The notes under the pieces were generated by a model that was not told the origin of the DNA, did no database searches, and saw only the letters and a list, made by a program, of their open reading frames with translations. Of a DNA stretch of 64,000 bases, positions 1 through 64,000 are shown in pieces (position 1 is the first letter of the stretch; each line of letters opens with the position of its first letter). The position numbers and the translations under genes are program-made. The stretch covers positions 62,001 to 126,000 of the forward strand of contig CAKNJS010000001.1 of the NCBI GenBank assembly GCA_930986645.1. Direction: 5' to 3'. Origin of the DNA: an uncultured Lachnoclostridium sp. (GTDB lineage Bacteria; Bacillota; Clostridia; Lachnospirales; Lachnospiraceae).

Positions 1-2
1 AT

Positions 3-920
3 GGTCCGGGCAGGATTGTGGGAGAAAGCAGCTATGGAGGGACAACAAATCAGATGAGCCTCGATCTGGCGGTGTATACGGAACTTGCACTGCCGGGCGC
101 TTACAGGGATAATGTACAGGTGGAAGACAGAGGATACGGAAACTATGATATCAATATTTATCAAAGTGTGAGCAGGAGTGGTGAATTTCACCATGCGGCA
201 GGACGAGTAGAGAAAAATAAGCTCAAGATGTATGATATTAACCTTCTTAATATGCCGTCCTCCAATATATTCGGATGGTTTCAGATGAACATGGACCGGA
301 AAGATACCCTGACCGAACAGGTGGAAAATGGAGTGGGGAGTTTTGCCTATACACCGGAAAGTAAAGAACAGTCTGCGGAAGATCTGAAAATGCTTGATGA
401 TAATAAATATTATCTGGCCTATGTGACGCTGGATAAGATACTGCCTTATAATGATTTCATCGAATTTGCAGAAAGCTGCTCAGAGCGGGCGATAGATATC
501 TGGTGTGTGCCGCGGACAGCGGAAGAATCCTATATGCCGATCGGACGCCCTGCGAATCTGGGGTTTTATATCCAGCGGGGACAGTCTTCGATGCTGGAGT
601 GGAATCAAGAGAAATATCCGGATTTGATACTCTGGTCTTTTGATGATACTTCGGAATGGGATGAAGCTGAGGAGAAGATAAAAGATGAAACATTTGCAGC
701 GGAGCACTTTGCCGTCATGCTGGACTATATGTCCGGGCAGGACGAATTCCTCGGAATGGCAGGGCAGCAGGCGGGGGAAAAGTATGCAGAGGCTGCAGAC
801 TATATCCGGGAAAATGGACTGCAGGTCTATGGATTCGCCTGTACAGCTGACAAAGAGACTCTGCTGGAACTGAACGCGGAAGAAGAAGTATTTGGAATTC
901 GTACGGAAGAAGCAGAGTGA
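3..920 (+). CDS. Anti-sigma-factor-like C-terminal domain protein (5-prime partial)
   Basis: The frame is open to the left edge, so this is probably the C-terminal part of a longer protein; the first in-frame start inside the window is a GTG at 18 without a good ribosome site. The roughly 300 visible residues have no membrane segment. The middle (YYLAYVTLDKIL, then IDIWCVPRT) and the closing part (YGFACTADKETLLEL, ending EEEVFGIRT) resemble the C-terminal domain of Firmicutes anti-sigma factors (Sigma_reg_C), which normally follows an N-terminal sigma-binding region and one TM helix. Those parts, and any partner ECF sigma gene, would lie off the window. The family assignment is by eye and moderate; it could be another extracytoplasmic sensor domain. 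The gene ends at a hairpin shared with the convergent gene. Confidence 0.5.
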   Translation, partial: GPGRIVGESSYGGTTNQMSLDLAVYTELALPGAYRDNVQVEDRGYGNYDINIYQSVSRSGEFHHAAGRVEKNKLKMYDINLLNMPSSNIFGWFQMNMDRKDTLTEQVENGVGSFAYTPESKEQSAEDLKMLDDNKYYLAYVTLDKILPYNDFIEFAESCSERAIDIWCVPRTAEESYMPIGRPANLGFYIQRGQSSMLEWNQEKYPDLILWSFDDTSEWDEAEEKIKDETFAAEHFAVMLDYMSGQDEFLGMAGQQAGEKYAEAADYIRENGLQVYGFACTADKETLLELNAEEEVFGIRTEEAE

Positions 921-945
921 TCCGTTTGAGTTTATGGATCAGAAA

Positions 946-989
946 CAGCAGGTTGTTCCGGCATTATGCCGGACTCCCTGCCTCTTTTT
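946..989. terminator. Hairpin terminator between convergent genes
   Basis: GCAGG (948-952) pairs with CCTGC (977-981), enclosing a second perfect stem TCCGGCA/TGCCGGA. A CTCTTTTTG tail follows on the plus strand. It sits 26 bases after the stop at 920 and overlaps the 3-prime end of the convergent gene, so it best serves the plus-strand gene. Confidence 0.6.
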
Positions 990-2271
990 GTTTTATCTCA
1001 AGTAATTCTCTGATCATATTCTGAACAGCTTCTGTACCTATTTCCGTATTGACGGTGAGATCATAATTCTGCGCCCGTCCCCAGATGCGGCGGGTGTAGT
1101 AGCGATAATTGTCAGAGCGCCTGCGGTCCATTCTGCGGATCTTCTGAAGTGCATCTTCCTTTGAAAGATTTTCTGTTTCCATGATACGCTTTGTACGGTA
1201 ATCTTCTGAAGCGTGCAGGTAAACTTTCAGGGTATCAGGACGGTCTCGGAGCACATAATCCGCGCAGCGCCCTACGATGACACAGTTCCCTTTCTCAGCA
1301 AGATTTTGGATGACCTTTGCCTCAGACTCGAAAATCTCATCCTGCGGGGACTCCTGTGTTTCTGAATATACATACATCTGGCTCATAAGGTCGTAGAGGA
1401 AACTGTTGGTCATGTTCTCTTCTCTGTCTTTGATAAACTGCGGATCGTAACCTGTTGAACCTGCAGCCATCTGAATGATTTCGTTATCGTAGAAATCATA
1501 TCCCAGTTTTTCGGCAAGCGCCTTCCCGATATCATGTCCGCCGCTGCCATACTGGCGCCCGATCACAATGACGGGGAGAGGATAAGTGCAAGAGTTGTCG
1601 GAGACAGAAACCGTTGCAGATTGCTGCTCTTCATGTGCATGAAAGAGCAGCGTGTTCAGAAAAGAAAGTTTTCTTCCGAACAGTCTGGCAATGAAACCGA
1701 CCAGAAGAGCTGCAATGATCGTTCCTTCTCTGACACCGTCCAGACGATGCGCGAAGATCAGTGATAGTACAGCGGCGATGACAGTCAGTGATACATCAAA
1801 TGCCACTTTTGTTGTGCCAAACTCTGTCTTCCATGTAGAGGAGACAGCCCGGACAAATGATTCACCCGGCAGCATTGCCACATTTGCCAGTACTTCTGTA
1901 TATACGCCGAAGCCGAGGATGAGACATCCGGCCAGAAGATAGATTACACTGGATATGTATGACTGCGGATTGACGAAGAAAAGCATCACCATAGTCAGGT
2001 CAATAAAATATCCAAACAGAATAGAAATTGGAATCTGGAGCAGATGCTCTGCCTTAAAATTCCTGCGGAGTATGATAAGCTGGATCAGAATCAGCAGAAG
2101 GCTGAATGCAATCGTAAACTGCCCGAGTGTAAACGGAAAGTTCAGGCTGAGCACATAAGGGATCGAAGAGATTGGAGAGGTACCCAGATCAGCTTTTGTG
2201 ATCAGACTGACACCCAGTGAATTTATGAAAAGTCCGATCAGAAATACAATATAACGTTTTAGTTTTTCCAT
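964..2271 (-). CDS. YczE/YitT-like membrane protein fused to a cytidylate-kinase-like domain
   Basis: A fusion of about 435 residues. The N-terminal ~205 residues form several TM helices of the YczE/YitT-like type (INSLGVSLITKADLGTSPIS near the start). After a short linker comes a soluble cytidylate-kinase-like domain (Cytidylate_kin2 type) beginning VIVIGRQYGSGGHDIGKALA, which carries a P-loop-like GRQYGSGG, then CVIVGRCADYVL and an arginine-rich lid (MDRRRSDNYRYY). The longest frame starts at a TTG at 2325 with no ribosome site; I chose the ATG at 2271, preceded by AAAGGAATGAC. The next gene upstream, a MarR regulator on the same strand, ends 77 bases away, so the two are likely co-transcribed. 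The substrate of either half is unknown; a membrane-tethered nucleotide or small-molecule kinase is an inference. Confidence 0.75.
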   Translation of the reverse strand: MEKLKRYIVFLIGLFINSLGVSLITKADLGTSPISSIPYVLSLNFPFTLGQFTIAFSLLLILIQLIILRRNFKAEHLLQIPISILFGYFIDLTMVMLFFVNPQSYISSVIYLLAGCLILGFGVYTEVLANVAMLPGESFVRAVSSTWKTEFGTTKVAFDVSLTVIAAVLSLIFAHRLDGVREGTIIAALLVGFIARLFGRKLSFLNTLLFHAHEEQQSATVSVSDNSCTYPLPVIVIGRQYGSGGHDIGKALAEKLGYDFYDNEIIQMAAGSTGYDPQFIKDREENMTNSFLYDLMSQMYVYSETQESPQDEIFESEAKVIQNLAEKGNCVIVGRCADYVLRDRPDTLKVYLHASEDYRTKRIMETENLSKEDALQKIRRMDRRRSDNYRYYTRRIWGRAQNYDLTVNTEIGTEAVQNMIRELLEIKQKEAGSPA

Positions 2272-2348
2272 ATTTTTGTCATTCCTTTTCTTTATAGATG
2301 TAAATGTTGTGTTTTGTATTGGCAAAAAGAGAATAAGCTGCCATTCGG

Positions 2349-2768
2349 CTATAAATGAGCTGTGTTTTTATAAATCTTATGGAAAAGATTCATAAAGTTC
2401 TCTCTGTCCTCTGCAGAAATACCGCTGAAAGCTTCCTCCTCCAGTTCATTGAAGGCATCTGTTATCAGTTTTAGCTTTGCTTTCCCCAGATCTGTCATGA
2501 AAACATGAAAACTTCTGCGGTTGCCTCCGAGCATGCGGCGCTCGACAAGTCCGATCTCTTCCATACGGTTTAAGAGCGTGGTAAGAGTGCCCGGCTCAAT
2601 GTGGCATCCGTGTGCAATGTCTTTCTGACTGGCGCCATCGTGGTCCTTCAGATAGTCCAGCACCTTAGGCTGACCGCTGGTCAGGCCTGTGCCTTTGAGT
2701 TTTGCGAGAAGCTTCTTCTGGAATATAGAGTGTTGTGCCATCACAAGATAGTGGAAAGAGATGCTCAT
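2349..2768 (-). CDS. MarR family transcriptional regulator
   Basis: A 139-residue winged-helix repressor of normal MarR length. The HTH lies around LTSGQPKVLDYLKDHDGASQ and is followed by CHIEPGTLTTLLNRMEEIGL, where residues such as T(L)TTLLNRME match the recognition helix of MarR proteins; the wing is VERRMLGGNRRSFHVFMTDLG. The start at 2768 has an excellent ribosome site (AAAGGAGAT, 8 bases upstream). It lies directly upstream of the YczE-kinase fusion on the same strand. Two inverted repeats between its promoter and start codon suggest autoregulation. The ligand is unknown. Confidence 0.85.
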   Translation of the reverse strand: MSISFHYLVMAQHSIFQKKLLAKLKGTGLTSGQPKVLDYLKDHDGASQKDIAHGCHIEPGTLTTLLNRMEEIGLVERRMLGGNRRSFHVFMTDLGKAKLKLITDAFNELEEEAFSGISAEDRENFMNLFHKIYKNTAHL

Positions 2769-2797
2769 GATTATATCTCCTTTCGTACAAAAAAATA

Positions 2798-2825
2798 ATT
2801 TGAATACAAATAGTTTGAATTCAAA
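2798..2825 (-). promoter_or_regulatory. Probable MarR operator pair
   Basis: Two adjacent palindromes lie in the marR leader: ATTTG-AATA-CAAAT (2798-2811) and the perfect TTTGAATTCAAA (2814-2825). Both are downstream of the -10 box and upstream of the ribosome site, a position where repressor binding would block transcription. Paired AT-rich palindromes are typical of MarR autoregulation. Binding by this protein is inferred. Confidence 0.55.
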
Positions 2826-2843
2826 TTAAATACAACATTATCT

Positions 2844-2871
2844 ATTATAGGAAATTGCTGAAATATGTCAA
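2844..2871 (-). promoter_or_regulatory. Sigma-A promoter of marR
   Basis: On the minus strand TTGACA (2866-2871) is separated by 16 bases from TATAAT (2844-2849). Both boxes are perfect consensus. Transcription would begin near 2837 and run through the two palindromes into marR and the fusion gene. Confidence 0.7.
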
Positions 2872-2894
2872 GAATAAATTGTAATGAGGAAAAG

Positions 2895-3137
2895 CATAAT
2901 AAAAATCCACTGTATCGATTTCTTTTTTCGTACAGTGGATTTTCAGCTTATTCCATCCATTGGATCTTGCCTCCTTTATTTAATTTATTATCTATGTAAA
3001 ACTATTCTTTGAATAGTGTTTTCTGTGTTTAAATTAACTTCCCATTGGACTATACCTCTTTTCTTTTATATTATGGAGTTTCGATTAAGTTTTCGGTGGT
3101 CCGTCCTCCTTTTCTTTAGTTTTCTTTTCTTTTGATG
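2895..3137 (-). ncRNA. Candidate small transcript with three AGGAGG repeat units
   Basis: A stand-alone unit on the minus strand lies in a 530-base gap without long open frames. A consensus promoter (3143-3171) should start a transcript near 3136, and a 13-bp terminator hairpin (2902-2943) ends it, giving about 240 bases. The transcript has three imperfect copies of a ~32-base unit (3085-3117, 3034-3066, 2948-2980). Each begins with an A-rich Shine-Dalgarno-like AGGAGG or AGAGG, followed by a CCAATGG-like core and a TTAA or ATAA. Two units would allow tiny peptides (ATG GGA AGT TAA; ATG GAT GGA ATA AGC TGA); the third has ACC in place of ATG. A perfect hairpin ACTATTC/GAATAGT lies between units two and three. 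I do not recognise the family. It could be a regulatory RNA or a leader-peptide array. Confidence 0.5.
2902..2943 (-). terminator. Strong hairpin terminator of the small transcript
   Basis: AAAATCCACTGTA (2902-2914) and TACAGTGGATTTT (2931-2943) are perfect inverse complements around a 16-base loop. Read on the minus strand the hairpin is followed by a T-run. It separates the small transcript from the marR promoter just downstream. Confidence 0.7.
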
Positions 3138-3142
3138 TCATT

Positions 3143-3171
3143 ATAATAACTCATAATTAGGAATATGTCAA
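3143..3171 (-). promoter_or_regulatory. Sigma-A promoter of the small transcript
   Basis: Minus strand TTGACA (3166-3171), a 17-base spacer and TATTAT (3143-3148). It matches the consensus closely and drives nothing but the orphan unit before the terminator at 2902-2943. Confidence 0.65.
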
Positions 3172-3301
3172 TACAAAATCTGATAAAAAATATATTTAAT
3201 TAAAATATACAGAAAATTCAGAAAATATAGAGGGCATGCACGGATATACAAAACAGGAATAAAAGAGTATAATCGAAAAGAAAATTGCAGGAGGATTTGA
3301 T

Positions 3302-3817
3302 ATGAAGATAGCGGTACTTTCAGATACACACGGGCTTTTGCGCCCGGAAGTAAAGAAAATTATTTCAGAATGCGATGCAGTGCTTCACGCGGGTGATATT
3401 AATTCACAGAAAATCATAGATGAAATGAAGGCAGCGGCAAAACCGGAGGCTCCGTTTTATATTGTGCGCGGCAACAACGATAAAGAATGGGCGGAAAAAC
3501 TGCCGCATCATGAGGAATTTACTATTGCGGGAGTAAATTTCTATATGGTACATAATAAAAAAGATATACCGGAAGATCCGGGGGACCGGCAGATTGTTGT
3601 GTTCGGACATTCCCACAAATATCTGGAAGAGATCCGGGAGGGGCGGCTGCAGCTCAATCCGGGAAGCTGCGGGAAGCGGAGATTTAATCAGGATATTACA
3701 ATGGCGGTATTAGATATAGAAGACGGAACGTGGAGCGTAAAGCGGATTGATATCCCGCATGAGGCGCCTGCCGGGGGAAAGCAGGAGAGAAAGAAGGCGG
3801 AAGGTACAGGAAGATGA
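3302..3817 (+). CDS. YfcE/MJ0936-type metallophosphoesterase
   Basis: A 171-residue calcineurin-like phosphoesterase with the metal ligands of the family in order: DTHG at 8-11 (standing for GDxH), HAGDI at 31-35, GNND at about 57-60, GHSH at about 102-105 and the late NPGSCG. These bind two metals for phosphodiester hydrolysis; natural substrates of this small family are poorly defined. The start has GCAGGAGGAT directly upstream. The stop overlaps the start of the VanZ gene (ATGA), showing a translationally coupled pair. A TATAAT at 3268-3273 may be its -10 box, but the -35 is weak. Confidence 0.85.
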   Translation: MKIAVLSDTHGLLRPEVKKIISECDAVLHAGDINSQKIIDEMKAAAKPEAPFYIVRGNNDKEWAEKLPHHEEFTIAGVNFYMVHNKKDIPEDPGDRQIVVFGHSHKYLEEIREGRLQLNPGSCGKRRFNQDITMAVLDIEDGTWSVKRIDIPHEAPAGGKQERKKAEGTGR

Positions 3818-4374
3818 GAGTGAGAAGAAGAGTATTTTTGGTACTGATGATATTATGGATGGCAGGCATTTTTGTATTTTCCTCACGTTCAGGTGATGAA
3901 TCCACAGAGGACAGTTATTTTGCAGGTAACATGATCGGAGAGATTTTTGTACCGGGATTTGATGAGTGGGGTGCAGAGAAACAGCAGGCATTTGCTGAGA
4001 AGATTGATCATCCGGTGCGTAAAACAGCCCATGCGATGGAGTATGCTGTGCTGGGACTTTTAGCGGCGGGAGTGTGTATACCGGAAGCTGCGAGCCGGAG
4101 AGATGAAAAGACAATGCCGGAAGAAGCGGGATATGGCAGAACTGCGAAAAGCGAATATGCGAAAATCCGCAGAGAACTGTTGATTCCGTGGGGGATTGCG
4201 GCGTTGTATGCCGCGGCAGACGAGTTTCATCAGCTTTTCGTGCCGGGCAGGAGCGGTCAGGTTTCAGATGTGATGCTGGACAGCGCAGGGGCGCTGGCGG
4301 GGCTTCTGATACTGGCATTGGTGAGAAAAATCATAGTCAGACGCCGGAACAGCATAGAAAAAGACGCAAAATAA
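3814..4374 (+). CDS. VanZ family membrane protein
   Basis: A 186-residue protein with an N-terminal hydrophobic helix (VFLVLMILWMAGIFVFSSRS), a conserved KTAHAMEYAVLGLLAA segment and the family signature DEFHQLFVPGRSGQVSDV followed by a final TM helix. VanZ-like proteins are small membrane proteins; the founder lowers teicoplanin susceptibility, but most homologues have no known role. It overlaps the preceding phosphoesterase by four bases, so the two are probably one operon. A charged insert of about 35 residues sits between the second and third hydrophobic parts. Confidence 0.85.
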   Translation: MRVRRRVFLVLMILWMAGIFVFSSRSGDESTEDSYFAGNMIGEIFVPGFDEWGAEKQQAFAEKIDHPVRKTAHAMEYAVLGLLAAGVCIPEAASRRDEKTMPEEAGYGRTAKSEYAKIRRELLIPWGIAALYAAADEFHQLFVPGRSGQVSDVMLDSAGALAGLLILALVRKIIVRRRNSIEKDAK

Positions 4375-4416
4375 TTTGAAAATCAAAATAAAAACAGAGC
4401 GCATTCTAATTTTCTA

Positions 4417-4444
4417 TTGACAAACCGGATTTTTGAGATATAAT
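4417..4444 (+). promoter_or_regulatory. Sigma-A promoter of the T-box leader
   Basis: TTGACA (4417-4422), a 16-base spacer and TATAAT (4439-4444), both perfect consensus. The transcript would start near 4451, just ahead of the T-box Stem I. Confidence 0.75.
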
Positions 4445-4450
4445 AGAACC

Positions 4451-4806
4451 GGATTGAAAAAAGCCAATGCGGAGAACAGGACAGGACTTCCATTGCCGTC
4501 ATGCTTTCAGAGAGTTTCCGGGTGGTGCGAGGAAACAGCAGGGGCGTGAAAGCTATCACCTGCGAGCAGTCAGGGCGAAAGGAATCAGGACAGAGATATA
4601 AGACACAGAAATGTCAAGAGCTGATTAACCCGGACCGGAATTCCCCCGTTATAGGGAAAACTGTTAAACCGTGGTATAAACCGGATGACCGGAATGTATA
4701 TACGGAAGACAGGACAGAGAGACCGGAACTATCCGGTAACAGGAGTGGTAACGCGGAGGAAAAGCTTCGTCTTCTGACAGAGTAATCTGGCAGAGGACGT
4801 TTTTTT
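4451..4806 (+). promoter_or_regulatory. T-box riboswitch, probable isoleucine specifier (AUC)
   Basis: A tRNA-sensing leader. Stem I holds AGAGAG followed by a distal stem with GGGTGGTGCGA; the antiterminator box is AACAGGAGTGGTAACGCGG (4738-4756). The terminator stem is CGTCTTCTG (4768-4776) with CAGAGGACG (4791-4799) and seven Ts. In the specifier loop the short stem CAGG/CCTG, adjoining GAGCA, fixes the frame: the triplet before A-CCTG is ATC at 4555-4557, matching the XXX-A-stem layout of known T-boxes. Alternatives such as UAU are less consistent. Uncharged tRNA should favour read-through. The next gene on the strand is the CstA-like transporter, with about 310 bases and a repeat in between. 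Confidence 0.8.
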
Positions 4807-4819
4807 GTGCGATAAGCCC

Positions 4820-4976
4820 GGCAAGCGCCTGCCGTGCTTGCACAGGCAGGCATTTGCCGGGCAACGGACAGCGAGCGGCTTTGCCGTGAGCTGATACGGC
4901 AAGCGACTGCCGTGCTTGCACGAGCAGGCATTTGCCGGGCAACGGACAGCGAGCGGCTGCCGTGCTTGCACAAGCA
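4820..4976 (+). repeat. GC-rich tandem repeat between T-box and cstA
   Basis: Two 61-base copies (4820-4880 and 4898-4958) differ at only about three positions. A third, truncated copy (CTGCCGTGCTTGCACAAGC, from 4957) follows. The composition is much richer in GC than the flanks and contains internal complementary parts (GCCGGGCAA, TTGCCGGGC), like intergenic REP-type elements. The small open frames across it are repeat artefacts. The rest of the gap, 4977-5115, holds a hairpin GAAAGAC/GTCTTTC near 5010-5030 and the cstA ribosome site. Confidence 0.75.
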
Positions 4977-5115
4977 TACAAAAGAATGCCGATGGCAGAT
5001 ATTTTGTACAGAAAGACTGCAAGGTCTTTCAGAAGTTGGCTTTGATCCGAAAATATCCGAAAAGGATGTTTTCTAACTTAAACATAGGTTTTCATGAAAA
5101 AAAGGAGAGAGGATT

Positions 5116-6804
5116 ATGAACACATTAGTAATCGTGCTGATTGCCGCTGTATGTCTGATCGCAGCATATGCGCTGTATGGACGATGGCTGGCAAAGAAAT
5201 GGGGAATCGACCCGAAAGCTAAGACACCTGCAGTTATACATAATGACGGTCAGGATTATGTGCCGACAGACGGATGGACAGTGTTTGCGCACCAGTTCTC
5301 GTCAATCGCCGGTGCGGGCCCTGTCACCGGAGCAATTCAGGCGGCGGCGTTCGGATGGCTTCCGGTTCTCCTGTGGATCATCCTTGGAGGTATTTTCTTC
5401 GGTGCAGTTACAGACTTCGGAGCGCTGTACGCAAGCGTGAAGAATGATGGTAAATCCATGGGACTCCTGATCGAGAAATATATCGGTAAAGCAGGACGTA
5501 AGCTGTTCCTCGGATTCTGCTGGCTGTTCTGTCTGATCGTTATCGCAGCGTTCGCAGATATGGTGGCTGACACATTTAACGCATATGTAGTGACAGACGG
5601 AGTACGGACACTTTCCGAAAATGCAACTGTAAACGGTGCGGCAGGAAGTATCTCACTGTTCTTCATCCTGTTTGCAGTAGTGTTCGGTGTGGTACAGCAT
5701 AAAGTGAAATTTACCGGATGGAAAGAAGTAGTATTCGGACTGGTATGTACAGTACTTGCATTTGTATTTGGTATGAACTTCCCGGTAATCCTTGGAAAAG
5801 AAATGTGGGTATACATCGCGTTTATCTACATCTTCCTTGCAGCGGTGCTGCCGATGTGGTTTGTAATGCAGCCGAGAGACTATATGTCAACATTCATGTT
5901 TATCGGTATGATTGCCGGAGCGGTGCTTGGTCTTATTTTTGCACACCCGACAATGAATCTTCCGGCATATACAGGTTTCAATAATGAAAGTCTGGGAACA
6001 CTTTTCCCAATCCTGTTCGTAACAGTTGCCTGCGGTGCGGTATCCGGATTCCACAGTCTGGTATCTTCCGGTACGTCATCCAAGACAATCTCAAACGAGA
6101 AAGATATGCTCAAAGTCGGATACGGCGCAATGGTTCTGGAAAGTCTTCTGGCAGTTGTCGCTCTCTGCGTGGCAGGTGCGGCTGCGGGAGCAGACGGAAC
6201 AGCAGCAGTGGGAACTCCGTTCCAGATCTTCTCATCAGGAGTTGCAGGATTCCTTGAGATGTTCGGCATTCCGGTCTATGTAGCACAGAGCTTCATGACC
6301 ATGTGTGTTTCTGCTCTGGCATTTACTACACTTGATTCAGTTGCACGTATCGGACGTATGTCCTTCCAGGAGCTGTTCAGCGTAGATGATATGGAGCACG
6401 CAGAAGGATGGAGAAAAGTTCTCTGCAATAAATATTTCTCAACAATTATTACACTGGTATTCGGCTACATCCTGACACAGGTTGGATACTCCAATATCTG
6501 GCCGCTGTTCGGAAGCGCCAATCAGCTGCTGAGCGCGCTTGTGCTGATTACACTGTGCGTATTCCTGAAAGTGACAGGAAGAACACTGAAGACACTGGTT
6601 CCGCCGTTCGTGATCATGCTGATCGTGACATTTACGGCACTGGTACAGAGATTTATCTCTCTTGTCAAGGCATTCGCAGCCGGAACAGGCGTGTTCATGG
6701 TTGAGGGATTGCAGCTTATCGTTGCAGTACTGCTTATGATCCTTGGAGTGACGATCGTAGTTACTTCCGGAAAAGAACTTATCAGGAAAAAAGCTGAGAA
6801 CTAA
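5116..6804 (+). CDS. cstA: CstA family carbon-starvation / peptide or pyruvate transporter
   Basis: A 562-residue polytopic membrane protein of the CstA family. Recognisable parts are the N-terminal helix followed by GRWLAKKWGID, the HQFSSIAGAGPVTGAIQA segment, and FGAVTDFGALYASVKNDGKS, which are hallmarks of CstA/BtsT proteins. The family imports pyruvate or peptides, mainly under nutrient limitation. The length is typical of the shorter Firmicutes form. The start has AAAAGGAGAGAGGATT directly upstream. A T-box leader with a probable Ile specifier lies upstream on the same strand, so expression may respond to amino acid starvation, but the repeat between them makes the link uncertain. A strong terminator follows. 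Confidence 0.9.
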   Translation: MNTLVIVLIAAVCLIAAYALYGRWLAKKWGIDPKAKTPAVIHNDGQDYVPTDGWTVFAHQFSSIAGAGPVTGAIQAAAFGWLPVLLWIILGGIFFGAVTDFGALYASVKNDGKSMGLLIEKYIGKAGRKLFLGFCWLFCLIVIAAFADMVADTFNAYVVTDGVRTLSENATVNGAAGSISLFFILFAVVFGVVQHKVKFTGWKEVVFGLVCTVLAFVFGMNFPVILGKEMWVYIAFIYIFLAAVLPMWFVMQPRDYMSTFMFIGMIAGAVLGLIFAHPTMNLPAYTGFNNESLGTLFPILFVTVACGAVSGFHSLVSSGTSSKTISNEKDMLKVGYGAMVLESLLAVVALCVAGAAAGADGTAAVGTPFQIFSSGVAGFLEMFGIPVYVAQSFMTMCVSALAFTTLDSVARIGRMSFQELFSVDDMEHAEGWRKVLCNKYFSTIITLVFGYILTQVGYSNIWPLFGSANQLLSALVLITLCVFLKVTGRTLKTLVPPFVIMLIVTFTALVQRFISLVKAFAAGTGVFMVEGLQLIVAVLLMILGVTIVVTSGKELIRKKAEN

Positions 6805-6814
6805 ACGGCTTTGA

Positions 6815-6862
6815 AATAACAGTTCAACCTCCTGACATGGGATGGCTGAACTGTTATTTTTT
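6815..6862 (+). terminator. Terminator after cstA
   Basis: AATAACAGTTCA (6815-6826) pairs perfectly with TGAACTGTTATT (6847-6858), followed by a T-run. It may also serve the convergent ABC operon, whose last stop is at 6861. Confidence 0.8.
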
Positions 6863-7400
6863 ATATTGAGTGTCTGCTGCGGTGCCAGTCAGCCAGCAGC
6901 AGTACAATGACAGCAGTTATACAGAAAATGAGGGCATAGCCGAACTGCTGCAGGAGATGTTGAAACGGTGCTTCGGTGCCAAGGATAATGCCTGCGGCGG
7001 AAAAGTAAATTATCAGTCCGCCCAGAAAAAATATACATGAGCCGCGCAGGAGCAGAAGTGCTTTGGCGCGGTATAGTTTTTTGCTGTCCACAGGAGCAAA
7101 GAGATACTTGGAAAGGACTGGAACCGCCTGTCCCTGCTCCCTGATGTAAAAGAGCGCGCTGTTAAGTGTGGAAATTGTGATCATAAAGAACAGCTCGAAC
7201 CGGAAGATGTTTAAAGTAAACTCCTTGGCAGCGTTTTCGGTCTCCAGTGCTATCCTGAGGGCATCGGATGCTCTGGCGGCGGCAGATGCATTTACCGCTG
7301 CTTCAAGAAAAAAGAAAAACAGAGAGATTGCCAGCAGTACATAGTATGAGGTACACCTCAGATGGTTCTTTTCATATCTGTAATAATTAAATGTTTTCAT
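6861..7400 (-). CDS. Four-TM membrane protein, probable ABC permease partner
   Basis: A 179-residue protein with hydrophobic helices at about 20-37, 70-88, 115-137 and 150-172; no other domain is recognised. It is the last gene of a five-gene minus-strand operon and follows an ABC ATPase by 34 bases. Small unrelated permeases paired with an ATPase are common in YtrA-regulated ABC loci, so a role as membrane half of an exporter is inferred from context. Its stop overlaps the terminator shared with cstA. Confidence 0.6.
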   Translation of the reverse strand: MKTFNYYRYEKNHLRCTSYYVLLAISLFFFFLEAAVNASAAARASDALRIALETENAAKEFTLNIFRFELFFMITISTLNSALFYIREQGQAVPVLSKYLFAPVDSKKLYRAKALLLLRGSCIFFLGGLIIYFSAAGIILGTEAPFQHLLQQFGYALIFCITAVIVLLLADWHRSRHSI

Positions 7401-7434
7401 GGTATCCCTCCTTCACGGAATAGGCAGACTTGTA

Positions 7435-8184
7435 TTAGGAACGGGGCGTTCCTTGTGTGTGTTCCAGTTCCAGCAGGTCCCGGATGTGCGGTGAGGATAT
7501 TCCTGTAAGCTCCTTGTACCGGTCATTAAGCGTTTCTTTCGAAGCGTCAGCGGCCAGCTGTCCGTTTTCAAGGATCAGAAGATAGTCGGTCAGCCGGTCT
7601 ACATCTTCTGTAATATGTGTGGAGAGCAGGATGCCCATACCGCGGTCGAGCAGTTCGCCGAGAAGGTCGAGAAACTCACGGCGGAATACAGGATCAAATC
7701 CTTCCAGCGGTTCATCGAGGAAGAGAAAGTCCGGATGGTGTGCCAGTGAAAAACAGATCTGCATTTTCATGAATTCCCCCTTGGAAAGCTGATATATCCG
7801 CTTCGACGGATCAATACCCAGACGGCTGAGGTAAGAGGAATAATCCCGTACTGACCAGTCCGGATAGAATTCACCGTAAGTAAGTCCGTTCTGTGCAACG
7901 GATTTCTCCATAAAAAACGGACGGTTCTCGCTGATATAACCAAGTCTTCGGCGGTAGGCTTCGGGAGATATCTTCAGTGAGACACCTCCGATCTGCGCAT
8001 CGCCTGAAAAACTGCGTGAGAAGCCGTTGTCAACTCCGGTGATACAGTTGAGAAGCGTTGTCTTTCCGGAGCCATTCACGCCTGCAAGTACATAGAAGTA
8101 TCCGGTCTCCATGGAGAAAGATACATTGTCCAGACAGAAATTTTTGTATCGTCTGGTGATATTTGTACAGGAAAATGTGGTCAT
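7435..8184 (-). CDS. ABC transporter ATP-binding protein (second of the operon)
   Basis: A 249-residue nucleotide-binding subunit. Walker A is GVNGSGKTT near residue 35; the signature is LSKGEFMKMQ rather than LSGGQ; Walker B is FLFLDEPLEGFDP, followed by the H-loop LSTHI. The degenerate signature LSKGE is seen in some export-type ATPases of Firmicutes. The start ATG overlaps the GntR stop (ATGA), so it is translationally coupled. The partner is probably the small membrane protein just downstream. Confidence 0.85.
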   Translation of the reverse strand: MTTFSCTNITRRYKNFCLDNVSFSMETGYFYVLAGVNGSGKTTLLNCITGVDNGFSRSFSGDAQIGGVSLKISPEAYRRRLGYISENRPFFMEKSVAQNGLTYGEFYPDWSVRDYSSYLSRLGIDPSKRIYQLSKGEFMKMQICFSLAHHPDFLFLDEPLEGFDPVFRREFLDLLGELLDRGMGILLSTHITEDVDRLTDYLLILENGQLAADASKETLNDRYKELTGISSPHIRDLLELEHTQGTPRS

Positions 8185-8567
8185 TGCTTTTCACCTCCGT
8201 TATCCCAGAACATCTGGACCATATCGGAAACTTCTTCCGGAGAAAGCCCCAGTCCTTTTGCCTCACGGATCATATCGCGAAGCCGTTTTTCATACTCTTT
8301 CAGTCGGCTTTCCAGAAGAAGATTCTGGTTTACTTTGTTTACAAAGAACCCTTTGCCCTGCTCCGAGTAGATGAGTCCCTGTTTCTCAAGTTCTTCATAT
8401 GCCCTCTTGGTGGTGATCACGCTGATACCAAGCTCTCTCGCGAGAGAACGGATCGAGGGCAGCATATCTCCGGTCTGCAGTTCATGGTTCACTATGGAAT
8501 TTTTGACCGCCTGTACGATCTGGTCATAGATCGGGCGGGGGCTGTTTTCGTTGATAAATATCTTCAT
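8181..8567 (-). CDS. GntR family regulator, YtrA subfamily
   Basis: A 128-residue protein: an N-terminal GntR winged helix (PIYDQIVQAVKNSIVNHELQ, then LPSIRSLARELGISVITTKR) and a short C-terminal helical tail of about 50 residues without a ligand domain, as in YtrA-type repressors. Such proteins usually repress their own ABC operon. Here the gene is third of five rather than first. The palindrome over the operon promoter at 10256-10279 is the likely target. Confidence 0.85.
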   Translation of the reverse strand: MKIFINENSPRPIYDQIVQAVKNSIVNHELQTGDMLPSIRSLARELGISVITTKRAYEELEKQGLIYSEQGKGFFVNKVNQNLLLESRLKEYEKRLRDMIREAKGLGLSPEEVSDMVQMFWDNGGEKQ

Positions 8568-8570
8568 ATG

Positions 8571-9359
8571 TCATTCCTTTTCAACCGGGAAATACAGTTT
8601 TTCATAATCGAGCATAGTCTTAAGAACCGGTGTTATGTGTCTTTTGGCGATGTATATATTGAGAAGCAGGACCGGGATCCACCATGATGCGTGTACCCAT
8701 GTAAATGAGGAGACAGTGCACAGAAGACTGTAAAAAATTGTATTTTCCAGAAGGAGAAGGGCGCTCCAGTAGATTGATACAAATGTAGTGCTGCTTTGTT
8801 CCGTTACCATGTCAGGGCATACCTTGAGCGCTTCCTTTCGGTTGCCCGGATCCGGATTCAGGCTGAACGCGATAATCGTAAAGAATGTCAAACTGACCTG
8901 CACGGCGAGCAGCGGCGGTTCCAATAGAAAGAAAGCTCCGATCCAGAATGTACAGATGGCTGTGAGAAGAAGCAGCAGAAATACAGCCTTCCACAGCAGG
9001 TAATACTTGAGGCATTGCAGTTTGTCATGTTCATCCGCAGGACAGGCGTAAAGAGCTCTGGGCAGGCTTAAGGGAAGCCGGCGTGAAATGAGCCAGATTA
9101 CTACAAGCAGAAGAAGGATAACTAAGCAGCAGTATATATAAGAGTTGGACTGGACCAGCTCCAGCAGCAGCTCTTTCATCTGAGCCGGGTTGCCATATGC
9201 CGGAGTTCGTACGGTGCTGTCCAGATTTATGAAAAGCTGCATGGTTACAAAATTAACCAGAACCGCCACAGCTATAGTATAGATAAATACGTATAATATA
9301 AACAGAGGAAGGCGGTGCCATATCGAGAGCATCAGCCTGTAAAAAGCAAGTTTTTTCAT
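8571..9359 (-). CDS. Multi-TM membrane protein, probable ABC permease
   Basis: A 262-residue protein with about six hydrophobic segments, the first at IWHRLPLFILYVFIYTIAVA. I recognise no named family. Its start overlaps the stop of the upstream ABC ATPase by four bases, and the GntR gene starts three bases after its stop. Coupling to an ATPase makes it the likely membrane part of the first exporter in the operon. Export of an antimicrobial or lipid-like compound is a guess based on other YtrA-controlled loci. Confidence 0.65.
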   Translation of the reverse strand: MKKLAFYRLMLSIWHRLPLFILYVFIYTIAVAVLVNFVTMQLFINLDSTVRTPAYGNPAQMKELLLELVQSNSYIYCCLVILLLLVVIWLISRRLPLSLPRALYACPADEHDKLQCLKYYLLWKAVFLLLLLTAICTFWIGAFFLLEPPLLAVQVSLTFFTIIAFSLNPDPGNRKEALKVCPDMVTEQSSTTFVSIYWSALLLLENTIFYSLLCTVSSFTWVHASWWIPVLLLNIYIAKRHITPVLKTMLDYEKLYFPVEKE

Positions 9360-10219
9360 GAAATACAGCCTCCTTTCCTGAGATAGAAGAGCAGTTCCGC
9401 AAGGGTGGGACTGGATACGCTGAGACCTTCTGTCATGGAAGGCTCCGGATATTCGGCGAGGGCGGTGCTGCCGTATTGCTCATGGACTGCGGCGAGGATC
9501 TTCGGGCTGTGCAGAGCCAGCGGCTGAATCTGCTGTTCTGAGCCCTCCAGCAGGACGAAACGCTCCCGGAGACTTTCTTTGTCCATGCAGAAGCAGAATC
9601 GCCCTTCGTCGATCAGCGCGATGTAGTCGCCGATCTGATCAAGGTCAGCCGTCAGATGTGTGGAAAAGAGAACGCTCCGTGTGCCATCCTCCACAAGTTC
9701 CTGCATATAACCTGTAAGTTCCCGTCGAAAGAGCGGGTCCAGTCCTGCAGCAGGTTCATCCATAATGAAGAGCTTTGCCTGATGGGAGAGGGCGAAAGCA
9801 AGCTGGAAACGGGTCTTCTGACCTTTGGAAAGTTTCCCTGTTTTCTGTTTCGGATCCAGCTGGAAGCGCTCGCAGAACTGAAGAAAAAGACTGTGGTTAT
9901 ATTTGCTGTATGCGGAGCCGAAGTATCTGCCGTTTGCGGAGATGCTTAATTTTTCTTCAAAAATAAATTCATCAAGTATAAAGCCGATCTGATCTTTGGC
10001 TTCACGCTCCATTGAATCCATAGGACATCCGTTTACAATAATGGTGCCCGAATCCTTATGATACAGATTCAGGATCGTGCGGATCAGGGAAGTCTTGCCT
10101 GATCCGTTGCGTCCGATCAGTCCGAAGATGTATCCCGGTTCCAGAGAAAACGAGATATCCTGCAGGTGCAGGGTGCCTATTTGTTTATCTAGATGGGAAA
10201 TCTCTAACAATGGTTTCAT
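9356..10219 (-). CDS. ABC transporter ATP-binding protein (first of the operon)
   Basis: A 287-residue ATPase. Walker A is GRNGSGKTS near residue 36, the signature is LSKGQKTRFQ, Walker B is KLFIMDEPAAGLDP, and the switch histidine is in STHL. A C-terminal extension of about 75 residues follows the core. It is the first gene after the operon promoter and overlaps the permease gene by four bases. Both ATPases in this operon carry LSKG instead of LSGG, which suggests they derive from one another or from a common exporter family. Confidence 0.85.
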   Translation of the reverse strand: MKPLLEISHLDKQIGTLHLQDISFSLEPGYIFGLIGRNGSGKTSLIRTILNLYHKDSGTIIVNGCPMDSMEREAKDQIGFILDEFIFEEKLSISANGRYFGSAYSKYNHSLFLQFCERFQLDPKQKTGKLSKGQKTRFQLAFALSHQAKLFIMDEPAAGLDPLFRRELTGYMQELVEDGTRSVLFSTHLTADLDQIGDYIALIDEGRFCFCMDKESLRERFVLLEGSEQQIQPLALHSPKILAAVHEQYGSTALAEYPEPSMTEGLSVSSPTLAELLFYLRKGGCIS

Positions 10220-10255
10220 ATGGCAGGACCTCCTTATGGGTGTAAAAAGGAAAAC

Positions 10256-10305
10256 ACTGTATATGTTTATATATACAGTATATATACACTTATAATATAT
10301 GTCAA
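10256..10305 (-). promoter_or_regulatory. Promoter and GntR-type operator of the ABC operon
   Basis: On the minus strand TTGACA (10300-10305) and TATACT (10277-10282) are 17 bases apart. A 24-base palindrome, ACTGTATAT-N6-ATATACAGT (10256-10279), overlaps the edge of the -10 box and the start site. That placement fits repression by the YtrA-type regulator encoded in the operon. Binding is inferred. Confidence 0.65.
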
Positions 10306-10444
10306 GCAGTTGCGAAAAAGATTATATAGAAAGCGCAGCACGGAATAGATTTCAGATGTTATAATGGAAAGGCAGTGACCGGCACAGCGGGGAAAAGCCT
10401 GCTGTAATGCTGTGTACAACATAAGAAAAATGAGGAGAAGCAGA

Positions 10445-10633
10445 ATGAAACAAAAAGAGAGAACAAGCTGTGATACCTGTGCGTTTTATATATATGATGA
10501 AGAGTACGGTGCATATCTCTGCGATATGAATATGGACGAGGATGATTATGTAAGGATCATGTCCGACCGGTATTATCAATGTCCCTATTACAGGAATGGG
10601 GATGAGTATGCGGTAGTCAGAAAGCAGATGTAG
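10445..10633 (+). CDS. Small cysteine-rich protein, DUF6472 type
   Basis: A 62-residue protein starting at the ATG preceded by TGAGGAG; the longer frame from 10412 has no ribosome site. It carries CDTC near the N-terminus, then a C in AYLCDMNMDEDD and a C in YQCPYYR, ending in a basic DEYAVVRKQM. The four cysteines suggest a small metal site. It resembles the DUF6472 proteins of Clostridia, whose function is unknown. The HAD phosphatase begins 12 bases downstream, so the two are probably co-transcribed. Confidence 0.7.
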   Translation: MKQKERTSCDTCAFYIYDEEYGAYLCDMNMDEDDYVRIMSDRYYQCPYYRNGDEYAVVRKQM

Positions 10634-10645
10634 GAGGAAATTGTA

Positions 10646-11398
10646 ATGTCGGCGGACATCAGAAAAAAGGCAATATTATTTGATGTTGATGATACATTGT
10701 ATGATCAGACAGTACCGTTTAAAGAAGCATACAGGGAATATTTCGGCGCAGACCCTGCCGTGCCGGCGGATGTGATTTATCCTGTTACAAGAAAATACAG
10801 TGATCAGGTGTACTCCCGGGCGATGGCGGGTCAGATTACAATGGAAGATATGTATATTTACAGAGTGCAGAAAGCATTTGAAGAATTCGGTATCAGTATT
10901 ACGGATGCGCAGGCGCTTGAGTTTCAGACGATCTATGCAGACCGTCAGCGGCATATCCATATGTCGGAACAGATGGAAGCGATTCTTGATTATTGTAAAG
11001 GGAAAGCGGAGCTGGGGATCATCACGAACGGTCCATCAAAGCATCAGTGGAATAAGGTGAAAAGCCTGCAGGCAGAGAGATGGATTCCGCATGAAAATAT
11101 AGTTGTGTCTGCAGATGCAGGCGCAGAGAAGCCGGACAGGAAGATTTTTGAATATGCGGAACGTTCGATGGGACTGGAAGAAGCGGAAATCTGGTTTGCA
11201 GGGGATTCGTATGAGCTGGATGTCAAGGGCGCGGTGAACGCCGGATGGAATGCAGTGTGGATGAACCGGAGAAAAAGGAAAGCACCGGAAGAATCGATGA
11301 TGGCAGAGTATAAGCACGGAGGCAGAATAGCCGGCGTGGAGACAGAGGAAGAACTGTTTGTTTTTGTCAGAATGCTTCTTGAAGGTGACGCGAAATAA
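10646..11398 (+). CDS. HAD family hydrolase, YjjG-like
   Basis: A 250-residue haloacid-dehalogenase phosphatase. Motif I is LFDVDDTLYDQ (nucleophile DxD near residue 14), motif II is GIITNGPS, motif III has the lysine in GAEKPDRKIF, and motif IV is WFAGDSYELD. The alpha-helical cap between motifs I and II is as in YjjG-type nucleotidases; the substrate is not deducible. The ribosome site is TAGGAGGAAAT. About 280 bases without a clear gene follow (11399-11677), with only a doubtful 21-codon frame at 11510. Confidence 0.85.
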   Translation: MSADIRKKAILFDVDDTLYDQTVPFKEAYREYFGADPAVPADVIYPVTRKYSDQVYSRAMAGQITMEDMYIYRVQKAFEEFGISITDAQALEFQTIYADRQRHIHMSEQMEAILDYCKGKAELGIITNGPSKHQWNKVKSLQAERWIPHENIVVSADAGAEKPDRKIFEYAERSMGLEEAEIWFAGDSYELDVKGAVNAGWNAVWMNRRKRKAPEESMMAEYKHGGRIAGVETEEELFVFVRMLLEGDAK

Positions 11399-11677
11399 AA
11401 TTTGCGGTTATAGAAAGAAAAACAGGAGATGGACAACTCATCCCGTATTTTCGGACTCACTTTTTGTTAAGGTAAGTATAACAAAAGTGGCCGCTTTGGA
11501 AGAGAGGTTATGAGAAAGTATGGACCATATAAGCAGCAGGCTGGCCGCCTTGTTATTTATAAACGCAAATGTTAAAATATCAGGTACATAATTAAGATGA
11601 GATTTCGGTGTTATTAGAGGAAGAATAGCAGAATCATGTTAAATATGTTCTGAAATGAATTAGGAAGGAGGGCATTC

Positions 11678-11899
11678 ATGTTCCATAAAAAGAAGAAACC
11701 AATCCCGCTTAAACACTATGACCCTGCCTTCAAGAGCCCTGCCATCCGCTGCAGCATCTGCACCGGTGAGCAGGTTGCCGGCTTTAAGAATCTTTCTGAC
11801 GGAAAATTCGAGGAAGTCATGCTGATCCGGAATGAGGCTGACCTTCAGGCCTTTCGGGAGCAGTACGGGATTGCGGGGAATATAGAAAAAATATACTGA
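11678..11899 (+). CDS. Conserved small protein with CSIC motif
   Basis: A 73-residue basic protein (FHKKKKPIPLK at the start) with a CxxC pair in PAIRCSICTGEQVAGFKN and a C-terminal part rich in acidic residues. The start has GGAAGGAGGGC upstream. It resembles a short protein widespread in Lachnospiraceae whose database names are unreliable, so I assign no function. The CxxC could bind metal or be redox active. It lies 53 bases before the helicase operon. Confidence 0.65.
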   Translation: MFHKKKKPIPLKHYDPAFKSPAIRCSICTGEQVAGFKNLSDGKFEEVMLIRNEADLQAFREQYGIAGNIEKIY

Positions 11900-11952
11900 C
11901 TGCAGTCAGGGAAGATAACTTAAATGAGATATATGCAGCAAAGGAGTTTACC

Positions 11953-14760
11953 ATGAGGAATTATCAGGAGTATAGAGCAAAGGATATCCGGGATCTGACC
12001 ATATATACGAAGACTATACCGGCGCATCCGGCGTCTTTTGCAGACTTCCCGGCAGAACTTCATCCGGATATCCGTAAATATCTGACATCTCATAACATTC
12101 CCCGTCTGTACACCCATCAGGCAGAGATGTTCGAGAAAGCGAAGAACGGTGAGAATGTGGTGATCACTACCTCAACAGCCAGCGGGAAGACGCTTAGTTT
12201 CCTGCTTCCGGTGCTGCAGGCGGTTCTGGACGATCCGCTTACCAGAGCGATATTTGTCTATCCGACAAAAGCGCTTGCGGCGGATCAGTACAGGGCGCTT
12301 CAGCCGGTTCTTGAGTACTTTGGAGAAGGAAGGATTTCGGCGGGTGTCTATGACGGCGATACGATGCAGGCGGAGCGAAGCCGGATCCGAAAGAGCGCGA
12401 ATATTATTCTGACCAACCCGGAGATGCTGAATGCGGCGTTCCTGCCGAATCACAGCAAATACGGGTTTGATTTTATTTTTACGAATCTGAAATATGTCGT
12501 GATCGATGAGTTGCACAGCTGCAGAGGAGCGTTCGGCGCCCATCTGGCGAATATTTTCCGCAGGATGAAACGGGTGTGTGCTTATTACAGATCGAAACCG
12601 CAGTTTTTGTGCAGTTCGGCTACCATTGCGAACCCGCTGGAACTCTCCGAGCGGATCTGCGGGGAGAAATTTGTACTGATCGACAGGGACGGATCTGCCT
12701 CACCGGAGAAGGAGTACCGGATCATACAGCCGCCGGAGATCAAGGGGAAGAACGACAAGATCTATGGCAGGCGGTCCGCATCGTCTGTTGCGGCAGATCT
12801 GATTCCCAAGCTTGTGGAAGAGGACCGGCATTTTATTGCGTTTGGCAGGAGCCGGAGAAATGTAGAGGTTATCCTAAAGGAATCCCGGGATAAGCTGGAT
12901 GCGGCGGGATTTTTAAGCGGGGGAGACAGCGGGAAGATCGCAGGATACCGCGGTGGATACACACCGATGGAGAGGCGGGAGATCGAGCGGAAGATGACGG
13001 ATGGCGAACTCTCGGGACTTGTCTCTACGAACGCGCTGGAGCTGGGAATCGATATCGGCAGTCTGGATTCCACGGTGATCGTCGGCTATCCGGGGACGAG
13101 AGCTTCCTTCTGGCAGCAGAGCGGACGCGCCGGAAGGAGCAGCGGAAGCGGGGGATCCATGGCGGACAGTAATGAAAACCACACCGGAAACTGTATTGAA
13201 AACAGCAGAGACAAAGAGACGAAGAAATGCGTCAACTTTTTGATCCTAGAGAATCAGCCTTTTGACCAGTATATTGCCATTGACCCGGAATGGCTGTTCT
13301 CGCGGTCAAGTGAAAATGCCATTGTAGATCCGGATAACCTGCTGATCGAACTGGCTCACATCCGGGCGGCGGCAGCAGAGATGCCGCTGTCTCTGGATGA
13401 TGCCGCGCTGTTTCCAGATCTGGGAGAGGTGATCCCTGTGCTTATGTCTGCGGATGAGGTGAAGAGCCTTGCGGGACGGTTTGCATGGGCGGGGCCTGCA
13501 TTCCCGGCAGGGGATTATAGTCTGAGAAATATGGATAAGACCCGGTTTAAGCTGATTGTGAAAGATGATGTGGAGTTTGTGGACGGGCGGAGGCAGGCAA
13601 AAGGTCCCGGCAGAGAAGTGACGGAGATGGATGAATCTCAGGCTTATCATGAACTGCATCCGGGAGCGGTGTATATGCATGAGGGTGTGCTTTATGAAGT
13701 GCTGAAGCTAGATCTGGCCGGCAGGACGGCGGAGGCAGTTCCGTTTGACGGAAACTATTATACTGTACCGTCCGGAACAGAAGAGACTCGGATCCTGCAG
13801 ACATTTCAGGAAGAGGACGTGGGGCGGACACAGATCCATTTCGGAGATATTAACGTAAATGAAGTGATTTCCATGTACAAGAAGCTGCAGTTTCATAATC
13901 ATCAGAATCTGGGGTACGCGGAACTGACGCAGCCTCTTCAGAAATCGTATGATACAGAGAGTACATGGATCGACATCCCATGGAATGTAACGGATGTCTA
14001 CCGCAGTCTGGTCGTCCCGAACCATATGGGAGAACTGGTGTTGAACGACCATTTTGAAGGGGTGTGCTATGCAGTCAAAAACGCGGCAATGATGACGACC
14101 ATGACCGAGCGGGATGATATCGATGCGGTGATTTCAAATAATGCAGTCATACCGGATGCGCGGGAGGAACAGACAGTGTCCCTTTATATCTATGATAAAT
14201 ATGAGGGAGGACTGGGATATTCAGAAAAGATTTATGAACTGGTGCCGCAGATCATTGACAATGCCATCCGTATGGTGGAGGGCTGTTCCTGTGAGAGCGG
14301 CTGCCCGGCCTGCGTGGGAGATTATAATCTGGACAAGAAGATGGTGCTGTGGGGGCTTAAGAATCTGCTTCAGGAGAGCGAACCTCCGGAGTTTGAGGGA
14401 AAACAGATCGAGGAATCCCGTCCGTTTATTCAGAAAGGTTTTTCTTTCTATAGACTTCCGATGGAGTGGAGCGCGTTTTGCGACAGCGTGATACAGAACG
14501 GGGAGAGCGGAGGCGCATTCCTGCGGACTGTGGAACAGGTCGAGGTGAACGGGCACCGGCTGATCCTGACCGTGGGCAGTTCATTCTATGAGGGATGGCT
14601 TATGGATCCCGACAATATGCGGGGGCTGGAGAATACAGTCCGGTATCATGCAGTCTGCCCGGCGGATATGCGGATCGAGGTGCGTGTTGTGGAAAACCGG
14701 GAGAGAACGGATAAGATAAAAGGAAAATTAAGACGCAGATATGAGGATAAACTTTCATGA
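11953..14760 (+). CDS. MrfA/YprA-like DEAH-type helicase with C-terminal cysteine cluster
   Basis: A 935-residue SF2 helicase. Motif Q/I region: YTHQAEMFEKAKNGENVVIT then TSTASGKT; motif II VVIDELHSCRG; motif III SSATIAN; motif VI QQSGRAGRS. The C-terminal region carries CSCESGCPACVGDYN, the zinc-type cluster of the DUF1998 domain found in MrfA (YprA). In Bacillus subtilis MrfA acts with the exonuclease MrfB in repair of mitomycin lesions. Here the next gene, overlapping by four bases, is a UvrD-like helicase and no MrfB homologue is seen. The ribosome site is AAAGGAG. An insert rich in Ser and Asn near residues 395-420 separates motif VI from the next block. Confidence 0.85.
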   Translation: MRNYQEYRAKDIRDLTIYTKTIPAHPASFADFPAELHPDIRKYLTSHNIPRLYTHQAEMFEKAKNGENVVITTSTASGKTLSFLLPVLQAVLDDPLTRAIFVYPTKALAADQYRALQPVLEYFGEGRISAGVYDGDTMQAERSRIRKSANIILTNPEMLNAAFLPNHSKYGFDFIFTNLKYVVIDELHSCRGAFGAHLANIFRRMKRVCAYYRSKPQFLCSSATIANPLELSERICGEKFVLIDRDGSASPEKEYRIIQPPEIKGKNDKIYGRRSASSVAADLIPKLVEEDRHFIAFGRSRRNVEVILKESRDKLDAAGFLSGGDSGKIAGYRGGYTPMERREIERKMTDGELSGLVSTNALELGIDIGSLDSTVIVGYPGTRASFWQQSGRAGRSSGSGGSMADSNENHTGNCIENSRDKETKKCVNFLILENQPFDQYIAIDPEWLFSRSSENAIVDPDNLLIELAHIRAAAAEMPLSLDDAALFPDLGEVIPVLMSADEVKSLAGRFAWAGPAFPAGDYSLRNMDKTRFKLIVKDDVEFVDGRRQAKGPGREVTEMDESQAYHELHPGAVYMHEGVLYEVLKLDLAGRTAEAVPFDGNYYTVPSGTEETRILQTFQEEDVGRTQIHFGDINVNEVISMYKKLQFHNHQNLGYAELTQPLQKSYDTESTWIDIPWNVTDVYRSLVVPNHMGELVLNDHFEGVCYAVKNAAMMTTMTERDDIDAVISNNAVIPDAREEQTVSLYIYDKYEGGLGYSEKIYELVPQIIDNAIRMVEGCSCESGCPACVGDYNLDKKMVLWGLKNLLQESEPPEFEGKQIEESRPFIQKGFSFYRLPMEWSAFCDSVIQNGESGGAFLRTVEQVEVNGHRLILTVGSSFYEGWLMDPDNMRGLENTVRYHAVCPADMRIEVRVVENRERTDKIKGKLRRRYEDKLS

Positions 14761-16964
14761 GTGAAGAGACAGGAGAAACCCGGCGGATGAACGGATCACA
14801 TCAGTTGGAGGAATATCAGCATACAGAAGAATTCCGCAGGCTGAATGAATATCAGAAAGCGGCGGTTCTCGATGAGAGCCCGGCCTGCGTGGTGAACGCC
14901 AATGTGGGCAGCGGTAAGACAACCGTTCTTATCGGCAAGATCATGTACCTGCATTTAGACAGAAAGATACCTCTTGAGAACATGGCTGTGCTGACCTTTA
15001 CAAACAAGGCAGCGGACGAGATTGTGGAACGGCTGCGGAAGATAAAGCCGGACATCACGCCGGCTCAGGTACAGGGGTTCGGGACATTTCACAGTGTGGC
15101 TCTCGGGATGCTCAAAAGCACACTTCCGGTGGAAGAAGCCGGGTGGACGAAAGAATTTACGGTTATGGATCCGGACGAGGAGACAGATCTGGCGCTGGGG
15201 CTTATCGCGGAACACGGCCTTAAGGTCAAGTACAAGAATCGTCTGAAAAAAAGGCTGGAGCAGGAGTATCAGAACTGGCTGGCAGGAAAAGAAGAGAGCC
15301 GGTACAGGGACGACTTGTTCCATCTCTATCCGCTTTTGGCAGAAGAAAAAAAGAAACAGAACAAAATGTCGTTTGCAGATCTGCTGAGAGTGAGTACAGA
15401 ACTTCTGCAGATAAAGGCAGAGGGGGCTGGAGAGGCGGCCGGCGGCGGAGCAGACAGACCGGCATGGATTCTTGTAGATGAAGTGCAGGACAGCGATGCG
15501 CTGCAGCTTGGATTTCTGGAAGCCCTGAGGGGAGAAAGCGCGAAGATTTTCGCTGTGGGAGATCCCAATCAGGTCATTTACAGCTGGCGTGGAACAGGTG
15601 ACAATATGTTCTTCCTGATCAAGCACCGGTTCGGGGCGAAAGAACTGACTCTTCCGGTCAACTATCGGTCCAATGCGTCTATCCTTACGGTGGCGAACCG
15701 CTTTCTGCAGTTCGGAAATAAGATTCGGGGAACCCGGAATGTAGAGCACAGGATCGTGGTGCGGAATTATTATGATCCGTTTCAAGAGGCCGAATATCTT
15801 GCAGAGAAGATACAGACGCTCCATAGAAAAGGAAAGCGCTATGGGGAGATCGCTGTATTTTACAGGCTGCAGAGCCAGTCCGCGATACTGGAAAAGGTAT
15901 TCGGCAGACAAGGCATCCCGTATGATCTGTCAGTGAAAAAGACCTTGAAAGATATCCCGGTGCTGAACTGGCTGGTGAAAGTGCTGCGGGTGTCGGTCAA
16001 TCCTTCTGATACACAGATGGCGGCGGCCGTTCTCAAAGACCCGGTGTACGGCGGGGAAGATGCGGTCTGCCGGATGGAGAGATTTTCAGAAGAGATCGGA
16101 AACCGGCCGGCAGTGTCAGCCGGAGAGCTTTTTACATACTTCGGACTGAGGGCAGCGCTTCATCCATCGTCTTCCGGCTATGCGGAAGACGAGAGCCTTG
16201 TAATGGATTTTCTTGAGAAAATGTGTGCATCCTGTAATAAGGAGACGCAAAGCAGCGGTGGAAACTTTACCGGGGCGGTCCGTGAGTTTGTGAACAGCTC
16301 GGCTCTTTACGGGATGAAAACAGATGCGGGCGAAAAGGCTCCCGGAGATATTTCTGTACGTGAAGAGGATGGGACAGAACATGACGGGAGAGATGGGACA
16401 GCAGTGCCGGAAAGGGTGAAGCTGATGACGCTTCACGCTTCAAAAGGTCTGGAGTTTGATACGGTATTTATCATCGGGGTTAATCAGGGGCTTATTCCTC
16501 TCAGATGTAAGAACTTTGAGCAGGAGGAAGAGGAGCGCCGTCTGTTCTTTGTCGGTATCACACGGGCTGAAAATAATCTAGAACTTTCATGGTATACAAA
16601 TCCCGGTGAACATGGAGTTACAGGAGAACCGAGCCGGTATCTTCGGATGATCCCGGAACAGCTTCTGGATCGCGGGAATACGGGAAAGCAGGAGAGTGCT
16701 GGAAGCGGAGCGGATACGGCAGAGAGAAAGAGTGATCTTCAGAAGCTGCGCAGACAGGTGCAGGATCAGATCCGTCTGAAACGGGAAAACGCTCCAAAAC
16801 CGGAAAACGCTCCGAAACCGGAAGTTCTCAGGGTGAGACACCGGAGATACGGAGAAGGCATCCTTGTATCAGAGGATGATATGATGATAGAGGCTGAATT
16901 TGAGGGATATGGCAGAAAACAGTTTCTAAAAGCTTTCGGCGAGGTAGAAATATTAGACAGTTAA
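14757..16964 (+). CDS. UvrD/PcrA-like ATP-dependent DNA helicase
   Basis: A 735-residue SF1A helicase. Motif I is ANVGSGKTT (48-56), where most UvrD proteins have AGAGSGKT; motif Ia LTFTNKAADEI; motif II LVDEVQDSD instead of DEFQD; motif III GDPNQVIYSWRG; motif IV VNYRS; motif V LMTLHASKGLEFDTVF; motif VI FFVGITRA. All catalytic residues are present. The C-terminal part after motif VI has a short proline/lysine repeat and a final beta-rich tail (VRHRRYGEGILVSEDD). The start overlaps the MrfA-like stop, so the two helicases are translationally coupled, which points to joint work on DNA. Confidence 0.9.
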   Translation: MSEETGETRRMNGSHQLEEYQHTEEFRRLNEYQKAAVLDESPACVVNANVGSGKTTVLIGKIMYLHLDRKIPLENMAVLTFTNKAADEIVERLRKIKPDITPAQVQGFGTFHSVALGMLKSTLPVEEAGWTKEFTVMDPDEETDLALGLIAEHGLKVKYKNRLKKRLEQEYQNWLAGKEESRYRDDLFHLYPLLAEEKKKQNKMSFADLLRVSTELLQIKAEGAGEAAGGGADRPAWILVDEVQDSDALQLGFLEALRGESAKIFAVGDPNQVIYSWRGTGDNMFFLIKHRFGAKELTLPVNYRSNASILTVANRFLQFGNKIRGTRNVEHRIVVRNYYDPFQEAEYLAEKIQTLHRKGKRYGEIAVFYRLQSQSAILEKVFGRQGIPYDLSVKKTLKDIPVLNWLVKVLRVSVNPSDTQMAAAVLKDPVYGGEDAVCRMERFSEEIGNRPAVSAGELFTYFGLRAALHPSSSGYAEDESLVMDFLEKMCASCNKETQSSGGNFTGAVREFVNSSALYGMKTDAGEKAPGDISVREEDGTEHDGRDGTAVPERVKLMTLHASKGLEFDTVFIIGVNQGLIPLRCKNFEQEEEERRLFFVGITRAENNLELSWYTNPGEHGVTGEPSRYLRMIPEQLLDRGNTGKQESAGSGADTAERKSDLQKLRRQVQDQIRLKRENAPKPENAPKPEVLRVRHRRYGEGILVSEDDMMIEAEFEGYGRKQFLKAFGEVEILDS

Positions 16965-17001
16965 GAAGTCGCAAAGAAATGTTTAAAACGGCATCCTGAA
17001 A

Positions 17002-17030
17002 TTGAATCTTACATATGCCTGTGTTAATAT
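17002..17030 (+). promoter_or_regulatory. Promoter upstream of the potassium uptake genes
   Basis: TTGAAT (17002-17007), a 17-base spacer and TAATAT (17025-17030). The transcript would start near 17037 and leave a leader of about 85 bases. Confidence 0.5.
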
Positions 17031-17122
17031 AGCAGTGCGCAGCGGACGGAAAAGATCCGCCTGAATGCAGTCATAACAGTTTGCCGCTTATGAGCGGACT
17101 GTTACATATATGGGAGGATGCT

Positions 17123-18508
17123 ATGGACAGAAGGGAAAAAAGTCCCAGAAGAGTCAGGCTGAATACAATGCAGATCGTGGCGCTGGGATTTTTCGGAGTG
17201 ATTTTTCTGGGAGGCGTACTGCTCTGGCTGCCGGTGTGCAACCAGAAGCCCATCGCGTTTATCGATGCACTGTTTACTTCGGTGACTTCGGTCTGCGTGA
17301 CCGGGCTTGTGACAGTGGTGCCGGCTGAACAGTTTACGATTCTCGGTCAGGTCGTAGTTATGATTCTTATCCAGATCGGCGGACTTGGAGTGATCGCGTG
17401 TATGGCATTATTTTTCCTGCTTCTGGGGAAAAAGATATCCATGAAAGGGAGAATCCTGATCCAGGAGGCTTACGGTCTGGATACGCTGTCAGGTCTGGTA
17501 AAGTTTATTATCCGTATCGTGCGGGGGACGTTTATCGTTGAAGGAATCGGTGCAGTTCTTTTTTCCATTAAGTTTGTGCCGGAGTTCGGTCCGGTAAAAG
17601 GAATCTGGTACGGGGTATTTCATTCTATTTCCGGATTCTGCAATGCCGGAATCGACATTATCGGAGACAGCAGTTTTATAAGATATGTGGATTCGCCGCT
17701 GGTGAGTCTGACGACGATGTTCCTGATCGTGATGGGAGGTCTCGGATTCCCGGTATGGCACGATATTTATGTGACGGCGAAAAAAGGCGCGGGTGAGAAA
17801 GGCGCAAGAAGACGAATCTTTACAAGACTGGGACTCCAGAGCAAGATCGTACTTACGATGACGGTCTTTCTGATTGTTTTCGGCACAGTCGGATATTTTC
17901 TGCTGGAGTTTAACAATCCGGAGACGATGAAAGATTTAAGTATTCCGGAAAAGGTGATGGCTTCTGCGTTTCAGTCGGTCACCACGCGTACTGCAGGTTT
18001 TGCGTCGGTCTCCCAGTCGGGGCTTACGGAGAGTTCAAGGCTGCTGGGATGCATCTTGATGTTTATCGGCGGTTCTCCGGCGGGTACGGCGGGAGGTATC
18101 AAGACCACCACGTTTGCCATGCTGATCCTGACAATCATCTCTGTCCTGAGAGGACATAAAGATACGGAGTGCTTTGGACGGAGAGTGGATATGGAAAGTG
18201 TCCGCTCTGCGCTTACGATCACAGTGATCACATTTACATGCTGGCTGGCGGCGGTGGCTGCAATGTCGATCTTCGACCCGCAGACAGAGTTCCTGAATCT
18301 GATGTACGAGGCGTCTTCCGCTATCGGTACGGTCGGGCTTTCGGCTGATCTGACGCCCCATCTGACGCGTGCGAGTCACGTGGTGCTGATGCTCCTGATG
18401 TATATCGGAAGGATCGGACCGCTTACGATGGCGCTCGTATTTGCCGGAAAGTCAAATAAGAGGGATAAATTCAGGGAACTTCCGGAGAAGAAGATCATGC
18501 TTGGATAA
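17123..18508 (+). CDS. ktrB: TrkH/KtrB family potassium uptake membrane subunit
   Basis: A 461-residue channel-like transporter with four repeats of the TM-pore-TM type. Filter-like segments are visible, such as TSVCVTGL, GFCNAGIDI, TRTAGFASV and SAIGTVGLS, each with the conserved glycine. The longest frame starts with a TTG at 17081; I chose the ATG at 17123 preceded by GGGAGGATGCT, which leaves a basic cytoplasmic N-terminus. The KtrA-like regulatory subunit gene follows after 64 bases, as in Ktr systems that take up K+ with Na+ coupling. Confidence 0.88.
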   Translation: MDRREKSPRRVRLNTMQIVALGFFGVIFLGGVLLWLPVCNQKPIAFIDALFTSVTSVCVTGLVTVVPAEQFTILGQVVVMILIQIGGLGVIACMALFFLLLGKKISMKGRILIQEAYGLDTLSGLVKFIIRIVRGTFIVEGIGAVLFSIKFVPEFGPVKGIWYGVFHSISGFCNAGIDIIGDSSFIRYVDSPLVSLTTMFLIVMGGLGFPVWHDIYVTAKKGAGEKGARRRIFTRLGLQSKIVLTMTVFLIVFGTVGYFLLEFNNPETMKDLSIPEKVMASAFQSVTTRTAGFASVSQSGLTESSRLLGCILMFIGGSPAGTAGGIKTTTFAMLILTIISVLRGHKDTECFGRRVDMESVRSALTITVITFTCWLAAVAAMSIFDPQTEFLNLMYEASSAIGTVGLSADLTPHLTRASHVVLMLLMYIGRIGPLTMALVFAGKSNKRDKFRELPEKKIMLG

Positions 18509-18572
18509 AGTTTTGCAATTCTATTTATAAACAAATGCTGTAATACAATATTTCAGACAGGAGAGTAAGAAA

Positions 18573-19235
18573 ATGAGTAAACAATTTGCCGTACTGGGAC
18601 TGGGAAGTTTCGGCTGGAGCGTGGCTCTGACGCTGGAGAAAATGGGAGCGGATGTGCTCGTAGTGGACGAATCATTCGAGAAGATTCAGGAGATTTCAGA
18701 GCAGGTATCCTACGCGCTTAAGGCGGACGTATCTGACCCGGAAGCGCTGGAGACCCTTGGCGGAAGAAATCTTGACGGGGCGGTGATCGCAGTCTCCGAG
18801 AACTTTGAAGCGAGCGTGATGGCGACGATGCTCTGTAAAGAGATGGGCATCCCGATGGTGCTGGCGAAAGCAAAAGATAAGCTTCAGGGAACCATTCTGA
18901 AGAAAGTGGGCGCTGATTCCGTGGTTTATCCGGAGATTGAGATGGGCGGCCGGGTAGCAAAGAATCTGGTGGCAAAGGAATTTTCCGACTGGATCGAACT
19001 GTCGGACGATTACAGCATGGTAGAGGCGGTGATCCCGGAAGCGTGGAGAGGAAAATGCCTTGCGGATCTGAAGATCCGTGAACGTTTCGGGATCAACGTA
19101 GTCGGGATTATCATTAATAAGCAGGTGGATGTCACTTTTGATCCGATGGAGCCCCTTCCGGCGAACGGAATTCTTATTATGATCGGTTCAAATGATGTCC
19201 TGCAGAAATTTGACACAAAGAAGGACCGCAGATAA
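18573..19235 (+). CDS. ktrA: TrkA/KtrA family potassium uptake regulatory subunit
   Basis: A 220-residue cytoplasmic protein with an RCK_N Rossmann fold (FAVLGLGSFGWSVALTLEKMG, then VVDESFEKI) that binds nucleotide, and an RCK_C domain from about residue 140 (DYSMVEAVIPEAWRGKCLAD). The ribosome site is CAGGAGAG. It is paired with the membrane subunit just upstream. The stop overlaps the start of the RNA methyltransferase (TAATG). Confidence 0.9.
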   Translation: MSKQFAVLGLGSFGWSVALTLEKMGADVLVVDESFEKIQEISEQVSYALKADVSDPEALETLGGRNLDGAVIAVSENFEASVMATMLCKEMGIPMVLAKAKDKLQGTILKKVGADSVVYPEIEMGGRVAKNLVAKEFSDWIELSDDYSMVEAVIPEAWRGKCLADLKIRERFGINVVGIIINKQVDVTFDPMEPLPANGILIMIGSNDVLQKFDTKKDRR

Positions 19236-20050
19236 TGATTACAAGTACAGCAAATGCACAGGTAAAAGATCTGGTAAAATTGATGAAGAAGAGCAGAGCG
19301 AGAGATGAGGCGCAGGTGTTCCTTATCGAAGGCCCCCGGATGACGGGGGAGCTGGCCGCTGATCCGGACTGGCGCAGGAAGATAGAGAAAATCTATCTTT
19401 CTGAGAGTTATGCGGAAAGAAACGGGGCAGAGAAAGAAAAACTAGAGAGAACCGCCCCGGTGGAAATTCTTTCAGACTCTGTGTTCGCGCATATATCCGG
19501 CACGAAGACTCCGCAGGGCATACTTGCCGTTGTGAGAAGAAGATCATATGATATGACGGATATACTCGGAACAGATTCGGCGCGGGCGCATGTGCTTGTC
19601 CTTGACAATCTTCAGGATCCGGGGAATCTGGGAACCATCTTCCGCACAGCAGAGGCTGCCGGGGTGACGGGGATCATCCTGAGCAGAGACTGTGTGGATA
19701 TTTATAACCCGAAAGTGGTGCGCTCGACCATGGGGGCACTGCTTCGGATGCCGTTCCTGTACGTGGAGGATCTGATTGGGACGATCAGCGAGCTGAAAGC
19801 GGCGGGAATCAAAATTTATGCAGCTCATCTGAAAGGAGAGCGCGCATATGATCAGGAAGATTACAGGACAGGCTGTGCGTTCCTGATCGGAAATGAAGGA
19901 AACGGCCTGAGAGACGAAATGGCGGAATGCGCGGATCATTACGTTATTATTCCCATGCAGGGAAAGGCAGAGTCCCTGAATGCGGCTGTTGCGGCTGCTG
20001 TGCTTATGTTTGAAGTGAGCAGGCAGCGGAGAAACCGGCCTGCCGGTTAA
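19235..20050 (+). CDS. SpoU/TrmH family RNA 2-prime-O-methyltransferase
   Basis: A 271-residue protein: an N-terminal substrate-binding domain (VKDLVKLMKKSRARDEAQVF, then FLIEGPRMTGEL) and a SPOUT methyltransferase with the three family motifs: LVLDNLQDPGNLGTIFRTA, FLIGNEGNGL and IPMQGKAESLNAAVAAAV. The conserved Asn, Arg, Glu and Ser/Asn of the knotted SAM site are present. The target is probably 23S rRNA, but the exact base cannot be read from sequence. It shares one base with the ktrA stop. Confidence 0.88.
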   Translation: MITSTANAQVKDLVKLMKKSRARDEAQVFLIEGPRMTGELAADPDWRRKIEKIYLSESYAERNGAEKEKLERTAPVEILSDSVFAHISGTKTPQGILAVVRRRSYDMTDILGTDSARAHVLVLDNLQDPGNLGTIFRTAEAAGVTGIILSRDCVDIYNPKVVRSTMGALLRMPFLYVEDLIGTISELKAAGIKIYAAHLKGERAYDQEDYRTGCAFLIGNEGNGLRDEMAECADHYVIIPMQGKAESLNAAVAAAVLMFEVSRQRRNRPAG

Positions 20051-20070
20051 TGGATAAATCAGTAGTATAT

Positions 20071-20103
20071 AAGGCGGGATCTGAGGGAAGGATCCTGCCT
20101 TTG
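20071..20103 (+). terminator. Hairpin after the RNA methyltransferase gene
   Basis: AAGGCGGGATC (20071-20081) pairs with GATCCTGCCTT (20091-20101) with one G-T pair. The T tail is short, so termination may be weak. Confidence 0.5.
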
Positions 20104-20172
20104 CTGTATTGTCCTGACAGTTCAGCCGCGCTGTCTGCAAAGATGCACTGCTGAATTAAGCAATGTAAAATT

Positions 20173-20212
20173 ATGCAAAAGTATTGCATTTTTATGCACA
20201 GGTATGTATAAT
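20173..20212 (+). promoter_or_regulatory. argF promoter with probable ArgR box
   Basis: TTGCAT (20184-20189), a 17-base spacer and TATAAT (20207-20212) form the promoter. The -35 box is one arm of the palindrome ATGCAA-N5-TTGCAT (20173-20189), and a further TTTTTATGCAC half-site follows. AT-rich palindromes over a promoter fit ArgR control of an arginine gene, though ArgR itself is not in the window. The leader also has a perfect 7-bp inverted repeat CACGTCA/TGACGTG (20256-20283). Confidence 0.6.
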
Positions 20213-20325
20213 AAGTCATGTTTCATACAGATTACTGTATAGCGGCGCAGCCGTGCACGTCAGCAAACTATGCGGATGACGTGAATGAAAGGACTATGAA
20301 TTTATAAGATAGAGAGGGATATATT

Positions 20326-21321
20326 ATGAATTTAAAAGGACGTAATTTTCTTACATTAAAGGATTTCACACCGGAGGAGATCACTTATCTGATCGATCTG
20401 TCTGCCGAGGTGAAGGAGAAGAAGAAAAACGGTGTTCCGGTTGACAACTATAAAGGAAAGAACGTAGCGCTGATCTTTGAAAAAGACAGCACAAGGACAC
20501 GCTGTGCGTTTGAAGTTGCAGCACATGACATGGGCATGGGCACTACATATCTCGGACCGACCGGTTCCCAGATGGGAAAGAAAGAGAGCATCGAGGATAC
20601 AGCGCGCGTGCTCGGCAGGATGTTCGACGGCATCGAGTACCGCGGCTTCGGACAGGAGATTGTGGAAGAGCTGGCAAAATACGCCGGCGTGCCGGTGTGG
20701 AACGGCCTGACGAATGAATATCATCCGACTCAGATGCTTGCCGATATGTTGACTATCCGCGAGAATTTCGGCACCCTGAAAGGACTGAAACTGGTCTACA
20801 TGGGAGATGCCCGCTACAACATGGGGAATTCTCTTATGGTTGCCTGCTCCAAGCTGGGACTTGACTTTACAGCATGCACAACGGAAGAGTATTTCCCGAA
20901 TGCAGAGCTTGTCGCACAGTGTCGGGAATATGCAAAGGAATCAGGTGCAGAGATTACGCTGACATCCGATGTAAAAGAGGGAACAAAGGACGCCGACGTC
21001 ATCTATACAGATGTGTGGGTATCCATGGGAGAGCCGGACGAGGTATGGGAGAAGAGAATCAAAGAGCTTTCTCCATATAAAGTGACAAAAGAAGTGATGG
21101 CAAACGCGAAAGACAGCGCGATCTTCCTGCACTGTCTGCCTGCATTCCACGATCTGAAGACAAAGATCGGAAAAGAAATGGGCGAGCGTTTTAATATAGA
21201 AGATATGGAAGTGACGGACGAAGTGTTCGAGTCTGAACAGTCTAAAGTATTTGACGAGGCGGAGAACCGTATGCATACGATCAAGGCTGTCATGATGGCT
21301 ACTTTGGGGGTTCAGGAGTAA
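20326..21321 (+). CDS. argF: Ornithine carbamoyltransferase
   Basis: A 331-residue enzyme that joins carbamoyl phosphate and ornithine to citrulline in arginine synthesis or, in reverse, in the arginine deiminase pathway. The carbamoyl-phosphate site STRTR is at about 55-59, and the ornithine site HCLPAFHD and the region [12 protein letters not shown] are intact. The length is normal. It stands alone with its own promoter, without arcA or arcC beside it, and the probable ArgR box suggests the biosynthetic role. The ribosome site (GATAGAGAGGGATA) is ordinary. Confidence 0.93.
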
Positions 21322-21435
21322 TTTTGGTAATTTTTGCACTTGTCTCCGGGGAAAAGGTGTAATAAAATAGCACTATATTTTGCATCACATAGACGGATAT
21401 TATGATTCTGCAGCTTGTTAAAATGGGGTGTACAA

Positions 21436-21978
21436 ATGAGAGAAGACATGAAAGCAGTGATTGCAGATACCTTTTCCCAGATGCTGGACAAGGAAGACAT
21501 AGATAAAATTACGGTGACAAAACTGATCGCGGAATGCCAGATCTCAAGACAGACATTTTATTATCACTTTAAAGATATTATGGATGTGCTCGAGTGGACA
21601 TTCCGGCGTGCCACGCAGGAGCTGGTGCAGAAGAGCCTGAATGAAGAAGACCGTTTGGGAGCACTGACCACTTATGTCGCGTTTGTGCGGCAGAACAGGA
21701 AAAAATTCGAGCGGTTGCTCTATTCCCGCCGCTGGGTTCAGATCGAGGGGATGCTTGTCGAGGCGGTAACCGTATATCTGGCGCAGATAGCGCGCAGTAA
21801 GGTTCCGGAGCTTGACCTGAGCGTGGATGATCTGGAAGTGATGCTGAGGTTTTATGCCTGCGGAATGGTGGGAGTCCTGCTGCAGTATATGGAAAAACCA
21901 AACCTGAATGAGGAAAAGCTGGTCATACAGATGGAAAAGATCATCACGGGAAAGATGTTTCCGGGAAAACATAATTGA
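21436..21978 (+). CDS. TetR family regulator (DhaS-like C-terminus)
   Basis: A 180-residue protein starting at the ATG after GGGGTG; the longer frame begins with a TTG at 21415. The N-terminal HTH is ITVTKLIAECQISRQTFYYHFKD, the standard TetR recognition region. The C-terminal part (FVRQNRKKFERLLYSRR, then FYACGMVGVLLQYMEK) looks like the domain of small TetR proteins such as DhaS. The target is not evident: the neighbours are argF upstream and a convergent glycosyltransferase gene. Confidence 0.82.
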   Translation: MREDMKAVIADTFSQMLDKEDIDKITVTKLIAECQISRQTFYYHFKDIMDVLEWTFRRATQELVQKSLNEEDRLGALTTYVAFVRQNRKKFERLLYSRRWVQIEGMLVEAVTVYLAQIARSKVPELDLSVDDLEVMLRFYACGMVGVLLQYMEKPNLNEEKLVIQMEKIITGKMFPGKHN

Positions 21979-22007
21979 GAATATTGCGAATGAAGAAGGA
22001 GCGGACA

Positions 22008-22892
22008 TTACTGTCTGCTCCTGTTTTGTTCTGTGAGATTTGCATAGTGTTTGTACAGTATGCCGAATCTGTGGATATATCCTTTCTGCCACGGTTTGGA
22101 CTTCCCGCAGAAATGCAGGATGGCTGTATTTCCCATTACCCAGTCCATGTCGCATATGCCGCCGCTCCTTAAGAGATAAGTATTGTAGTTGCGGGCATCA
22201 TAGTTCCAGATTGAATCATCAATCTCCAGCGTACGCCGGCCGTACATGGCATTCAGGATATCCTGATCCGGCAGGAGAAGTTCTTTTGCATGTTCTCTTG
22301 TATAGTTGAAGATCTCTGATGCATTGATTTCCTGCCTTCCGCGGTCAAGGTCTATCAGCAGTACACCTGAATTAAAATACGGGTGATCTGTACCGAGGCG
22401 GATCTGATTGATATTATTAGCCAGTTCGGTTTTTCCCGTGTGTGCGGCCGCTGCGAACAGGCAGCCTTTCAGATCCGTCTCCCAGAGCGGGCGGAGCGGG
22501 TTGATGACAAGGATATCCGGATCCAGATACAGGATGCGGTGCAGATGTCCGGGCAGGAAAAACGGAGCCAGCAGACGGTAGTACATTTCACGGGGATACT
22601 GGCGGCTGACAGGCGCATCGGCAAAAGCTGTACTGTCGATCATGAGAGGATGGAATCCGTATCCTATTACGGCGCACTGCCGGGCAGCGGGCTCCAGATC
22701 CTCCTGCGGGATGCCGCTGTGCATCAGCCAGATATCTGCAGCCTCTTCCGGCTGGCTTACGCGGATGGAGGTGAGAAGCACCTGAAGCCGGGGAAGATAG
22801 GCCCCGTTGAGGGTAGTCAGGATCTGGATACGGTCCTTCTTTCTGTTTCGAGTGTGATGTATGATATCGTCATTTTGTTCCATCTGATTCAT
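22008..22892 (-). CDS. Glycosyltransferase family 8
   Basis: A 294-residue enzyme with the GT8 fold: ILTTLNGAYLPRLQVLLTSI at the N-terminus, the metal and sugar-nucleotide DxD in RILYLDPDILVINPL, the acceptor segment YFNSGVLLIDLDR, and the C-terminal HFCGKSKPW. Family members transfer glucose or galactose to glycans, LPS-like cores or proteins. It lies 40 bases downstream of the DUF308 membrane gene on the same strand and is probably co-transcribed. The acceptor is unknown. Confidence 0.87.
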   Translation of the reverse strand: MNQMEQNDDIIHHTRNRKKDRIQILTTLNGAYLPRLQVLLTSIRVSQPEEAADIWLMHSGIPQEDLEPAARQCAVIGYGFHPLMIDSTAFADAPVSRQYPREMYYRLLAPFFLPGHLHRILYLDPDILVINPLRPLWETDLKGCLFAAAAHTGKTELANNINQIRLGTDHPYFNSGVLLIDLDRGRQEINASEIFNYTREHAKELLLPDQDILNAMYGRRTLEIDDSIWNYDARNYNTYLLRSGGICDMDWVMGNTAILHFCGKSKPWQKGYIHRFGILYKHYANLTEQNRSRQ

Positions 22893-22932
22893 CTGGCTGT
22901 ATCTCCTTTAAATTCTGTTACTGATTTTCCGG

Positions 22933-23523
22933 TCAAAGGCTGATCTTATGCATGCCTGCAGCTTCGATCAAAAGAGCGATCCCCGCGATGATCAGATAAG
23001 CGGCGAGGATATAGTTCAGCGCCAGCGCCGAGACAAAGGGCAGCAGCAGAAATATGACTGCAAGGATAATGTTGAGCATGCCGCTGAACGTCATACTCCC
23101 TGTATGAGGGATGCGGAAGTACCTGAGCCTTGAGGCAAGAGAGAGTTTCTCCGCTCCGCTGAAGATCAGCAGAAAGGCGAGCAGGAAAGTGATTACCTGC
23201 ACTGTCAGGGCGACCGGCATGAAGAACAGCATGATGCCGATCAGTACGTTCAGTATACCTGAAAGAAGCAGCATATAATCTCTGAAATAATAAGTCATGG
23301 ACGCGAATGTGACAAAGTGGTATATGCCGATCACGATTACTGCGGCCGCCGCAAAATACTGCATGACAGCAAAGATGCTTACTGGGAATACAGCGGTCAG
23401 TATGCCTGCGATGAGCAGGACTGCCGCTATAATAATATATGCGGTACGCATTTTCTTTCTTCTGCTGTTCCATGTATCTATAAGTTCTTGTACATAATCA
23501 AAATCTGAATCAAACCATCTCAT
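22933..23523 (-). CDS. DUF308 / HdeD-like membrane protein
   Basis: A 196-residue protein with a soluble N-terminus of about 25 residues and six short TM helices in three pairs (TAYIIIAAVLLIAGILTAVF and similar). The alternating hydrophobic hairpins with LLIFSGAEKL and AYLIIAGIALLIEA match DUF308 repeats, the fold of acid-resistance protein HdeD. The function in Firmicutes is unknown. The ribosome site is AAAGGAG. Confidence 0.8.
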   Translation of the reverse strand: MRWFDSDFDYVQELIDTWNSRRKKMRTAYIIIAAVLLIAGILTAVFPVSIFAVMQYFAAAAVIVIGIYHFVTFASMTYYFRDYMLLLSGILNVLIGIMLFFMPVALTVQVITFLLAFLLIFSGAEKLSLASRLRYFRIPHTGSMTFSGMLNIILAVIFLLLPFVSALALNYILAAYLIIAGIALLIEAAGMHKISL

Positions 23524-23679
23524 ATGTCATTTCTCCTTTATCTTTTATCTATTTATTTGTTAGTTGTTATCTGTTTATTCCCTTTCCGGTAATTTCAATA
23601 TAGCTGTTTTAAGGCAGAGATACCACTTATAATTCTGTTTTCCTGTCTTTACAAAATCTCTGATCTGTCAGAAATTTTT

Positions 23680-23697
23680 ACAAATTCGAAGATTTGT
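23680..23697. promoter_or_regulatory. Palindrome in the divergent DUF308 / coiled-coil interval
   Basis: ACAAAT-TCGAAG-ATTTGT is a near-perfect palindrome lying centrally in the 272-base divergent interval. It could be an operator or a small hairpin. The rest of the interval is AT-rich with no gene. Confidence 0.35.
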
Positions 23698-23795
23698 CAA
23701 TACAGATTTAATAAATTGAGAGTCGCAATCAAGTTATATATCTGCTATATAAAAAATGTAGGTTCCGGAAGACGTAGAAAGGAGGATGTCTTTCT

Positions 23796-24281
23796 ATGAA
23801 TATTGATGAAAGCGTATTTGCCTATAAATTATATGAAATGGAAGAGCAGTATGGAAAACTGCAGTGCAGGATCCGGACCTGTGAGCGGGGCGGAAGGGAG
23901 AAGATCCATTCCGAACTGGAGAAAGCCAGAGAAGAATATGCGGAAAACACATTGCTGATGGAAGAAAAAGCGAAGTCGTGCCGATCTCCGGCTGTGACAA
24001 AGCTGACGCAGGTGCAGCTCGACTACAGGAAAAAGGTAGACAAGCTGAAACAACAGGTTGTATCAGATCTTCATTCCGATGAAAGCAGTCCGGAAGAGGA
24101 TGAGAGTGAGGCAGGAATGCTTTATGCGGAGTTCGCTATGGATTTTGCCACGCTTGCCATGCAGCAGGCACTGATCTCTGCTTTGAGCGCACTTGACGGT
24201 CAGAAGCTGCAGGACGCTGAAAAAGCGGACAATAAAAGAAATGGACAGACAAAAGAGGAGGCGGCGGTATGCAAGAAGTAA
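23796..24281 (+). CDS. Hypothetical coiled-coil protein upstream of ftsH
   Basis: A 161-residue, strongly charged protein. Residues about 12-95 are heptad-like and helical (LYEMEEQYGKLQ, then LDYRKKVDKLKQQV); an acidic stretch DESSPEEDESE and a short hydrophobic helix (FAMDFATLAMQQALISAL) follow. It has no signal peptide and I recognise no family. The ribosome site is AGAAAGGAGGATG. It overlaps ftsH by 13 bases, so translation of the two is coupled; a role as adaptor or substrate of FtsH is possible but inferred from position only. Confidence 0.65.
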   Translation: MNIDESVFAYKLYEMEEQYGKLQCRIRTCERGGREKIHSELEKAREEYAENTLLMEEKAKSCRSPAVTKLTQVQLDYRKKVDKLKQQVVSDLHSDESSPEEDESEAGMLYAEFAMDFATLAMQQALISALSALDGQKLQDAEKADNKRNGQTKEEAAVCKK

Positions 24282-26092
24282 AGAAACCGAAAAAACCACT
24301 GATCTATTATTATGTGATCGTTCTGGCAGTTCTGCTTCTGTTTAATTTCCTGTTTATGCCGTGGGCGGCGGAACGTCAGGTAAAGGAAGTCGGTTACGAT
24401 ACATTTATTGAGATGACAGAGAAAGAGGAAATCGGTCAGGTACAGATCAATCAGGAAGATAATGAAGTGATCTTTACGAACAAGGACGGAGATCAGATTT
24501 ATAAGACCGGAATGGTGGAAGATCCGGGGATGACCGAGAGGCTGTATGCATCGGGAGCAAAATTCTCAGGGCAGATCATCGAGCAGATGTCGCCGGTATT
24601 GTCCTTCCTTCTCTCGTGGATCCTTCCGATTGTTATCTTCATCGGAATCGGCCAGTATATGTCGAGAAAACTGATGAACCGCGCCAGCGGAGGACCCGAT
24701 TCCATGATCTTCGGAATGGGGAAGAGCAATGCCAAGGTATATGTGAAATCTTCGGAGGGCATCCGGTTTTCCGATGTGGCCGGAGAAGATGAGGCGAAAG
24801 AAAATCTGTCAGAGATCGTGGATTATCTTCATAATCCTGCAAAATACAGAGAGATCGGAGCATCTATGCCGAAAGGCATCCTTCTTGTAGGACCTCCGGG
24901 AACCGGTAAGACGATGCTTGCAAAAGCTGTTGCCGGCGAGTCAAATGTGCCGTTCTTCTCTATGTCGGGCTCCGAATTTGTTGAGATGTTTGTCGGCATG
25001 GGCGCGTCGAAAGTACGTGATCTGTTCAAGCAGGCGAAGGAAAAGGCGCCCTGCATCGTATTTATTGATGAGATCGACGCCATCGGTCAGAAACGTGACG
25101 GCCGTGCGGGAGGCAATGATGAGAGGGAGCAGACACTGAACCAGCTTCTGACCGAGATGGACGGCTTTGAATCCAACAACGGCGTTATTATCCTTGCAGC
25201 GACAAACCGTCCGGAATCCCTTGACCCGGCACTTACAAGACCGGGAAGATTCGACAGGAGGGTACCGGTAGAGCTTCCGGATCTGAAAGGCCGCGAGGAG
25301 ATCCTGAAAGTCCATGCGAAGAAAGTGAAGATGGACGAGTCCGTAGATTTCAACAAGGTCGCCCGTATGGCGTCCGGAGCTTCCGGTGCAGAGCTTGCCA
25401 ATATTATCAATGAGGCGGCGCTGCGTGCGGTAAGGGAGAACAGACATTATGTGACAGAGTCAGATCTGGAGGAGAGCATCGAAGTCGTCATCGCAGGATA
25501 TCAGAAGAAAAATGCGATCCTTACAGATAAAGAGAAACGGGTGGTCGCTTATCATGAAATCGGACATGCCCTTGTGGCTGCAAAGCAGAGCAATTCGGCT
25601 CCGGTACAGAAGATTACGATCGTTCCACGTACTTCAGGAGCTCTTGGTTACACAATGCAGGTGGAGGAAGGCAATCATTATCTGATGAGTCAGGAAGAAC
25701 TGGAGAATAAGATTGCCACACTGACCGGCGGAAGAGCAGCCGAGGAACTGGTATTCCATTCTTCATCGACCGGCGCTTCCAATGATATCGAGCAGGCGAC
25801 AAAGCTTGCCCGGTCCATGATCACCAGATACGGTATGAGCAAAGATTTTGATATGGTGGCCATGGAGACCGTGACCAATCAGTATCTGGGAGGAGACACA
25901 TCACTGAGCTGTTCTGCGGAAACTCAGGCGGAGATTGACCGCCAGGTGGTGGAACTGGTGAAAAAGCAGCATGAGAAAGCAGCGAAGATCCTTGCGGACA
26001 ACCGGGAAAAACTTGATCAGCTGGCAGATTATCTCTATGACAAAGAGACGATTACCGGAGAAGAATTTATGAATATACTCAACGCCGCATAA
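24269..26092 (+). CDS. ftsH: ATP-dependent zinc metalloprotease FtsH
   Basis: A 607-residue membrane AAA+ protease. Two TM helices (about 12-32 and 109-129) flank a periplasm-side domain of about 75 residues. The AAA module has Walker A GPPGTGKT (208-215), Walker [13 protein letters not shown] and the [22 protein letters not shown]. The zinc site HEIGH is at 429-433. It degrades misfolded membrane proteins and some regulators. The usual neighbours tilS and hpt are absent; instead it overlaps a coiled-coil gene, which suggests a second, relocated ftsH copy. Confidence 0.95.
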
Positions 26093-26227
26093 CGGTGCTC
26101 TTTATAATACACAGCAAGATCTGCAGCCGATGTGTACCGGCAGAGGGGCTTAAGTCTCCTTGCGGTGATAAATCATGCAGACATCAAATACATTTTACAG
26201 AAGACGAACAGAAAGGGAGAACTACAA

Positions 26228-27574
26228 ATGGGAAAGTCAATCAAAGAAACAATGCAGGAATTTACAGTAAATCAGGCGCTTAATTATCTTGAAGGCAATC
26301 CGGAGGAGAATATCCCGAAACTGATGGCCTTTGTAGACCGTTTTATGCCGAAAGACTGGTATACGAGCCAGAGAAACGCGATCAGAAAATCTATTGAAGA
26401 GAAGAATAACTGGTATCAGCTGATTTTAAGGCTCTATGAGCTGGATCCGGGCGTGCGCAGATCATTTTTCCAGAACTTTATTACCAATGCAAGCCTGAAA
26501 GGAAGCGCAACACAGGAGGAGATGGCAAAGAAATATAACTGCAATATCCCGTGGGCGATCCTGCTGGATCCTACGACAGCATGTAACCTGAACTGTACAG
26601 GATGCTGGGCAGCAGAGTATGGTCATCAGTATAATCTGAGTCTGGAAGATATTGATTCCATCGTCCGTCAGGGCAAGGAACTGGGCACCTATATGTATAT
26701 CTATACCGGCGGGGAGCCCACAGTGCGCAAGAAAGATATCTTTAAAATCTGTGAGATGCATCCGGACTGCGAGTTCCTCGCGTTTACAAACGGAACGATG
26801 ATCGATGAGGAGTTCTGTCAGGAGATGCTCAGAGTGAAGAACTTCGTGCCGGCGATCAGTCTGGAAGGATTTGAGAAAGCAAACGACGGACGCCGCGGCG
26901 AGGGAGTCTACCACAAAGTGCGCCATGCAATGGAGCTGATGAAAGAACATAAGCTGCCGTTCGGTATCTCAGTATGTTACACGAGCCAGAACTTTGAGGA
27001 TGTGAGCAGCGAAGCCTTCTACGATATGATGATCGAGAGCGGTGCGCTGTTTGTATGGTACTTCCACTATATGCCGGTAGGACACGGCGCTGTGACGGAT
27101 CTTCTTCCGACGCCGGAGCAGAGAGAAGAGATATACCACCGAATCCGTCATTTCCGTGAGACGAAGCCGATCTTCGGAATGGATTTCCAGAACGACGGGG
27201 AGTACGTCGGAGGATGTATCGCAGGAGGAAGAAGATACCTGCATATCAATGCAAAGGGAGATGTGGAACCGTGTGTATTTATCCATTACTCCAATGTAAA
27301 TATTCATGATGTCTCACTGCTGGATGCGCTGAGAAGCCCGATCTTCCAAGCATATCATGACAATCAGCCGTTCAACAACAACCACCTGCGCCCGTGCCCG
27401 ATGCTTGAGAATCCGGGCAGGTTAAAGCAGCTCGTAAAAGAGACAGGGGCTGTGAATACGGATTATCAGGATCCGGAGAGTGTGGATGAACTCTGTGACA
27501 GATGCGTGCCGTATGCGAAGAACTGGAAACCGACGGCAGATAAGCTGTGGAGCGAGAGCCATCCGGAAAAATAG
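26228..27574 (+). CDS. Radical SAM protein
   Basis: A 448-residue enzyme starting at the ATG after AAAGGGAGA; a longer frame from 26132 is unlikely. An N-terminal helical region of about 105 residues precedes the radical SAM core: CxxxCxxC in DPTTACNLNCTGCW (C119, C123, C126) binds the 4Fe-4S cluster, and YTGGEPTVRK is the SAM-binding GGE motif. Further cysteines near the C-terminus (VEPCVF, RPCPML, CDRC) suggest SPASM-type auxiliary cluster ligands. No small peptide substrate gene is seen next to it. The substrate is unknown. Confidence 0.85.
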   Translation: MGKSIKETMQEFTVNQALNYLEGNPEENIPKLMAFVDRFMPKDWYTSQRNAIRKSIEEKNNWYQLILRLYELDPGVRRSFFQNFITNASLKGSATQEEMAKKYNCNIPWAILLDPTTACNLNCTGCWAAEYGHQYNLSLEDIDSIVRQGKELGTYMYIYTGGEPTVRKKDIFKICEMHPDCEFLAFTNGTMIDEEFCQEMLRVKNFVPAISLEGFEKANDGRRGEGVYHKVRHAMELMKEHKLPFGISVCYTSQNFEDVSSEAFYDMMIESGALFVWYFHYMPVGHGAVTDLLPTPEQREEIYHRIRHFRETKPIFGMDFQNDGEYVGGCIAGGRRYLHINAKGDVEPCVFIHYSNVNIHDVSLLDALRSPIFQAYHDNQPFNNNHLRPCPMLENPGRLKQLVKETGAVNTDYQDPESVDELCDRCVPYAKNWKPTADKLWSESHPEK

Positions 27575-27610
27575 TGCATTCATATAAAAAATGGTAACAG
27601 AAGAGTAAAA

Positions 27611-27721
27611 TTTATACAGATCTGTGCAGTTGTCTGTACTTTGACGGCGTCATTTTATATGCCTCTTTAAAGCGGCAGTAAAAGGACGCCGTACTTTTAT
27701 ATCCGAGTTTCGGCAGAAGCT
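27611..27721 (-). pseudogene. AraC family regulator remnant (C-terminal HTH only)
   Basis: On the minus strand 36 codons read as the end of an AraC/XylS DNA-binding domain: LGYKSTASFYCRFKEAYKMT followed by PSKYRQLHRSV and a stop. This is the second HTH, whose usual form is GFxSxSYFxRxFKKxxGxTPxxYR. A TGA lies just before the LLPKLGY part, and no upstream frame continues it. The rest of the gene is lost. It sits in the 272-base gap between the radical SAM gene and birA. Confidence 0.75.
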
Positions 27722-27846
27722 TTCAGGATGGCAAGTCAGTATATAATCTAATCGACTGGAAAATGGAGGAATAAAGTTGGCATTTGCTTTTTTATTGTGT
27801 TAGAATACTTGCGTATATATCGTATCAATACATTGTAAGAAAGTGA

Positions 27847-28839
27847 ATGAAAATGAAGACAGAAATCCTAAAACTTCTGCGTGAGACGGACGGCTATATA
27901 TCCGGTCAGCAGCTCAGCAGGCAGTTCGGTGTGTCCAGAACTGCAGTGTGGAAAGTCATCCGTCAGCTTCAGGAGGAAGGCTATCAGGTGGGAGCCGTGC
28001 GCAATAAAGGGTATCGTATTGTGGACAGCCCGGACGTGATGACAAAGGAAGAGATTTTAAGTCTGATGAACACCCGATGGGCTGGGAGAAATATCTTATA
28101 TTATGATGTGACGGATTCCACAAACCTGAGAATCAAACAGGCGGGCGACGAGGGCGCGCCTCACGGTACTCTTGCAGTGGCGGACCGGCAGACGGCGGGA
28201 CGAGGCCGGCGCGGGCGGACATGGGAGTCACCGGCGGGCAGCAGTATTTATATGTCCATTCTGCTGCGCCCTGATATCGCACCGAATAAGGCGTCTATGC
28301 TCACGCTTGTCATGGCGCTCAGCGTGGCGGAAGGAATCCGTCAGTGTATCGGTGACGGCGGAGACATTCAGATCAAATGGCCCAATGATATCATTATCAA
28401 CGGGAAAAAATTGGTTGGCATTCTGACAGAGATGAGCAGTCAGATTGATTATATCAATCATGTAACCGTAGGCGTGGGAATCAATGTAAATATGACGGAC
28501 TTTCCGGAAGAGATCGCACAGACGGCAGCTTCCCTGCGGACAGAGTGCGGGCATACAGTGAAGCGGGCACCTCTGATCGCGGCAGTCATGGAGCGGCTGG
28601 AAGAGAACTATGATATATTTTTGGAGACAGAAGATATGTCCGGTCTGTTGGAGCGGTACAGCGCCCTGCTGGTCAATCGTGACAGAGATGTCCGGATCAT
28701 AGGAGCGAAAGAGGCATATGAGGCTCACGCTGTCGGTATTGACCGCGCAGGAGAGCTGATCGTGCGCAGACCAGACGGAACCATAGAACAAATAAACTCA
28801 GGCGAAGTATCCGTGCGGGGCGTGTACGGATATGTGTAA
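27847..28839 (+). CDS. birA: Bifunctional biotin-[acetyl-CoA-carboxylase] ligase / biotin repressor
   Basis: A 330-residue BirA of the two-domain type. The N-terminal winged HTH (ISGQQLSRQFGVSRTAVWKV) can repress biotin genes; the catalytic domain carries the biotinyl-AMP loop GRGRRGRTWESP, the KWPNDI segment and the IGVGINVN-like VGVGINVN; and the small C-terminal SH3-like domain ends the protein. It makes biotinyl-AMP and loads biotin on carboxylases. A possible promoter is TTGGCA...TAGAAT just upstream. No biotin synthesis gene is nearby. Confidence 0.93.
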   Translation: MKMKTEILKLLRETDGYISGQQLSRQFGVSRTAVWKVIRQLQEEGYQVGAVRNKGYRIVDSPDVMTKEEILSLMNTRWAGRNILYYDVTDSTNLRIKQAGDEGAPHGTLAVADRQTAGRGRRGRTWESPAGSSIYMSILLRPDIAPNKASMLTLVMALSVAEGIRQCIGDGGDIQIKWPNDIIINGKKLVGILTEMSSQIDYINHVTVGVGINVNMTDFPEEIAQTAASLRTECGHTVKRAPLIAAVMERLEENYDIFLETEDMSGLLERYSALLVNRDRDVRIIGAKEAYEAHAVGIDRAGELIVRRPDGTIEQINSGEVSVRGVYGYV

Positions 28840-28919
28840 CAAGTCTGAGCATGCAGCATGGACAACCGGCGGAATCGAGCTGTCTGCATGCGGTGTTATA
28901 CAGCGAGAGAGGAGAAATT

Positions 28920-29264
28920 ATGAACGAAGAAATCGTACTGTGCGCGGCGAGCGCATATGAACAGAAATTTTATCTGAATCCGGAGTTTGATTCGCTGCCG
29001 GAGCATATCAAGCAGGAGCTGCAGATCATGTGTGTGATATATACGGAAGATGTGGGCGGAATCCTGATGCTTGTATTTGATGAGGAAGGAAATCTGGAAC
29101 TGAAAGTAGATCATAAAGAGGATGACTTCTTCTTTGATGAGATCGGAAGCGTGCTGAAGATCAAAGAACTTCAACAGACGAAAAGAGAACTGTTCGAGTC
29201 TCTGGAACTTTTCTTCAAAGTGTTTTATCTGGGGGAAGAGATTGAGGATAACTCGGAGAAATAA
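28920..29264 (+). CDS. DUF6145 family protein
   Basis: A 114-residue acidic protein starting at the ATG preceded by AGAGAGGAGAAATT; the longer frame lacks a ribosome site. Characteristic parts are VLCAASAYEQKFYLNPEFD, VGGILMLVFDEEGNL and FDEIGSVLKIKELQ. It matches my memory of DUF6145, a Lachnospiraceae family of unknown function often found near birA. It has no signal or membrane segment. Confidence 0.75.
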   Translation: MNEEIVLCAASAYEQKFYLNPEFDSLPEHIKQELQIMCVIYTEDVGGILMLVFDEEGNLELKVDHKEDDFFFDEIGSVLKIKELQQTKRELFESLELFFKVFYLGEEIEDNSEK

Positions 29265-29285
29265 AAGAAAAATCTGTTGGTTTTT

Positions 29286-29425
29286 TTGAATGGTCAGTGA
29301 ATAACTTTTTATAATTTGTGTAAGTTTGTTGGCAACTGTGTTTTTAATAAATTCTTTATTGTAAGTTTGAAAATGTTATGGTATTTTGAGGGCATCCGGA
29401 GCAGATTTGTTCCGGATGTCTTTCA
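29286..29425 (+). promoter_or_regulatory. Promoter followed by a hairpin: possible short transcript
   Basis: TTGAAT (29286-29291), an 18-base spacer and TATAAT (29310-29315) form a good promoter. It is followed about 70 bases later by a strong hairpin: GGCATCCGGA (29391-29400) with TCCGGATGTC (29411-29420) and a TTT tail. The hairpin may simply end the DUF6145 transcript, or the pair may make a ~100-base RNA. The 250-base gap has no other content. Confidence 0.4.
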
Positions 29426-29514
29426 ATTGTCCGGACAGCCAGAGATGATGATCATCAAATTGAATTCCACTTTTTTATTTTTTACAGATATGATAAGATG
29501 AAGGAGAAATAATA

Positions 29515-30591
29515 ATGAAGTCAGAAGACAACACAAGAGAAGCCAATGAACTAAATGATGATAATTTTATAATGCTTCCTACCGTGGATTTTTGCTTTAA
29601 GGGTCTGATGAATAATCCTAAGGTCCGAAAAGGATTTATTGCAGCGCTTCTTAAGAAAGATCCGGAAACAATCCGTGAGACGGTACTTCTGCCGACTGTA
29701 CTCAGTCAGGAATATCAGGATGACAAACTTGGGATTCTCGATGTCCGGGTACTGATGGAAGATAAAACGCAGATTGACATGGAGATGCAGGTGGCCTATT
29801 TTGAATGCTGGGATGCCCGGGTGCTCTTTTATCTGAGTAAGATATTTGCCGATCAGCTTAAGAAGGGAGAACCTTACGAGAACCTCAAGAAATGTATACA
29901 TGTCAGCATTTTGGACTTTGTTCATTTCGAAGAAGATACAAAATATTACCGTACGATATGCTTTTGTGATGAGAAAACCGGCAAAAAATATACAGACCTC
30001 ATGGAAATACAGATTCTGGAACTCAAAAAGCTGCCTCCGGATATCAAAAGCGGAGATGACCTGATTAAATGGATGAAATTCTTTGGCGGGAAGTCGAGGA
30101 AGGAGTTTGCAGCTATGGCAAAAACAGATGCATATATTGAAGAGGCATACAAGGAACTTGAAAAATTGAGTGCAGATGAGCGTGCTAAACTGGAGGCAGA
30201 TGAGCGTGCTAAACTGGAGTATGAAGCACGTGAACGCGCGATCAGAGACTATAACTCCCAGATGAGCAGTGCCCTGCGGCGAGGAGAGCAAAAAGGCATG
30301 GAGCGGGGACTGAAGCGAGGCATGGAGAAAGGTCTGGAACGCGGTCTTCAGCAGGGAATCCAGCAGGGAATCCAGCAGGGAATCCAGCAGGGAATCCAAC
30401 AGGGAATCCAGCAGGGAATCCAACAGGGAATCCAGCAGGGAATCCAACAGGGGATTCTCAAAGGAGAACATAATACACTTAAACGTATTGTTGAAAATCA
30501 GAAAAAGAAAGGAAAATCGATGGAAGAGATTGCGGATATGTTGGATCTTGAGGCGGGGGAAGTGAGAAATCTGGCAGAAGAAAATGAATAG
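29515..30591 (+). CDS. Rpn family recombination-promoting nuclease / PD-(D/E)XK transposase-like protein
   Basis: A 358-residue protein of the Rpn (transposase_31-like) family. The PD-(D/E)XK core is visible: DFCFKGLMNNPKVRKGFIAA at the N-terminus, LGILDVRVLMEDKTQIDMEM with D and the ExQ-like catalytic residues (MEMQVAY), then the helical part. The C-terminal tail holds charged repeats (ADERAKLE twice) and GIQQ repeated about nine times. Rpn proteins stimulate RecA-independent recombination, and the tail repeats are typical. The gene ends at a bidirectional terminator with the V-ATPase operon. Confidence 0.88.
   Translation: MKSEDNTREANELNDDNFIMLPTVDFCFKGLMNNPKVRKGFIAALLKKDPETIRETVLLPTVLSQEYQDDKLGILDVRVLMEDKTQIDMEMQVAYFECWDARVLFYLSKIFADQLKKGEPYENLKKCIHVSILDFVHFEEDTKYYRTICFCDEKTGKKYTDLMEIQILELKKLPPDIKSGDDLIKWMKFFGGKSRKEFAAMAKTDAYIEEAYKELEKLSADERAKLEADERAKLEYEARERAIRDYNSQMSSALRRGEQKGMERGLKRGMEKGLERGLQQGIQQGIQQGIQQGIQQGIQQGIQQGIQQGIQQGILKGEHNTLKRIVENQKKKGKSMEEIADMLDLEAGEVRNLAEENE
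30349..30456 (+). repeat. 12-base tandem repeat inside the Rpn gene
   Basis: Nine in-frame units of CAGCAGGGAATC, with CAACAGGGAATC variants, encode QQGI. Unit size is a multiple of three, so gain or loss of units would change tail length without breaking the frame. Confidence 0.9.
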
Positions 30592-30609
30592 ACTGCCAAT
30601 GTAAATGAA

Positions 30610-30645
30610 AAGGGCAGCTCCTATTGACGGGCTGCCTTCTTTTCT
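30610..30645. terminator. Terminator between Rpn gene and V-ATPase operon
   Basis: AAGGGCAGC (30610-30618) pairs with GCTGCCTT (30631-30638) and is followed by CTTTTCTTT. It overlaps the end of the minus-strand subunit D gene. Confidence 0.6.
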
Positions 30646-31253
30646 TTCATACGTTTGATGACTTTCAGTCTCGTAAATTCCTCGCGCTCTTTTTCTTCCA
30701 ATGCGTTGGTGATCGTATACACCAGAGAAGAGTACATCGGGATTGTGATATTCTGAAGCGCATTAGCGCGCTTCTGTGTTTTCTTAATATTGCTTGCCAG
30801 ACGGTAAGCTGCATTTTCTACCATGGAAAGCTTGATCGTCAGGTCTTTTACCTTGCGGAAGGCTTCTCTGGCTTTGTCGATGGATTCATGTGTTGTGCTG
30901 AATGAATAAGTCGGTTTGCCGGCGTCCGGCACATATTTCACATGGGGGATCTCTGTGCCCATGATACTGCGTGTCTGGATGGTAATAGAATTCTCGATCG
31001 GTACGGTGTATGCGAGCAGTTCTACGTTACTGATTCCGTTTTCGATATTTGCACGCTGAAGACACTGATAAGCATAAGTGAATGTAGTATCGATCTCTTC
31101 CTGAATAGTACGTGCTTCATCAATCAGGTACATCAGTTCGCGAATCAGGATATTTCGTTTTTTATCCATCAGGTCATAGCCTTGTTTCGCAAGTGCCAGC
31201 GAATTTTTCGCAAGCATTAAGTTACCCTTTGTGGGAAATGTGCGCGGATCCAT
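30621..31253 (-). CDS. ntpD: V-type ATP synthase subunit D
   Basis: A 210-residue, almost wholly helical protein, the central-stalk rotor subunit that turns inside the A3B3 head. The N-terminus FPTKGNLMLAKNSLALAKQG and the C-terminal helix FTRLKVIKRMKEKKAARQ are typical. The length is normal. It is the last gene of the operon and is separated from subunit B by two unrelated small genes. The ribosome site is AGGAGGGAT. Confidence 0.92.
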   Translation of the reverse strand: MDPRTFPTKGNLMLAKNSLALAKQGYDLMDKKRNILIRELMYLIDEARTIQEEIDTTFTYAYQCLQRANIENGISNVELLAYTVPIENSITIQTRSIMGTEIPHVKYVPDAGKPTYSFSTTHESIDKAREAFRKVKDLTIKLSMVENAAYRLASNIKKTQKRANALQNITIPMYSSLVYTITNALEEKEREEFTRLKVIKRMKEKKAARQ

Positions 31254-31296
31254 GAAATCCCTCCTGTCGTCTATAGTTCAGTCCGTATTGTCCGGG

Positions 31297-31548
31297 TTAT
31301 CCTTTCAGTCCTCTTGACTGTCTGTCCATATCTTCGATCACTATATCGTAGATCTCGCCGAGAGTGGAACAGTATTCAAGAACTTTCCACGGTTCGTTTG
31401 TGTGGAAGTGGATTTTGATAAGCTCTTCATCTCCGACGGCCAGCAGACAGTCGCCTTTAAAATGTTCTGTAAAGTAATCGCTGATCACATCTTCATCAAG
31501 GTCTTCACCTTCAATCAGAAGCTGGGTGTCATATTTAAACTCCAGCAT
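31297..31548 (-). CDS. Small FakA/DAK C-terminal-like domain protein
   Basis: An 83-residue protein made of one domain: YDTQLLIEGEDLDEDVISDY, then LAVGDEELIKIHFHTNEPWK and a final GEIYDIVIEDM. The IHFHTNEPWKVL part matches the C-terminal domain of FakA/YloV-type fatty-acid kinases and Dak phosphatase-like proteins (usually VHVHTNxPG). It stands alone here, without the kinase or DegV-like partner. It lies between the GNAT and subunit D genes in the V-ATPase operon. Function unknown; a small regulatory or binding domain is possible. Confidence 0.65.
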   Translation of the reverse strand: MLEFKYDTQLLIEGEDLDEDVISDYFTEHFKGDCLLAVGDEELIKIHFHTNEPWKVLEYCSTLGEIYDIVIEDMDRQSRGLKG

Positions 31549-31577
31549 ATGTGTACCTCCCTTTGTGCTGTAGAATA

Positions 31578-32018
31578 TTATGTCAGTTGTTTTTCCATGT
31601 AGACGCAGGTGAAAGTTTCTCCATGTATCACCCTGTCTGGATATGCAGTATACCCCAGTTTTTCATAGAAACCGATGGCTGTGTCCCGGCTTTCAAGCAC
31701 AGTTTTTGTACAACCGAGCTCGAGTGCCCATTTTTCCGCTTCCAGCACTGCCTGCCGTCCCAGTCCTCTGCCGCGGTACTCAGGGAGTACGACAACGCGT
31801 CCAATCATCATGGCTTTATTGCCGTATTCATATAACCGGCAGGCCGCGACCGGGAAATCATCGTCCAGCAGGACAATATATTTGGAATCCGGCGTATCGT
31901 GCTCGTCAAATTCCTCGCGCAGAGTGATATGATATTGTCTTGCCATTGCCTGAATCCGCACATAATATGCACCTGCCTGCTGCCAAGTCTCGACAGCCCG
32001 TATAACCTGTATGCTCAT
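31578..32018 (-). CDS. GNAT family N-acetyltransferase
   Basis: A 146-residue acetyltransferase with the acetyl-CoA site RVVVLPEYRGRGLGRQAVLE (motif A, R/Q-x-x-G-x-G/A) and the late segment AIGFYEKLGYTAYPD. The substrate is unknown. It lies six bases after the subunit B stop in the V-ATPase operon, so it is co-transcribed, but no link to the ATPase is known. Confidence 0.85.
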   Translation of the reverse strand: MSIQVIRAVETWQQAGAYYVRIQAMARQYHITLREEFDEHDTPDSKYIVLLDDDFPVAACRLYEYGNKAMMIGRVVVLPEYRGRGLGRQAVLEAEKWALELGCTKTVLESRDTAIGFYEKLGYTAYPDRVIHGETFTCVYMEKQLT

Positions 32019-32024
32019 TTATTT

Positions 32025-33410
32025 CTATTCCTCGGACATCGGCTTATAGTATTTATCCAGTATCTTCGTATCCACTCTGTCAAGTTCTTCTCTCGGCAGT
32101 CTTCCGAGCAGTTTCCAGCCAAGATCCAGAGTTTCTTCCATACTGCGGTTTTCTTCCACGCCCTGTCCGATATATTTCTCTTCAAATTCTTTTCCGAATT
32201 CCAGATATTTCTTGTCGATCGGGGAGAGCTCATCCTCGCCGATTACGGACGCAAGATTTCTCGCATCGCCTACTTTCGCATAGGCGGAGAAGAGCTGGTT
32301 TGCCAGATCCTGATGGTCCTCTCGCGTATAGCCCTCGCCGATGCCGTCTTTCATCAGACGAGAAAGTGAAGGCAGAATGTTGATCGGCGGATAGATGGAC
32401 TGTCCGTGGAGCGGGCGGTCCAGCACGATCTGTCCCTCGGTAATATAACCTGTCAGGTCGGGGATCGGGTGTGTGATGTCGTCGTTGGGCATGGTAAGGA
32501 TAGGAAGCTGTGTCACCGAGCCGTTTACGCCCTCCACGATACCCGCGCGTTCATAGATAGTTGCCAGTTCACTGTACAGATATCCCGGATAACCTTTACG
32601 GCTGGGAATCTCTCCTTTGGAAGAGGATACCTCACGCATTGCCTCGGCAAAGGAAGTCATATCCGTCAGGATTACGAGGATATGCATGTTTTGTTCAAAT
32701 GCAAGATATTCTGCTGCGGTGAGCGCTACTTTCGGTGTGATCAGACGCTCTACTACAGGATCGTTTGCAAGATTCAGGAACATTGCCACATGATCTGCAA
32801 CTCCGCTCTCCTCGAATGTATTGCGGAAGAAATCGGCGACATCATGCTTTACGCCCATGGCTGCAAACACAATAGCAAATTTTTCATCCGAATTCTCGCC
32901 AAGTGATGCCTGTTTTACGATCTGCGCGGCAAGCTGGTCATGAGGAAGTCCGTTCCCTGAGAAGATCGGGAGTTTCTGTCCGCGGATCAGAGTGGTAAGC
33001 CCGTCGATTGCGGAGATACCGGTGTGGATATAGTTCCGCGGATACTCTCTGCGGACAGGGTTCAGCGGCAGGCCGTTTACGTCTCTTTTCAATGTAGAGA
33101 CGATCGGTCCCAGATCATCAATGGGCTGGCCGATTCCGTTGAATGTACGCCCCAGCATATCCGGAGAAAGCGCGATCTCCATGGGATGTCCGGTCAGCTT
33201 TGTGTGTGTATTTTTCAGGGACATATTTTCTGAGCCCTCAAATACCTGAATGACAGCTTTATCTTCATAGATCTCTATGATACGTCCGATTTTGTGTTCG
33301 GTGCCGTCTACGACGAATTCCACGATCTCATCGTAAAATGCGTCCTGCACGCCCTCGAGAGCGATCAGAGGTCCGTTGATGCTGCTTAAGCCTAAATATT
33401 CTATTGACAT
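32025..33410 (-). CDS. ntpB: V-type ATP synthase subunit B
   Basis: A 461-residue non-catalytic head subunit. It has the F1/V1 fold, but the P-loop is replaced by [15 protein letters not shown], as expected for subunit B, which binds but does not hydrolyse ATP. The start [19 protein letters not shown] and the region [21 protein letters not shown], with the arginine finger region, are intact. It follows subunit A by 15 bases. Confidence 0.95.
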
Positions 33411-33425
33411 GATAATCGGTCCTCC

Positions 33426-35204
33426 TTATGCATTTTTTTCCAGTACCCGCTGATAGAATGCATCGATATCGCGGTGGTATTGTGCAAACATTTCCAGACG
33501 GTCATTGGGCACATCATATTTGATGGCGATGATCCGGTCGAAAATGTTCTCGGATTTCAATACAGACATCGGATGCCCCATTGTGACAAGGGCGCGGGCC
33601 TGTTTATAGAGATACAGGATCGTGTCCATCATGAGAAACTGTTTCTCAAGCGACACACACGTATCATCTTTGTGGAACGCATTCTGCTGCAGGAAGCCGA
33701 GCCGGATCACACGGGCAATCTCGAGCACCAGTTTCTGGTCATCCGGGAGCACGTCGCTTCCGATCAGTTTTACGATCTCCAGCAGGCTGCTCTCCTGATT
33801 TAACAGAGCCATCAGACGGTTGCGGTAGTCTACGAATTTCGGCGATACATTGTCCTGATACCAGTGGCTCAGGTCATTCAGATATTCACTGTAACTGGTC
33901 AGCCAGTGGATCGCCGGGAAATGCCTGGAATATGCAAGGCTCTTGTCCAGCCCCCAGAAACAGCGCACGAAACGTTTGGTATTCTGGGTGACAGGCTCGG
34001 AGAAATCACCGCCCTGCGGAGAGACTGCTCCGATAATGGTAACGGAGCCGTCGGTACCGTTTAAGTTGTGCATCATGCCTGCGCGCTCGTAAAATGCAGA
34101 CAGGCGGGATGCAAGGTATGCAGGGAAACCTTCCTCTGCGGGCATTTCCTCCAGTCGTCCGGAGAGCTCACGGAGCGCCTCTGCCCATCTTGACGTAGAG
34201 TCTGCCATGATCGCCACGTCGTACCCCATATCGCGGTAGTATTCCGCAAGGGTAAGTCCGGTGTAGATACTTGCCTCGCGGGCGGCCACCGGCATATTTG
34301 ATGTGTTGGCGATCAGAGTAGTGCGGTCCATCAGCGGATTTCCGGTTCTCGGGTCGGTCAGTTCGCCGAATTCTTCCAGCACCTGTGTCATTTCGTTGCC
34401 GCGCTCGCCGCAGCCGATATAGATGATGATATCTGCGTCCGCCCATTTTGCAATCTGATGCTGCGTCATTGTTTTTCCTGTTCCGAAACCGCCGGGAATG
34501 GCGGCTGTTCCTCCCTTGGCAATGGGAAACATAGTGTCAATGATACGCTGTCCCGTGATAAGCGGTACAGACGCCGGAAAACGGTGATGTGTGGGACGCG
34601 GCACACGGATGGGCCAGTGCTGCGTCATGGTCAGCTCCTTTTTGCTTCCGTCAGAAAGTTCCAGTGTGAGAAGCGTCTCGTCAATGGTGTATTCTCCGTC
34701 CGGAACTGTGTCAATTACTGTTCCTTCCACATCGGGCGGCACCATGCATTTGTGCACAATGGCGTGGGTTTCCGGAACTTCCGCGATAATATCGCCGCCG
34801 TGGAGATACTGGCCTTTTTCAACAGTAATATGTGTCTGCCATTTTTTCTGGCGGTCCAGTGAGTCTACACTGACACCGCGTGTGATGAAAGCGCCGCCGG
34901 AGGATTCTGCGATTCGTTCCAGCGGACGCTCGATTCCGTCAAATATATTGTTCAGGATACCGGGAGCAAGAGTAACCGAGACCGCGCTGCCGCTTGCAAG
35001 GACTTCCTCTCCCGGACGAAGTCCTGTTGTCTCCTCATATACCTGTACTGTGGTCATATCCTTGTCAAGGGCAATGACCTCGCCTACCAGTTTCTGTTTT
35101 CCGACATAGACCATTTCGGACATACGGAAACCGGTATTTCCCTTCAGGTAGATGACGGGGCCGTTAATGCCGTAGATCGTTCCTGTATTAAGCAATGCCG
35201 TCAC
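33426..35204 (-). CDS. ntpA: V-type ATP synthase catalytic subunit A
   Basis: A 592-residue catalytic subunit. Walker A is GGFGTGKT (usual form GAFGCGKT), the catalytic glutamate lies in [16 protein letters not shown], and the A-subunit-specific non-homologous insert of about 90 residues ([20 protein letters not shown]) separates it from F1 beta. Six copies of A and B form the hexameric head. The 3-prime end of the subunit E gene overlaps its start by 17 bases. Confidence 0.95.
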
Positions 35205-35775
35205 CTCCTAAAAACATAAATTTATCGTATTCATTGCGCAGCTGTGTTTTAAATGAATTGTCTATGAGGATGTTGCGGGAGCGGATGACTGCGCGGATAC
35301 CGCCGATAAAATCCTCTGCGCTGATCGTGAGATGGACTCTTACAGCATCCTCGAGATCGGAACGCTTTTTCTCATCCGATGGATTAATATAAATAACAAC
35401 CGGATCCTCGCCGGCATAGTGTACTGCCTGACGGATACAGCGGATGAGAAAATCATTGTAGGCTTCCGTCTTCATATAATCATCGACGAGGCTTTCCGCC
35501 TCTTTAAATATCTTGTCCTTAAGTTCCTGCTGGACCTTTCCCTGCTGCCGCTTGATCTCGAGCTGGGACTTTGCAGCCGCCTGATTTAAAGATAATCTGG
35601 CATTGGTCGTCTCTGCCTTGATCCGAGTCTCCGCCTGACGCAGGGCTTCTGCTTTGTGATCTTCAAATACTTTTTCCAGCGCTTCGCGATGGGAATCAAT
35701 GATCGCGTTACCCTCAGCGCGTGCCTGCTCCATGGAAGCAGACTGCATCTGTGCAAGTTTTTCTTCAAGAGTCAA
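35188..35775 (-). CDS. ntpE: V-type ATP synthase subunit E
   Basis: A 195-residue peripheral-stalk subunit: a long charged N-terminal helix (about residues 1-100) and a globular C-terminal domain (VYINPSDEKKRSDLE, then FIGGIRAVIRSRNILIDNSF). It forms stalks together with the small helical subunit encoded first in the operon. It overlaps subunit A and follows subunit F by 14 bases. Confidence 0.88.
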   Translation of the reverse strand: MTLEEKLAQMQSASMEQARAEGNAIIDSHREALEKVFEDHKAEALRQAETRIKAETTNARLSLNQAAAKSQLEIKRQQGKVQQELKDKIFKEAESLVDDYMKTEAYNDFLIRCIRQAVHYAGEDPVVIYINPSDEKKRSDLEDAVRVHLTISAEDFIGGIRAVIRSRNILIDNSFKTQLRNEYDKFMFLGGDGIA

Positions 35776-35789
35776 GAGGAATCCCTCCT

Positions 35790-36098
35790 TTATAGTTTTA
35801 ATCCGATGGCCTCGGTAATGTACGAAGTGATGAAATCTTTCTTGCGCCCTGTGCCGTGCCGGTCGGGAATCTCGACTAGAAGCGGCATTTTCCGCTCCAG
35901 CCGGAATGTGTCGATAATATCCGGAAATTCCCTCCCGAATTTCTCAGTCAGGAGCACAATGCCTACGTTTTTGTCCGTGAGTACGTCTTCGAGCGCTTTC
36001 CTGAGCTCATCCCGTTCGTGGACAACAACGCCGTCCACACCTGCCAGACGCATGCCGGTATAGGTGTCGACATTGTCGCTTATAAGAAACATTTTCAT
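35790..36098 (-). CDS. V-type ATP synthase subunit F
   Basis: A 102-residue Rossmann-like subunit that binds subunit D in the central stalk. It starts MKMFLISDNVDTYTGMRLAG and contains the LLTEKFGREFPD segment typical of the family. The length is normal. A gap of about 87 bases separates it from subunit K. Confidence 0.9.
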   Translation of the reverse strand: MKMFLISDNVDTYTGMRLAGVDGVVVHERDELRKALEDVLTDKNVGIVLLTEKFGREFPDIIDTFRLERKMPLLVEIPDRHGTGRKKDFITSYITEAIGLKL

Positions 36099-36185
36099 AT
36101 AATTGCCTCCAGTTCGGCTTTGTGAATAGTGCGGGCGGGCCCGCAGATCTCGTCAGTCCGTATTTTTCTGCACGGCTGACTGGTA

Positions 36186-36620
36186 TTACAGATTTCCTAA
36201 GATCATGAAGGAGATGATCAGTCCATAGAGGCAGACACCTTCCGCCAGACCTACGAAGATCAGTGATTTACCGAGTACACTGGAATCCTCGCTGATCGCT
36301 CCGAGAGCGGCACTTGCGGCGCTTGCAACTGCGATACCGCCGCCGATACAGGAGAGGCCTGTAACAAGCGCTGCTGCCAGATAACCGAGTCCGGTTGCAA
36401 AACCGCTGTCAGCCGTTACAGATTCGGCAGCCTGTACGTCCGGTCCGCCCAGCAGCATGATCGTTGCAACGGCAAACGCACCGAAGAAGAAAAATGCATT
36501 GGTTCCAATGGCGCGTTTATAGCGTTTCTTTGATTTCTCCCCCAGCAGATAGTAGCCGAAAGGTACAATGATGCTTACGATCAAAGCGATGATAAAGATG
36601 ATTTTTGTTGCTAAAGTCAT
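36186..36620 (-). CDS. ntpK: V-type ATP synthase subunit K (rotor ring)
   Basis: A 144-residue proteolipid with four TM helices. The second hairpin carries the glycine-rich helix (LSCIGGGIAVASAASAALGA) and the essential carboxylate in FVGLAEGVCLYGLIISF. The first hairpin is degenerate and lacks a carboxylate, so each subunit gives one ion site per four helices, as in other V-type rings. Whether the ion is H+ or Na+ cannot be decided by eye: the residues around the glutamate differ from the Na+ site of Enterococcus NtpK. Confidence 0.9.
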   Translation of the reverse strand: MTLATKIIFIIALIVSIIVPFGYYLLGEKSKKRYKRAIGTNAFFFFGAFAVATIMLLGGPDVQAAESVTADSGFATGLGYLAAALVTGLSCIGGGIAVASAASAALGAISEDSSVLGKSLIFVGLAEGVCLYGLIISFMILGNL

Positions 36621-36647
36621 GGTTGAATCCTCCTGATTTCTTTAGAT

Positions 36648-38594
36648 TTATTTTTTCGCTTTCTTTGCATTCTTTTTCGTATATGGGTCAAATGCATGCC
36701 CGCTGCCTTTGTAGAAACGGCTGAACATCTCATAATATTCGAGACGAAGTACCTGTATGCCGACGATAAGTCCTTCGAAGCCGCAGACAAACAGGTTGCC
36801 GAATATCACGCCGATCCAGTTGGGATGTCCGCTCTCAGCGCCTGCGAGCTGCAGGACTACTTCCATGATCGCCGCATGGCTGACTGCGAATGCGCCGATA
36901 CGGATGAAGGAGATCGTGTTGGAAAAATAGCTTAAAAGCGTCTCAAACATCTCGAAAAATCCCTGAACGATGAACATTGCCTTGCCGGTCTCCATCTTGT
37001 CAGCACGTTTCTGTATGGCTCTTGTGATCGGCTCGCGGAAGAGCATTACGATCAGCGGTACGCCGAACATAACGGCCATCACGATTCCGCCCGGAAGCGG
37101 ATTGCCTGTCATAAAGAGAACGATAGTTATAACCACTGCCGCATAGAAGACCAGTCCGGCGGCACCGTTCGGTTCGAACCATGCGGCTTCGATGTCCTTG
37201 CTCTTGGCGGCATTGATAATATGAAGGATCATTGCCACTATGATAAGGAACATACCGAATGCAACTGCAACGATAAACACCGTGTTCAGCTTGCCGAGGA
37301 AGGGAAGCGTGGTCATATGATCAATAGGCCGCATCCACAGGGCTGGCAGCACATCTTCAAAACCGAAGATGCTTCCGAAGAGGAATCCGAAGATGGTGGA
37401 AAATACACCTGCCGAAGCAATGATTCCTGCAAGAGGCGCTTTCTTAAAGTGATAGATAAGCGCGCCGCCGATCAGAAGCAGCAGCCCCTGTCCTACATCT
37501 CCGAACATGACGCCGAAGATAAAAGAATAAGTGATGCCGACGAATACGGTGGGATCCATTTCATTGTGAGCCGGAAGCCCGTACATCTGGACGAACATTT
37601 CAAAAGGTTTGAACAGCTTCGGGTTTTCCAGCTTGGTGGGCGGTTCACCGAAGTAGGCGTCGTGGTCATCTTCGACTACGACAAATACTTTGTCGTCATC
37701 CTCCACTTCCTTTAAGAATTTCTCTACATCGTCTTCAGCCATCCAGCCACATAGGATGTAGTAATCTTCCTTGTTGTCCTCCATTCGCGCTGCAAGCTTG
37801 CGGACATCGAAGTTATTGGACAATTCCTCAAGACGGTTTCTCGCCGCAATGAGCTGGGGAGCACGGTCAGAGAGCATCTCGCCGGCCTGCTTATCCAGAT
37901 CTTCAATTTCAAGGTTTACCCGGGCAATCTCAGCTTCGATGGACTGATAGGCATATGCCGGAGTGCCCTCGAATTCGTCTTTTATTTCAATCCGTTCAAA
38001 ATGAAGGGAACGGAAGACTGCATCGACTTTCTGCGCCTCAGCAGGGGAAACAAAATAAGCCCCGTATACAAAACTTTCATCCCGCTCGCCCTCAACGAAG
38101 ACAGCTTTTAAATCTTCCATGAGATATTTCTGCATTTTGTGGTAGAATTCCACGGCAATGCGTCCGAACCGGTAGGTGATATACCGGTAGTTCAGCACTT
38201 TGTGGAGATCACAGTCCACAGGACGGAAAGGAGCGATGACCTGCTGTTTTGCGCGAAGCTCGTCAATCTTTTTCTTTAATTTTTCTTTCTTTTCCTGAAG
38301 GGTCTGATAGTCTTCATTTGCCTTGCGAACGAGCTCAAACATATCGTCAAGGCCCAGATTCGATGCGGGTTCCACATCGTCTGCATTGGGCAGGTAACTT
38401 ACGAACTGGTTCGCCTTAGCGAGCGCGTCGCGGTATGGATTGATCTCTACGAAAGGTCTTAAGTTGTCTACGGTCTTCAGTTCCGACAGTGCGGATTCGA
38501 GCTGGATCTCATAGCGGGAGAGATACAGGTCGGTCACGCGGTCGATGTCATTCCTCGGACCGGATATGTTGATAAATTTCATTTTAACGATCAT
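36648..38594 (-). CDS. ntpI: V-type ATP synthase subunit I
   Basis: A 648-residue stator subunit equivalent to V0 subunit a. The soluble N-terminal half (about 1-340) is coiled-coil and alpha/beta; the C-terminal half has seven or eight TM helices and the segment TISFIRIGAFAVSHAAIMEV, which contains the conserved arginine facing the ring. The start overlaps the stop of subunit C by four bases. Confidence 0.93.
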   Translation of the reverse strand: MIVKMKFINISGPRNDIDRVTDLYLSRYEIQLESALSELKTVDNLRPFVEINPYRDALAKANQFVSYLPNADDVEPASNLGLDDMFELVRKANEDYQTLQEKKEKLKKKIDELRAKQQVIAPFRPVDCDLHKVLNYRYITYRFGRIAVEFYHKMQKYLMEDLKAVFVEGERDESFVYGAYFVSPAEAQKVDAVFRSLHFERIEIKDEFEGTPAYAYQSIEAEIARVNLEIEDLDKQAGEMLSDRAPQLIAARNRLEELSNNFDVRKLAARMEDNKEDYYILCGWMAEDDVEKFLKEVEDDDKVFVVVEDDHDAYFGEPPTKLENPKLFKPFEMFVQMYGLPAHNEMDPTVFVGITYSFIFGVMFGDVGQGLLLLIGGALIYHFKKAPLAGIIASAGVFSTIFGFLFGSIFGFEDVLPALWMRPIDHMTTLPFLGKLNTVFIVAVAFGMFLIIVAMILHIINAAKSKDIEAAWFEPNGAAGLVFYAAVVITIVLFMTGNPLPGGIVMAVMFGVPLIVMLFREPITRAIQKRADKMETGKAMFIVQGFFEMFETLLSYFSNTISFIRIGAFAVSHAAIMEVVLQLAGAESGHPNWIGVIFGNLFVCGFEGLIVGIQVLRLEYYEMFSRFYKGSGHAFDPYTKKNAKKAKK

Positions 38595-39637
38595 TGGGTT
38601 TTACCTCCAACGTATGCCAGCGTCTCGCCGGGTGTCAGGCCGTAGCGTACACACTCCATGGCGGTAGTCAGCTTATTGATTTCCTCTTCTTTCAGGAAGA
38701 GGTAAGTGTTGATCGCGGCAATCGAATAGGGATTGCGCCTGCGGTCTATTGTGTATAGATGGTGCAGACAATCTGCATACATCTGTTCAATGGTAAGATT
38801 CTGACGGAAATTATAGTGGCGCGCGTAATAAGTACGTGCAACTGCATTCTCAAATTCTTCCAGTCCCGGTGCGTCAACCATCTCTTTGACCTGATCGGTG
38901 GACAGCTTGTAATGGATTGGAATCAGAAGCAGATAGATGTCTGCCGGTTTCATATTATAATATTTTTTCGCCCGGTAGATCCACTGCAGGTTCAGAAGAT
39001 CGATCTTGGAGCCGCGGTCCCGCATGAAGAGCTCGAGATCCGCTTTCTTTAAGACCTTTTTCTGTTCCTTCCACGTAGAAGTAAAATAGTACAGATCAAG
39101 AGTCAGATTATAGTCGTAAAGCGTGATATTCTGACTGTCTTTCAGCTTCCTGAGAGGAGTGTAATATTCTGTGCCTTTCAGGTTCTCGACCAGTTCGTCC
39201 GTGGTGCGCGATGTGATGAGCTTCTCAATGGAAATCTGAGAATAGCGGTCAAAAAAACCGCGTTTGTAATTCAGGTCAAAAGGCTGCTTATAATGGTTGA
39301 TCACGATGCGCAGACAATAATTTATCAGGTCGATCTCGTAACTTTTCAAGATCAGTTTCATAAATTGCCGCTGCTTCTGGCCGCAGAAGCGATATAGCTT
39401 TGTGTAATCGTGATAAAGCGACTGCGTCAGCACTTTCTCGATATTTCCGCGGTGGATCTGATCCTCGGTCAATGTGTCGAGGACATCGGCATATGCCGTG
39501 TTCTTTTTCAGATAATCCGCGATCTCGGGTACACTTCCCAGATTGGCGATTTCGACAAACTGCTCCGGTTTCAGAAGTTTGGCTTCCATAGCCCGTACTT
39601 TTGTTACGATACCGCTGTATTCAAGTAAGTTTCCCAT
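38591..39637 (-). CDS. ntpC: V-type ATP synthase subunit C
   Basis: A 348-residue helical subunit of the AC39/d type that caps the rotor ring and connects it to the central stalk. N-terminal YSGIVTKVRAMEAKLL and the repeated ENLKGTEYYTPLR-like helices fit the family. It overlaps subunit I by four bases and follows the small helical subunit by three bases. Confidence 0.88.
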   Translation of the reverse strand: MGNLLEYSGIVTKVRAMEAKLLKPEQFVEIANLGSVPEIADYLKKNTAYADVLDTLTEDQIHRGNIEKVLTQSLYHDYTKLYRFCGQKQRQFMKLILKSYEIDLINYCLRIVINHYKQPFDLNYKRGFFDRYSQISIEKLITSRTTDELVENLKGTEYYTPLRKLKDSQNITLYDYNLTLDLYYFTSTWKEQKKVLKKADLELFMRDRGSKIDLLNLQWIYRAKKYYNMKPADIYLLLIPIHYKLSTDQVKEMVDAPGLEEFENAVARTYYARHYNFRQNLTIEQMYADCLHHLYTIDRRRNPYSIAAINTYLFLKEEEINKLTTAMECVRYGLTPGETLAYVGGKTQ

Positions 39638-39640
39638 AGG

Positions 39641-39952
39641 CTACACCTCGGTGATACGTTTTAATATTTCGCGGGCGTATTCCGTGTGTTTTTCTTCATA
39701 TTCCTTCTGGAGAGAGCGGATCAGTCCGGCGCTTGAATCGCTCTGGGTCTCCAGAATCTGTGAAGTCTTTTTTTCAAGATCCGCGCGGATCTCATTCAGA
39801 CGGGCCGTGGTCTTCGCATCCAGTTCTTCGTCAAATGCTTTCTTTTTTTCATCATATTCACGGTTCAGAACTTCTTTCTGATCTTCCGCGTGTTTGACGA
39901 TCGCTTCAGCTGCATCCTCAATTTCCGTCAATTTGTTTACAATAGAGTCCAT
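39641..39952 (-). CDS. V-type ATPase peripheral-stalk subunit G/H-like protein
   Basis: A 103-residue protein starting at the ATG with AGGAGG eight bases upstream; the longer frame from 40003 is unlikely. It is one continuous charged coiled coil (AIVKHAEDQKEVLNREYDEK and so on), the form of subunit G/H that pairs with subunit E in the stator. It is the first gene of the operon. Confidence 0.8.
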   Translation of the reverse strand: MDSIVNKLTEIEDAAEAIVKHAEDQKEVLNREYDEKKKAFDEELDAKTTARLNEIRADLEKKTSQILETQSDSSAGLIRSLQKEYEEKHTEYAREILKRITEV

Positions 39953-39991
39953 ATAAAGCCTCCTGTTTGTAAGAAAATCATAATATACTTT

Positions 39992-40019
39992 ATCATACAC
40001 CATTTGGTGAAAAATGCAA
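39992..40019 (-). promoter_or_regulatory. Promoter of the V-ATPase operon
   Basis: On the minus strand TTGCAT (40014-40019), a 16-base spacer and TATGAT (39992-39997). The leader is about 35 bases. A second -10-like TATTAT lies a little downstream. Confidence 0.5.
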
Positions 40020-40169
40020 GTTAAGAATTGTCAGCAAAGAGACATGAAAATACATGAGAAATACCGTTAAATTCCAACTACATTTTGACCTCTATCCGCA
40101 CGCGTGTTATTATGGTAATGGCACGGAAAAGTGCCGGTATTAGTCTGGCAGATCAGGGGAGGATAATAC

Positions 40170-40823
40170 ATGAGGCTGAGAAATATACCAAGGGCGGAAG
40201 GTACGCTTCAGGCCCATAAAATAGTAATTAAAAGACCGGAAGACCAGAAAGGATGCTGGAAACAGGTATTTGGAAATAAACATCCCGTGAGAATCGAAGT
40301 CGGAACGGGAAAAGGCCGTTTTATTTTGAATATGGCGAAAGAAAATCCGGATATCAACTTTGTCGGGATCGAGAGATATTCCAGCGTGCTGCTGCGCGCA
40401 GTTGAGATGTATGATACAGATGAGTTCAAAGACCTGCAGAATGTCCGTTTTATCTGTATTGATGCGAGAAGGATTGAAGAGGTGTTCGGGCAGGATGAAG
40501 TGGACCGCATTTATCTGAACTTTTCCGATCCGTGGCCCAAGGCAAGGCACGCTAAAAGACGGCTGACATCGGTAGAATTTCTGGAGAGATACGAGAAAGT
40601 ACTGGCGCCGTATGGCAGGCTTGAATTTAAAACGGACAATACAGAACTTTTTAATTTTTCGCTGGATCAGATGAGAGAAGCTGGATGGACACTTCAGAAC
40701 TTCACCTATGATCTTCATCATAATGAAGAGATGAACCGAGGGAATATTATGACGGAATATGAGGAAAAATTTTCCCGGAAAGGAAATCCTATCAATAAGC
40801 TGATCGCGGTAAGAAAGGGATGA
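40170..40823 (+). CDS. trmB: tRNA (guanine-N7-)-methyltransferase
   Basis: A 217-residue SAM methyltransferase that makes m7G46 in tRNA. Motif I is RIEVGTGKGRFI, followed by FVGIERYSSVL; the family signature is YLNFSDPWPKARHAKRRLT; and the C-terminal TEYEEKFSRKGNPI is typical. The start has GGGGAGGATAATAC directly upstream. It is divergent from the V-ATPase operon. Confidence 0.95.
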   Translation: MRLRNIPRAEGTLQAHKIVIKRPEDQKGCWKQVFGNKHPVRIEVGTGKGRFILNMAKENPDINFVGIERYSSVLLRAVEMYDTDEFKDLQNVRFICIDARRIEEVFGQDEVDRIYLNFSDPWPKARHAKRRLTSVEFLERYEKVLAPYGRLEFKTDNTELFNFSLDQMREAGWTLQNFTYDLHHNEEMNRGNIMTEYEEKFSRKGNPINKLIAVRKG

Positions 40824-40932
40824 AAACACAGCCGATGTATACCGGCGGGACTTTGAATATATCCGGGAAGGCACATTCCTGTCTCAGGAGACATATAATA
40901 ATTTATAACTTCTGAAAGGCAGGTGTATTATT

Positions 40933-41100
40933 TTGGGGAAAAAGCACTGGAAATACTGCGCCGGTGAAATGTTTTACTGCAGGCCATGGCTTAACCGCCG
41001 TATCTTGTGTATCCGGAATTCTATGATAGAAGTCTGTAAGATACTGAATTCGGACATCTGCCGCGGAAAAGGCAGAAAGAACCGGGAGGGCAGGTGCTGA
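40933..41100 (+). CDS. Possible small cysteine-rich peptide ahead of thioredoxin
   Basis: A 55-codon frame with a TTG start and a weak ribosome site (AAAGGCAGG about nine bases upstream). It is basic and has six cysteines (KYCAGEMFYCRPW, ILCIRNSM, VCKIL, DICRG and a final GRC). The stop overlaps a GTG that could start the thioredoxin frame, an arrangement typical of coupled genes. No homologue is recognised, and codon use is only moderately coding-like, so it may be chance. Confidence 0.25.
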   Translation: MGKKHWKYCAGEMFYCRPWLNRRILCIRNSMIEVCKILNSDICRGKGRKNREGRC

Positions 41101-41102
41101 GA

Positions 41103-41408
41103 ATGGTTCAAAGAATCGATCTGGAGAGATTTGAGGCGGAAGTGCTGAAAAATCCCCTTCCTGTTCTTCTGGAAATTTACGCGCCGTGGTGTCCGCGCTG
41201 TGCGATGCTGGAGGATGTTGTAGAACAGTTCGCAATCGAACAGAAAGGCAGGATAAAAGTATTCCGGATGGATGAAGAGAAGGCGGAGCGTCTGATGATG
41301 CGGTATGGCATAAACCGGGTACCTGCCTTCCTTGCATTCAGAAATGGCCGGCTTACAGGAATTGCACAGGGTATAACAGAAAAAAAGACACTGGAAGAGC
41401 TGATCTGA
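41103..41408 (+). CDS. Thioredoxin family protein
   Basis: A 101-residue thioredoxin fold with the active site in YAPWCPRCAMLEDV (CPRC instead of CGPC) and the cis-proline in INRVPAFLAF. The Arg/Pro exchange should change the redox potential relative to normal thioredoxin. The start is either the GTG at 41094 (GGAGG four bases away) or the ATG at 41103 (AGG eight bases away); I chose the latter. No reductase gene is nearby. Confidence 0.8.
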   Translation: MVQRIDLERFEAEVLKNPLPVLLEIYAPWCPRCAMLEDVVEQFAIEQKGRIKVFRMDEEKAERLMMRYGINRVPAFLAFRNGRLTGIAQGITEKKTLEELI

Positions 41409-41494
41409 CGGTAACAAAAAACAAGATTTCCCATATCCCGATAAATAAAATGTAAAGAAAAAGGAAATTTCAATAAAAAAATGTAAAAAAATAC

Positions 41495-41523
41495 TTGCAT
41501 TTTTCAAAACAGTCGTTTATAAT
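41495..41523 (+). promoter_or_regulatory. Promoter of tRNA-Lys
   Basis: TTGCAT (41495-41500), a 17-base spacer and TATAAT (41518-41523), with the tRNA starting 34 bases after the -10 box. Confidence 0.7.
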
Positions 41524-41557
41524 ACTACATGCGCTGTTAATGAAGCACATAAGAGAT

Positions 41558-41630
41558 GCGCGATTAGCTCAGCTGGCAGAGCACCTGACTCTTAATCAGG
41601 GTGTCCAGGGTTCGAACCCCTGATCGCGCA
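41558..41630 (+). tRNA. tRNA-Lys (anticodon CTT)
   Basis: A 73-base cloverleaf: acceptor GCGCGAT/ATCGCGC with A73 as discriminator, a D arm with AGCTCAGCTGGCAGAGC, anticodon stem CCTGA/TCAGG with loop CTCTTAA (anticodon CTT at 41591-41593), and T arm CAGGG-TTCGAAC-CCCTG. CCA is not encoded. It reads AAG codons. No integrase or duplicated 3-prime end is seen beside it. Confidence 0.97.
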
Positions 41631-41637
41631 CTTAAAA

Positions 41638-41684
41638 ATCGCTGTTTTTGCAGACATGGTAGCTGTGGGGACGGCGGTTTTTTT
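41638..41684 (+). terminator. Terminator after tRNA-Lys
   Basis: ATCGCTGT (41638-41645) pairs with ACGGCGGT (41671-41678) using two G-T pairs, then a run of seven Ts. Confidence 0.55.
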
Positions 41685-41802
41685 GTGCCTGAAATGGCGG
41701 ATTTGCGCGGCTTTCATGCTTGCTGAAGCAGAATTGACAGCAGAGGATATATAAATATACAGATATGAAGAGAGCTGATACACATTAGAGAAAGGTATCA
41801 GC

Positions 41803-41946
41803 TCATTTTTTATGTTTCATAGCCTGTATCAAGTTTTTTACAGCAATTTTTTCTTCTTCTGTCAGTCCTGAGAGGTCAATGCCTGTTGGAGATTCGAGTC
41901 CGAGAAGATAATCGGTGCTGACTTTGAAGAGTTTGACAATCTGTAT
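41803..41946 (-). pseudogene. XRE family regulator remnant (C-terminal end)
   Basis: On the minus strand the frame reads LIQIVKLFKVSTDYLLGLES, then PTGIDLSGLTEEEKIAVKNL and a stop after a basic tail. This is the end of an XRE HTH protein, whose standard form is LxKIAxxFxVSTDYLLG. The N-terminal HTH is missing: the frame meets the 3-prime end of the dehydrogenase gene at 41946, so the junction is sharp. Apart from this and the terminator, the 315-base gap after the tRNA holds nothing I recognise. Confidence 0.75.
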
Positions 41947-42884
41947 TAAGCACGGCCGAAAAATTCCTTGATATGACCGGCGACAATTTTCATCAGCCTC
42001 TGCCGTGCTTCAACAGCTGCCCACGCCACATGCGGTGTGATAAACAGCCGGTTCTTATCATGTACACCGAAGAGAGGATTATCCTTTGTCATAGGCTCCA
42101 CAGAAAGTACATCAAGCCCGGCAGCCCGGATTTCACCGGAATTCAGTGCGCCGGCAAGGTCTGACTCATTTATGATAGGCCCTCTTCCGAGATTGAGAAG
42201 GATGGCTTCGGATTTCATTTTTTTAAAGGCATCTGCGTTCATTAAATTTTCTGTATGTTCGTTAAGCGGTGCGTGAATGGAGAGAATATCCGATTCAGAG
42301 AGCAGAGTGTCAAAATCTACCTGCCGGTAACCTTCCTGTGCGGGTGCGCCGGATGCAGAGTGATAGATAACCTTTGCACCGAACATGCCTGCAATATCGG
42401 CCACTCTGCGTCCGATTGCTCCAAGACCGAGAATCCCCCATGTGACGCTTCGAAGTTCATGGAACGGGATGCCGAAATGTGTGAATAGGGCAGAGGAGGC
42501 ATAATTCCCGCTTTTTACATAGTCATCATAGTATCTTAAGCCTTCCATGAGATAAAAGAGCATGGCAAAGGTATGTTGAGCTACGGATTCGGTGGAGTAG
42601 CCGGCAGCATTGCGCCATTCGATTCCTCGGCGGTCAAGATAATCTTTGTCCAGATTGTTGGTCCCGGTCGCACTGACACATACAAGCTTCAGCTTTTCCG
42701 CCGAACCTATAGTCCTTTCGTTGACAGGGACTTTATTTACAACGATTACATCCGCATCGTTGATACGTGCAGGAACTTCGTCAGGAGAAGTGCATGGATA
42801 TTTTACGACCTCTCCAATCTGCTCAAATTCAGAATAATCGGTATCGCTGCCAAGTGACTCAGCATCTAAAAATACAATTTTCAT
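41946..42884 (-). CDS. D-2-hydroxyacid dehydrogenase (NAD-dependent)
   Basis: A 312-residue dehydrogenase. The NAD-binding site is TWGILGLGAIGRRVADIAGM; catalytic Arg is in LLNLGRGPIINE, Glu lies in AAGLDVLSVEPM and His in FITPHVAWAA. Family members reduce hydroxypyruvate, glyoxylate or branched 2-oxoacids; the substrate is undecided, with a glycerate-dehydrogenase-like enzyme as best guess. It has its own promoter, and its 3-prime end abuts an XRE gene remnant. Confidence 0.88.
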   Translation of the reverse strand: MKIVFLDAESLGSDTDYSEFEQIGEVVKYPCTSPDEVPARINDADVIVVNKVPVNERTIGSAEKLKLVCVSATGTNNLDKDYLDRRGIEWRNAAGYSTESVAQHTFAMLFYLMEGLRYYDDYVKSGNYASSALFTHFGIPFHELRSVTWGILGLGAIGRRVADIAGMFGAKVIYHSASGAPAQEGYRQVDFDTLLSESDILSIHAPLNEHTENLMNADAFKKMKSEAILLNLGRGPIINESDLAGALNSGEIRAAGLDVLSVEPMTKDNPLFGVHDKNRLFITPHVAWAAVEARQRLMKIVAGHIKEFFGRA

Positions 42885-42911
42885 ATATTACCTCCGGTCT
42901 TTTTTGATATC

Positions 42912-42940
42912 AGAATAGTCGAACTGTCGAGAAATGTCAA
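42912..42940 (-). promoter_or_regulatory. Promoter of the D-2-hydroxyacid dehydrogenase gene
   Basis: On the minus strand TTGACA (42935-42940), a 17-base spacer and TATTCT (42912-42917). The leader is about 20 bases. Confidence 0.6.
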
Positions 42941-42983
42941 TGTACCGGATCAGGAGGCGCCTGTATTTTCGCGCTTTAATGCG

Positions 42984-43012
42984 TTGATGAGTTATGCAGA
43001 TTATGATATACT
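42984..43012 (+). promoter_or_regulatory. Promoter of aroE
   Basis: TTGATG (42984-42989), a 17-base spacer and TATACT (43007-43012). The leader is about 90 bases. Confidence 0.5.
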
Positions 43013-43111
43013 TTATCTGTTGTTCCTTCTGGAACTGAGAGGGAATATGGAAATGGAATTCCGTATACACACCTCTGCGGATAAGAATAATATTTTGGAG
43101 GCATATGAGAG

Positions 43112-43987
43112 ATGGAAAAAAGAATCAGCGGACATACACAGCTTTACGCCCTGATCGGCTCTCCGGTAGGGCATTCGGGTTCCCCGGCAATGTATAATTA
43201 CAGTTTTGAGAAACTGGGCATCGATGCAGCATACCTTGCGTTTGACGTACCTGTGGAGAAGACGGAAGATGCGGTAAAAGCGCTTGCCACCCTTCATGCG
43301 GGCGGATTTAATGTGACGATGCCGTGTAAAACAGCGGTGGCACAGCTTGTGGACAGGCTCTCACCGGCAGCAGAGCTGGCAGGGGCATGTAATACAGTTG
43401 TCTTTGAAGAAGATGGTACGATGACCGGGCACATGACGGATGGAACGGGATTTGTGCGCAATCTGAAGGAGCACGGAGTTGATATCAAAGACAGGAAAAT
43501 CGTGCTTCTCGGAACCGGAGGCGCGGCGACAGCGATTGCAGTTCAGACAGCTCTGGACGGCGTGGCGGAGATTGCTATCTTCAACAGAAAGGACGAGTTC
43601 TATGCGAATGGGGAAAAAACAGTGGAAAAGATAAAAAAAGCTGTCCCGTCTATTAAAAAAGTCTATATTGAAGACCTTGATAATAAAGAACTTCTGGGCG
43701 AGGTCATCGGTCAGAGCGATATACTGATCAATGCCACCCGCGCGGGAATGAGCCCGATGGAGAATGTGATTCCCGTACCGGCTGAGTTCCTGAGACCGGA
43801 ACTGGCGGCAGCAGATGTCGTATACAATCCGAAAGAGACTCTCTTGATCAGGAAAGCGAAAGAAGCCGGCTGCCGTGCAGCCGTTGGAGGAAGCGGCATG
43901 CTGCTCTGGCAGGGAGTGGCGGCATTTGAGCTGTTTACCGGACAGGAAATGCCTGTTCAGGAAGTCAGAGAACGTTTTTTTGAATAA
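43112..43987 (+). CDS. aroE: Shikimate dehydrogenase
   Basis: A 291-residue enzyme reducing 3-dehydroshikimate with NADPH. Substrate-binding parts are LIGSPVGHSGSPAMYN (the S-x-S pair) and FNVTMPCKTAV (catalytic Lys). The usual NVTxPxK is kept as NVTMPCK. The nucleotide site is VLLGTGGAATAIAVQ; the DINATPxGM-like part reads LINATRAGMSP. It stands alone, outside an aro cluster, so it may be a second copy acting on quinate or a related compound. Confidence 0.88.
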   Translation: MEKRISGHTQLYALIGSPVGHSGSPAMYNYSFEKLGIDAAYLAFDVPVEKTEDAVKALATLHAGGFNVTMPCKTAVAQLVDRLSPAAELAGACNTVVFEEDGTMTGHMTDGTGFVRNLKEHGVDIKDRKIVLLGTGGAATAIAVQTALDGVAEIAIFNRKDEFYANGEKTVEKIKKAVPSIKKVYIEDLDNKELLGEVIGQSDILINATRAGMSPMENVIPVPAEFLRPELAAADVVYNPKETLLIRKAKEAGCRAAVGGSGMLLWQGVAAFELFTGQEMPVQEVRERFFE

Positions 43988-44020
43988 AAGAAAAAGCGGC
44001 AGATCACCCTTGCGGGGGGA

Positions 44021-44830
44021 TCACCGCATAAACCGGTGGATTACATCCAGAATACCGTCCTCATCATTGGAGCGTGTAATGTAATCCGCCGCGTCTTTTA
44101 CAGCAGGCTGGGCGTTGCCCATCGCTGCACCCAGACCGGCATATCTGATCATGGAAATGTCATTATATCCGTCTCCGCAGCAGATCATGTTATCTGCCGT
44201 GAGGCCGAGGGTCTCCAGAAGTTTCTGCAGGGCGCGGGCTTTATCCACGTGCAGCGGCATGATTTCCAGAAAAAACGGCTCGGACAGATAGATACTTAAG
44301 ACATTCCGGTATTTTTCCTGAAGGGGAGCTATGACCGGTGCGATGAGTTCCGGATCTCCGGAGACGATCATCTTATTGACAGGAAAAGTAATTGCCGAAG
44401 GGAAATCATCTGCCGGAACAATTTCCATGATGCTGTTTCTGGATTCAATTTCATCGTAACGGTTAGACTGTATGCCGGATATAATCTGTGTGTCATTATA
44501 TGAAATCACATTCAGCCCGGGAATTGTTCTGATATATTCCCAGATAGGGCGGATAACCTCCGGGGGCAGCGTTCGGTTATAAATCGTTTCACCGGAAGAA
44601 CATCTGGTAATGCGTCCGCCGTTAAAGGAGAGCATATAGCCTTTATAGCGGCTCATATTAAGACTGGCTGCAAGAGGAGCTACTCCGTTAATCGGACGTC
44701 CGCTTGCCAGTACGAGAATTTTTCCGGCTTCCTGAAGCTCAAGAAGCCCTTTTCTTGTCGGTTCACTGATCTCCTTTTCTGAATTAGTCAGGGTCCCGTC
44801 CAGGTCCAGAACAAGTACTTCATAACTCAT
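44021..44830 (-). CDS. Cof-type HAD-IIB hydrolase
   Basis: A 269-residue phosphatase. Motif I is LVLDLDGTLTNSEKEI, motif II the serine in VLASGRPI, motif III the lysine in HVDKARALQKLL, motif IV CCGDGYNDISMIRYAG. The C2B cap lies between motifs II and III. Such proteins dephosphorylate sugar phosphates or flavin precursors; the substrate is not readable. It is the last gene of the pncB-ddl-murF operon, 12 bases after murF. Confidence 0.88.
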   Translation of the reverse strand: MSYEVLVLDLDGTLTNSEKEISEPTRKGLLELQEAGKILVLASGRPINGVAPLAASLNMSRYKGYMLSFNGGRITRCSSGETIYNRTLPPEVIRPIWEYIRTIPGLNVISYNDTQIISGIQSNRYDEIESRNSIMEIVPADDFPSAITFPVNKMIVSGDPELIAPVIAPLQEKYRNVLSIYLSEPFFLEIMPLHVDKARALQKLLETLGLTADNMICCGDGYNDISMIRYAGLGAAMGNAQPAVKDAADYITRSNDEDGILDVIHRFMR

Positions 44831-44842
44831 ATCTATTTCCTG

Positions 44843-46252
44843 CTATTCTTTCCCGATTAATTTATTTACAATTTCCGGAAATTCCATGCCGTGTGAGGCT
44901 TTGACAAGGATAGTGTCGCCGTCTCTGAGCACATTTCCGGCATCTCTGAAGAAATCGCTCTTAGAGGCATAGTGATGGATTTCCATGTTTGCTGCAGCCG
45001 GCACGTCTGCATGGACTGTTCCGGAAGCAGCCGTATCTTCTGCGCCCCGAGCGATTTCCGAGCTCAGGTTACCGATACAGATCAGAACGTTGATCCCTTT
45101 TTCTGCGGCATGCTGTCCTACGTTGTAGTGCATTTCTTTTTCTTTTGGTCCCAGTTCAAACATATCACCCAGAATCGCTACGGTTCTCGTATCGGCATAA
45201 GCCAGTACATCCAGAGAGGATTTCATGGATGCGGGATTGGCGTTGTAGCAGTCATCGATGACCGTATAGTGTGCGCCCTCGATGAGGTTATTCCTGCCGG
45301 CGATGGGCACATTTGCTTTGATGCCGGCTGCGATCTCTTCGTCTGTCATATCCAGCGCATAACCCGCGGCAGTTGCGGCGAGCGCGTTGTATACCATGTG
45401 GCTTCCGGGAATAGAAATGTGCACGTCAAATGAAGAAGAAGGCGTTATAAAACGAGCGTCGGTGCCTTTGAGACCTCTGCTTGTGATCTGCTCGGCATGG
45501 TACGGGCAGGAGGCATCAAGACCGAAGTAGACAGGAGAGAGGCCGTTTGGCGGAGTAAATCCCCGCAGTTTGTCGTCATCTCCGTTCATGATGACTGTGC
45601 CTTCCTTGTTCATATAATCAATCATCTCTGTTTTTGCTTTCAGAATGCCGTCTCTTGATCCGAGACTTTCAATATGTGCTGCGCCGATATTTGTAAATAC
45701 GCAGATATCCGGGCGCGCGATCTTAGCCAGCCGGGTCATTTCCCCGAAATTGCTGATGCCCATTTCAAGTACGGCGACTTCGTGTTCCTCCCGGATATTA
45801 AATACTGTGAGAGGAAGACCGATCTCGTTGTTAAAATTGCCCTCTGTCTTGAGTACGGAATATTTCTGGGAGAGAACGGATGCGATCATTTCTTTTGTGC
45901 TTGTCTTTCCCACACTTCCGGAAATACCTACTACCCTGATATCAAGAGAGCGGCGGTAGTGTTCCGCAATATCTTTGAGCGCCTGTTCACAGGATTCTAC
46001 ACGTATGTAAGGATAATCCACATCTCCAAGATCCTGTTCGGATACAGAACAGAGCGCGCCTTTTTCCATAACCTGTGGAATGAAAGTATGGCCGTCCACC
46101 CGTGCGCCTCTGATTGCTATAAAGAGACAGTCCTTTTCCGCTTTCCGGCTGTCGATGACGACTGAGGATACTTCGCGGGAAGCAGCAGCCGGATCGCCGT
46201 GATAAGTTCCCCGGCAGGCAGCGGCAATCTCGTGTAATGACATATGTTTCAT
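44843..46252 (-). CDS. murF: UDP-N-acetylmuramoyl-tripeptide--D-alanyl-D-alanine ligase
   Basis: A 469-residue Mur ligase that adds D-Ala-D-Ala to the UDP-MurNAc tripeptide in the cytoplasm. The ATP site is GISGSVGKTSTKEMI (usual GTNGKT replaced by GSVGKTS, as in many MurF proteins), followed by EGNFNNEIGLPLT, the Mg-binding LEMGISNFGEM and VIDDCYNANPASM. The three-domain length is normal. It directly follows ddl by 12 bases, so the two consecutive steps are co-expressed. Confidence 0.95.
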   Translation of the reverse strand: MKHMSLHEIAAACRGTYHGDPAAASREVSSVVIDSRKAEKDCLFIAIRGARVDGHTFIPQVMEKGALCSVSEQDLGDVDYPYIRVESCEQALKDIAEHYRRSLDIRVVGISGSVGKTSTKEMIASVLSQKYSVLKTEGNFNNEIGLPLTVFNIREEHEVAVLEMGISNFGEMTRLAKIARPDICVFTNIGAAHIESLGSRDGILKAKTEMIDYMNKEGTVIMNGDDDKLRGFTPPNGLSPVYFGLDASCPYHAEQITSRGLKGTDARFITPSSSFDVHISIPGSHMVYNALAATAAGYALDMTDEEIAAGIKANVPIAGRNNLIEGAHYTVIDDCYNANPASMKSSLDVLAYADTRTVAILGDMFELGPKEKEMHYNVGQHAAEKGINVLICIGNLSSEIARGAEDTAASGTVHADVPAAANMEIHHYASKSDFFRDAGNVLRDGDTILVKASHGMEFPEIVNKLIGKE

Positions 46253-46264
46253 CAGAATTTCTCC

Positions 46265-47323
46265 TTATTTGGAATATCTTGCTTCTATAGATTTCTGAAT
46301 GATGAGCTCGCACAGCTCTCCGTATTCGATGCCGGCGGCCTTGGCCTCCTTGGGCAGCAGGCTGGCTGCCGTCATGCCGGGCAGCGTGTTCATCTCAAGG
46401 CAGTACAGATTTCCGTCTGCATCCAGCAGAAAATCCGCACGGCTGTACACGTTCAGCTTCAGGGCGCGGTAAGCTCTTACAGTGAGCTCCATCATGTGCA
46501 GCTCAATATCTTCGGGAATATCAGCCGGGCAGACCTCATCCGCAGCGCCGTCCTGATATTTATTTGCATAGTCAAAGAAACCTGTTTTCGGAATGATTTC
46601 AATCGGAGGGAGTGCCTTGCCGTCGATAATGCCGCAGGCAAATTCGCGGCCCTTAATAAATGTTTCGATAACGACTTCGTCTTCATAGAAGAATGACTTC
46701 TCTAGAGCCTCTTCGTATTCTTTTTCAGTATTTACAATATACACGCCGATGCTGGAACCTCCGGAGCAGGGCTTTACCACAACAGGCAGCGAGAGCCCCA
46801 GAGCTGCCAGAGAGTGATCAGCAGTATTCTTGTGCAGACAGACCCCGGCAGGAGTGTCGATTCCCGACTGGAGAAATACTTGTTTGGTGAATCCTTTATC
46901 CATGGCTACGGCACAGCCCAGAGAATCCGGGCCTGTGTAGCGGATGCCGAGCAGGTCGAATGTTGCCTGCAGCTTTCCGTTTTCACCTTCGCCGCCGTGG
47001 AGCCCGAGAAATGTGATGTCGGCAAGGCGGCACAGTTCAATGACGTTCGGTCCGAGAAAACAGTCGGACTGATCCGGCCGGGACGCCCTGACAGCGGCAA
47101 GATCCGGTTCTTCTTCACTGATGTTTTTTGCAATTTCGAGACCATGTCCGGGAAGAGTGAATACATCTTCAAGATTTTCCGGCGGGTTTTCAAGTCCCAT
47201 AAATACATCCAGCAGAAATGCATCGTGTCCTTTGTCCAGCAGTGTCCGGCAGATCCCTGCGGCAGAAGCGAGCGATACGTCGCGTTCTGTGCTTAATCCT
47301 CCGGCCAGTACGATAATCTTCAT
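46265..47323 (-). CDS. ddl: D-alanine--D-alanine ligase
   Basis: A 352-residue ATP-grasp ligase starting at the ATG preceded by AAAGGAGTAAC; a 44-residue N-terminal extension in the longer frame reads as non-coding. Visible parts: IIVLAGGLSTERDVSLAS, LGLHGGEGENGKLQATF, the ATP-grasp VVKPCSGGSSIGVY, IETFIKGREFACGI and the metal site LEMNTLPGMT. I see nothing that marks it as a D-Ala-D-Lac resistance ligase. It follows pncB by 20 bases and precedes murF. Confidence 0.93.
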   Translation of the reverse strand: MKIIVLAGGLSTERDVSLASAAGICRTLLDKGHDAFLLDVFMGLENPPENLEDVFTLPGHGLEIAKNISEEEPDLAAVRASRPDQSDCFLGPNVIELCRLADITFLGLHGGEGENGKLQATFDLLGIRYTGPDSLGCAVAMDKGFTKQVFLQSGIDTPAGVCLHKNTADHSLAALGLSLPVVVKPCSGGSSIGVYIVNTEKEYEEALEKSFFYEDEVVIETFIKGREFACGIIDGKALPPIEIIPKTGFFDYANKYQDGAADEVCPADIPEDIELHMMELTVRAYRALKLNVYSRADFLLDADGNLYCLEMNTLPGMTAASLLPKEAKAAGIEYGELCELIIQKSIEARYSK

Positions 47324-47343
47324 GATAATTGTTACTCCTTTAT

Positions 47344-48798
47344 TCAGATATTTATATTTGCCTCGTTCAGAAGCGCAGTCTTTGTATCGTAGAGCTTCTG
47401 TGAAAGGTCTACATATACTTTGTGCGGGTTGAAAAGACGTTTTGTCTCTTCCCACAGCGTATCTTTTTCCTGTCTGCAGAAATCCGCGATTTCTTTTACA
47501 GACGGACTGTCATATTTGCACTCGCCGCGGATAAATACAGGCTTTAGAATTTCTTTCATTGTATAAGTTCCGCCTTCCAGACGGGTCTTCTTCCATGTTG
47601 CATTGGGATCGAAAAGTACCAGATCCTTAGAGGTATCATATTCTTCTCCTGCAAAACAGATAAGATCAGCGCGGATCTTACCGGTCTCTTTGTCATAAAT
47701 CCTGTAGATTGTCTTATTACCCGGATTTGTGATTTTTTCCACGTTCTCTGATATCTTGATCTTCGGAACAAATTCTCCCTTTTCATTCTGGATTGCGGCA
47801 AGTTTATATACTCCGCCGAATGACGGACAGTCTTTGGATGTGATCAGATTCGTTCCAACGCCCCATGAAGTGATGGCGGCGCCCTGAAGTTTCAGGTCGT
47901 TGATCAGGAATTCATCCAGATCGTTAGAAGCGGCGATGACCGCATCGGTAAATCCTGCATCGTCCAGCATTTTTCTCGCCTTTTTGGACAGATAAGCAAG
48001 GTCGCCCGAGTCCAGACGGATGCCATAGCTCTTCGGATGAATTCCGGCATCGCGCATCTCTTTAAAGACGCGGATCGCATTGGGGACGCCGGACTTTAAG
48101 GTATCATATGTGTCTACAAGCAGCGTACATGCATTGGGATAGAGACGTGCATACTCTTTAAACGCGGTATATTCGTCTTTAAAGCTCATGATCCAGCTGT
48201 GAGCATGGGTCCCGAGGACAGGCACGTCGAACATTTCGCCGGCAAGTACGTTGGAAGTGCCCACACAGCCGCCGATCATTGCTGCTCTTGCGCCGTAAAG
48301 CCCTGCATCCGGTCCCTGTGCGCGGCGCAGACCGAATTCCATGACGCCGTTTCCCTGTGCCGCATGAACGACACGGGACGCCTTCGTGGCGATCAGGCAC
48401 TGGTGATTGATGATCGTCAGAATTGCGGTTTCCACAAGCTGCGCCTCCATGATCGGCGCTACAACTTTGATCAGCGGTTCTCTCGGGAAGATCACGCTTC
48501 CTTCGGGGATCGCATATATATCACCGCTGAAGTGGAATCCACTTAAATAATGAAGAAAATCTTCGCTGAAGATGCCGAGTCCTCTTAAGTAATCAACATC
48601 CTCGTAAGAGAAGTTCAGATTCTTGATATAGTCAATGACCTGTTCCAGTCCGGCCATAATTGAATATCCGCCTTTGTTCGGATTCTCCCGGAAGAACATA
48701 TCAAAGATAACAGTTTCGTTTTCCTGTGTCTCAAAATAGCCCTGCATCATTGTCAGCTCATAGAGGTCTGTGAGCAGGGTGAGATTCTGTGCGCTCAT
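47344..48798 (-). CDS. pncB: Nicotinate phosphoribosyltransferase
   Basis: A 484-residue enzyme that makes nicotinate mononucleotide in NAD salvage. The N-terminus LTDLYELTMMQGYFET and the phosphoribosyl segments GLRRAQGPDAG, GTHAHSWIMSF (catalytic His) and YGIRLDSGDLAYLS are typical. Start chosen at the ATG preceded by AGAGGGAATTT. A minus-strand -10 (TATAAT, 48900-48905) lies about 100 bases upstream, within the leader after the TIR gene, so it probably has its own promoter. Placement ahead of ddl and murF is unusual but seems to be one operon. Confidence 0.93.
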   Translation of the reverse strand: MSAQNLTLLTDLYELTMMQGYFETQENETVIFDMFFRENPNKGGYSIMAGLEQVIDYIKNLNFSYEDVDYLRGLGIFSEDFLHYLSGFHFSGDIYAIPEGSVIFPREPLIKVVAPIMEAQLVETAILTIINHQCLIATKASRVVHAAQGNGVMEFGLRRAQGPDAGLYGARAAMIGGCVGTSNVLAGEMFDVPVLGTHAHSWIMSFKDEYTAFKEYARLYPNACTLLVDTYDTLKSGVPNAIRVFKEMRDAGIHPKSYGIRLDSGDLAYLSKKARKMLDDAGFTDAVIAASNDLDEFLINDLKLQGAAITSWGVGTNLITSKDCPSFGGVYKLAAIQNEKGEFVPKIKISENVEKITNPGNKTIYRIYDKETGKIRADLICFAGEEYDTSKDLVLFDPNATWKKTRLEGGTYTMKEILKPVFIRGECKYDSPSVKEIADFCRQEKDTLWEETKRLFNPHKVYVDLSQKLYDTKTALLNEANINI

Positions 48799-48917
48799 AA
48801 TAAATTCCCTCTTTTCATTGTACACGGGCGCCGATATACAGCGCCTGTCCGGTGTTGCGGCAGAAAGCCCGCCGAGGAATCTGCCGATTTTTCTCTACGA
48901 TTATAGCACAACCGTGT

Positions 48918-51900
48918 TTAATCTTCTACAAAATATCTCTGTTTTTCAAGATCAGTAAGTTCACGCCCGTCCAGTACTTCATCCGCAAGGGAAAGCATCT
49001 CGTCGAGAGATCTCCGGGGAAACTTATATAGTCCGTCTTCTGTAACTTCAAGCACATAGTCACTGCCGATGCCGGCGAAGTAGGGCAGTATGGACGTGTA
49101 CTCGTATATTCCGTCTCCCATATTCTGCAAGATGAAGCCGTTAGGATAGGAGGCAGTGTATTCGGCAGTTACGTACAGTTCGTTTCCGTCCTCATTAAAT
49201 CTCCAGTCTGTAATATCAAGCTCCAGCTCCTCTGAGTTCATTGTGTAATCATGAGTCTTCGTGTCATAGACGGAGAGCATGCGCGTACGTGAGTGGAGGA
49301 ACAGATACCGGTTGTCCGGCGAGAGCCAGAATGCCCGGTAGCTGTCTCCCTCCAGCGGTACAGTGCAGATTTCGGTTCCGCCCGGAAGGTCTATGATATG
49401 AACCTGCCGGTCCGTACCGTAGACAAGAGCTTTTGTCCCATCATCGGAAAAGACGCAGTTCGGATAAAGTGTGTCCGCAGCCACAGTGAGTCCGGACGGT
49501 CCGTCAATGGCGGTTTTATTTCCGATATCATAAAAACAGATCACGGATGCAGAGGAAGCATCCTCTTCGTAACTTTCGTTCAGCCACACAGCTGCGTACC
49601 TGCCGGTGGGATCCGTGCAGTATGAGTATTCATATGAGGTAATTGTGTCGCCCTCATATGCCGGTTCCCATCCGGTCAGCGCCTGTATTTCTTCCGGTGT
49701 CAGGACAGAAGTGAGTTCAAGGGATTCACCGGAGAGACGGGCTATGCCGCCAGCCATCTGAAAGAAAATGCAAGGCTCAACGCTTTGTTCCGCAGCCTGA
49801 AATTCGCAGAACTTATCTGCGGTGTTTTCAGAGGGATTTTTACAGATGCCCATGATTTCCCGGTCTTTCAGGGAATAGAGGCAGACTTCGTCTTCTGTGG
49901 CGAGATAGCAGCAGTCGTCTCCGAAGAATCCGGAAATGCCGTCATATACGCCGGAGACCTGATACGACCAGATGCATTCTGCGGAATCGCTGTCCCATAT
50001 TTTAAAATACTGATACTCTGCGCCGTTAGCGTCTGTTTTTCCTGTCCCGCATAGACCGGCGATGTATTTTCCGGACGGGGAGATGGCGGGCGGTGTGGAT
50101 GTTTTTATATTTTCGGAATCCGGAATGAATTCCTGCCCGGGGTCGGAGACAATGGCATATACATAGACCGCTTCGCCGTCATTGGGAAAGAGAAGCAGTT
50201 TCCCTGAATCCGTCCATTCTGCCACTCCCAGATTATTAATTCCGAGATCGGAATGTCCATATGTCTCATTTAGGAGAGTGGCGGAATTGAGGAATGCCTC
50301 GTGCAGGATGCCGTCCTGCGTGATGTGGTATGCGCCCCGGGGACCGTCATTTACCCCGGCTACTCTGCGGGCATAAGGAAATTCTCCGAGAATTTCCCCG
50401 TCCCGTATGTGCAGCACCTCAGTGTCGGCCGCGACCCATATGGATGCCTCATCCTCTTCCGTATCGGAAAAAGTTCCGATTCTGTACAGCCCGTCCCGCG
50501 AAATGGAAGCATTGTCAATTTTCCAGTTGAGGCTGCCGTCAGTGCAGTCCAGCTCGGCTACAGAATAAGGCAATGTGTCATACATAATATTCAGCGATAC
50601 GTTGAATTCGACATTGTACAGGAAGGTCAGCGTATCTTGACCGGAAAACATCATGGCATAGCATGAACCGCCGGTCCACTGGTAAATTGCTTTGGACGAG
50701 CCGGAGGCAGGGGTGAGAAGGTACAGGGCGTTCTCTCTGTCTCCGTAAAGCGGACCATTGTAAGCAGAGATACACAGGGAGCTGCTGTCTTGCGTCCATT
50801 CAGCTCTGTTTGCCATCCATGAAGAACTGTCGTCGGAATCTTCCAGAGGAATGGATATTTCCGATACGGGGTTTCCTGTCTTGGCGTCAAGAAAGACAGC
50901 TGTCAGCTCAGAAGAGTAAGCGGAGTTCTCTTCATAATTTGTGTGAACTGAGACGAATGAGATCATGGACTTGTCAGGCGATATACTGCACACCTCCCCG
51001 TAACCGGAATCCGGCGACCATTTCCACAGAATCTCTTTATTAACATAGTCGCAGCATACAACCGAATAGGCGTCGGAAAGACAGGCAGTGCCGTTTCCGC
51101 TGAGAAAGAGATATTTTATGTCGTCCATTCCTTCCGGAAGAGGAAGGGGATCATAGACGGTATTGTTTTTTAAATCCCAGTAATATGTAGTGCCCTGCCT
51201 GTCGCAGCAGGCAAGCAGATCATTTTCTTTGTCCACTGCGTATACGGATGTAAAACTGTCATTCAACTCCAGTTTTTGGACAGGGTAGTAGTAATTTACA
51301 TTATCGGCATAATACAGATAAAGGGCATTTTCGAGCGCCATCTGCGCCTCGCCTACAAGGGGCTTATCTCTGCTGTCCGATGATTCAGGGAGTGCCGCTT
51401 TGGCAGTGAGAAGTGCGGCCTCGCGGTTGCCGGAATCGAGAAGATCATGGGACTCCTGAGCCAGATAACGGGACTGGTTGATCTGTTTCTGCTCATAATT
51501 TTCCCTGATCTGCACACTCTGCCGGAAGCTGTAGATCCCGAAAATGAGAAAGAAAGCGGCAGCAGCAGAAGCGGCGGCGGCAAGTCTCCGCATCTGATAG
51601 GTTTTATGGCGCTGCCGCAGTTCGTCATAGGAGCAGTGAAGTGCAGGAGCGATCAGGCGAAGCATCTCCTGCCGGCATTTCCTGATGATATGCCGTGTAC
51701 TGTCCGCGCGGAAATCCGCCGCCAGAGGTTCCGTCTCCAGCAGAATGTCAGGAAACGAATCAGCGGGTTCCCCTTCGATGAGAACAGGGAGGATGTATTC
51801 CCGTCCTCTGAGCTCTATAAATGTCTGGATCTCCTGCATGACCCAACGGGACTCCCTTGTGCGCGGTGAGCAGACAACGATCAGAAATTCGGAAGTGCGC

Positions 51901-52118
51901 AGCTGCTCCCTGATCTCTCCTGCAAGGTCAAAAGAGGCTGAGAGCTCTTCGTTATCACGAAAGACACGGTTGATTTTCTGTTTTCCGGATTTTATCCGGA
52001 TCTCTTTCGGAATTTTATAATGCTCCAGTGCCCGCTGAAGGTATTGTGCTATTTGCGTATCAGGGTCGCCATGGCGATAGCTGATAAAAAAATCATATTT
52101 GAATGTATTTTCTGTCAT
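48918..52118 (-). CDS. Membrane-anchored TIR-domain protein with C-terminal beta-propeller-like region
   Basis: A 1066-residue protein. Residues 7-140 form a TIR domain (FKYDFFISYRHGDPDTQIA at the N-terminus) with a glutamate in SRWVMQEIQTF (E96) at the position of the catalytic residue of NAD-cleaving TIRs. A single TM helix spans about 178-197, followed by a short coiled coil and the RYLAQESHDLL...REAALLTAKAALP segment seen before WD40 arrays. The last 700 residues are beta-rich, with repeated SPSGKYIAG- or SPDNRYLF-like blade motifs. The 81-residue extension of the longest frame lacks a ribosome site; I start at 52118 (AAAGGAAAT upstream). Its neighbour is the divergent KAP-methyltransferase. 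It may turn ligand binding by the propeller into NADase signalling; this is inferred. Confidence 0.85.
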   Translation of the reverse strand: MTENTFKYDFFISYRHGDPDTQIAQYLQRALEHYKIPKEIRIKSGKQKINRVFRDNEELSASFDLAGEIREQLRTSEFLIVVCSPRTRESRWVMQEIQTFIELRGREYILPVLIEGEPADSFPDILLETEPLAADFRADSTRHIIRKCRQEMLRLIAPALHCSYDELRQRHKTYQMRRLAAAASAAAAFFLIFGIYSFRQSVQIRENYEQKQINQSRYLAQESHDLLDSGNREAALLTAKAALPESSDSRDKPLVGEAQMALENALYLYYADNVNYYYPVQKLELNDSFTSVYAVDKENDLLACCDRQGTTYYWDLKNNTVYDPLPLPEGMDDIKYLFLSGNGTACLSDAYSVVCCDYVNKEILWKWSPDSGYGEVCSISPDKSMISFVSVHTNYEENSAYSSELTAVFLDAKTGNPVSEISIPLEDSDDSSSWMANRAEWTQDSSSLCISAYNGPLYGDRENALYLLTPASGSSKAIYQWTGGSCYAMMFSGQDTLTFLYNVEFNVSLNIMYDTLPYSVAELDCTDGSLNWKIDNASISRDGLYRIGTFSDTEEDEASIWVAADTEVLHIRDGEILGEFPYARRVAGVNDGPRGAYHITQDGILHEAFLNSATLLNETYGHSDLGINNLGVAEWTDSGKLLLFPNDGEAVYVYAIVSDPGQEFIPDSENIKTSTPPAISPSGKYIAGLCGTGKTDANGAEYQYFKIWDSDSAECIWSYQVSGVYDGISGFFGDDCCYLATEDEVCLYSLKDREIMGICKNPSENTADKFCEFQAAEQSVEPCIFFQMAGGIARLSGESLELTSVLTPEEIQALTGWEPAYEGDTITSYEYSYCTDPTGRYAAVWLNESYEEDASSASVICFYDIGNKTAIDGPSGLTVAADTLYPNCVFSDDGTKALVYGTDRQVHIIDLPGGTEICTVPLEGDSYRAFWLSPDNRYLFLHSRTRMLSVYDTKTHDYTMNSEELELDITDWRFNEDGNELYVTAEYTASYPNGFILQNMGDGIYEYTSILPYFAGIGSDYVLEVTEDGLYKFPRRSLDEMLSLADEVLDGRELTDLEKQRYFVED

Positions 52119-52155
52119 ATCTGTCTGATTTCCTTTATAATAGAATCTGTCCAAT

Positions 52156-52184
52156 ATTATATCATGCGGCTGAAGATGTGTGAA
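52156..52184 (-). promoter_or_regulatory. Promoter of the TIR gene
   Basis: On the minus strand TTCACA (52179-52184), a 17-base spacer and TATAAT (52156-52161). It lies in the 100-base divergent interval, so it may share control with the KAP gene, for which I see only a weak -10 (52136-52141). Confidence 0.55.
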
Positions 52185-52218
52185 TGGTGTCGCGAAAAAA
52201 ACAGGGGGAAGTACAGAT

Positions 52219-54393
52219 ATGGAACAAAGAGATATACCGGTGGAGAGGCCGGAACAGGATGAATTTGGAGTGGGAAGATATGTGCAGGGACTGTGTAAAT
52301 TTATCAGAAGCAGCGAAACCCCGATTACAATAGCTCTGCACGGAGAGTGGGGAAGCGGCAAGACTTCTTTTATGAAAATGATGGAGTGCTGCCTGTGTTC
52401 TCCCGAACTGCCGGAAGAAGAACGGTATGACGCAATCTGGCTGAATACGTGGGATCTGTTTCTGGAAAATGAATACGGGACGGCGGTTAAGAAGCTGCTG
52501 AACAGTCTTTTCTCACAGCTGGAGGAACATTTTGAAAAGCTTCATGCCAGACAGAAAAGTGATGAACGTAAGCGCCAGATCAAAGAATATCTGAAAGGCA
52601 TCTCCAGCGTGATGCTCACGGCAATTAATATCGAACTGGAGACGTCCGGCAAAGTGCTGGATCAGGTGTTCGGGGGACATGATTATGCCTCTATCCGCAC
52701 ATTAAAACGGGATTTTGAGAATTTCCTGAAAGATGAAGTGGAACAGAAGGGAAACGGTGTTACAGATAAGGCGTTTCTAATTTTTGTTGACGATCTGGAC
52801 CGACTGGAGCCGCGGCTTGCGGTTACTCTGCTGGAAGCTTTGAAGAATCTGTTTGATATTGAGAAATGTGTTTTTATTCTTGCAATAGACTATGAAGTCG
52901 TCACATTCGGAATCGAACAGAAATACGGCAGTAAACATATAGCAAACCGAAATATCGGTCAGGATTTCTTTGATAAACTGATTCAGGTTCCGTACCGGAT
53001 TCCCGTGGCAAAATATGATATCCGAGCCATGGTTATGGACAGGCTGAAAAAGATCGAGTATTTTGACCGTGCCTATGATTATGAAAAATATGAGGGCAGG
53101 ATCATAGAGATCTTTCAGCTGGCAACCAATAAAAATCCGCGGGCCGTCAAAAGGCTTCTCAATATGCTTCATCTGATGACAGCGATGAATCTGGGTGAGG
53201 AGAACAGCCATGCGGAACTGCGCATGATGGAGCTGCTGCTGATGGCTTTGCAGCTGTCTTTCCCTGCCGTCTATCTGATGCTGGGTAAAAACAATCATCT
53301 GGAAACATGGAAGAAAAGTTTTGCCATGGAGGAGGGAAAAATCGAGATAACTGAGAGTGTCCGGCAGAGATACCAGCTGGATGAAGAATGGAAGGAAATT
53401 ATATATCTTACGGTTTCCAAGGATGAGGTGATCCGGCGTAACTTCCACCGTGTATCCCGCCTTCTGGAGATTTACGGCCAGCTTCAGGACTGCTGCCACA
53501 AAGTTGGAGAACGTGTTGAGGATGCGCTGGGAATCATCAATGTAATATGCCGGGTGCAGAATGAAAATGAGCAGATCGTATACGATGGGGAGGCGTATGA
53601 TAAATCCTCGCAGACACAGTACCGTCAGGGAACAAAGCTGGTAAATTCTATTGATTTCAGCAGTTTCTCAAAAGTTCTGGATGTCGGGTGCGGCAATGGC
53701 AGCACGACACTGGATATGTGGAATAAAAACAGGGATATGCATGTCAGGGCGTTTGATCTGGCTGTCAGCCAGATTGAAAAGGCAAATGAAAAATATCAGA
53801 AGCTTGTGGAGAGCCTGCCGCCGGACAGCTGTGAGGGGGAAATTGATTTCGATGTCATGGATGCTCTCGATCTGCATGATAAAGAGATGTATGATCTTGT
53901 ATTTTCCAATGCTACACTGCACTGGATCACGGATGAAAAGCGGATGTACGGTCTTTTGTATGAGGCACTGGAACCCGGCGGGAAGCTGGCGGTGCATCAG
54001 GGAGGCGCAGGTACATATGCGGGACTCCATCAGGCGGTGCGTAAGGCGATCAGAAATCTCGGATTTGAGGACAGGTACAAAAAATGGCTGTTCCCTGCTT
54101 TTTATCCGAAGAAAAGAGAAATGGAACTTCTGCTGGAATCAGTCGGCTTTACGGATATTCATGTGGAAAGTGTTTATTCAGATGAGAAAGACAATATGGA
54201 TCTGGTCGATAATTTTGCAAACGCCAGCCTGATTTACTATCACATTCCATCCGTGACGGATGAAGAATTTGAGCAAATACGAAAGGAATATTTTCGTATA
54301 TGTGAGACGGAAACAATAGATAAATCTTCACACAGACTGTATATTTTTGCAGAAAAACCCAAAAAGGAAAGGAGTCATGAAGATGAAGATTGA
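52219..54393 (+). CDS. KAP family P-loop NTPase fused to a SAM-dependent methyltransferase
   Basis: A 724-residue fusion. Residues 20-330 are a KAP-type NTPase: Walker A GEWGSGKTS (42-50), Walker B FLIFVDDLDRLEP (186-198) and the downstream NKNPRAVKRLLN sensor. It lacks the TM insertion found in many KAP proteins. Residues about 455-724 are a class I methyltransferase: motif I VLDVGCGNG (486-494), then MYDLVFSNATLHWI, similar to trans-aconitate-type enzymes. A linker of about 120 residues joins them. The start is the ATG preceded by GGGGGAAG; a GTG at 52180 is less likely. It is divergent from the TIR gene and overlaps the GNAT gene. KAP NTPases occur in phage-defence and membrane-linked systems; the fusion is rare in my experience. 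Confidence 0.85.
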   Translation: MEQRDIPVERPEQDEFGVGRYVQGLCKFIRSSETPITIALHGEWGSGKTSFMKMMECCLCSPELPEEERYDAIWLNTWDLFLENEYGTAVKKLLNSLFSQLEEHFEKLHARQKSDERKRQIKEYLKGISSVMLTAINIELETSGKVLDQVFGGHDYASIRTLKRDFENFLKDEVEQKGNGVTDKAFLIFVDDLDRLEPRLAVTLLEALKNLFDIEKCVFILAIDYEVVTFGIEQKYGSKHIANRNIGQDFFDKLIQVPYRIPVAKYDIRAMVMDRLKKIEYFDRAYDYEKYEGRIIEIFQLATNKNPRAVKRLLNMLHLMTAMNLGEENSHAELRMMELLLMALQLSFPAVYLMLGKNNHLETWKKSFAMEEGKIEITESVRQRYQLDEEWKEIIYLTVSKDEVIRRNFHRVSRLLEIYGQLQDCCHKVGERVEDALGIINVICRVQNENEQIVYDGEAYDKSSQTQYRQGTKLVNSIDFSSFSKVLDVGCGNGSTTLDMWNKNRDMHVRAFDLAVSQIEKANEKYQKLVESLPPDSCEGEIDFDVMDALDLHDKEMYDLVFSNATLHWITDEKRMYGLLYEALEPGGKLAVHQGGAGTYAGLHQAVRKAIRNLGFEDRYKKWLFPAFYPKKREMELLLESVGFTDIHVESVYSDEKDNMDLVDNFANASLIYYHIPSVTDEEFEQIRKEYFRICETETIDKSSHRLYIFAEKPKKERSHEDED

Positions 54394-54931
54394 ATACAGA
54401 GGCATTGTAACGGACGAAAAAGAAAAGAAACAGATATGGGACATACTCTGCGAGTGTGACAGAGAGTTTTATCCGCCGCTGTCAGCGAGAAACAGTTCCG
54501 TGCAGAAAGATCTCAGGACAGAGGAGTCTTCGGACAGGGATCAGATAGTAAAGCCCACTGTATATTTTGATGAAATGATACAGCAGTATTTTATTCTGGC
54601 CTTTGATGATGCCGGAAAAATGACCGGATATATGACGTTTAAGAAAGACTATATTTGTGATGCCCTGCAGAATTTCGGAAAATCGCTTTATATCACGACG
54701 ATCTGCGTGAAAAAGGATTGCCGCAGGCAGCATGTGATGAACAGTCTGTATGAATGTATGGAGACGGAGGCGGCAAAGATCTGCAGCTGTCCCCGGATAT
54801 CCACAAGGACATGGTCGGAAAATGAGGCGCATATGCGGGGCCTGGAGCAGAGGGGATATGATCTCTTATGCAGGCTGGAGAATGACAGAGGCCCCGGAAT
54901 TGACACAGTATATTACGGAAGAAAAATCTGA
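54383..54931 (+). CDS. GNAT-like N-acetyltransferase
   Basis: A 182-residue protein with a GNAT-like pattern: FILAFDDAGKMTGYMTFKKD then YITTICVKKDCRRQHVMNSL, where CRRQHVM stands for the acetyl-CoA loop R/Q-x-x-G-x-G/A (its glycines are not conserved). The C-terminal TWSENEAHMRGLEQRGYDLL fits the last GNAT strand. It starts at the ATG eight bases after AAAGGAG, inside the end of the KAP frame; the ATG at 54377 is too close to that site. Acetyl-CoA binding may be altered by the changed loop. Confidence 0.65.
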   Translation: MKIEYRGIVTDEKEKKQIWDILCECDREFYPPLSARNSSVQKDLRTEESSDRDQIVKPTVYFDEMIQQYFILAFDDAGKMTGYMTFKKDYICDALQNFGKSLYITTICVKKDCRRQHVMNSLYECMETEAAKICSCPRISTRTWSENEAHMRGLEQRGYDLLCRLENDRGPGIDTVYYGRKI

Positions 54932-54976
54932 AAAAATTTTTTTAGTCAGATCTGATATGCTTCAGATATAATTAAC

Positions 54977-55005
54977 TTGTTATTTATTATGCAGGGAATT
55001 ATAAT
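54977..55005 (+). promoter_or_regulatory. Promoter of the vWA / tubulin-like operon
   Basis: TTGTTA (54977-54982), a 17-base spacer and TATAAT (55000-55005). The transcript starts near 55012 with a leader of about 65 bases. The region just upstream is strongly AT-rich. Confidence 0.65.
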
Positions 55006-55077
55006 AAATATATATTTTGTCGAAAAACGGCGGTTTTGCGGCGGAATAATTTTAGTTATTTAAAGGCGGGGGCGAAA

Positions 55078-57261
55078 ATGAAAAAGATAATTTCCAGACT
55101 CTTGCTTCTGGCCGTGCTTTTTACCTCAATACTGACTCCGGGAATGGGAACAAAAGCAGCGGAGGTGAAAGACAGCGGAGCAAGGGCAATCTATGTTGTA
55201 TTCGATAATTCCGGAAGTATGTACGGACCGGGAAATATGGCGTGGTCACAGGCAACTTATGCAATGGAAGTATTCGCTGCAATGATGAATTATGACAGCG
55301 GCGATCAGATGAAGATATTTCCGATGCATAATGTGACAACGGGAGGATCGGGTGCAACTTCTTCTATCACGGTAAAATCAATTTCTGATATAGCCCAGAT
55401 TCATAATATGTACACCCCCCAGCCTCTGGGGACTCCCTATACACAGGTGAATACAGCGGCAAATGAACTTGCGTCGCTTCTGGACAGCGGCGGAGCCTCT
55501 GAGGGCTGGCTTGTCGTCCTGACAGACGGAGATTTTGACAGTGATCTTCCGTCTGCGGGTCTTCAGGCAGATCTGGAGCAGAAAGCTCAGATGAGGGACA
55601 ATATGTATGTCCAGTATCTTGCCATGGGAAGCGATATCAAGACTGTTGCAGACGCTGATGAAGAGATCGGACTTTATTCACAGAAGGTGGAGAGCAGCTC
55701 TCAGGTGATTAATGAACTTGCGGTGATCAGCAACCGCATTTTCGAGAGAAATGAATATACGGGATTAAAAGAAAACGGAAGTCTTTCTTTTGATATTCCT
55801 TTAAGCCGCCTGATCGTTTTTGCACAGGGCAGCGATGTGAGCATCAACAGCCTGAAAAACAAAGAGGGCAGCGAGATCAATATGGAGAGTAATTATGAAG
55901 TCTCCTGCAGCAGTACGGATGGCGGCGGCCTGACCGATTTCGTGACTGAGACGCCCGCAAAGGATACTTCGCTGAAAGGGCAGGTAGCTGTATTTTCTGA
56001 TTCTTCTGCCATCATGGAAGGGGAGTATACTCTGGATATAAAGGACGCCGATTCCGTGAAGGTCTATTATGAGCCTGATGTAAAATTCGGTGCAGGACTT
56101 TACCGCGGGGACGAGCAGGTCGATACCGATACAATTGAGGGCGGAACTTATGACGTAAGAGTCGGATTCGTGAATCAGCTTACGGGGGAATTCATTGAGA
56201 ATACAACACTTCTCGGAGAACCACAGTACTCCCTTACAGTAAACGGTGAGGAATACGGACTGGGCGGAAGCACCGGCGCTTATCAGTCGGTGGAGATTCA
56301 GGCGGACGGCGAACAGCTGGAAATAGCGGCAGATGTGACCTACCTGAATAATTATACAGATCATGTGGATATGTCGTTTCAGGTATGCACGCTGGAAATG
56401 ACGGTTGATGCGCCTGATACGGTTCCGCTTAAGGAGATTCCGGACGGAGCCGGATCCATGACTGTAGCAGCCATGAAAAACGGTGAGCCGCTGACAGAAG
56501 ATCAGTGGAAGAATGCGTCCGTTGAGGTGGAAGCCAAAGACAGCGAAGGTGCAGACTTCGCCATTGAATGGGACGTACAGCCCGGGAGCGAAGTGTCAAC
56601 ATGGGTGATCACCCCTCGGTATAAAGACGGGGATATGTTCTCGACAGGGACAGGACAGGCGGATGTTACAGTAAGTGTATCGACCGAGATAGACGGGCAG
56701 CAGTACGGCAAGTCGGAAAATGTACCGATGGATATCAAAGACGACAGGAATCCGATCGATTATCTGAAAAAATACTGGAAACAGATTACCATATGTCTGA
56801 TCCTTCTTATTCTTATCCTTGGTTATGTACCTCCGTTTAAGAAGCGGTTCCCCGGGAAGATGAAGAAAAGGCCGAGCATTGAATGTACGGCGGAAAAGAT
56901 CGGAATCCATGATATGGTCGTGAAAGGGAATTTTGAGAAGAATATAATCTCAATGCTTGTACCCTATAAAGCGGAGACCGGAAGACTGACATTTTCTCCT
57001 GCTCCGGTTAAGAAGACAGCCCGTCTTAAAGCAGCAGGCGGGGGAAGTATCTGGCTGATGAATACTCAGGCATTTCAGGGAAAAGACGACATTACATTTA
57101 ACGGAATGTCGATTCCGGAGAACTACAAAGGAAATTTCAGAATGTCGGCAAGTACGATCATCGTTGTGTCGACTCCGGAATTTACATATACATGTATTCC
57201 TAATGTGCAGCGCACGGCCGACGGGAAGATAAAGAGAAACAAAGGGAAAAAGAAAAAGTAA
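55078..57261 (+). CDS. Secreted, membrane-anchored vWA-domain protein
   Basis: A 727-residue protein. Residues 1-28 are a signal peptide (KKIISRLLLLAVLFTSILTP, cleavage near KAA). A vWA domain follows, with the MIDAS motif VVFDNSGSM and a second metal segment LVVLTDGDFDSDLPS. The middle (about 230-560) is beta-rich and immunoglobulin-like, then one TM helix spans about 567-587 and a basic cytoplasmic tail of about 130 residues ends the chain. The start has GGCGGGGGC upstream. vWA domains bind other proteins through a metal ion, here on the outer face, while the tail can contact the tubulin-like partner encoded 41 bases downstream. Confidence 0.85.
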   Translation: MKKIISRLLLLAVLFTSILTPGMGTKAAEVKDSGARAIYVVFDNSGSMYGPGNMAWSQATYAMEVFAAMMNYDSGDQMKIFPMHNVTTGGSGATSSITVKSISDIAQIHNMYTPQPLGTPYTQVNTAANELASLLDSGGASEGWLVVLTDGDFDSDLPSAGLQADLEQKAQMRDNMYVQYLAMGSDIKTVADADEEIGLYSQKVESSSQVINELAVISNRIFERNEYTGLKENGSLSFDIPLSRLIVFAQGSDVSINSLKNKEGSEINMESNYEVSCSSTDGGGLTDFVTETPAKDTSLKGQVAVFSDSSAIMEGEYTLDIKDADSVKVYYEPDVKFGAGLYRGDEQVDTDTIEGGTYDVRVGFVNQLTGEFIENTTLLGEPQYSLTVNGEEYGLGGSTGAYQSVEIQADGEQLEIAADVTYLNNYTDHVDMSFQVCTLEMTVDAPDTVPLKEIPDGAGSMTVAAMKNGEPLTEDQWKNASVEVEAKDSEGADFAIEWDVQPGSEVSTWVITPRYKDGDMFSTGTGQADVTVSVSTEIDGQQYGKSENVPMDIKDDRNPIDYLKKYWKQITICLILLILILGYVPPFKKRFPGKMKKRPSIECTAEKIGIHDMVVKGNFEKNIISMLVPYKAETGRLTFSPAPVKKTARLKAAGGGSIWLMNTQAFQGKDDITFNGMSIPENYKGNFRMSASTIIVVSTPEFTYTCIPNVQRTADGKIKRNKGKKKK

Positions 57262-57302
57262 CAGAAAAAGCAGTAAAAATACTCAGTGAGGAGGAAAGAG
57301 AA

Positions 57303-60300
57303 ATGATTGCACCAACACTATTAGTAGGACTTGGAGGAACCGGCTCCAAAATCGTATGCCGCGTATCTAAAATGGTTACGGAAGAGCAGCGCAGACACAT
57401 CGGTTTTGCCGTGTTTGATACGGATATCAATGAGTTGCGCGAGATTCAGGAGGAAAATCCGTTTATCAGGACGATTCAGACATCCACTAAGCTGACGGTC
57501 GGAGAATATCTGAACATTGACACGCATGCGAGGGACACATGGTTCCCTGTAAACGGCATTCTCAACAGTAAATCGCTGACAGAAGGAGCCGGACAGGTAA
57601 GAGCAATCTCCAGACTTGCTCTTGACACGGCAATCCGTGCCGGCAATATGGAGCCGCTGCACAATGCGATCGAGGATCTTTATAAACTGGAGGGCAATTC
57701 CGGCGAGCAGGCTTTACGTGTGGTTATTGTAAGTTCTCTTGCAGGAGGGACAGGATCCGGTCTGATCCTTCCGGTGGCGCTCTATCTGAAGAACTATCTT
57801 GCTACAAAGTTTCAGGCGAGTGCAAATATAACGAGAGGTTTCTTTATCCTTCCCGAAGTATTTTATGAAGTAATCCGCGGGCAGACGGAGAGAAATAATC
57901 TGAGATGCAATGCATATGCGGCTCTGCGCGAGCTCGATGCTTTTCTGATGAAAGGCGACAAGACGCTGCCGGATAAATATGAGAAGACCGTGAAGATTGA
58001 ATTCCCGAGAGTGGGCTCCAATGATGTGGAAGAGTATGATGTCCGCCCGTATGATTTCTGCTTCCTTTTTGATGCGCAGAATACAGAGGGGAAGAAGCTG
58101 AACAGCTTTAATCAGTATCTGGATCACGCTGCAAACTGTATTTACTCACAGTCCATCGGACCGATGAACAAGAGAAGCAACTCGTCAGAGGATAATACCA
58201 TCCGCGAACTGTGCGCGCAGAGAGGGCGCAACCGCTATGCCGGCGCGGGCTCGGCCATGCTGATCTATCCGACGGAGGATGTAAAAGAGTTTATCGCACT
58301 CAACTGGGCAAAGGAATGTGTTTCCAAACAGTGGCTTGTATTTGACGATATGTACAGAGAAAAGTGTTTGGCCAATTCCGAGATGCGGGCACAGGGATTC
58401 CATGTGCGCGATGTAAATCCGTCTATCGACTACATCGAGTCTATCAATCAGCTTGCAAAGCAGAAAGATCCGTTTGCCAAGGCTATCGAAGATGCATGTA
58501 CGATTTATGACGACGGCGGTTATAAGAAAGTAAGCGACAAGTGGACCGAGTATGCAGCCCAGCTTAAGAAATTTGTCAAAGAAAGCACCATGACCGGACA
58601 GATGGATCTGGATGCCCAGAAACAGCAGGCCTCCGGATTGATCAACGATATCGAAGTCGGCAAAAAAGAGACGGCAGAAGATCTGCAGACAGCTTTCGGC
58701 GAAGTGGAAAAATATAAGGATATGGTCATGAAACGCAGCGAGGATACCGGAAGAACTATCGCTTATACGATCTTTAAGGCGAAGAATGATTCTGCTACAA
58801 AAGACCGCCTGCCGCATCAGATGGAAACATACTTAAGAGACCAGCACGGTACATTTATTCATCCGAATGCAGTAAGATATTTCCTTTATCAGGCACTGGA
58901 ACTCCTGAAGAAGGAAAAAGTGCTGGTCGATAAAGAAAATGACAAGAAAGAGAAATTCTTTGAGGATTTCTATAACATTTTTGATGATCCGAAGACGGAC
59001 GAGACAGAGACGGTAGATCAGCTGGCGGACAGAAAGATTGACAGAAAATCGCAGCAGGAGATGAAAGACCAATTCAGATTCTATATCAGCGAGGTAGATA
59101 AATACCGTACGAGCAGCGTGCTCGCAGAGGTGTTCCGGGAGGGTATTGACTATATAACAAGTCTGTGTGATGCATTCCAGACTTTCTATGCGTCATTTGA
59201 GGACAGAATCAATAAACTTGACCGCAGGATCGTGTCACTCCGCAAGAAATACGGAAATACAGCCGGAAGAACGACAAGATATGTATGTGCTACCCCGAAC
59301 TGTCTGGATCACCTTCTGAAAGAAATGCCGTACACGGGCAATACAATTACCATCGACAAAGAGCTGGCAGAGGATATCTATACAAAGGTGCGCAGTTATT
59401 CCATGATGAAGGATAAACCGGAAAACGGCGGTTACTTTGAAGAACTCTTTGAGGACGGCATTATCGGCTATTTCAAAAAATCTCTGATGGAGATATATGG
59501 AAGCACGGTTGATATGGATGTTCTGTCTGCTCTTGAGAGAGAAGCAAAATATGAAGAAAATGAGTATGATTTCGGCAGAATTGAGCAGTATGTACGCCGG
59601 GTTATTGCGGAGACGAGGAACCTTTCCAATCCGTTTATCGAACGCCCGCTTGGCGAACAGAAAGAGCCTATTGCAGCCTGCACATACAGCAAGAAGCTGG
59701 ATCCGAAGGACGGATCCCCTAGATCCGCCCTGATCGCGAAAGAGCTTGGCAACTATGGCGGCAATCCGGATGAAGACATTCCTCTTAATATGATCATGTT
59801 CTATCAGGCAATCTACGGTCTGCGTGCGAACGGCCTGTCCAAGTTCGCTCCGGCAAATGAGGCGGACGGCAGATGTGAAGGCGAGTATTATAAGGCATAT
59901 TATGAACTGATAAGCCAGATTAAGCCGAAGTCTGACAAGACGCCGGTGATCACGCCGCACATTGACAGGAGCTGGCATATTATTTCCTGCCTGCCGGATC
60001 TGGATGATGAGAATCAGGAGCGTCAGGAGAGACAGATCTACCGTGCATTTGTACTGGGGCTTCTGTTCAATCTGATCAGTTACCGGAAGATTTCAGAAGG
60101 AAAGTATCTGTACAGACTGCAGCTTAACGGTATTGAGACCGAGGAGTTTGTCGTTTCAAACGGCACGCCGTGCGATCACTATTATGAGGTGCTGGATGCG
60201 CTTATTATCAATCCTGTCGTAGTCAGTACGATCATCAGCTATATGAACAAGAAGTTTGACATGGAGAGAAACAATTCCGGAAAGATTACTTTTGAGACGA

Positions 60301-60710
60301 GTCTGCTCCATAAACATCTCGGAAAACTTAAGAGTGAAGAATTTAAGAAAGACGGCCTGACTCTTTTTGATCTGGCACTGCTTCTCAAGGTGTCCACACC
60401 AGCAGCAGAGTTTGACAAGAAGGTGGGCAAGGATATTATGAAAGAAGCTCTTGCTTTCGTGTATGACTATATGAAGACGATTGTTCTCGGCGATGATCTG
60501 GACTGGGTATACGGAAACTTTGTATATGATCAGGCAGAAAAGTTTGATAAAAATGTGGACTGGTATTTTGAAAACTGGAGAGATAATTTCAGCGATTATG
60601 TGGATGACCTGATGCAGATCGCGTCAAACGAGATCGAGAACAAGGGATTGAATGATCTCTATGAAAAAATCCAGACAATGATAGAGGATGCAAGAACAAG
60701 ACGAGAGTGA
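57303..60710 (+). CDS. Tubulin/FtsZ-like protein (Tubulin_2 type)
   Basis: A 1135-residue protein with an N-terminal tubulin/FtsZ-like GTPase domain. The first strand and loop is LLVGLGGTGSKIVCR (GLGGTG at 9-14); the second is SSLAGGTGSGLILPVA, with GGTGSG at 148-153 standing for the FtsZ/tubulin signature GGGTGTG. The rest, about 700 residues, is helical and acidic with no recognised domain. There is no signal or TM segment. The ribosome site is GAGGAGGAAA. A vWA gene precedes it, matching the gene pair reported for a bacterial FtsZ-like family thought to remodel membranes. Whether it forms filaments is unknown. Confidence 0.85.
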   Translation: MIAPTLLVGLGGTGSKIVCRVSKMVTEEQRRHIGFAVFDTDINELREIQEENPFIRTIQTSTKLTVGEYLNIDTHARDTWFPVNGILNSKSLTEGAGQVRAISRLALDTAIRAGNMEPLHNAIEDLYKLEGNSGEQALRVVIVSSLAGGTGSGLILPVALYLKNYLATKFQASANITRGFFILPEVFYEVIRGQTERNNLRCNAYAALRELDAFLMKGDKTLPDKYEKTVKIEFPRVGSNDVEEYDVRPYDFCFLFDAQNTEGKKLNSFNQYLDHAANCIYSQSIGPMNKRSNSSEDNTIRELCAQRGRNRYAGAGSAMLIYPTEDVKEFIALNWAKECVSKQWLVFDDMYREKCLANSEMRAQGFHVRDVNPSIDYIESINQLAKQKDPFAKAIEDACTIYDDGGYKKVSDKWTEYAAQLKKFVKESTMTGQMDLDAQKQQASGLINDIEVGKKETAEDLQTAFGEVEKYKDMVMKRSEDTGRTIAYTIFKAKNDSATKDRLPHQMETYLRDQHGTFIHPNAVRYFLYQALELLKKEKVLVDKENDKKEKFFEDFYNIFDDPKTDETETVDQLADRKIDRKSQQEMKDQFRFYISEVDKYRTSSVLAEVFREGIDYITSLCDAFQTFYASFEDRINKLDRRIVSLRKKYGNTAGRTTRYVCATPNCLDHLLKEMPYTGNTITIDKELAEDIYTKVRSYSMMKDKPENGGYFEELFEDGIIGYFKKSLMEIYGSTVDMDVLSALEREAKYEENEYDFGRIEQYVRRVIAETRNLSNPFIERPLGEQKEPIAACTYSKKLDPKDGSPRSALIAKELGNYGGNPDEDIPLNMIMFYQAIYGLRANGLSKFAPANEADGRCEGEYYKAYYELISQIKPKSDKTPVITPHIDRSWHIISCLPDLDDENQERQERQIYRAFVLGLLFNLISYRKISEGKYLYRLQLNGIETEEFVVSNGTPCDHYYEVLDALIINPVVVSTIISYMNKKFDMERNNSGKITFETSLLHKHLGKLKSEEFKKDGLTLFDLALLLKVSTPAAEFDKKVGKDIMKEALAFVYDYMKTIVLGDDLDWVYGNFVYDQAEKFDKNVDWYFENWRDNFSDYVDDLMQIASNEIENKGLNDLYEKIQTMIEDARTRRE

Positions 60711-60738
60711 TCCTCAGGATATGAAGGCGGTGAAAATA

Positions 60739-62775
60739 ATGCACACAGTGATAATACTGAGCAGGCACTCGTCGGATCTGCTGAAAGATTACCGTTTTTT
60801 GTTCAGACCGTTTACGGAGAAAGGGCTGGTCAGTTTCTGTGACTGGAATGAGTCAGGGACGGATCTTACGGCATCTGTTCCCGACTTGTATAAGCTGATC
60901 AAAGGACGGCTGCAGTGGCGGGCTGTTATTGTCGATACGGAGCCGGCTTTCGGAAGAAAGAACGGACCTGTGCCGGATGAAAAGAATCCCTTTGACTATC
61001 CGGGAGAGGCACAGGATCCGTCTGAACCTCCTAAACCGAGCAGTGTGCCGATCATACGGCTCACCCATATGCTGTGCGGCTATCCGTCCTCACCGGTTAA
61101 GAACTTTGAAGACGGTTATGAATATACAGATGAGATAACCGGAAAGACAAAACGGGTAAGGGCATCGGAACTTACGGAGACAGAGTTCTATGCGCTGGCG
61201 GCAAAATATAAGGACGGGCTGCGCAGAATTTATTTGGAAGAAAAAGTGCCTGAGGAGACCGTTCTTGCGAGAAAGGCATTGGAAGATAAATATTCATTTC
61301 TTGATGTGCGTCCGCAGGAGGTTTATCTGGTCTCAACACGCAGACATCCGGATGACGAGGATTATATCTATTCTTCGTGGAAGTCACCCTTTGAGATGGA
61401 AAGCTCTGATTTCTGCCGGAGAAATAATTATCCGGGAATCTGCAGATTCCTGTGCAGTGAACTGACAAATCCGGAAAACAGCCGGTATATGAAAGAGCTG
61501 ATGGAATTCTGGCTGGCCGTACTTACACTTACGGTAAATCCGATCCCGGCGAGCACGCTTCAGGCATACAAGCTTTATCGGCTCGGAGTGAAGATCTCGG
61601 ATGAAGGGCTGTCGGATGTCCTTAATGAACATCTCAATAAAATGGAAGCAGCCTATGCTTTTGTGAAGGAACGGCTCAGGATGCGGCCGGAGTATTCCTT
61701 TGAAGAAGAGGAAGAAATTGTCGAGAAACAGCATATTCCTGTAGTTTTTGAGGGAACATCCGGAGGAGATCTTTTAATCAATACAAGCCGCGTGGGGCTC
61801 AGCAGAGGGTGCCCGGATGATGAAATGATGTACTGGAACAGCCAGATCCGGGAGAAACAGGCGGGAATCGATAAGTTTTTAAAGGCACCCAGACGCGCCG
61901 TAGACAGGGCTTCCCAGCAGGTGAAGGGACTGTCAGAAAGCTTTTTTGACGATGAGTATGAACTTGATAAATTTCAGATCGCAGATCTCAAAGACGAAAT
62001 AGATGTGCTGGAGCTTAAGGTATTGACCAGCGATACACACAGTGTAATTGACGAGAAGAGGATCCGTCAGGAATTAAATAAAACTGACCGGCAGGTGAAA
62101 AAAGACATTGATGCCAGAATGCGGAAAGGGATTGCGGTCGGATCAGGTCTGATCTTTCTCATGATCTATCTGATCGGATATTTCCCGTATATATTTAATT
62201 CTCTCAGATTGGGCGGAAGCGAGTTTCTGGCGTCGATCGGGCTCAGCGCGGCGGCAGTGATCCTTGCGGCATCGGGAGGACTGATTGCTCTTTTCCTTCT
62301 GAGAAGAAAGCTGATCAGAAGCATGGAGCGTTTTAACAGTCTGATCAAAGAACTTGTCAACAATGTAAACAGCTCGGCCAGAAAATTTGAACAGTATTTT
62401 TCCGTGCTCTGTACATTTATGAAAGCCCAGTCTGTTTATGTCAGTGCAGCGAAAAAGAGTGATAAGGTATCTTCCAGAGTGTCAAAACTGCGCGTACATA
62501 AACAAGCACTTGCCCTGTCGATTGAACGTGATGAAGAAATTGCCGCGGTATTCGGCATCCGCAGAGCGGCGGATTTCGAAAAAAATGTGACCCGTTTCTT
62601 TGATGAAGACAGACTCCCGAAGGATAATGCGCTCTATTACTATGAGGCGGACAGCGGCAGAACAGAAATCCCTCTGAATACGGCGGGCGATCTGGTGCGG
62701 GCACCATACAGATTTATTGCGGGACTTACGATCGAACGGGAAGATATTTACGAAGAGGAGAAAGGGGGAGACTGA
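60739..62775 (+). CDS. Hypothetical two-TM protein of the vWA / tubulin-like operon
   Basis: A 678-residue protein; the start is the ATG after AAGGCGGTG, which puts it 28 bases past the tubulin-like gene. The N-terminal part (HTVIILSRHSSDLLKDYRFL, then WRAVIVDTEPAFG) looks like an alpha/beta domain. The middle is charged and helical. Two TM helices lie near 463-483 and 495-517 (GLIFLMIYLIGYFPYIFNS first), followed by a cytoplasmic helical tail. I recognise no family. Coupling with the next gene is tight: the stop and the next ATG share a base (TGATG). Confidence 0.75.
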   Translation: MHTVIILSRHSSDLLKDYRFLFRPFTEKGLVSFCDWNESGTDLTASVPDLYKLIKGRLQWRAVIVDTEPAFGRKNGPVPDEKNPFDYPGEAQDPSEPPKPSSVPIIRLTHMLCGYPSSPVKNFEDGYEYTDEITGKTKRVRASELTETEFYALAAKYKDGLRRIYLEEKVPEETVLARKALEDKYSFLDVRPQEVYLVSTRRHPDDEDYIYSSWKSPFEMESSDFCRRNNYPGICRFLCSELTNPENSRYMKELMEFWLAVLTLTVNPIPASTLQAYKLYRLGVKISDEGLSDVLNEHLNKMEAAYAFVKERLRMRPEYSFEEEEEIVEKQHIPVVFEGTSGGDLLINTSRVGLSRGCPDDEMMYWNSQIREKQAGIDKFLKAPRRAVDRASQQVKGLSESFFDDEYELDKFQIADLKDEIDVLELKVLTSDTHSVIDEKRIRQELNKTDRQVKKDIDARMRKGIAVGSGLIFLMIYLIGYFPYIFNSLRLGGSEFLASIGLSAAAVILAASGGLIALFLLRRKLIRSMERFNSLIKELVNNVNSSARKFEQYFSVLCTFMKAQSVYVSAAKKSDKVSSRVSKLRVHKQALALSIERDEEIAAVFGIRRAADFEKNVTRFFDEDRLPKDNALYYYEADSGRTEIPLNTAGDLVRAPYRFIAGLTIEREDIYEEEKGGD

Positions 62776-64000
62776 TGACAGAGATCATATATATTATTAA
62801 AATCCTGCTCTGCACAGCTTCCTTCGTTCTTTTGTGTATTGCTGCAATGAAAGTAAACCTGAACCGGACAGAGCGGGCAAAGCAGTTTGTAATGCCGGGA
62901 ATCGCTCTTGTATACGGAATACTGGTCATGGTTTTTCTGAACGATATTTATGTGCAGATTACAAGACTGATTCGTTTCATGGAAAGCCTGCTCCCATTTA
63001 TCGGCGGGCTTCATCTGGAACAGTATCTGATCTATATTGTAAACGCTGTCATGGTGCTTGGATTTCTTGTCGTGAAAGCAATTGCACTTCCGATACTGGA
63101 TCGGACGTGGGGAAGGTCGGAGAACCTGATGGAGATCACATCCGGACGGTTTTATGAGTATGACAGGGAACTGGACAAGTGGTTTGTGCAGCCGAGGTTC
63201 GGGGAGGTCAGATTTTACTATAAAGGGATTTATATTGCAGCAACGGCTGTTTCAAGCATTATATTTGTGCTGTCCCAGTATTTCCCGGAGGCAGTGTTCT
63301 TCCGGACAGCATTCTATCCGGTATTCGGAGTGCTTATAATCGGAGAAGTGGTAAGCTTTCTCTCAGGCCTTACCAAACGGGAGTTTGTGGAAGACATCCT
63401 CGGTGAAGATGAAGAAGCTTACAGAATGGCGAATTACGGACTGCTCAGAGATGTGCTGAAAAGCCTGTTTGAAGATCATGTGCTGTATGACGCTACAGTG
63501 GACGGAGGGCTTGGAGTGCCCCCGACATTTGAAACGCTGGAGGAGATGTGTGAGAGCGAAGAACCCGCAGTATCCAATCTGGGCAAATATTTCCGTGCGG
63601 TAAAGGAAAGCGGAAAGGATATAGATCCGAGTTACGTAAAAAGCTGTATCCGCCTTGTGCAGGGAGAAAGTGTGCTGTTCTGTGATCCGTTTTACAGGGA
63701 TCTTACAGAATATATCCTGATCCCTATGATCGGGCATCTTATGCGTTACAGGAAATGTCTGATTATTATGGGCAGAGACTCATCAACAGATGACGTGAAA
63801 AACTGGATCGAACAGGGACTTCTTGAGGAGGTCAATACGGACAGTCTATGGAAGACGGAGATCCTTGATACAGAGATAACGGAAACCGATATCGGGATAC
63901 TCAAATTCAGCGATTTGTTTAATTTTGAAATTCAGAAGAAGAATGAAGAGTTTTTAAGAAAAGTCGGATTTGTATTTATTGTCGAGCCGTCAAAACTGCT
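62775..64000 (+). CDS. Multi-TM protein of the vWA / tubulin-like operon (3-prime partial)
   Basis: The frame opens at 62775 with AAAGGGGGAGAC just upstream and stays open to the right edge, giving 408 residues of a longer protein. TM helices lie at about 4-24, 40-58, 84-106, 150-168 and 176-197. The soluble part after residue 200 ends in a pattern like the core of a helicase: LIIMGRDSSTDDVKNWIEQG, then DIGILKFSDLFNF and FVFIVEPSKLL, where an SF2 helicase would have DEAH. The catalytic acid pair is not kept, so it may be a derived, inactive fold. The end of the gene is off the window. Confidence 0.75.
   Translation, partial: MTEIIYIIKILLCTASFVLLCIAAMKVNLNRTERAKQFVMPGIALVYGILVMVFLNDIYVQITRLIRFMESLLPFIGGLHLEQYLIYIVNAVMVLGFLVVKAIALPILDRTWGRSENLMEITSGRFYEYDRELDKWFVQPRFGEVRFYYKGIYIAATAVSSIIFVLSQYFPEAVFFRTAFYPVFGVLIIGEVVSFLSGLTKREFVEDILGEDEEAYRMANYGLLRDVLKSLFEDHVLYDATVDGGLGVPPTFETLEEMCESEEPAVSNLGKYFRAVKESGKDIDPSYVKSCIRLVQGESVLFCDPFYRDLTEYILIPMIGHLMRYRKCLIIMGRDSSTDDVKNWIEQGLLEEVNTDSLWKTEILDTEITETDIGILKFSDLFNFEIQKKNEEFLRKVGFVFIVEPSKL

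Follow-up and report, generated by a model that had tools for sequence, protein, structure and literature searches.

A Tubulin_2–vWA gene core in an accessory cluster, with TIR and RyR-domain genes as recurrent neighbours

Operons that join an FtsZl1/Tubulin_2 protein to a vWA protein were described in 2010 by Makarova and Koonin, who proposed that they encode an envelope remodelling or stress machine (passages of PMC2875224); no tested function for them was met in the literature that we looked at. Here, we analysed a cluster of this kind at the end of the window (the whole 64,000-nucleotide stretch of DNA under study), which covers bases 62001-126000 of contig C1 in a draft genome of 2.7 Mb that is 89% complete. 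The cluster is real, accessory and partly made up of cargo; its seven genes are not one unit, and the theme of TIR genes beside the tubulin gene is recurrent.

Genes of the cluster and their products

Six full reading frames and a partial seventh were open where the sequence-only reading had placed them, and Pfam searches and frame checks recovered all the gene types that it had named, namely TIR–WD40, KAP–methyltransferase, GNAT, vWA, Tubulin_2 and two membrane-protein genes. The sequence past position 64000 was obtained from the same contig and supplied the rest of the seventh gene and three more. In the list below, window numbering is used throughout and the start codons were chosen by judgement; the likely starts of the TIR (52118), KAP (52219), GNAT (54377) and vWA (55078) genes lie downstream of the longest-frame starts. 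Hydrophobic segments of D, F, G and other proteins come from simple hydropathy.

48918..52118, minus strand: A, TIR domain (TIR_2, 3.1e-12), one hydrophobic segment and a WD40-like beta-propeller (matches below the cut-off), 1066 aa (Pfam, hydropathy)
52219..54393, plus strand: B, KAP P-loop NTPase (KAP_NTPase, 1.9e-39) fused to a SAM methyltransferase (1e-13), 724 aa (Pfam)
54377..54931, plus strand: C, GNAT acetyltransferase-like (GNAT, 9.5e-7), 184 aa (Pfam)
55078..57261, plus strand: D (core), vWA protein with a hydrophobic N-terminus, a C-terminal hydrophobic segment and the motif DNSGS, 727 aa (hydropathy, motif)
57303..60710, plus strand: E (core), Tubulin_2/FtsZl1-type protein with the GTP loop GGTGSG, 1135 aa (Pfam, motif)
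60688..62775, plus strand: F (core), N-terminal alpha/beta part, long helical region and two hydrophobic segments, 695 aa
62775..64000, plus strand: G (core), first 408 aa inside the window; the whole gene runs to 66815 (1346 aa)
66987-68231, beyond the window, plus strand: H, transglutaminase-like with a hydrophobic N-terminus
68292-71267, beyond the window, plus strand: I, TIR with a C-terminal HD domain
71302-72708, beyond the window, minus strand: J, TIR–methyltransferase (TIR score below the Pfam cut-off)

The three genes directly before the cluster (murF-like, D-Ala ligase-like and nicotinate phosphoribosyltransferase-like, by eye) are consistent with housekeeping, and past J (~72.7 kb) the same contig continues with luxS and then hydrogenase-type genes (the latter by eye). 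The reading frames of B and C share 17 bp, and the two genes give the impression of a single cargo unit. D and E are 41 bp apart, G and H are separated by 171 bp that hold a terminator-like hairpin by eye, and I, the in-run TIR protein of this genome, begins 60 bp after H.

E matched Tubulin_2 at 7.3e-59 (200.2 bits against a cut-off of 27), and 48 of 50 E proteins from the relatives described below retained the GTP loop. The vWA domain of D scored 14.6 bits, below the Pfam cut-off of 27, with its MIDAS-type motif at residue 43, and DxSxS was kept in 42 of 49 D proteins. Relatives suggested a start near residue 15 for F, for which Foldseek found no significant PDB fold match; F as a pore-forming protein was considered and rejected, the best Foldseek rows being alpha-pore toxins at E 3.6e-3 with a TM of 0.14, and a second comparison giving long-helix look-alikes.

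G carries N-terminal hydrophobic segments, two CxxC pairs and the motif HELTH. The predicted fold of its residues 216-966 is that of an MrfA-like SF2 helicase, with two RecA lobes and a DUF1998-type fold. A Walker A motif (G....GK[ST]) was present in 0 of 41 G rows, GK[ST] alone occurred within 230-500 in 12 of the 41, and the sequence profile of G retrieved no helicase from the PDB, its matches being polycystin rows, none better than E 0.03. G is thus predicted to be a membrane-anchored protein with an MrfA helicase fold that lacks Walker A; an EssC-type ATPase was also considered and set aside, since the model is of the MrfA SF2 type. The C-terminal end of G gave a single weak PDB row, a VgrG2b effector domain at E 0.7, and this end may be LIM/DA1-like in character.

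Conservation of the core and the local cargo

We scanned one genome from each of 84,980 species, and the best 80 of 158 relatives yielded 79 loci. The set used for neighbourhood comparisons comprised 50 genomes: 46 from these loci, three others (G234, G237 and G295) and the window's own. E and G were present in all 50 of these chosen relatives, D in 49 and F in 48, and D-E-F-G is a conserved, collinear core. The best 80 of the 158 relatives included Clostridia of several families, Erysipelotrichaceae, Microbacteriaceae and other Actinobacteria, together with a few Proteobacteria and Myxococcales bins; the closest named relative among them was a chicken-gut 'uncultured Ruminococcus' with a tubulin identity of 99%, and Mediterraneibacter, Merdimonas and Faecalicatena were the names of other close ones. 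Within the same family, 18 of 299 genomes (one per genus code) had a Tubulin_2 match, 16 of them above the cut-off, and the D-E-F-G order was counted in 8 of the 299, G237 being very divergent. A full-length E orthologue was found in 3 of 25 genomes of the window's own genus; the core is therefore patchy.

A KAP gene lay within 20 kb of the core in 2 of 50 genomes, the window's own and its sister G339, and these were also the only two of the 50 neighbourhoods with C, indicating that the KAP and GNAT genes are local cargo. All seven genes as one system can thus be rejected. In the PADLOC scan, the matches of B to the KAP defence proteins PifA and QatA covered its NTPase part only, and the locus does not qualify as one of those systems. 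In both genomes A-B-C separate the nicotinate phosphoribosyltransferase gene from D, while in G345 these two genes adjoin directly. This arrangement, the rarity of KAP and the patchiness of the core all fit accretion of a defence island, in which the core would sit at insertion-tolerant sites where TIR, KAP, GNAT and restriction genes gather without a shared function. We regard such accretion as quite possible, at somewhat under even odds, and the evidence from TIR, restriction and RyR genes bears on it as follows.

TIR and RyR-domain genes beside the core

Among the matches listed, 16 of 49 genomes had a TIR_2 gene no more than 20 kb from the tubulin gene, against 1.9 expected from random placement; by match, 26 of the 163 listed in these 49 genomes were this close, against 2.0 expected. 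Whole-genome TIR_2 matches were listed to about E 1e-8, and this limit and contig ends hide some of them. The random placement respected contig ends, and its maximum over 20,000 draws was 9 genomes. When the five Mediterraneibacter-group genomes were left out, 11 of 44 still had a TIR match nearby among those listed, against 1.74 expected. When a run was defined as genes on one strand no more than 250 bp apart, 8 of 50 genomes had a TIR gene in the run of the core, and the TIR-near state changed at least 8 times on a quick, long-branched tree of the 50 tubulins. Of the TIR and KAP neighbours around which the sequence-only reading was built, the former are recurrent and the link to the latter fails, so that reading is supported in part.

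The window's draft genome had three TIR_2 matches, two of which flank this operon. The TIR catalytic Glu was present in all 30 aligned proteins, 2 of the 32 being unaligned, and a PADLOC scan of ten cluster proteins gave ThsB-type matches for A and I, the best at 1.1e-5.

No listed TIR match lay within 20 kb in 33 of the 49 core-bearing genomes, some being hidden by contig ends, and none was listed at this distance in the eight of them recognisable as Actinobacteria, so the core does not need TIR. This would suit a general envelope remodelling or stress machine with no immune role, as proposed in 2010 for the FtsZl1–vWA operons, and the vWA, membrane and tubulin parts agree with that proposal (passages of PMC2875224). 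The repeated TIR and RyR neighbours argue against it, and we consider a purely envelope-directed role very improbable. A site of action at the envelope, assigned earlier to the vWA/tubulin part, is consistent with the hydrophobic stretches in D, F and G and with the same passages, and the core may work there.

Restriction genes served as controls. N6_Mtase (type I restriction) matched 63 times across the 50 genomes; 4 genomes had it within 20 kb of the core, two of these by weak matches, where 0.67 were expected (P 0.004). By coordinates, an N6_Mtase gene opens the run that holds the core in G384. DNA_methylase, with 60 matches, came this close in 2 of 50 genomes, both fragments, against 0.68 expected (P 0.14). 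Fold enrichment was about 8 by genome and 13 by match for TIR, and about 6 by genome for N6_Mtase, so part of the TIR link is likely a defence-island effect. The surroundings of the core thus collect defence genes to some degree, with TIR above N6_Mtase, but not by much. Island accretion gains from the N6_Mtase enrichment and from its one occurrence in a core run; it accounts less well for TIR genes near the core in four times as many genomes as N6_Mtase, for their place in the same run in eight, for the lack of clear DNA_methylase enrichment and for the RyR genes that directly precede D in three genomes.

The RyR genes encode membrane proteins of 581-825 aa and recur in 15 of the 50 neighbourhoods. 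All five RyR-type proteins checked (of 16) had three hydrophobic N-terminal segments, and a PDB search with the profile of the family gave 5 rows up to E 0.1, all of them ryanodine-receptor domains (best 6.1e-9). At a Pfam threshold of 0.05, RyR (PF02026) was found in 4 of 7 members, one scored member lying below the cut-off, and TrkA_N in 1 of 7. The motif EHxxW was present in 16 of 16 proteins, including the copy of the window's genome. According to the passages seen of a preprint (PMC13232231), phage RyR proteins use a set of His, Trp, His and Asp residues to bind or cut cADPR; the first His and the Trp of the RyR-type proteins have the same HxxW spacing as the phage set, and the second His was invariant in 7 of 7.

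Counting genes of at least 100 aa, the RyR gene had a TIR gene as an immediate same-strand neighbour in 10 of 15 cases, with a spacing of -86 to 206 bp, and in three of the others this neighbour was D, which the RyR gene precedes by 30 to 91 bp. For many of the TIR genes beside the core, the RyR gene is the usual neighbour. In G341, G345 and G375, the RyR gene adjoins an A-like gene. The gene order was D-E-F-G-H-RyR-TIR in G340, D-E-F-G-171-channel-like-RyR-TIR-H in G234 and TIR-D-E-701-G-H-RyR-TIR in G237. No RyR gene adjoins the window's operon; its genome has one ~36 kb downstream of E, where the adjacent gene encodes a protein kinase and not a TIR protein. In G227, which has no Tubulin_2 match, the RyR gene is preceded by a gene with a DUF4062-like start (by eye), and the DUF4062 family (Swarozyc) consists of TIR-like NADases according to passages of PMC13174449.

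Among the 299 family genomes, an RyR-type gene was found in 5 of 8 with the core and 6 of 291 others; the P value of 1.3e-6 overstates the link, since the RyR family had itself been picked out from neighbourhoods of the core. Five of the 11 RyR-gene genera in the family had no Tubulin_2 match. On the tubulin tree, RyR and TIR changed jointly in the same direction 4 to 5 times and in opposite directions 0 times, which was not significant (median p 0.125). The pairing of TIR and RyR beside the core hints at a bacterial signalling pathway. Burroughs et al., in 2015 work on nucleotide-centric conflict systems, reportedly treated RyR and TIR together, and priority for the TIR–RyR idea may lie there.

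In a further explanation, the core belongs to a type VII-like export system, with the TIR, HD and transglutaminase proteins as its substrates or regulators. Of the 50 genomes, 11 have an FtsK/SpoIIIE-type ATPase gene near the core; it follows G directly in 10 of these and the split protease gene in 1. The best PDB sequence matches of one member were FtsK/SpoIIIE (3.5e-15), YukB (2.9e-9) and EccC (1.3e-8). Two kinds of small proteins of ~95 aa follow, in 7 and 6 genomes. These were considered as candidate WXG100 proteins: the two that were scanned had no WXG100 match in Pfam, and one small-protein profile reached EsxA at E 0.16, ranked below unrelated rows. In the window's own draft genome, FtsK-domain matches elsewhere reached only 22-29%. 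We judge export to be an improbable role for the core.

We favour, at a probability of roughly 0.4, an accessory envelope machine that has D-E-F-G as its core, is often extended by H or other additions, and has repeatedly gained TIR genes at its side. E would assemble with GTP near the membrane, D and the membrane-anchored pseudo-helicase G, with its protease-like end, would hold and regulate it, and the whole machine would sense or alter the envelope during attack or stress. The TIR proteins, armed by their own other parts (WD40, HD or methyltransferase), may cleave NAD+ to give ADP-ribose or a cADPR-type signal. Where present, the RyR/TrkA-like membrane protein might bind this signal and change membrane permeability; where it is absent, the loss of NAD+ itself would be the effect. 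That a bacterial NAD+-to-cADPR-to-RyR pathway, formed by a TIR enzyme and the RyR/TrkA-like protein, is wired to the tubulin–vWA machine is a bolder proposal, which we hold to be rather unlikely.

The recurrent TIR and RyR neighbours give a specific way of testing whether a bacterial tubulin is tied to NAD+ signalling and to a membrane protein that has a ligand-binding RyR domain; the RyR neighbour would surprise a specialist most. If true, the bolder pathway would be a prokaryotic counterpart of animal cADPR–ryanodine receptor signalling, in immunity or envelope stress. The passages seen of PMC13232231 leave to future study whether cADPR acts on animal RyR through the RyR domain, so a bacterial model would be useful.

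Comparison with described systems

The sequence-only reading knew of no description of the whole combination, and we likewise found no account of it, nor a paper joining TIR or RyR to Tubulin_2–vWA operons, in a search of the open literature in which most hits were judged from their listings. The FtsZl1–vWA operons (PMC2875224) resemble the locus in their Tubulin_2/FtsZl1 gene, adjacent MIDAS vWA gene and membrane proteins. Their kinase, GTPase-family or OmpA partner, frequent but not universal in the passages seen, had no Pfam match in the cluster proteins scanned; here, G is predicted to be an MrfA-fold pseudo-helicase with a protease-like end, and TIR and RyR neighbours are absent from those passages. 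The GTPase-centric GAP1-N2 tubulin–vWA conflict systems (Kaur et al. 2020, passages of PMC7159879) share the tubulin, the membrane vWA protein and an occurrence in Firmicutes and Actinobacteria, whereas the cluster proteins gave no Pfam match to GAP1-N2, a double GTPase or a TRAFAC-type GTPase. In G317 and G302, a separate operon has the look of a GAP1-N2 system, with a GAP1-N2 match below the cut-off.

MrfA, a DUF1998 SF2 helicase, shares the predicted fold of G over residues 216-966; G differs in its hydrophobic N-terminal segments, in the missing Walker A and in the absence of helicases from its sequence-level PDB matches. Among the type VII secretion variants, T7SSc also has a vWA protein (portions of PMC11217815, in which 'tubulin' occurs 0 times), and some relatives of the locus add an FtsK-type ATPase and small proteins, whereas the cluster proteins scanned with Pfam lack an EccC/EssC ATPase. 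With Thoeris and other TIR–cADPR defences, and with the Swarozyc DUF4062 NADases (passages of PMC13174449), the locus shares TIR-type proteins and, in relatives, an adjoining putative reader. PADLOC gave no ThsA match in the ten cluster proteins, and the candidate reader here is instead the RyR/TrkA-like membrane protein.

TIR, restriction and possible export genes around the core

A gene judged by eye to be nicotinate phosphoribosyltransferase-like (NAD+ salvage) adjoined the TIR-WD40 gene A in the window, and such a gene adjoined the vWA gene D of the core operon (D to G) in genome G345, with no intervening TIR-WD40 gene. In four genomes, the core was adjoined by a module of a methyltransferase, a TIR gene and a squalene-hopene-cyclase-like toroid (by eye), to which a TrpF-like gene (by eye) was added in two of the four. 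Two TIR genes in G342 began about 4 kb past the transglutaminase-like gene H and were followed by genes resembling, by eye, a type III CRISPR set. In G384, a restriction-type gene set led into the core.

Window 47344-48825: nicotinate phosphoribosyltransferase-like gene
L053:4545-7605; L131:11870-15774; L138:14079-18009; L093:4551-7559: methyltransferase-TIR-toroid module
L134:7306-19862 (G342): two TIR genes and type III CRISPR-like set
L126:1-7284 (G384), same strand as core: restriction-type set starting with N6_Mtase

Downstream of G, the gene with a predicted MrfA fold, four loci (L064, L072, L093 and L104) carried an FtsK-type ATPase, after which came small proteins (about 95 aa) marked by DCVDN or LGPH motifs; together, these may form an unnamed export system joined to the core.

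RyR-type genes in the own genome

In the own genome (G000), the end of the membrane-protein profile that carries RyR had a match just past a gene with a DUF4062-like start. The own RyR-type membrane gene stood together with two genes whose products measure 1354 aa (a Pkinase protein) and 656 aa; judged from similar start sequences, these two have relatives adjoining RyR-TIR in G237.

L206:2968-6579; G000:C1:51340-51558: RyR-end profile match beside the gene with a DUF4062-like start
L185:7300-16200: own RyR-type, Pkinase and 656-aa protein genes

Other tubulin pairings

In three genomes of the family, a shorter Tubulin_2 protein (800-843 aa) immediately adjoined a peptide-chain-release-factor-3-like GTPase gene (GTPase by eye), a distinct tubulin pairing. 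A second operon, located within the own genus, combined DO-GTPase2 with two tubulin-like genes and with a gene that by eye looked vWA-like.

L026:8021-10540; L027:9579-12110; L036:9469-11871: shorter Tubulin_2 and release-factor-3-like GTPase pair
L135, L136 (G317:C3, G302:C87): second vWA/tubulin/DO-GTPase2 operon

This second operon, in which the GAP1-N2 match fell under the cut-off, resembles the type described by Kaur et al. (2020; PMC7159879).
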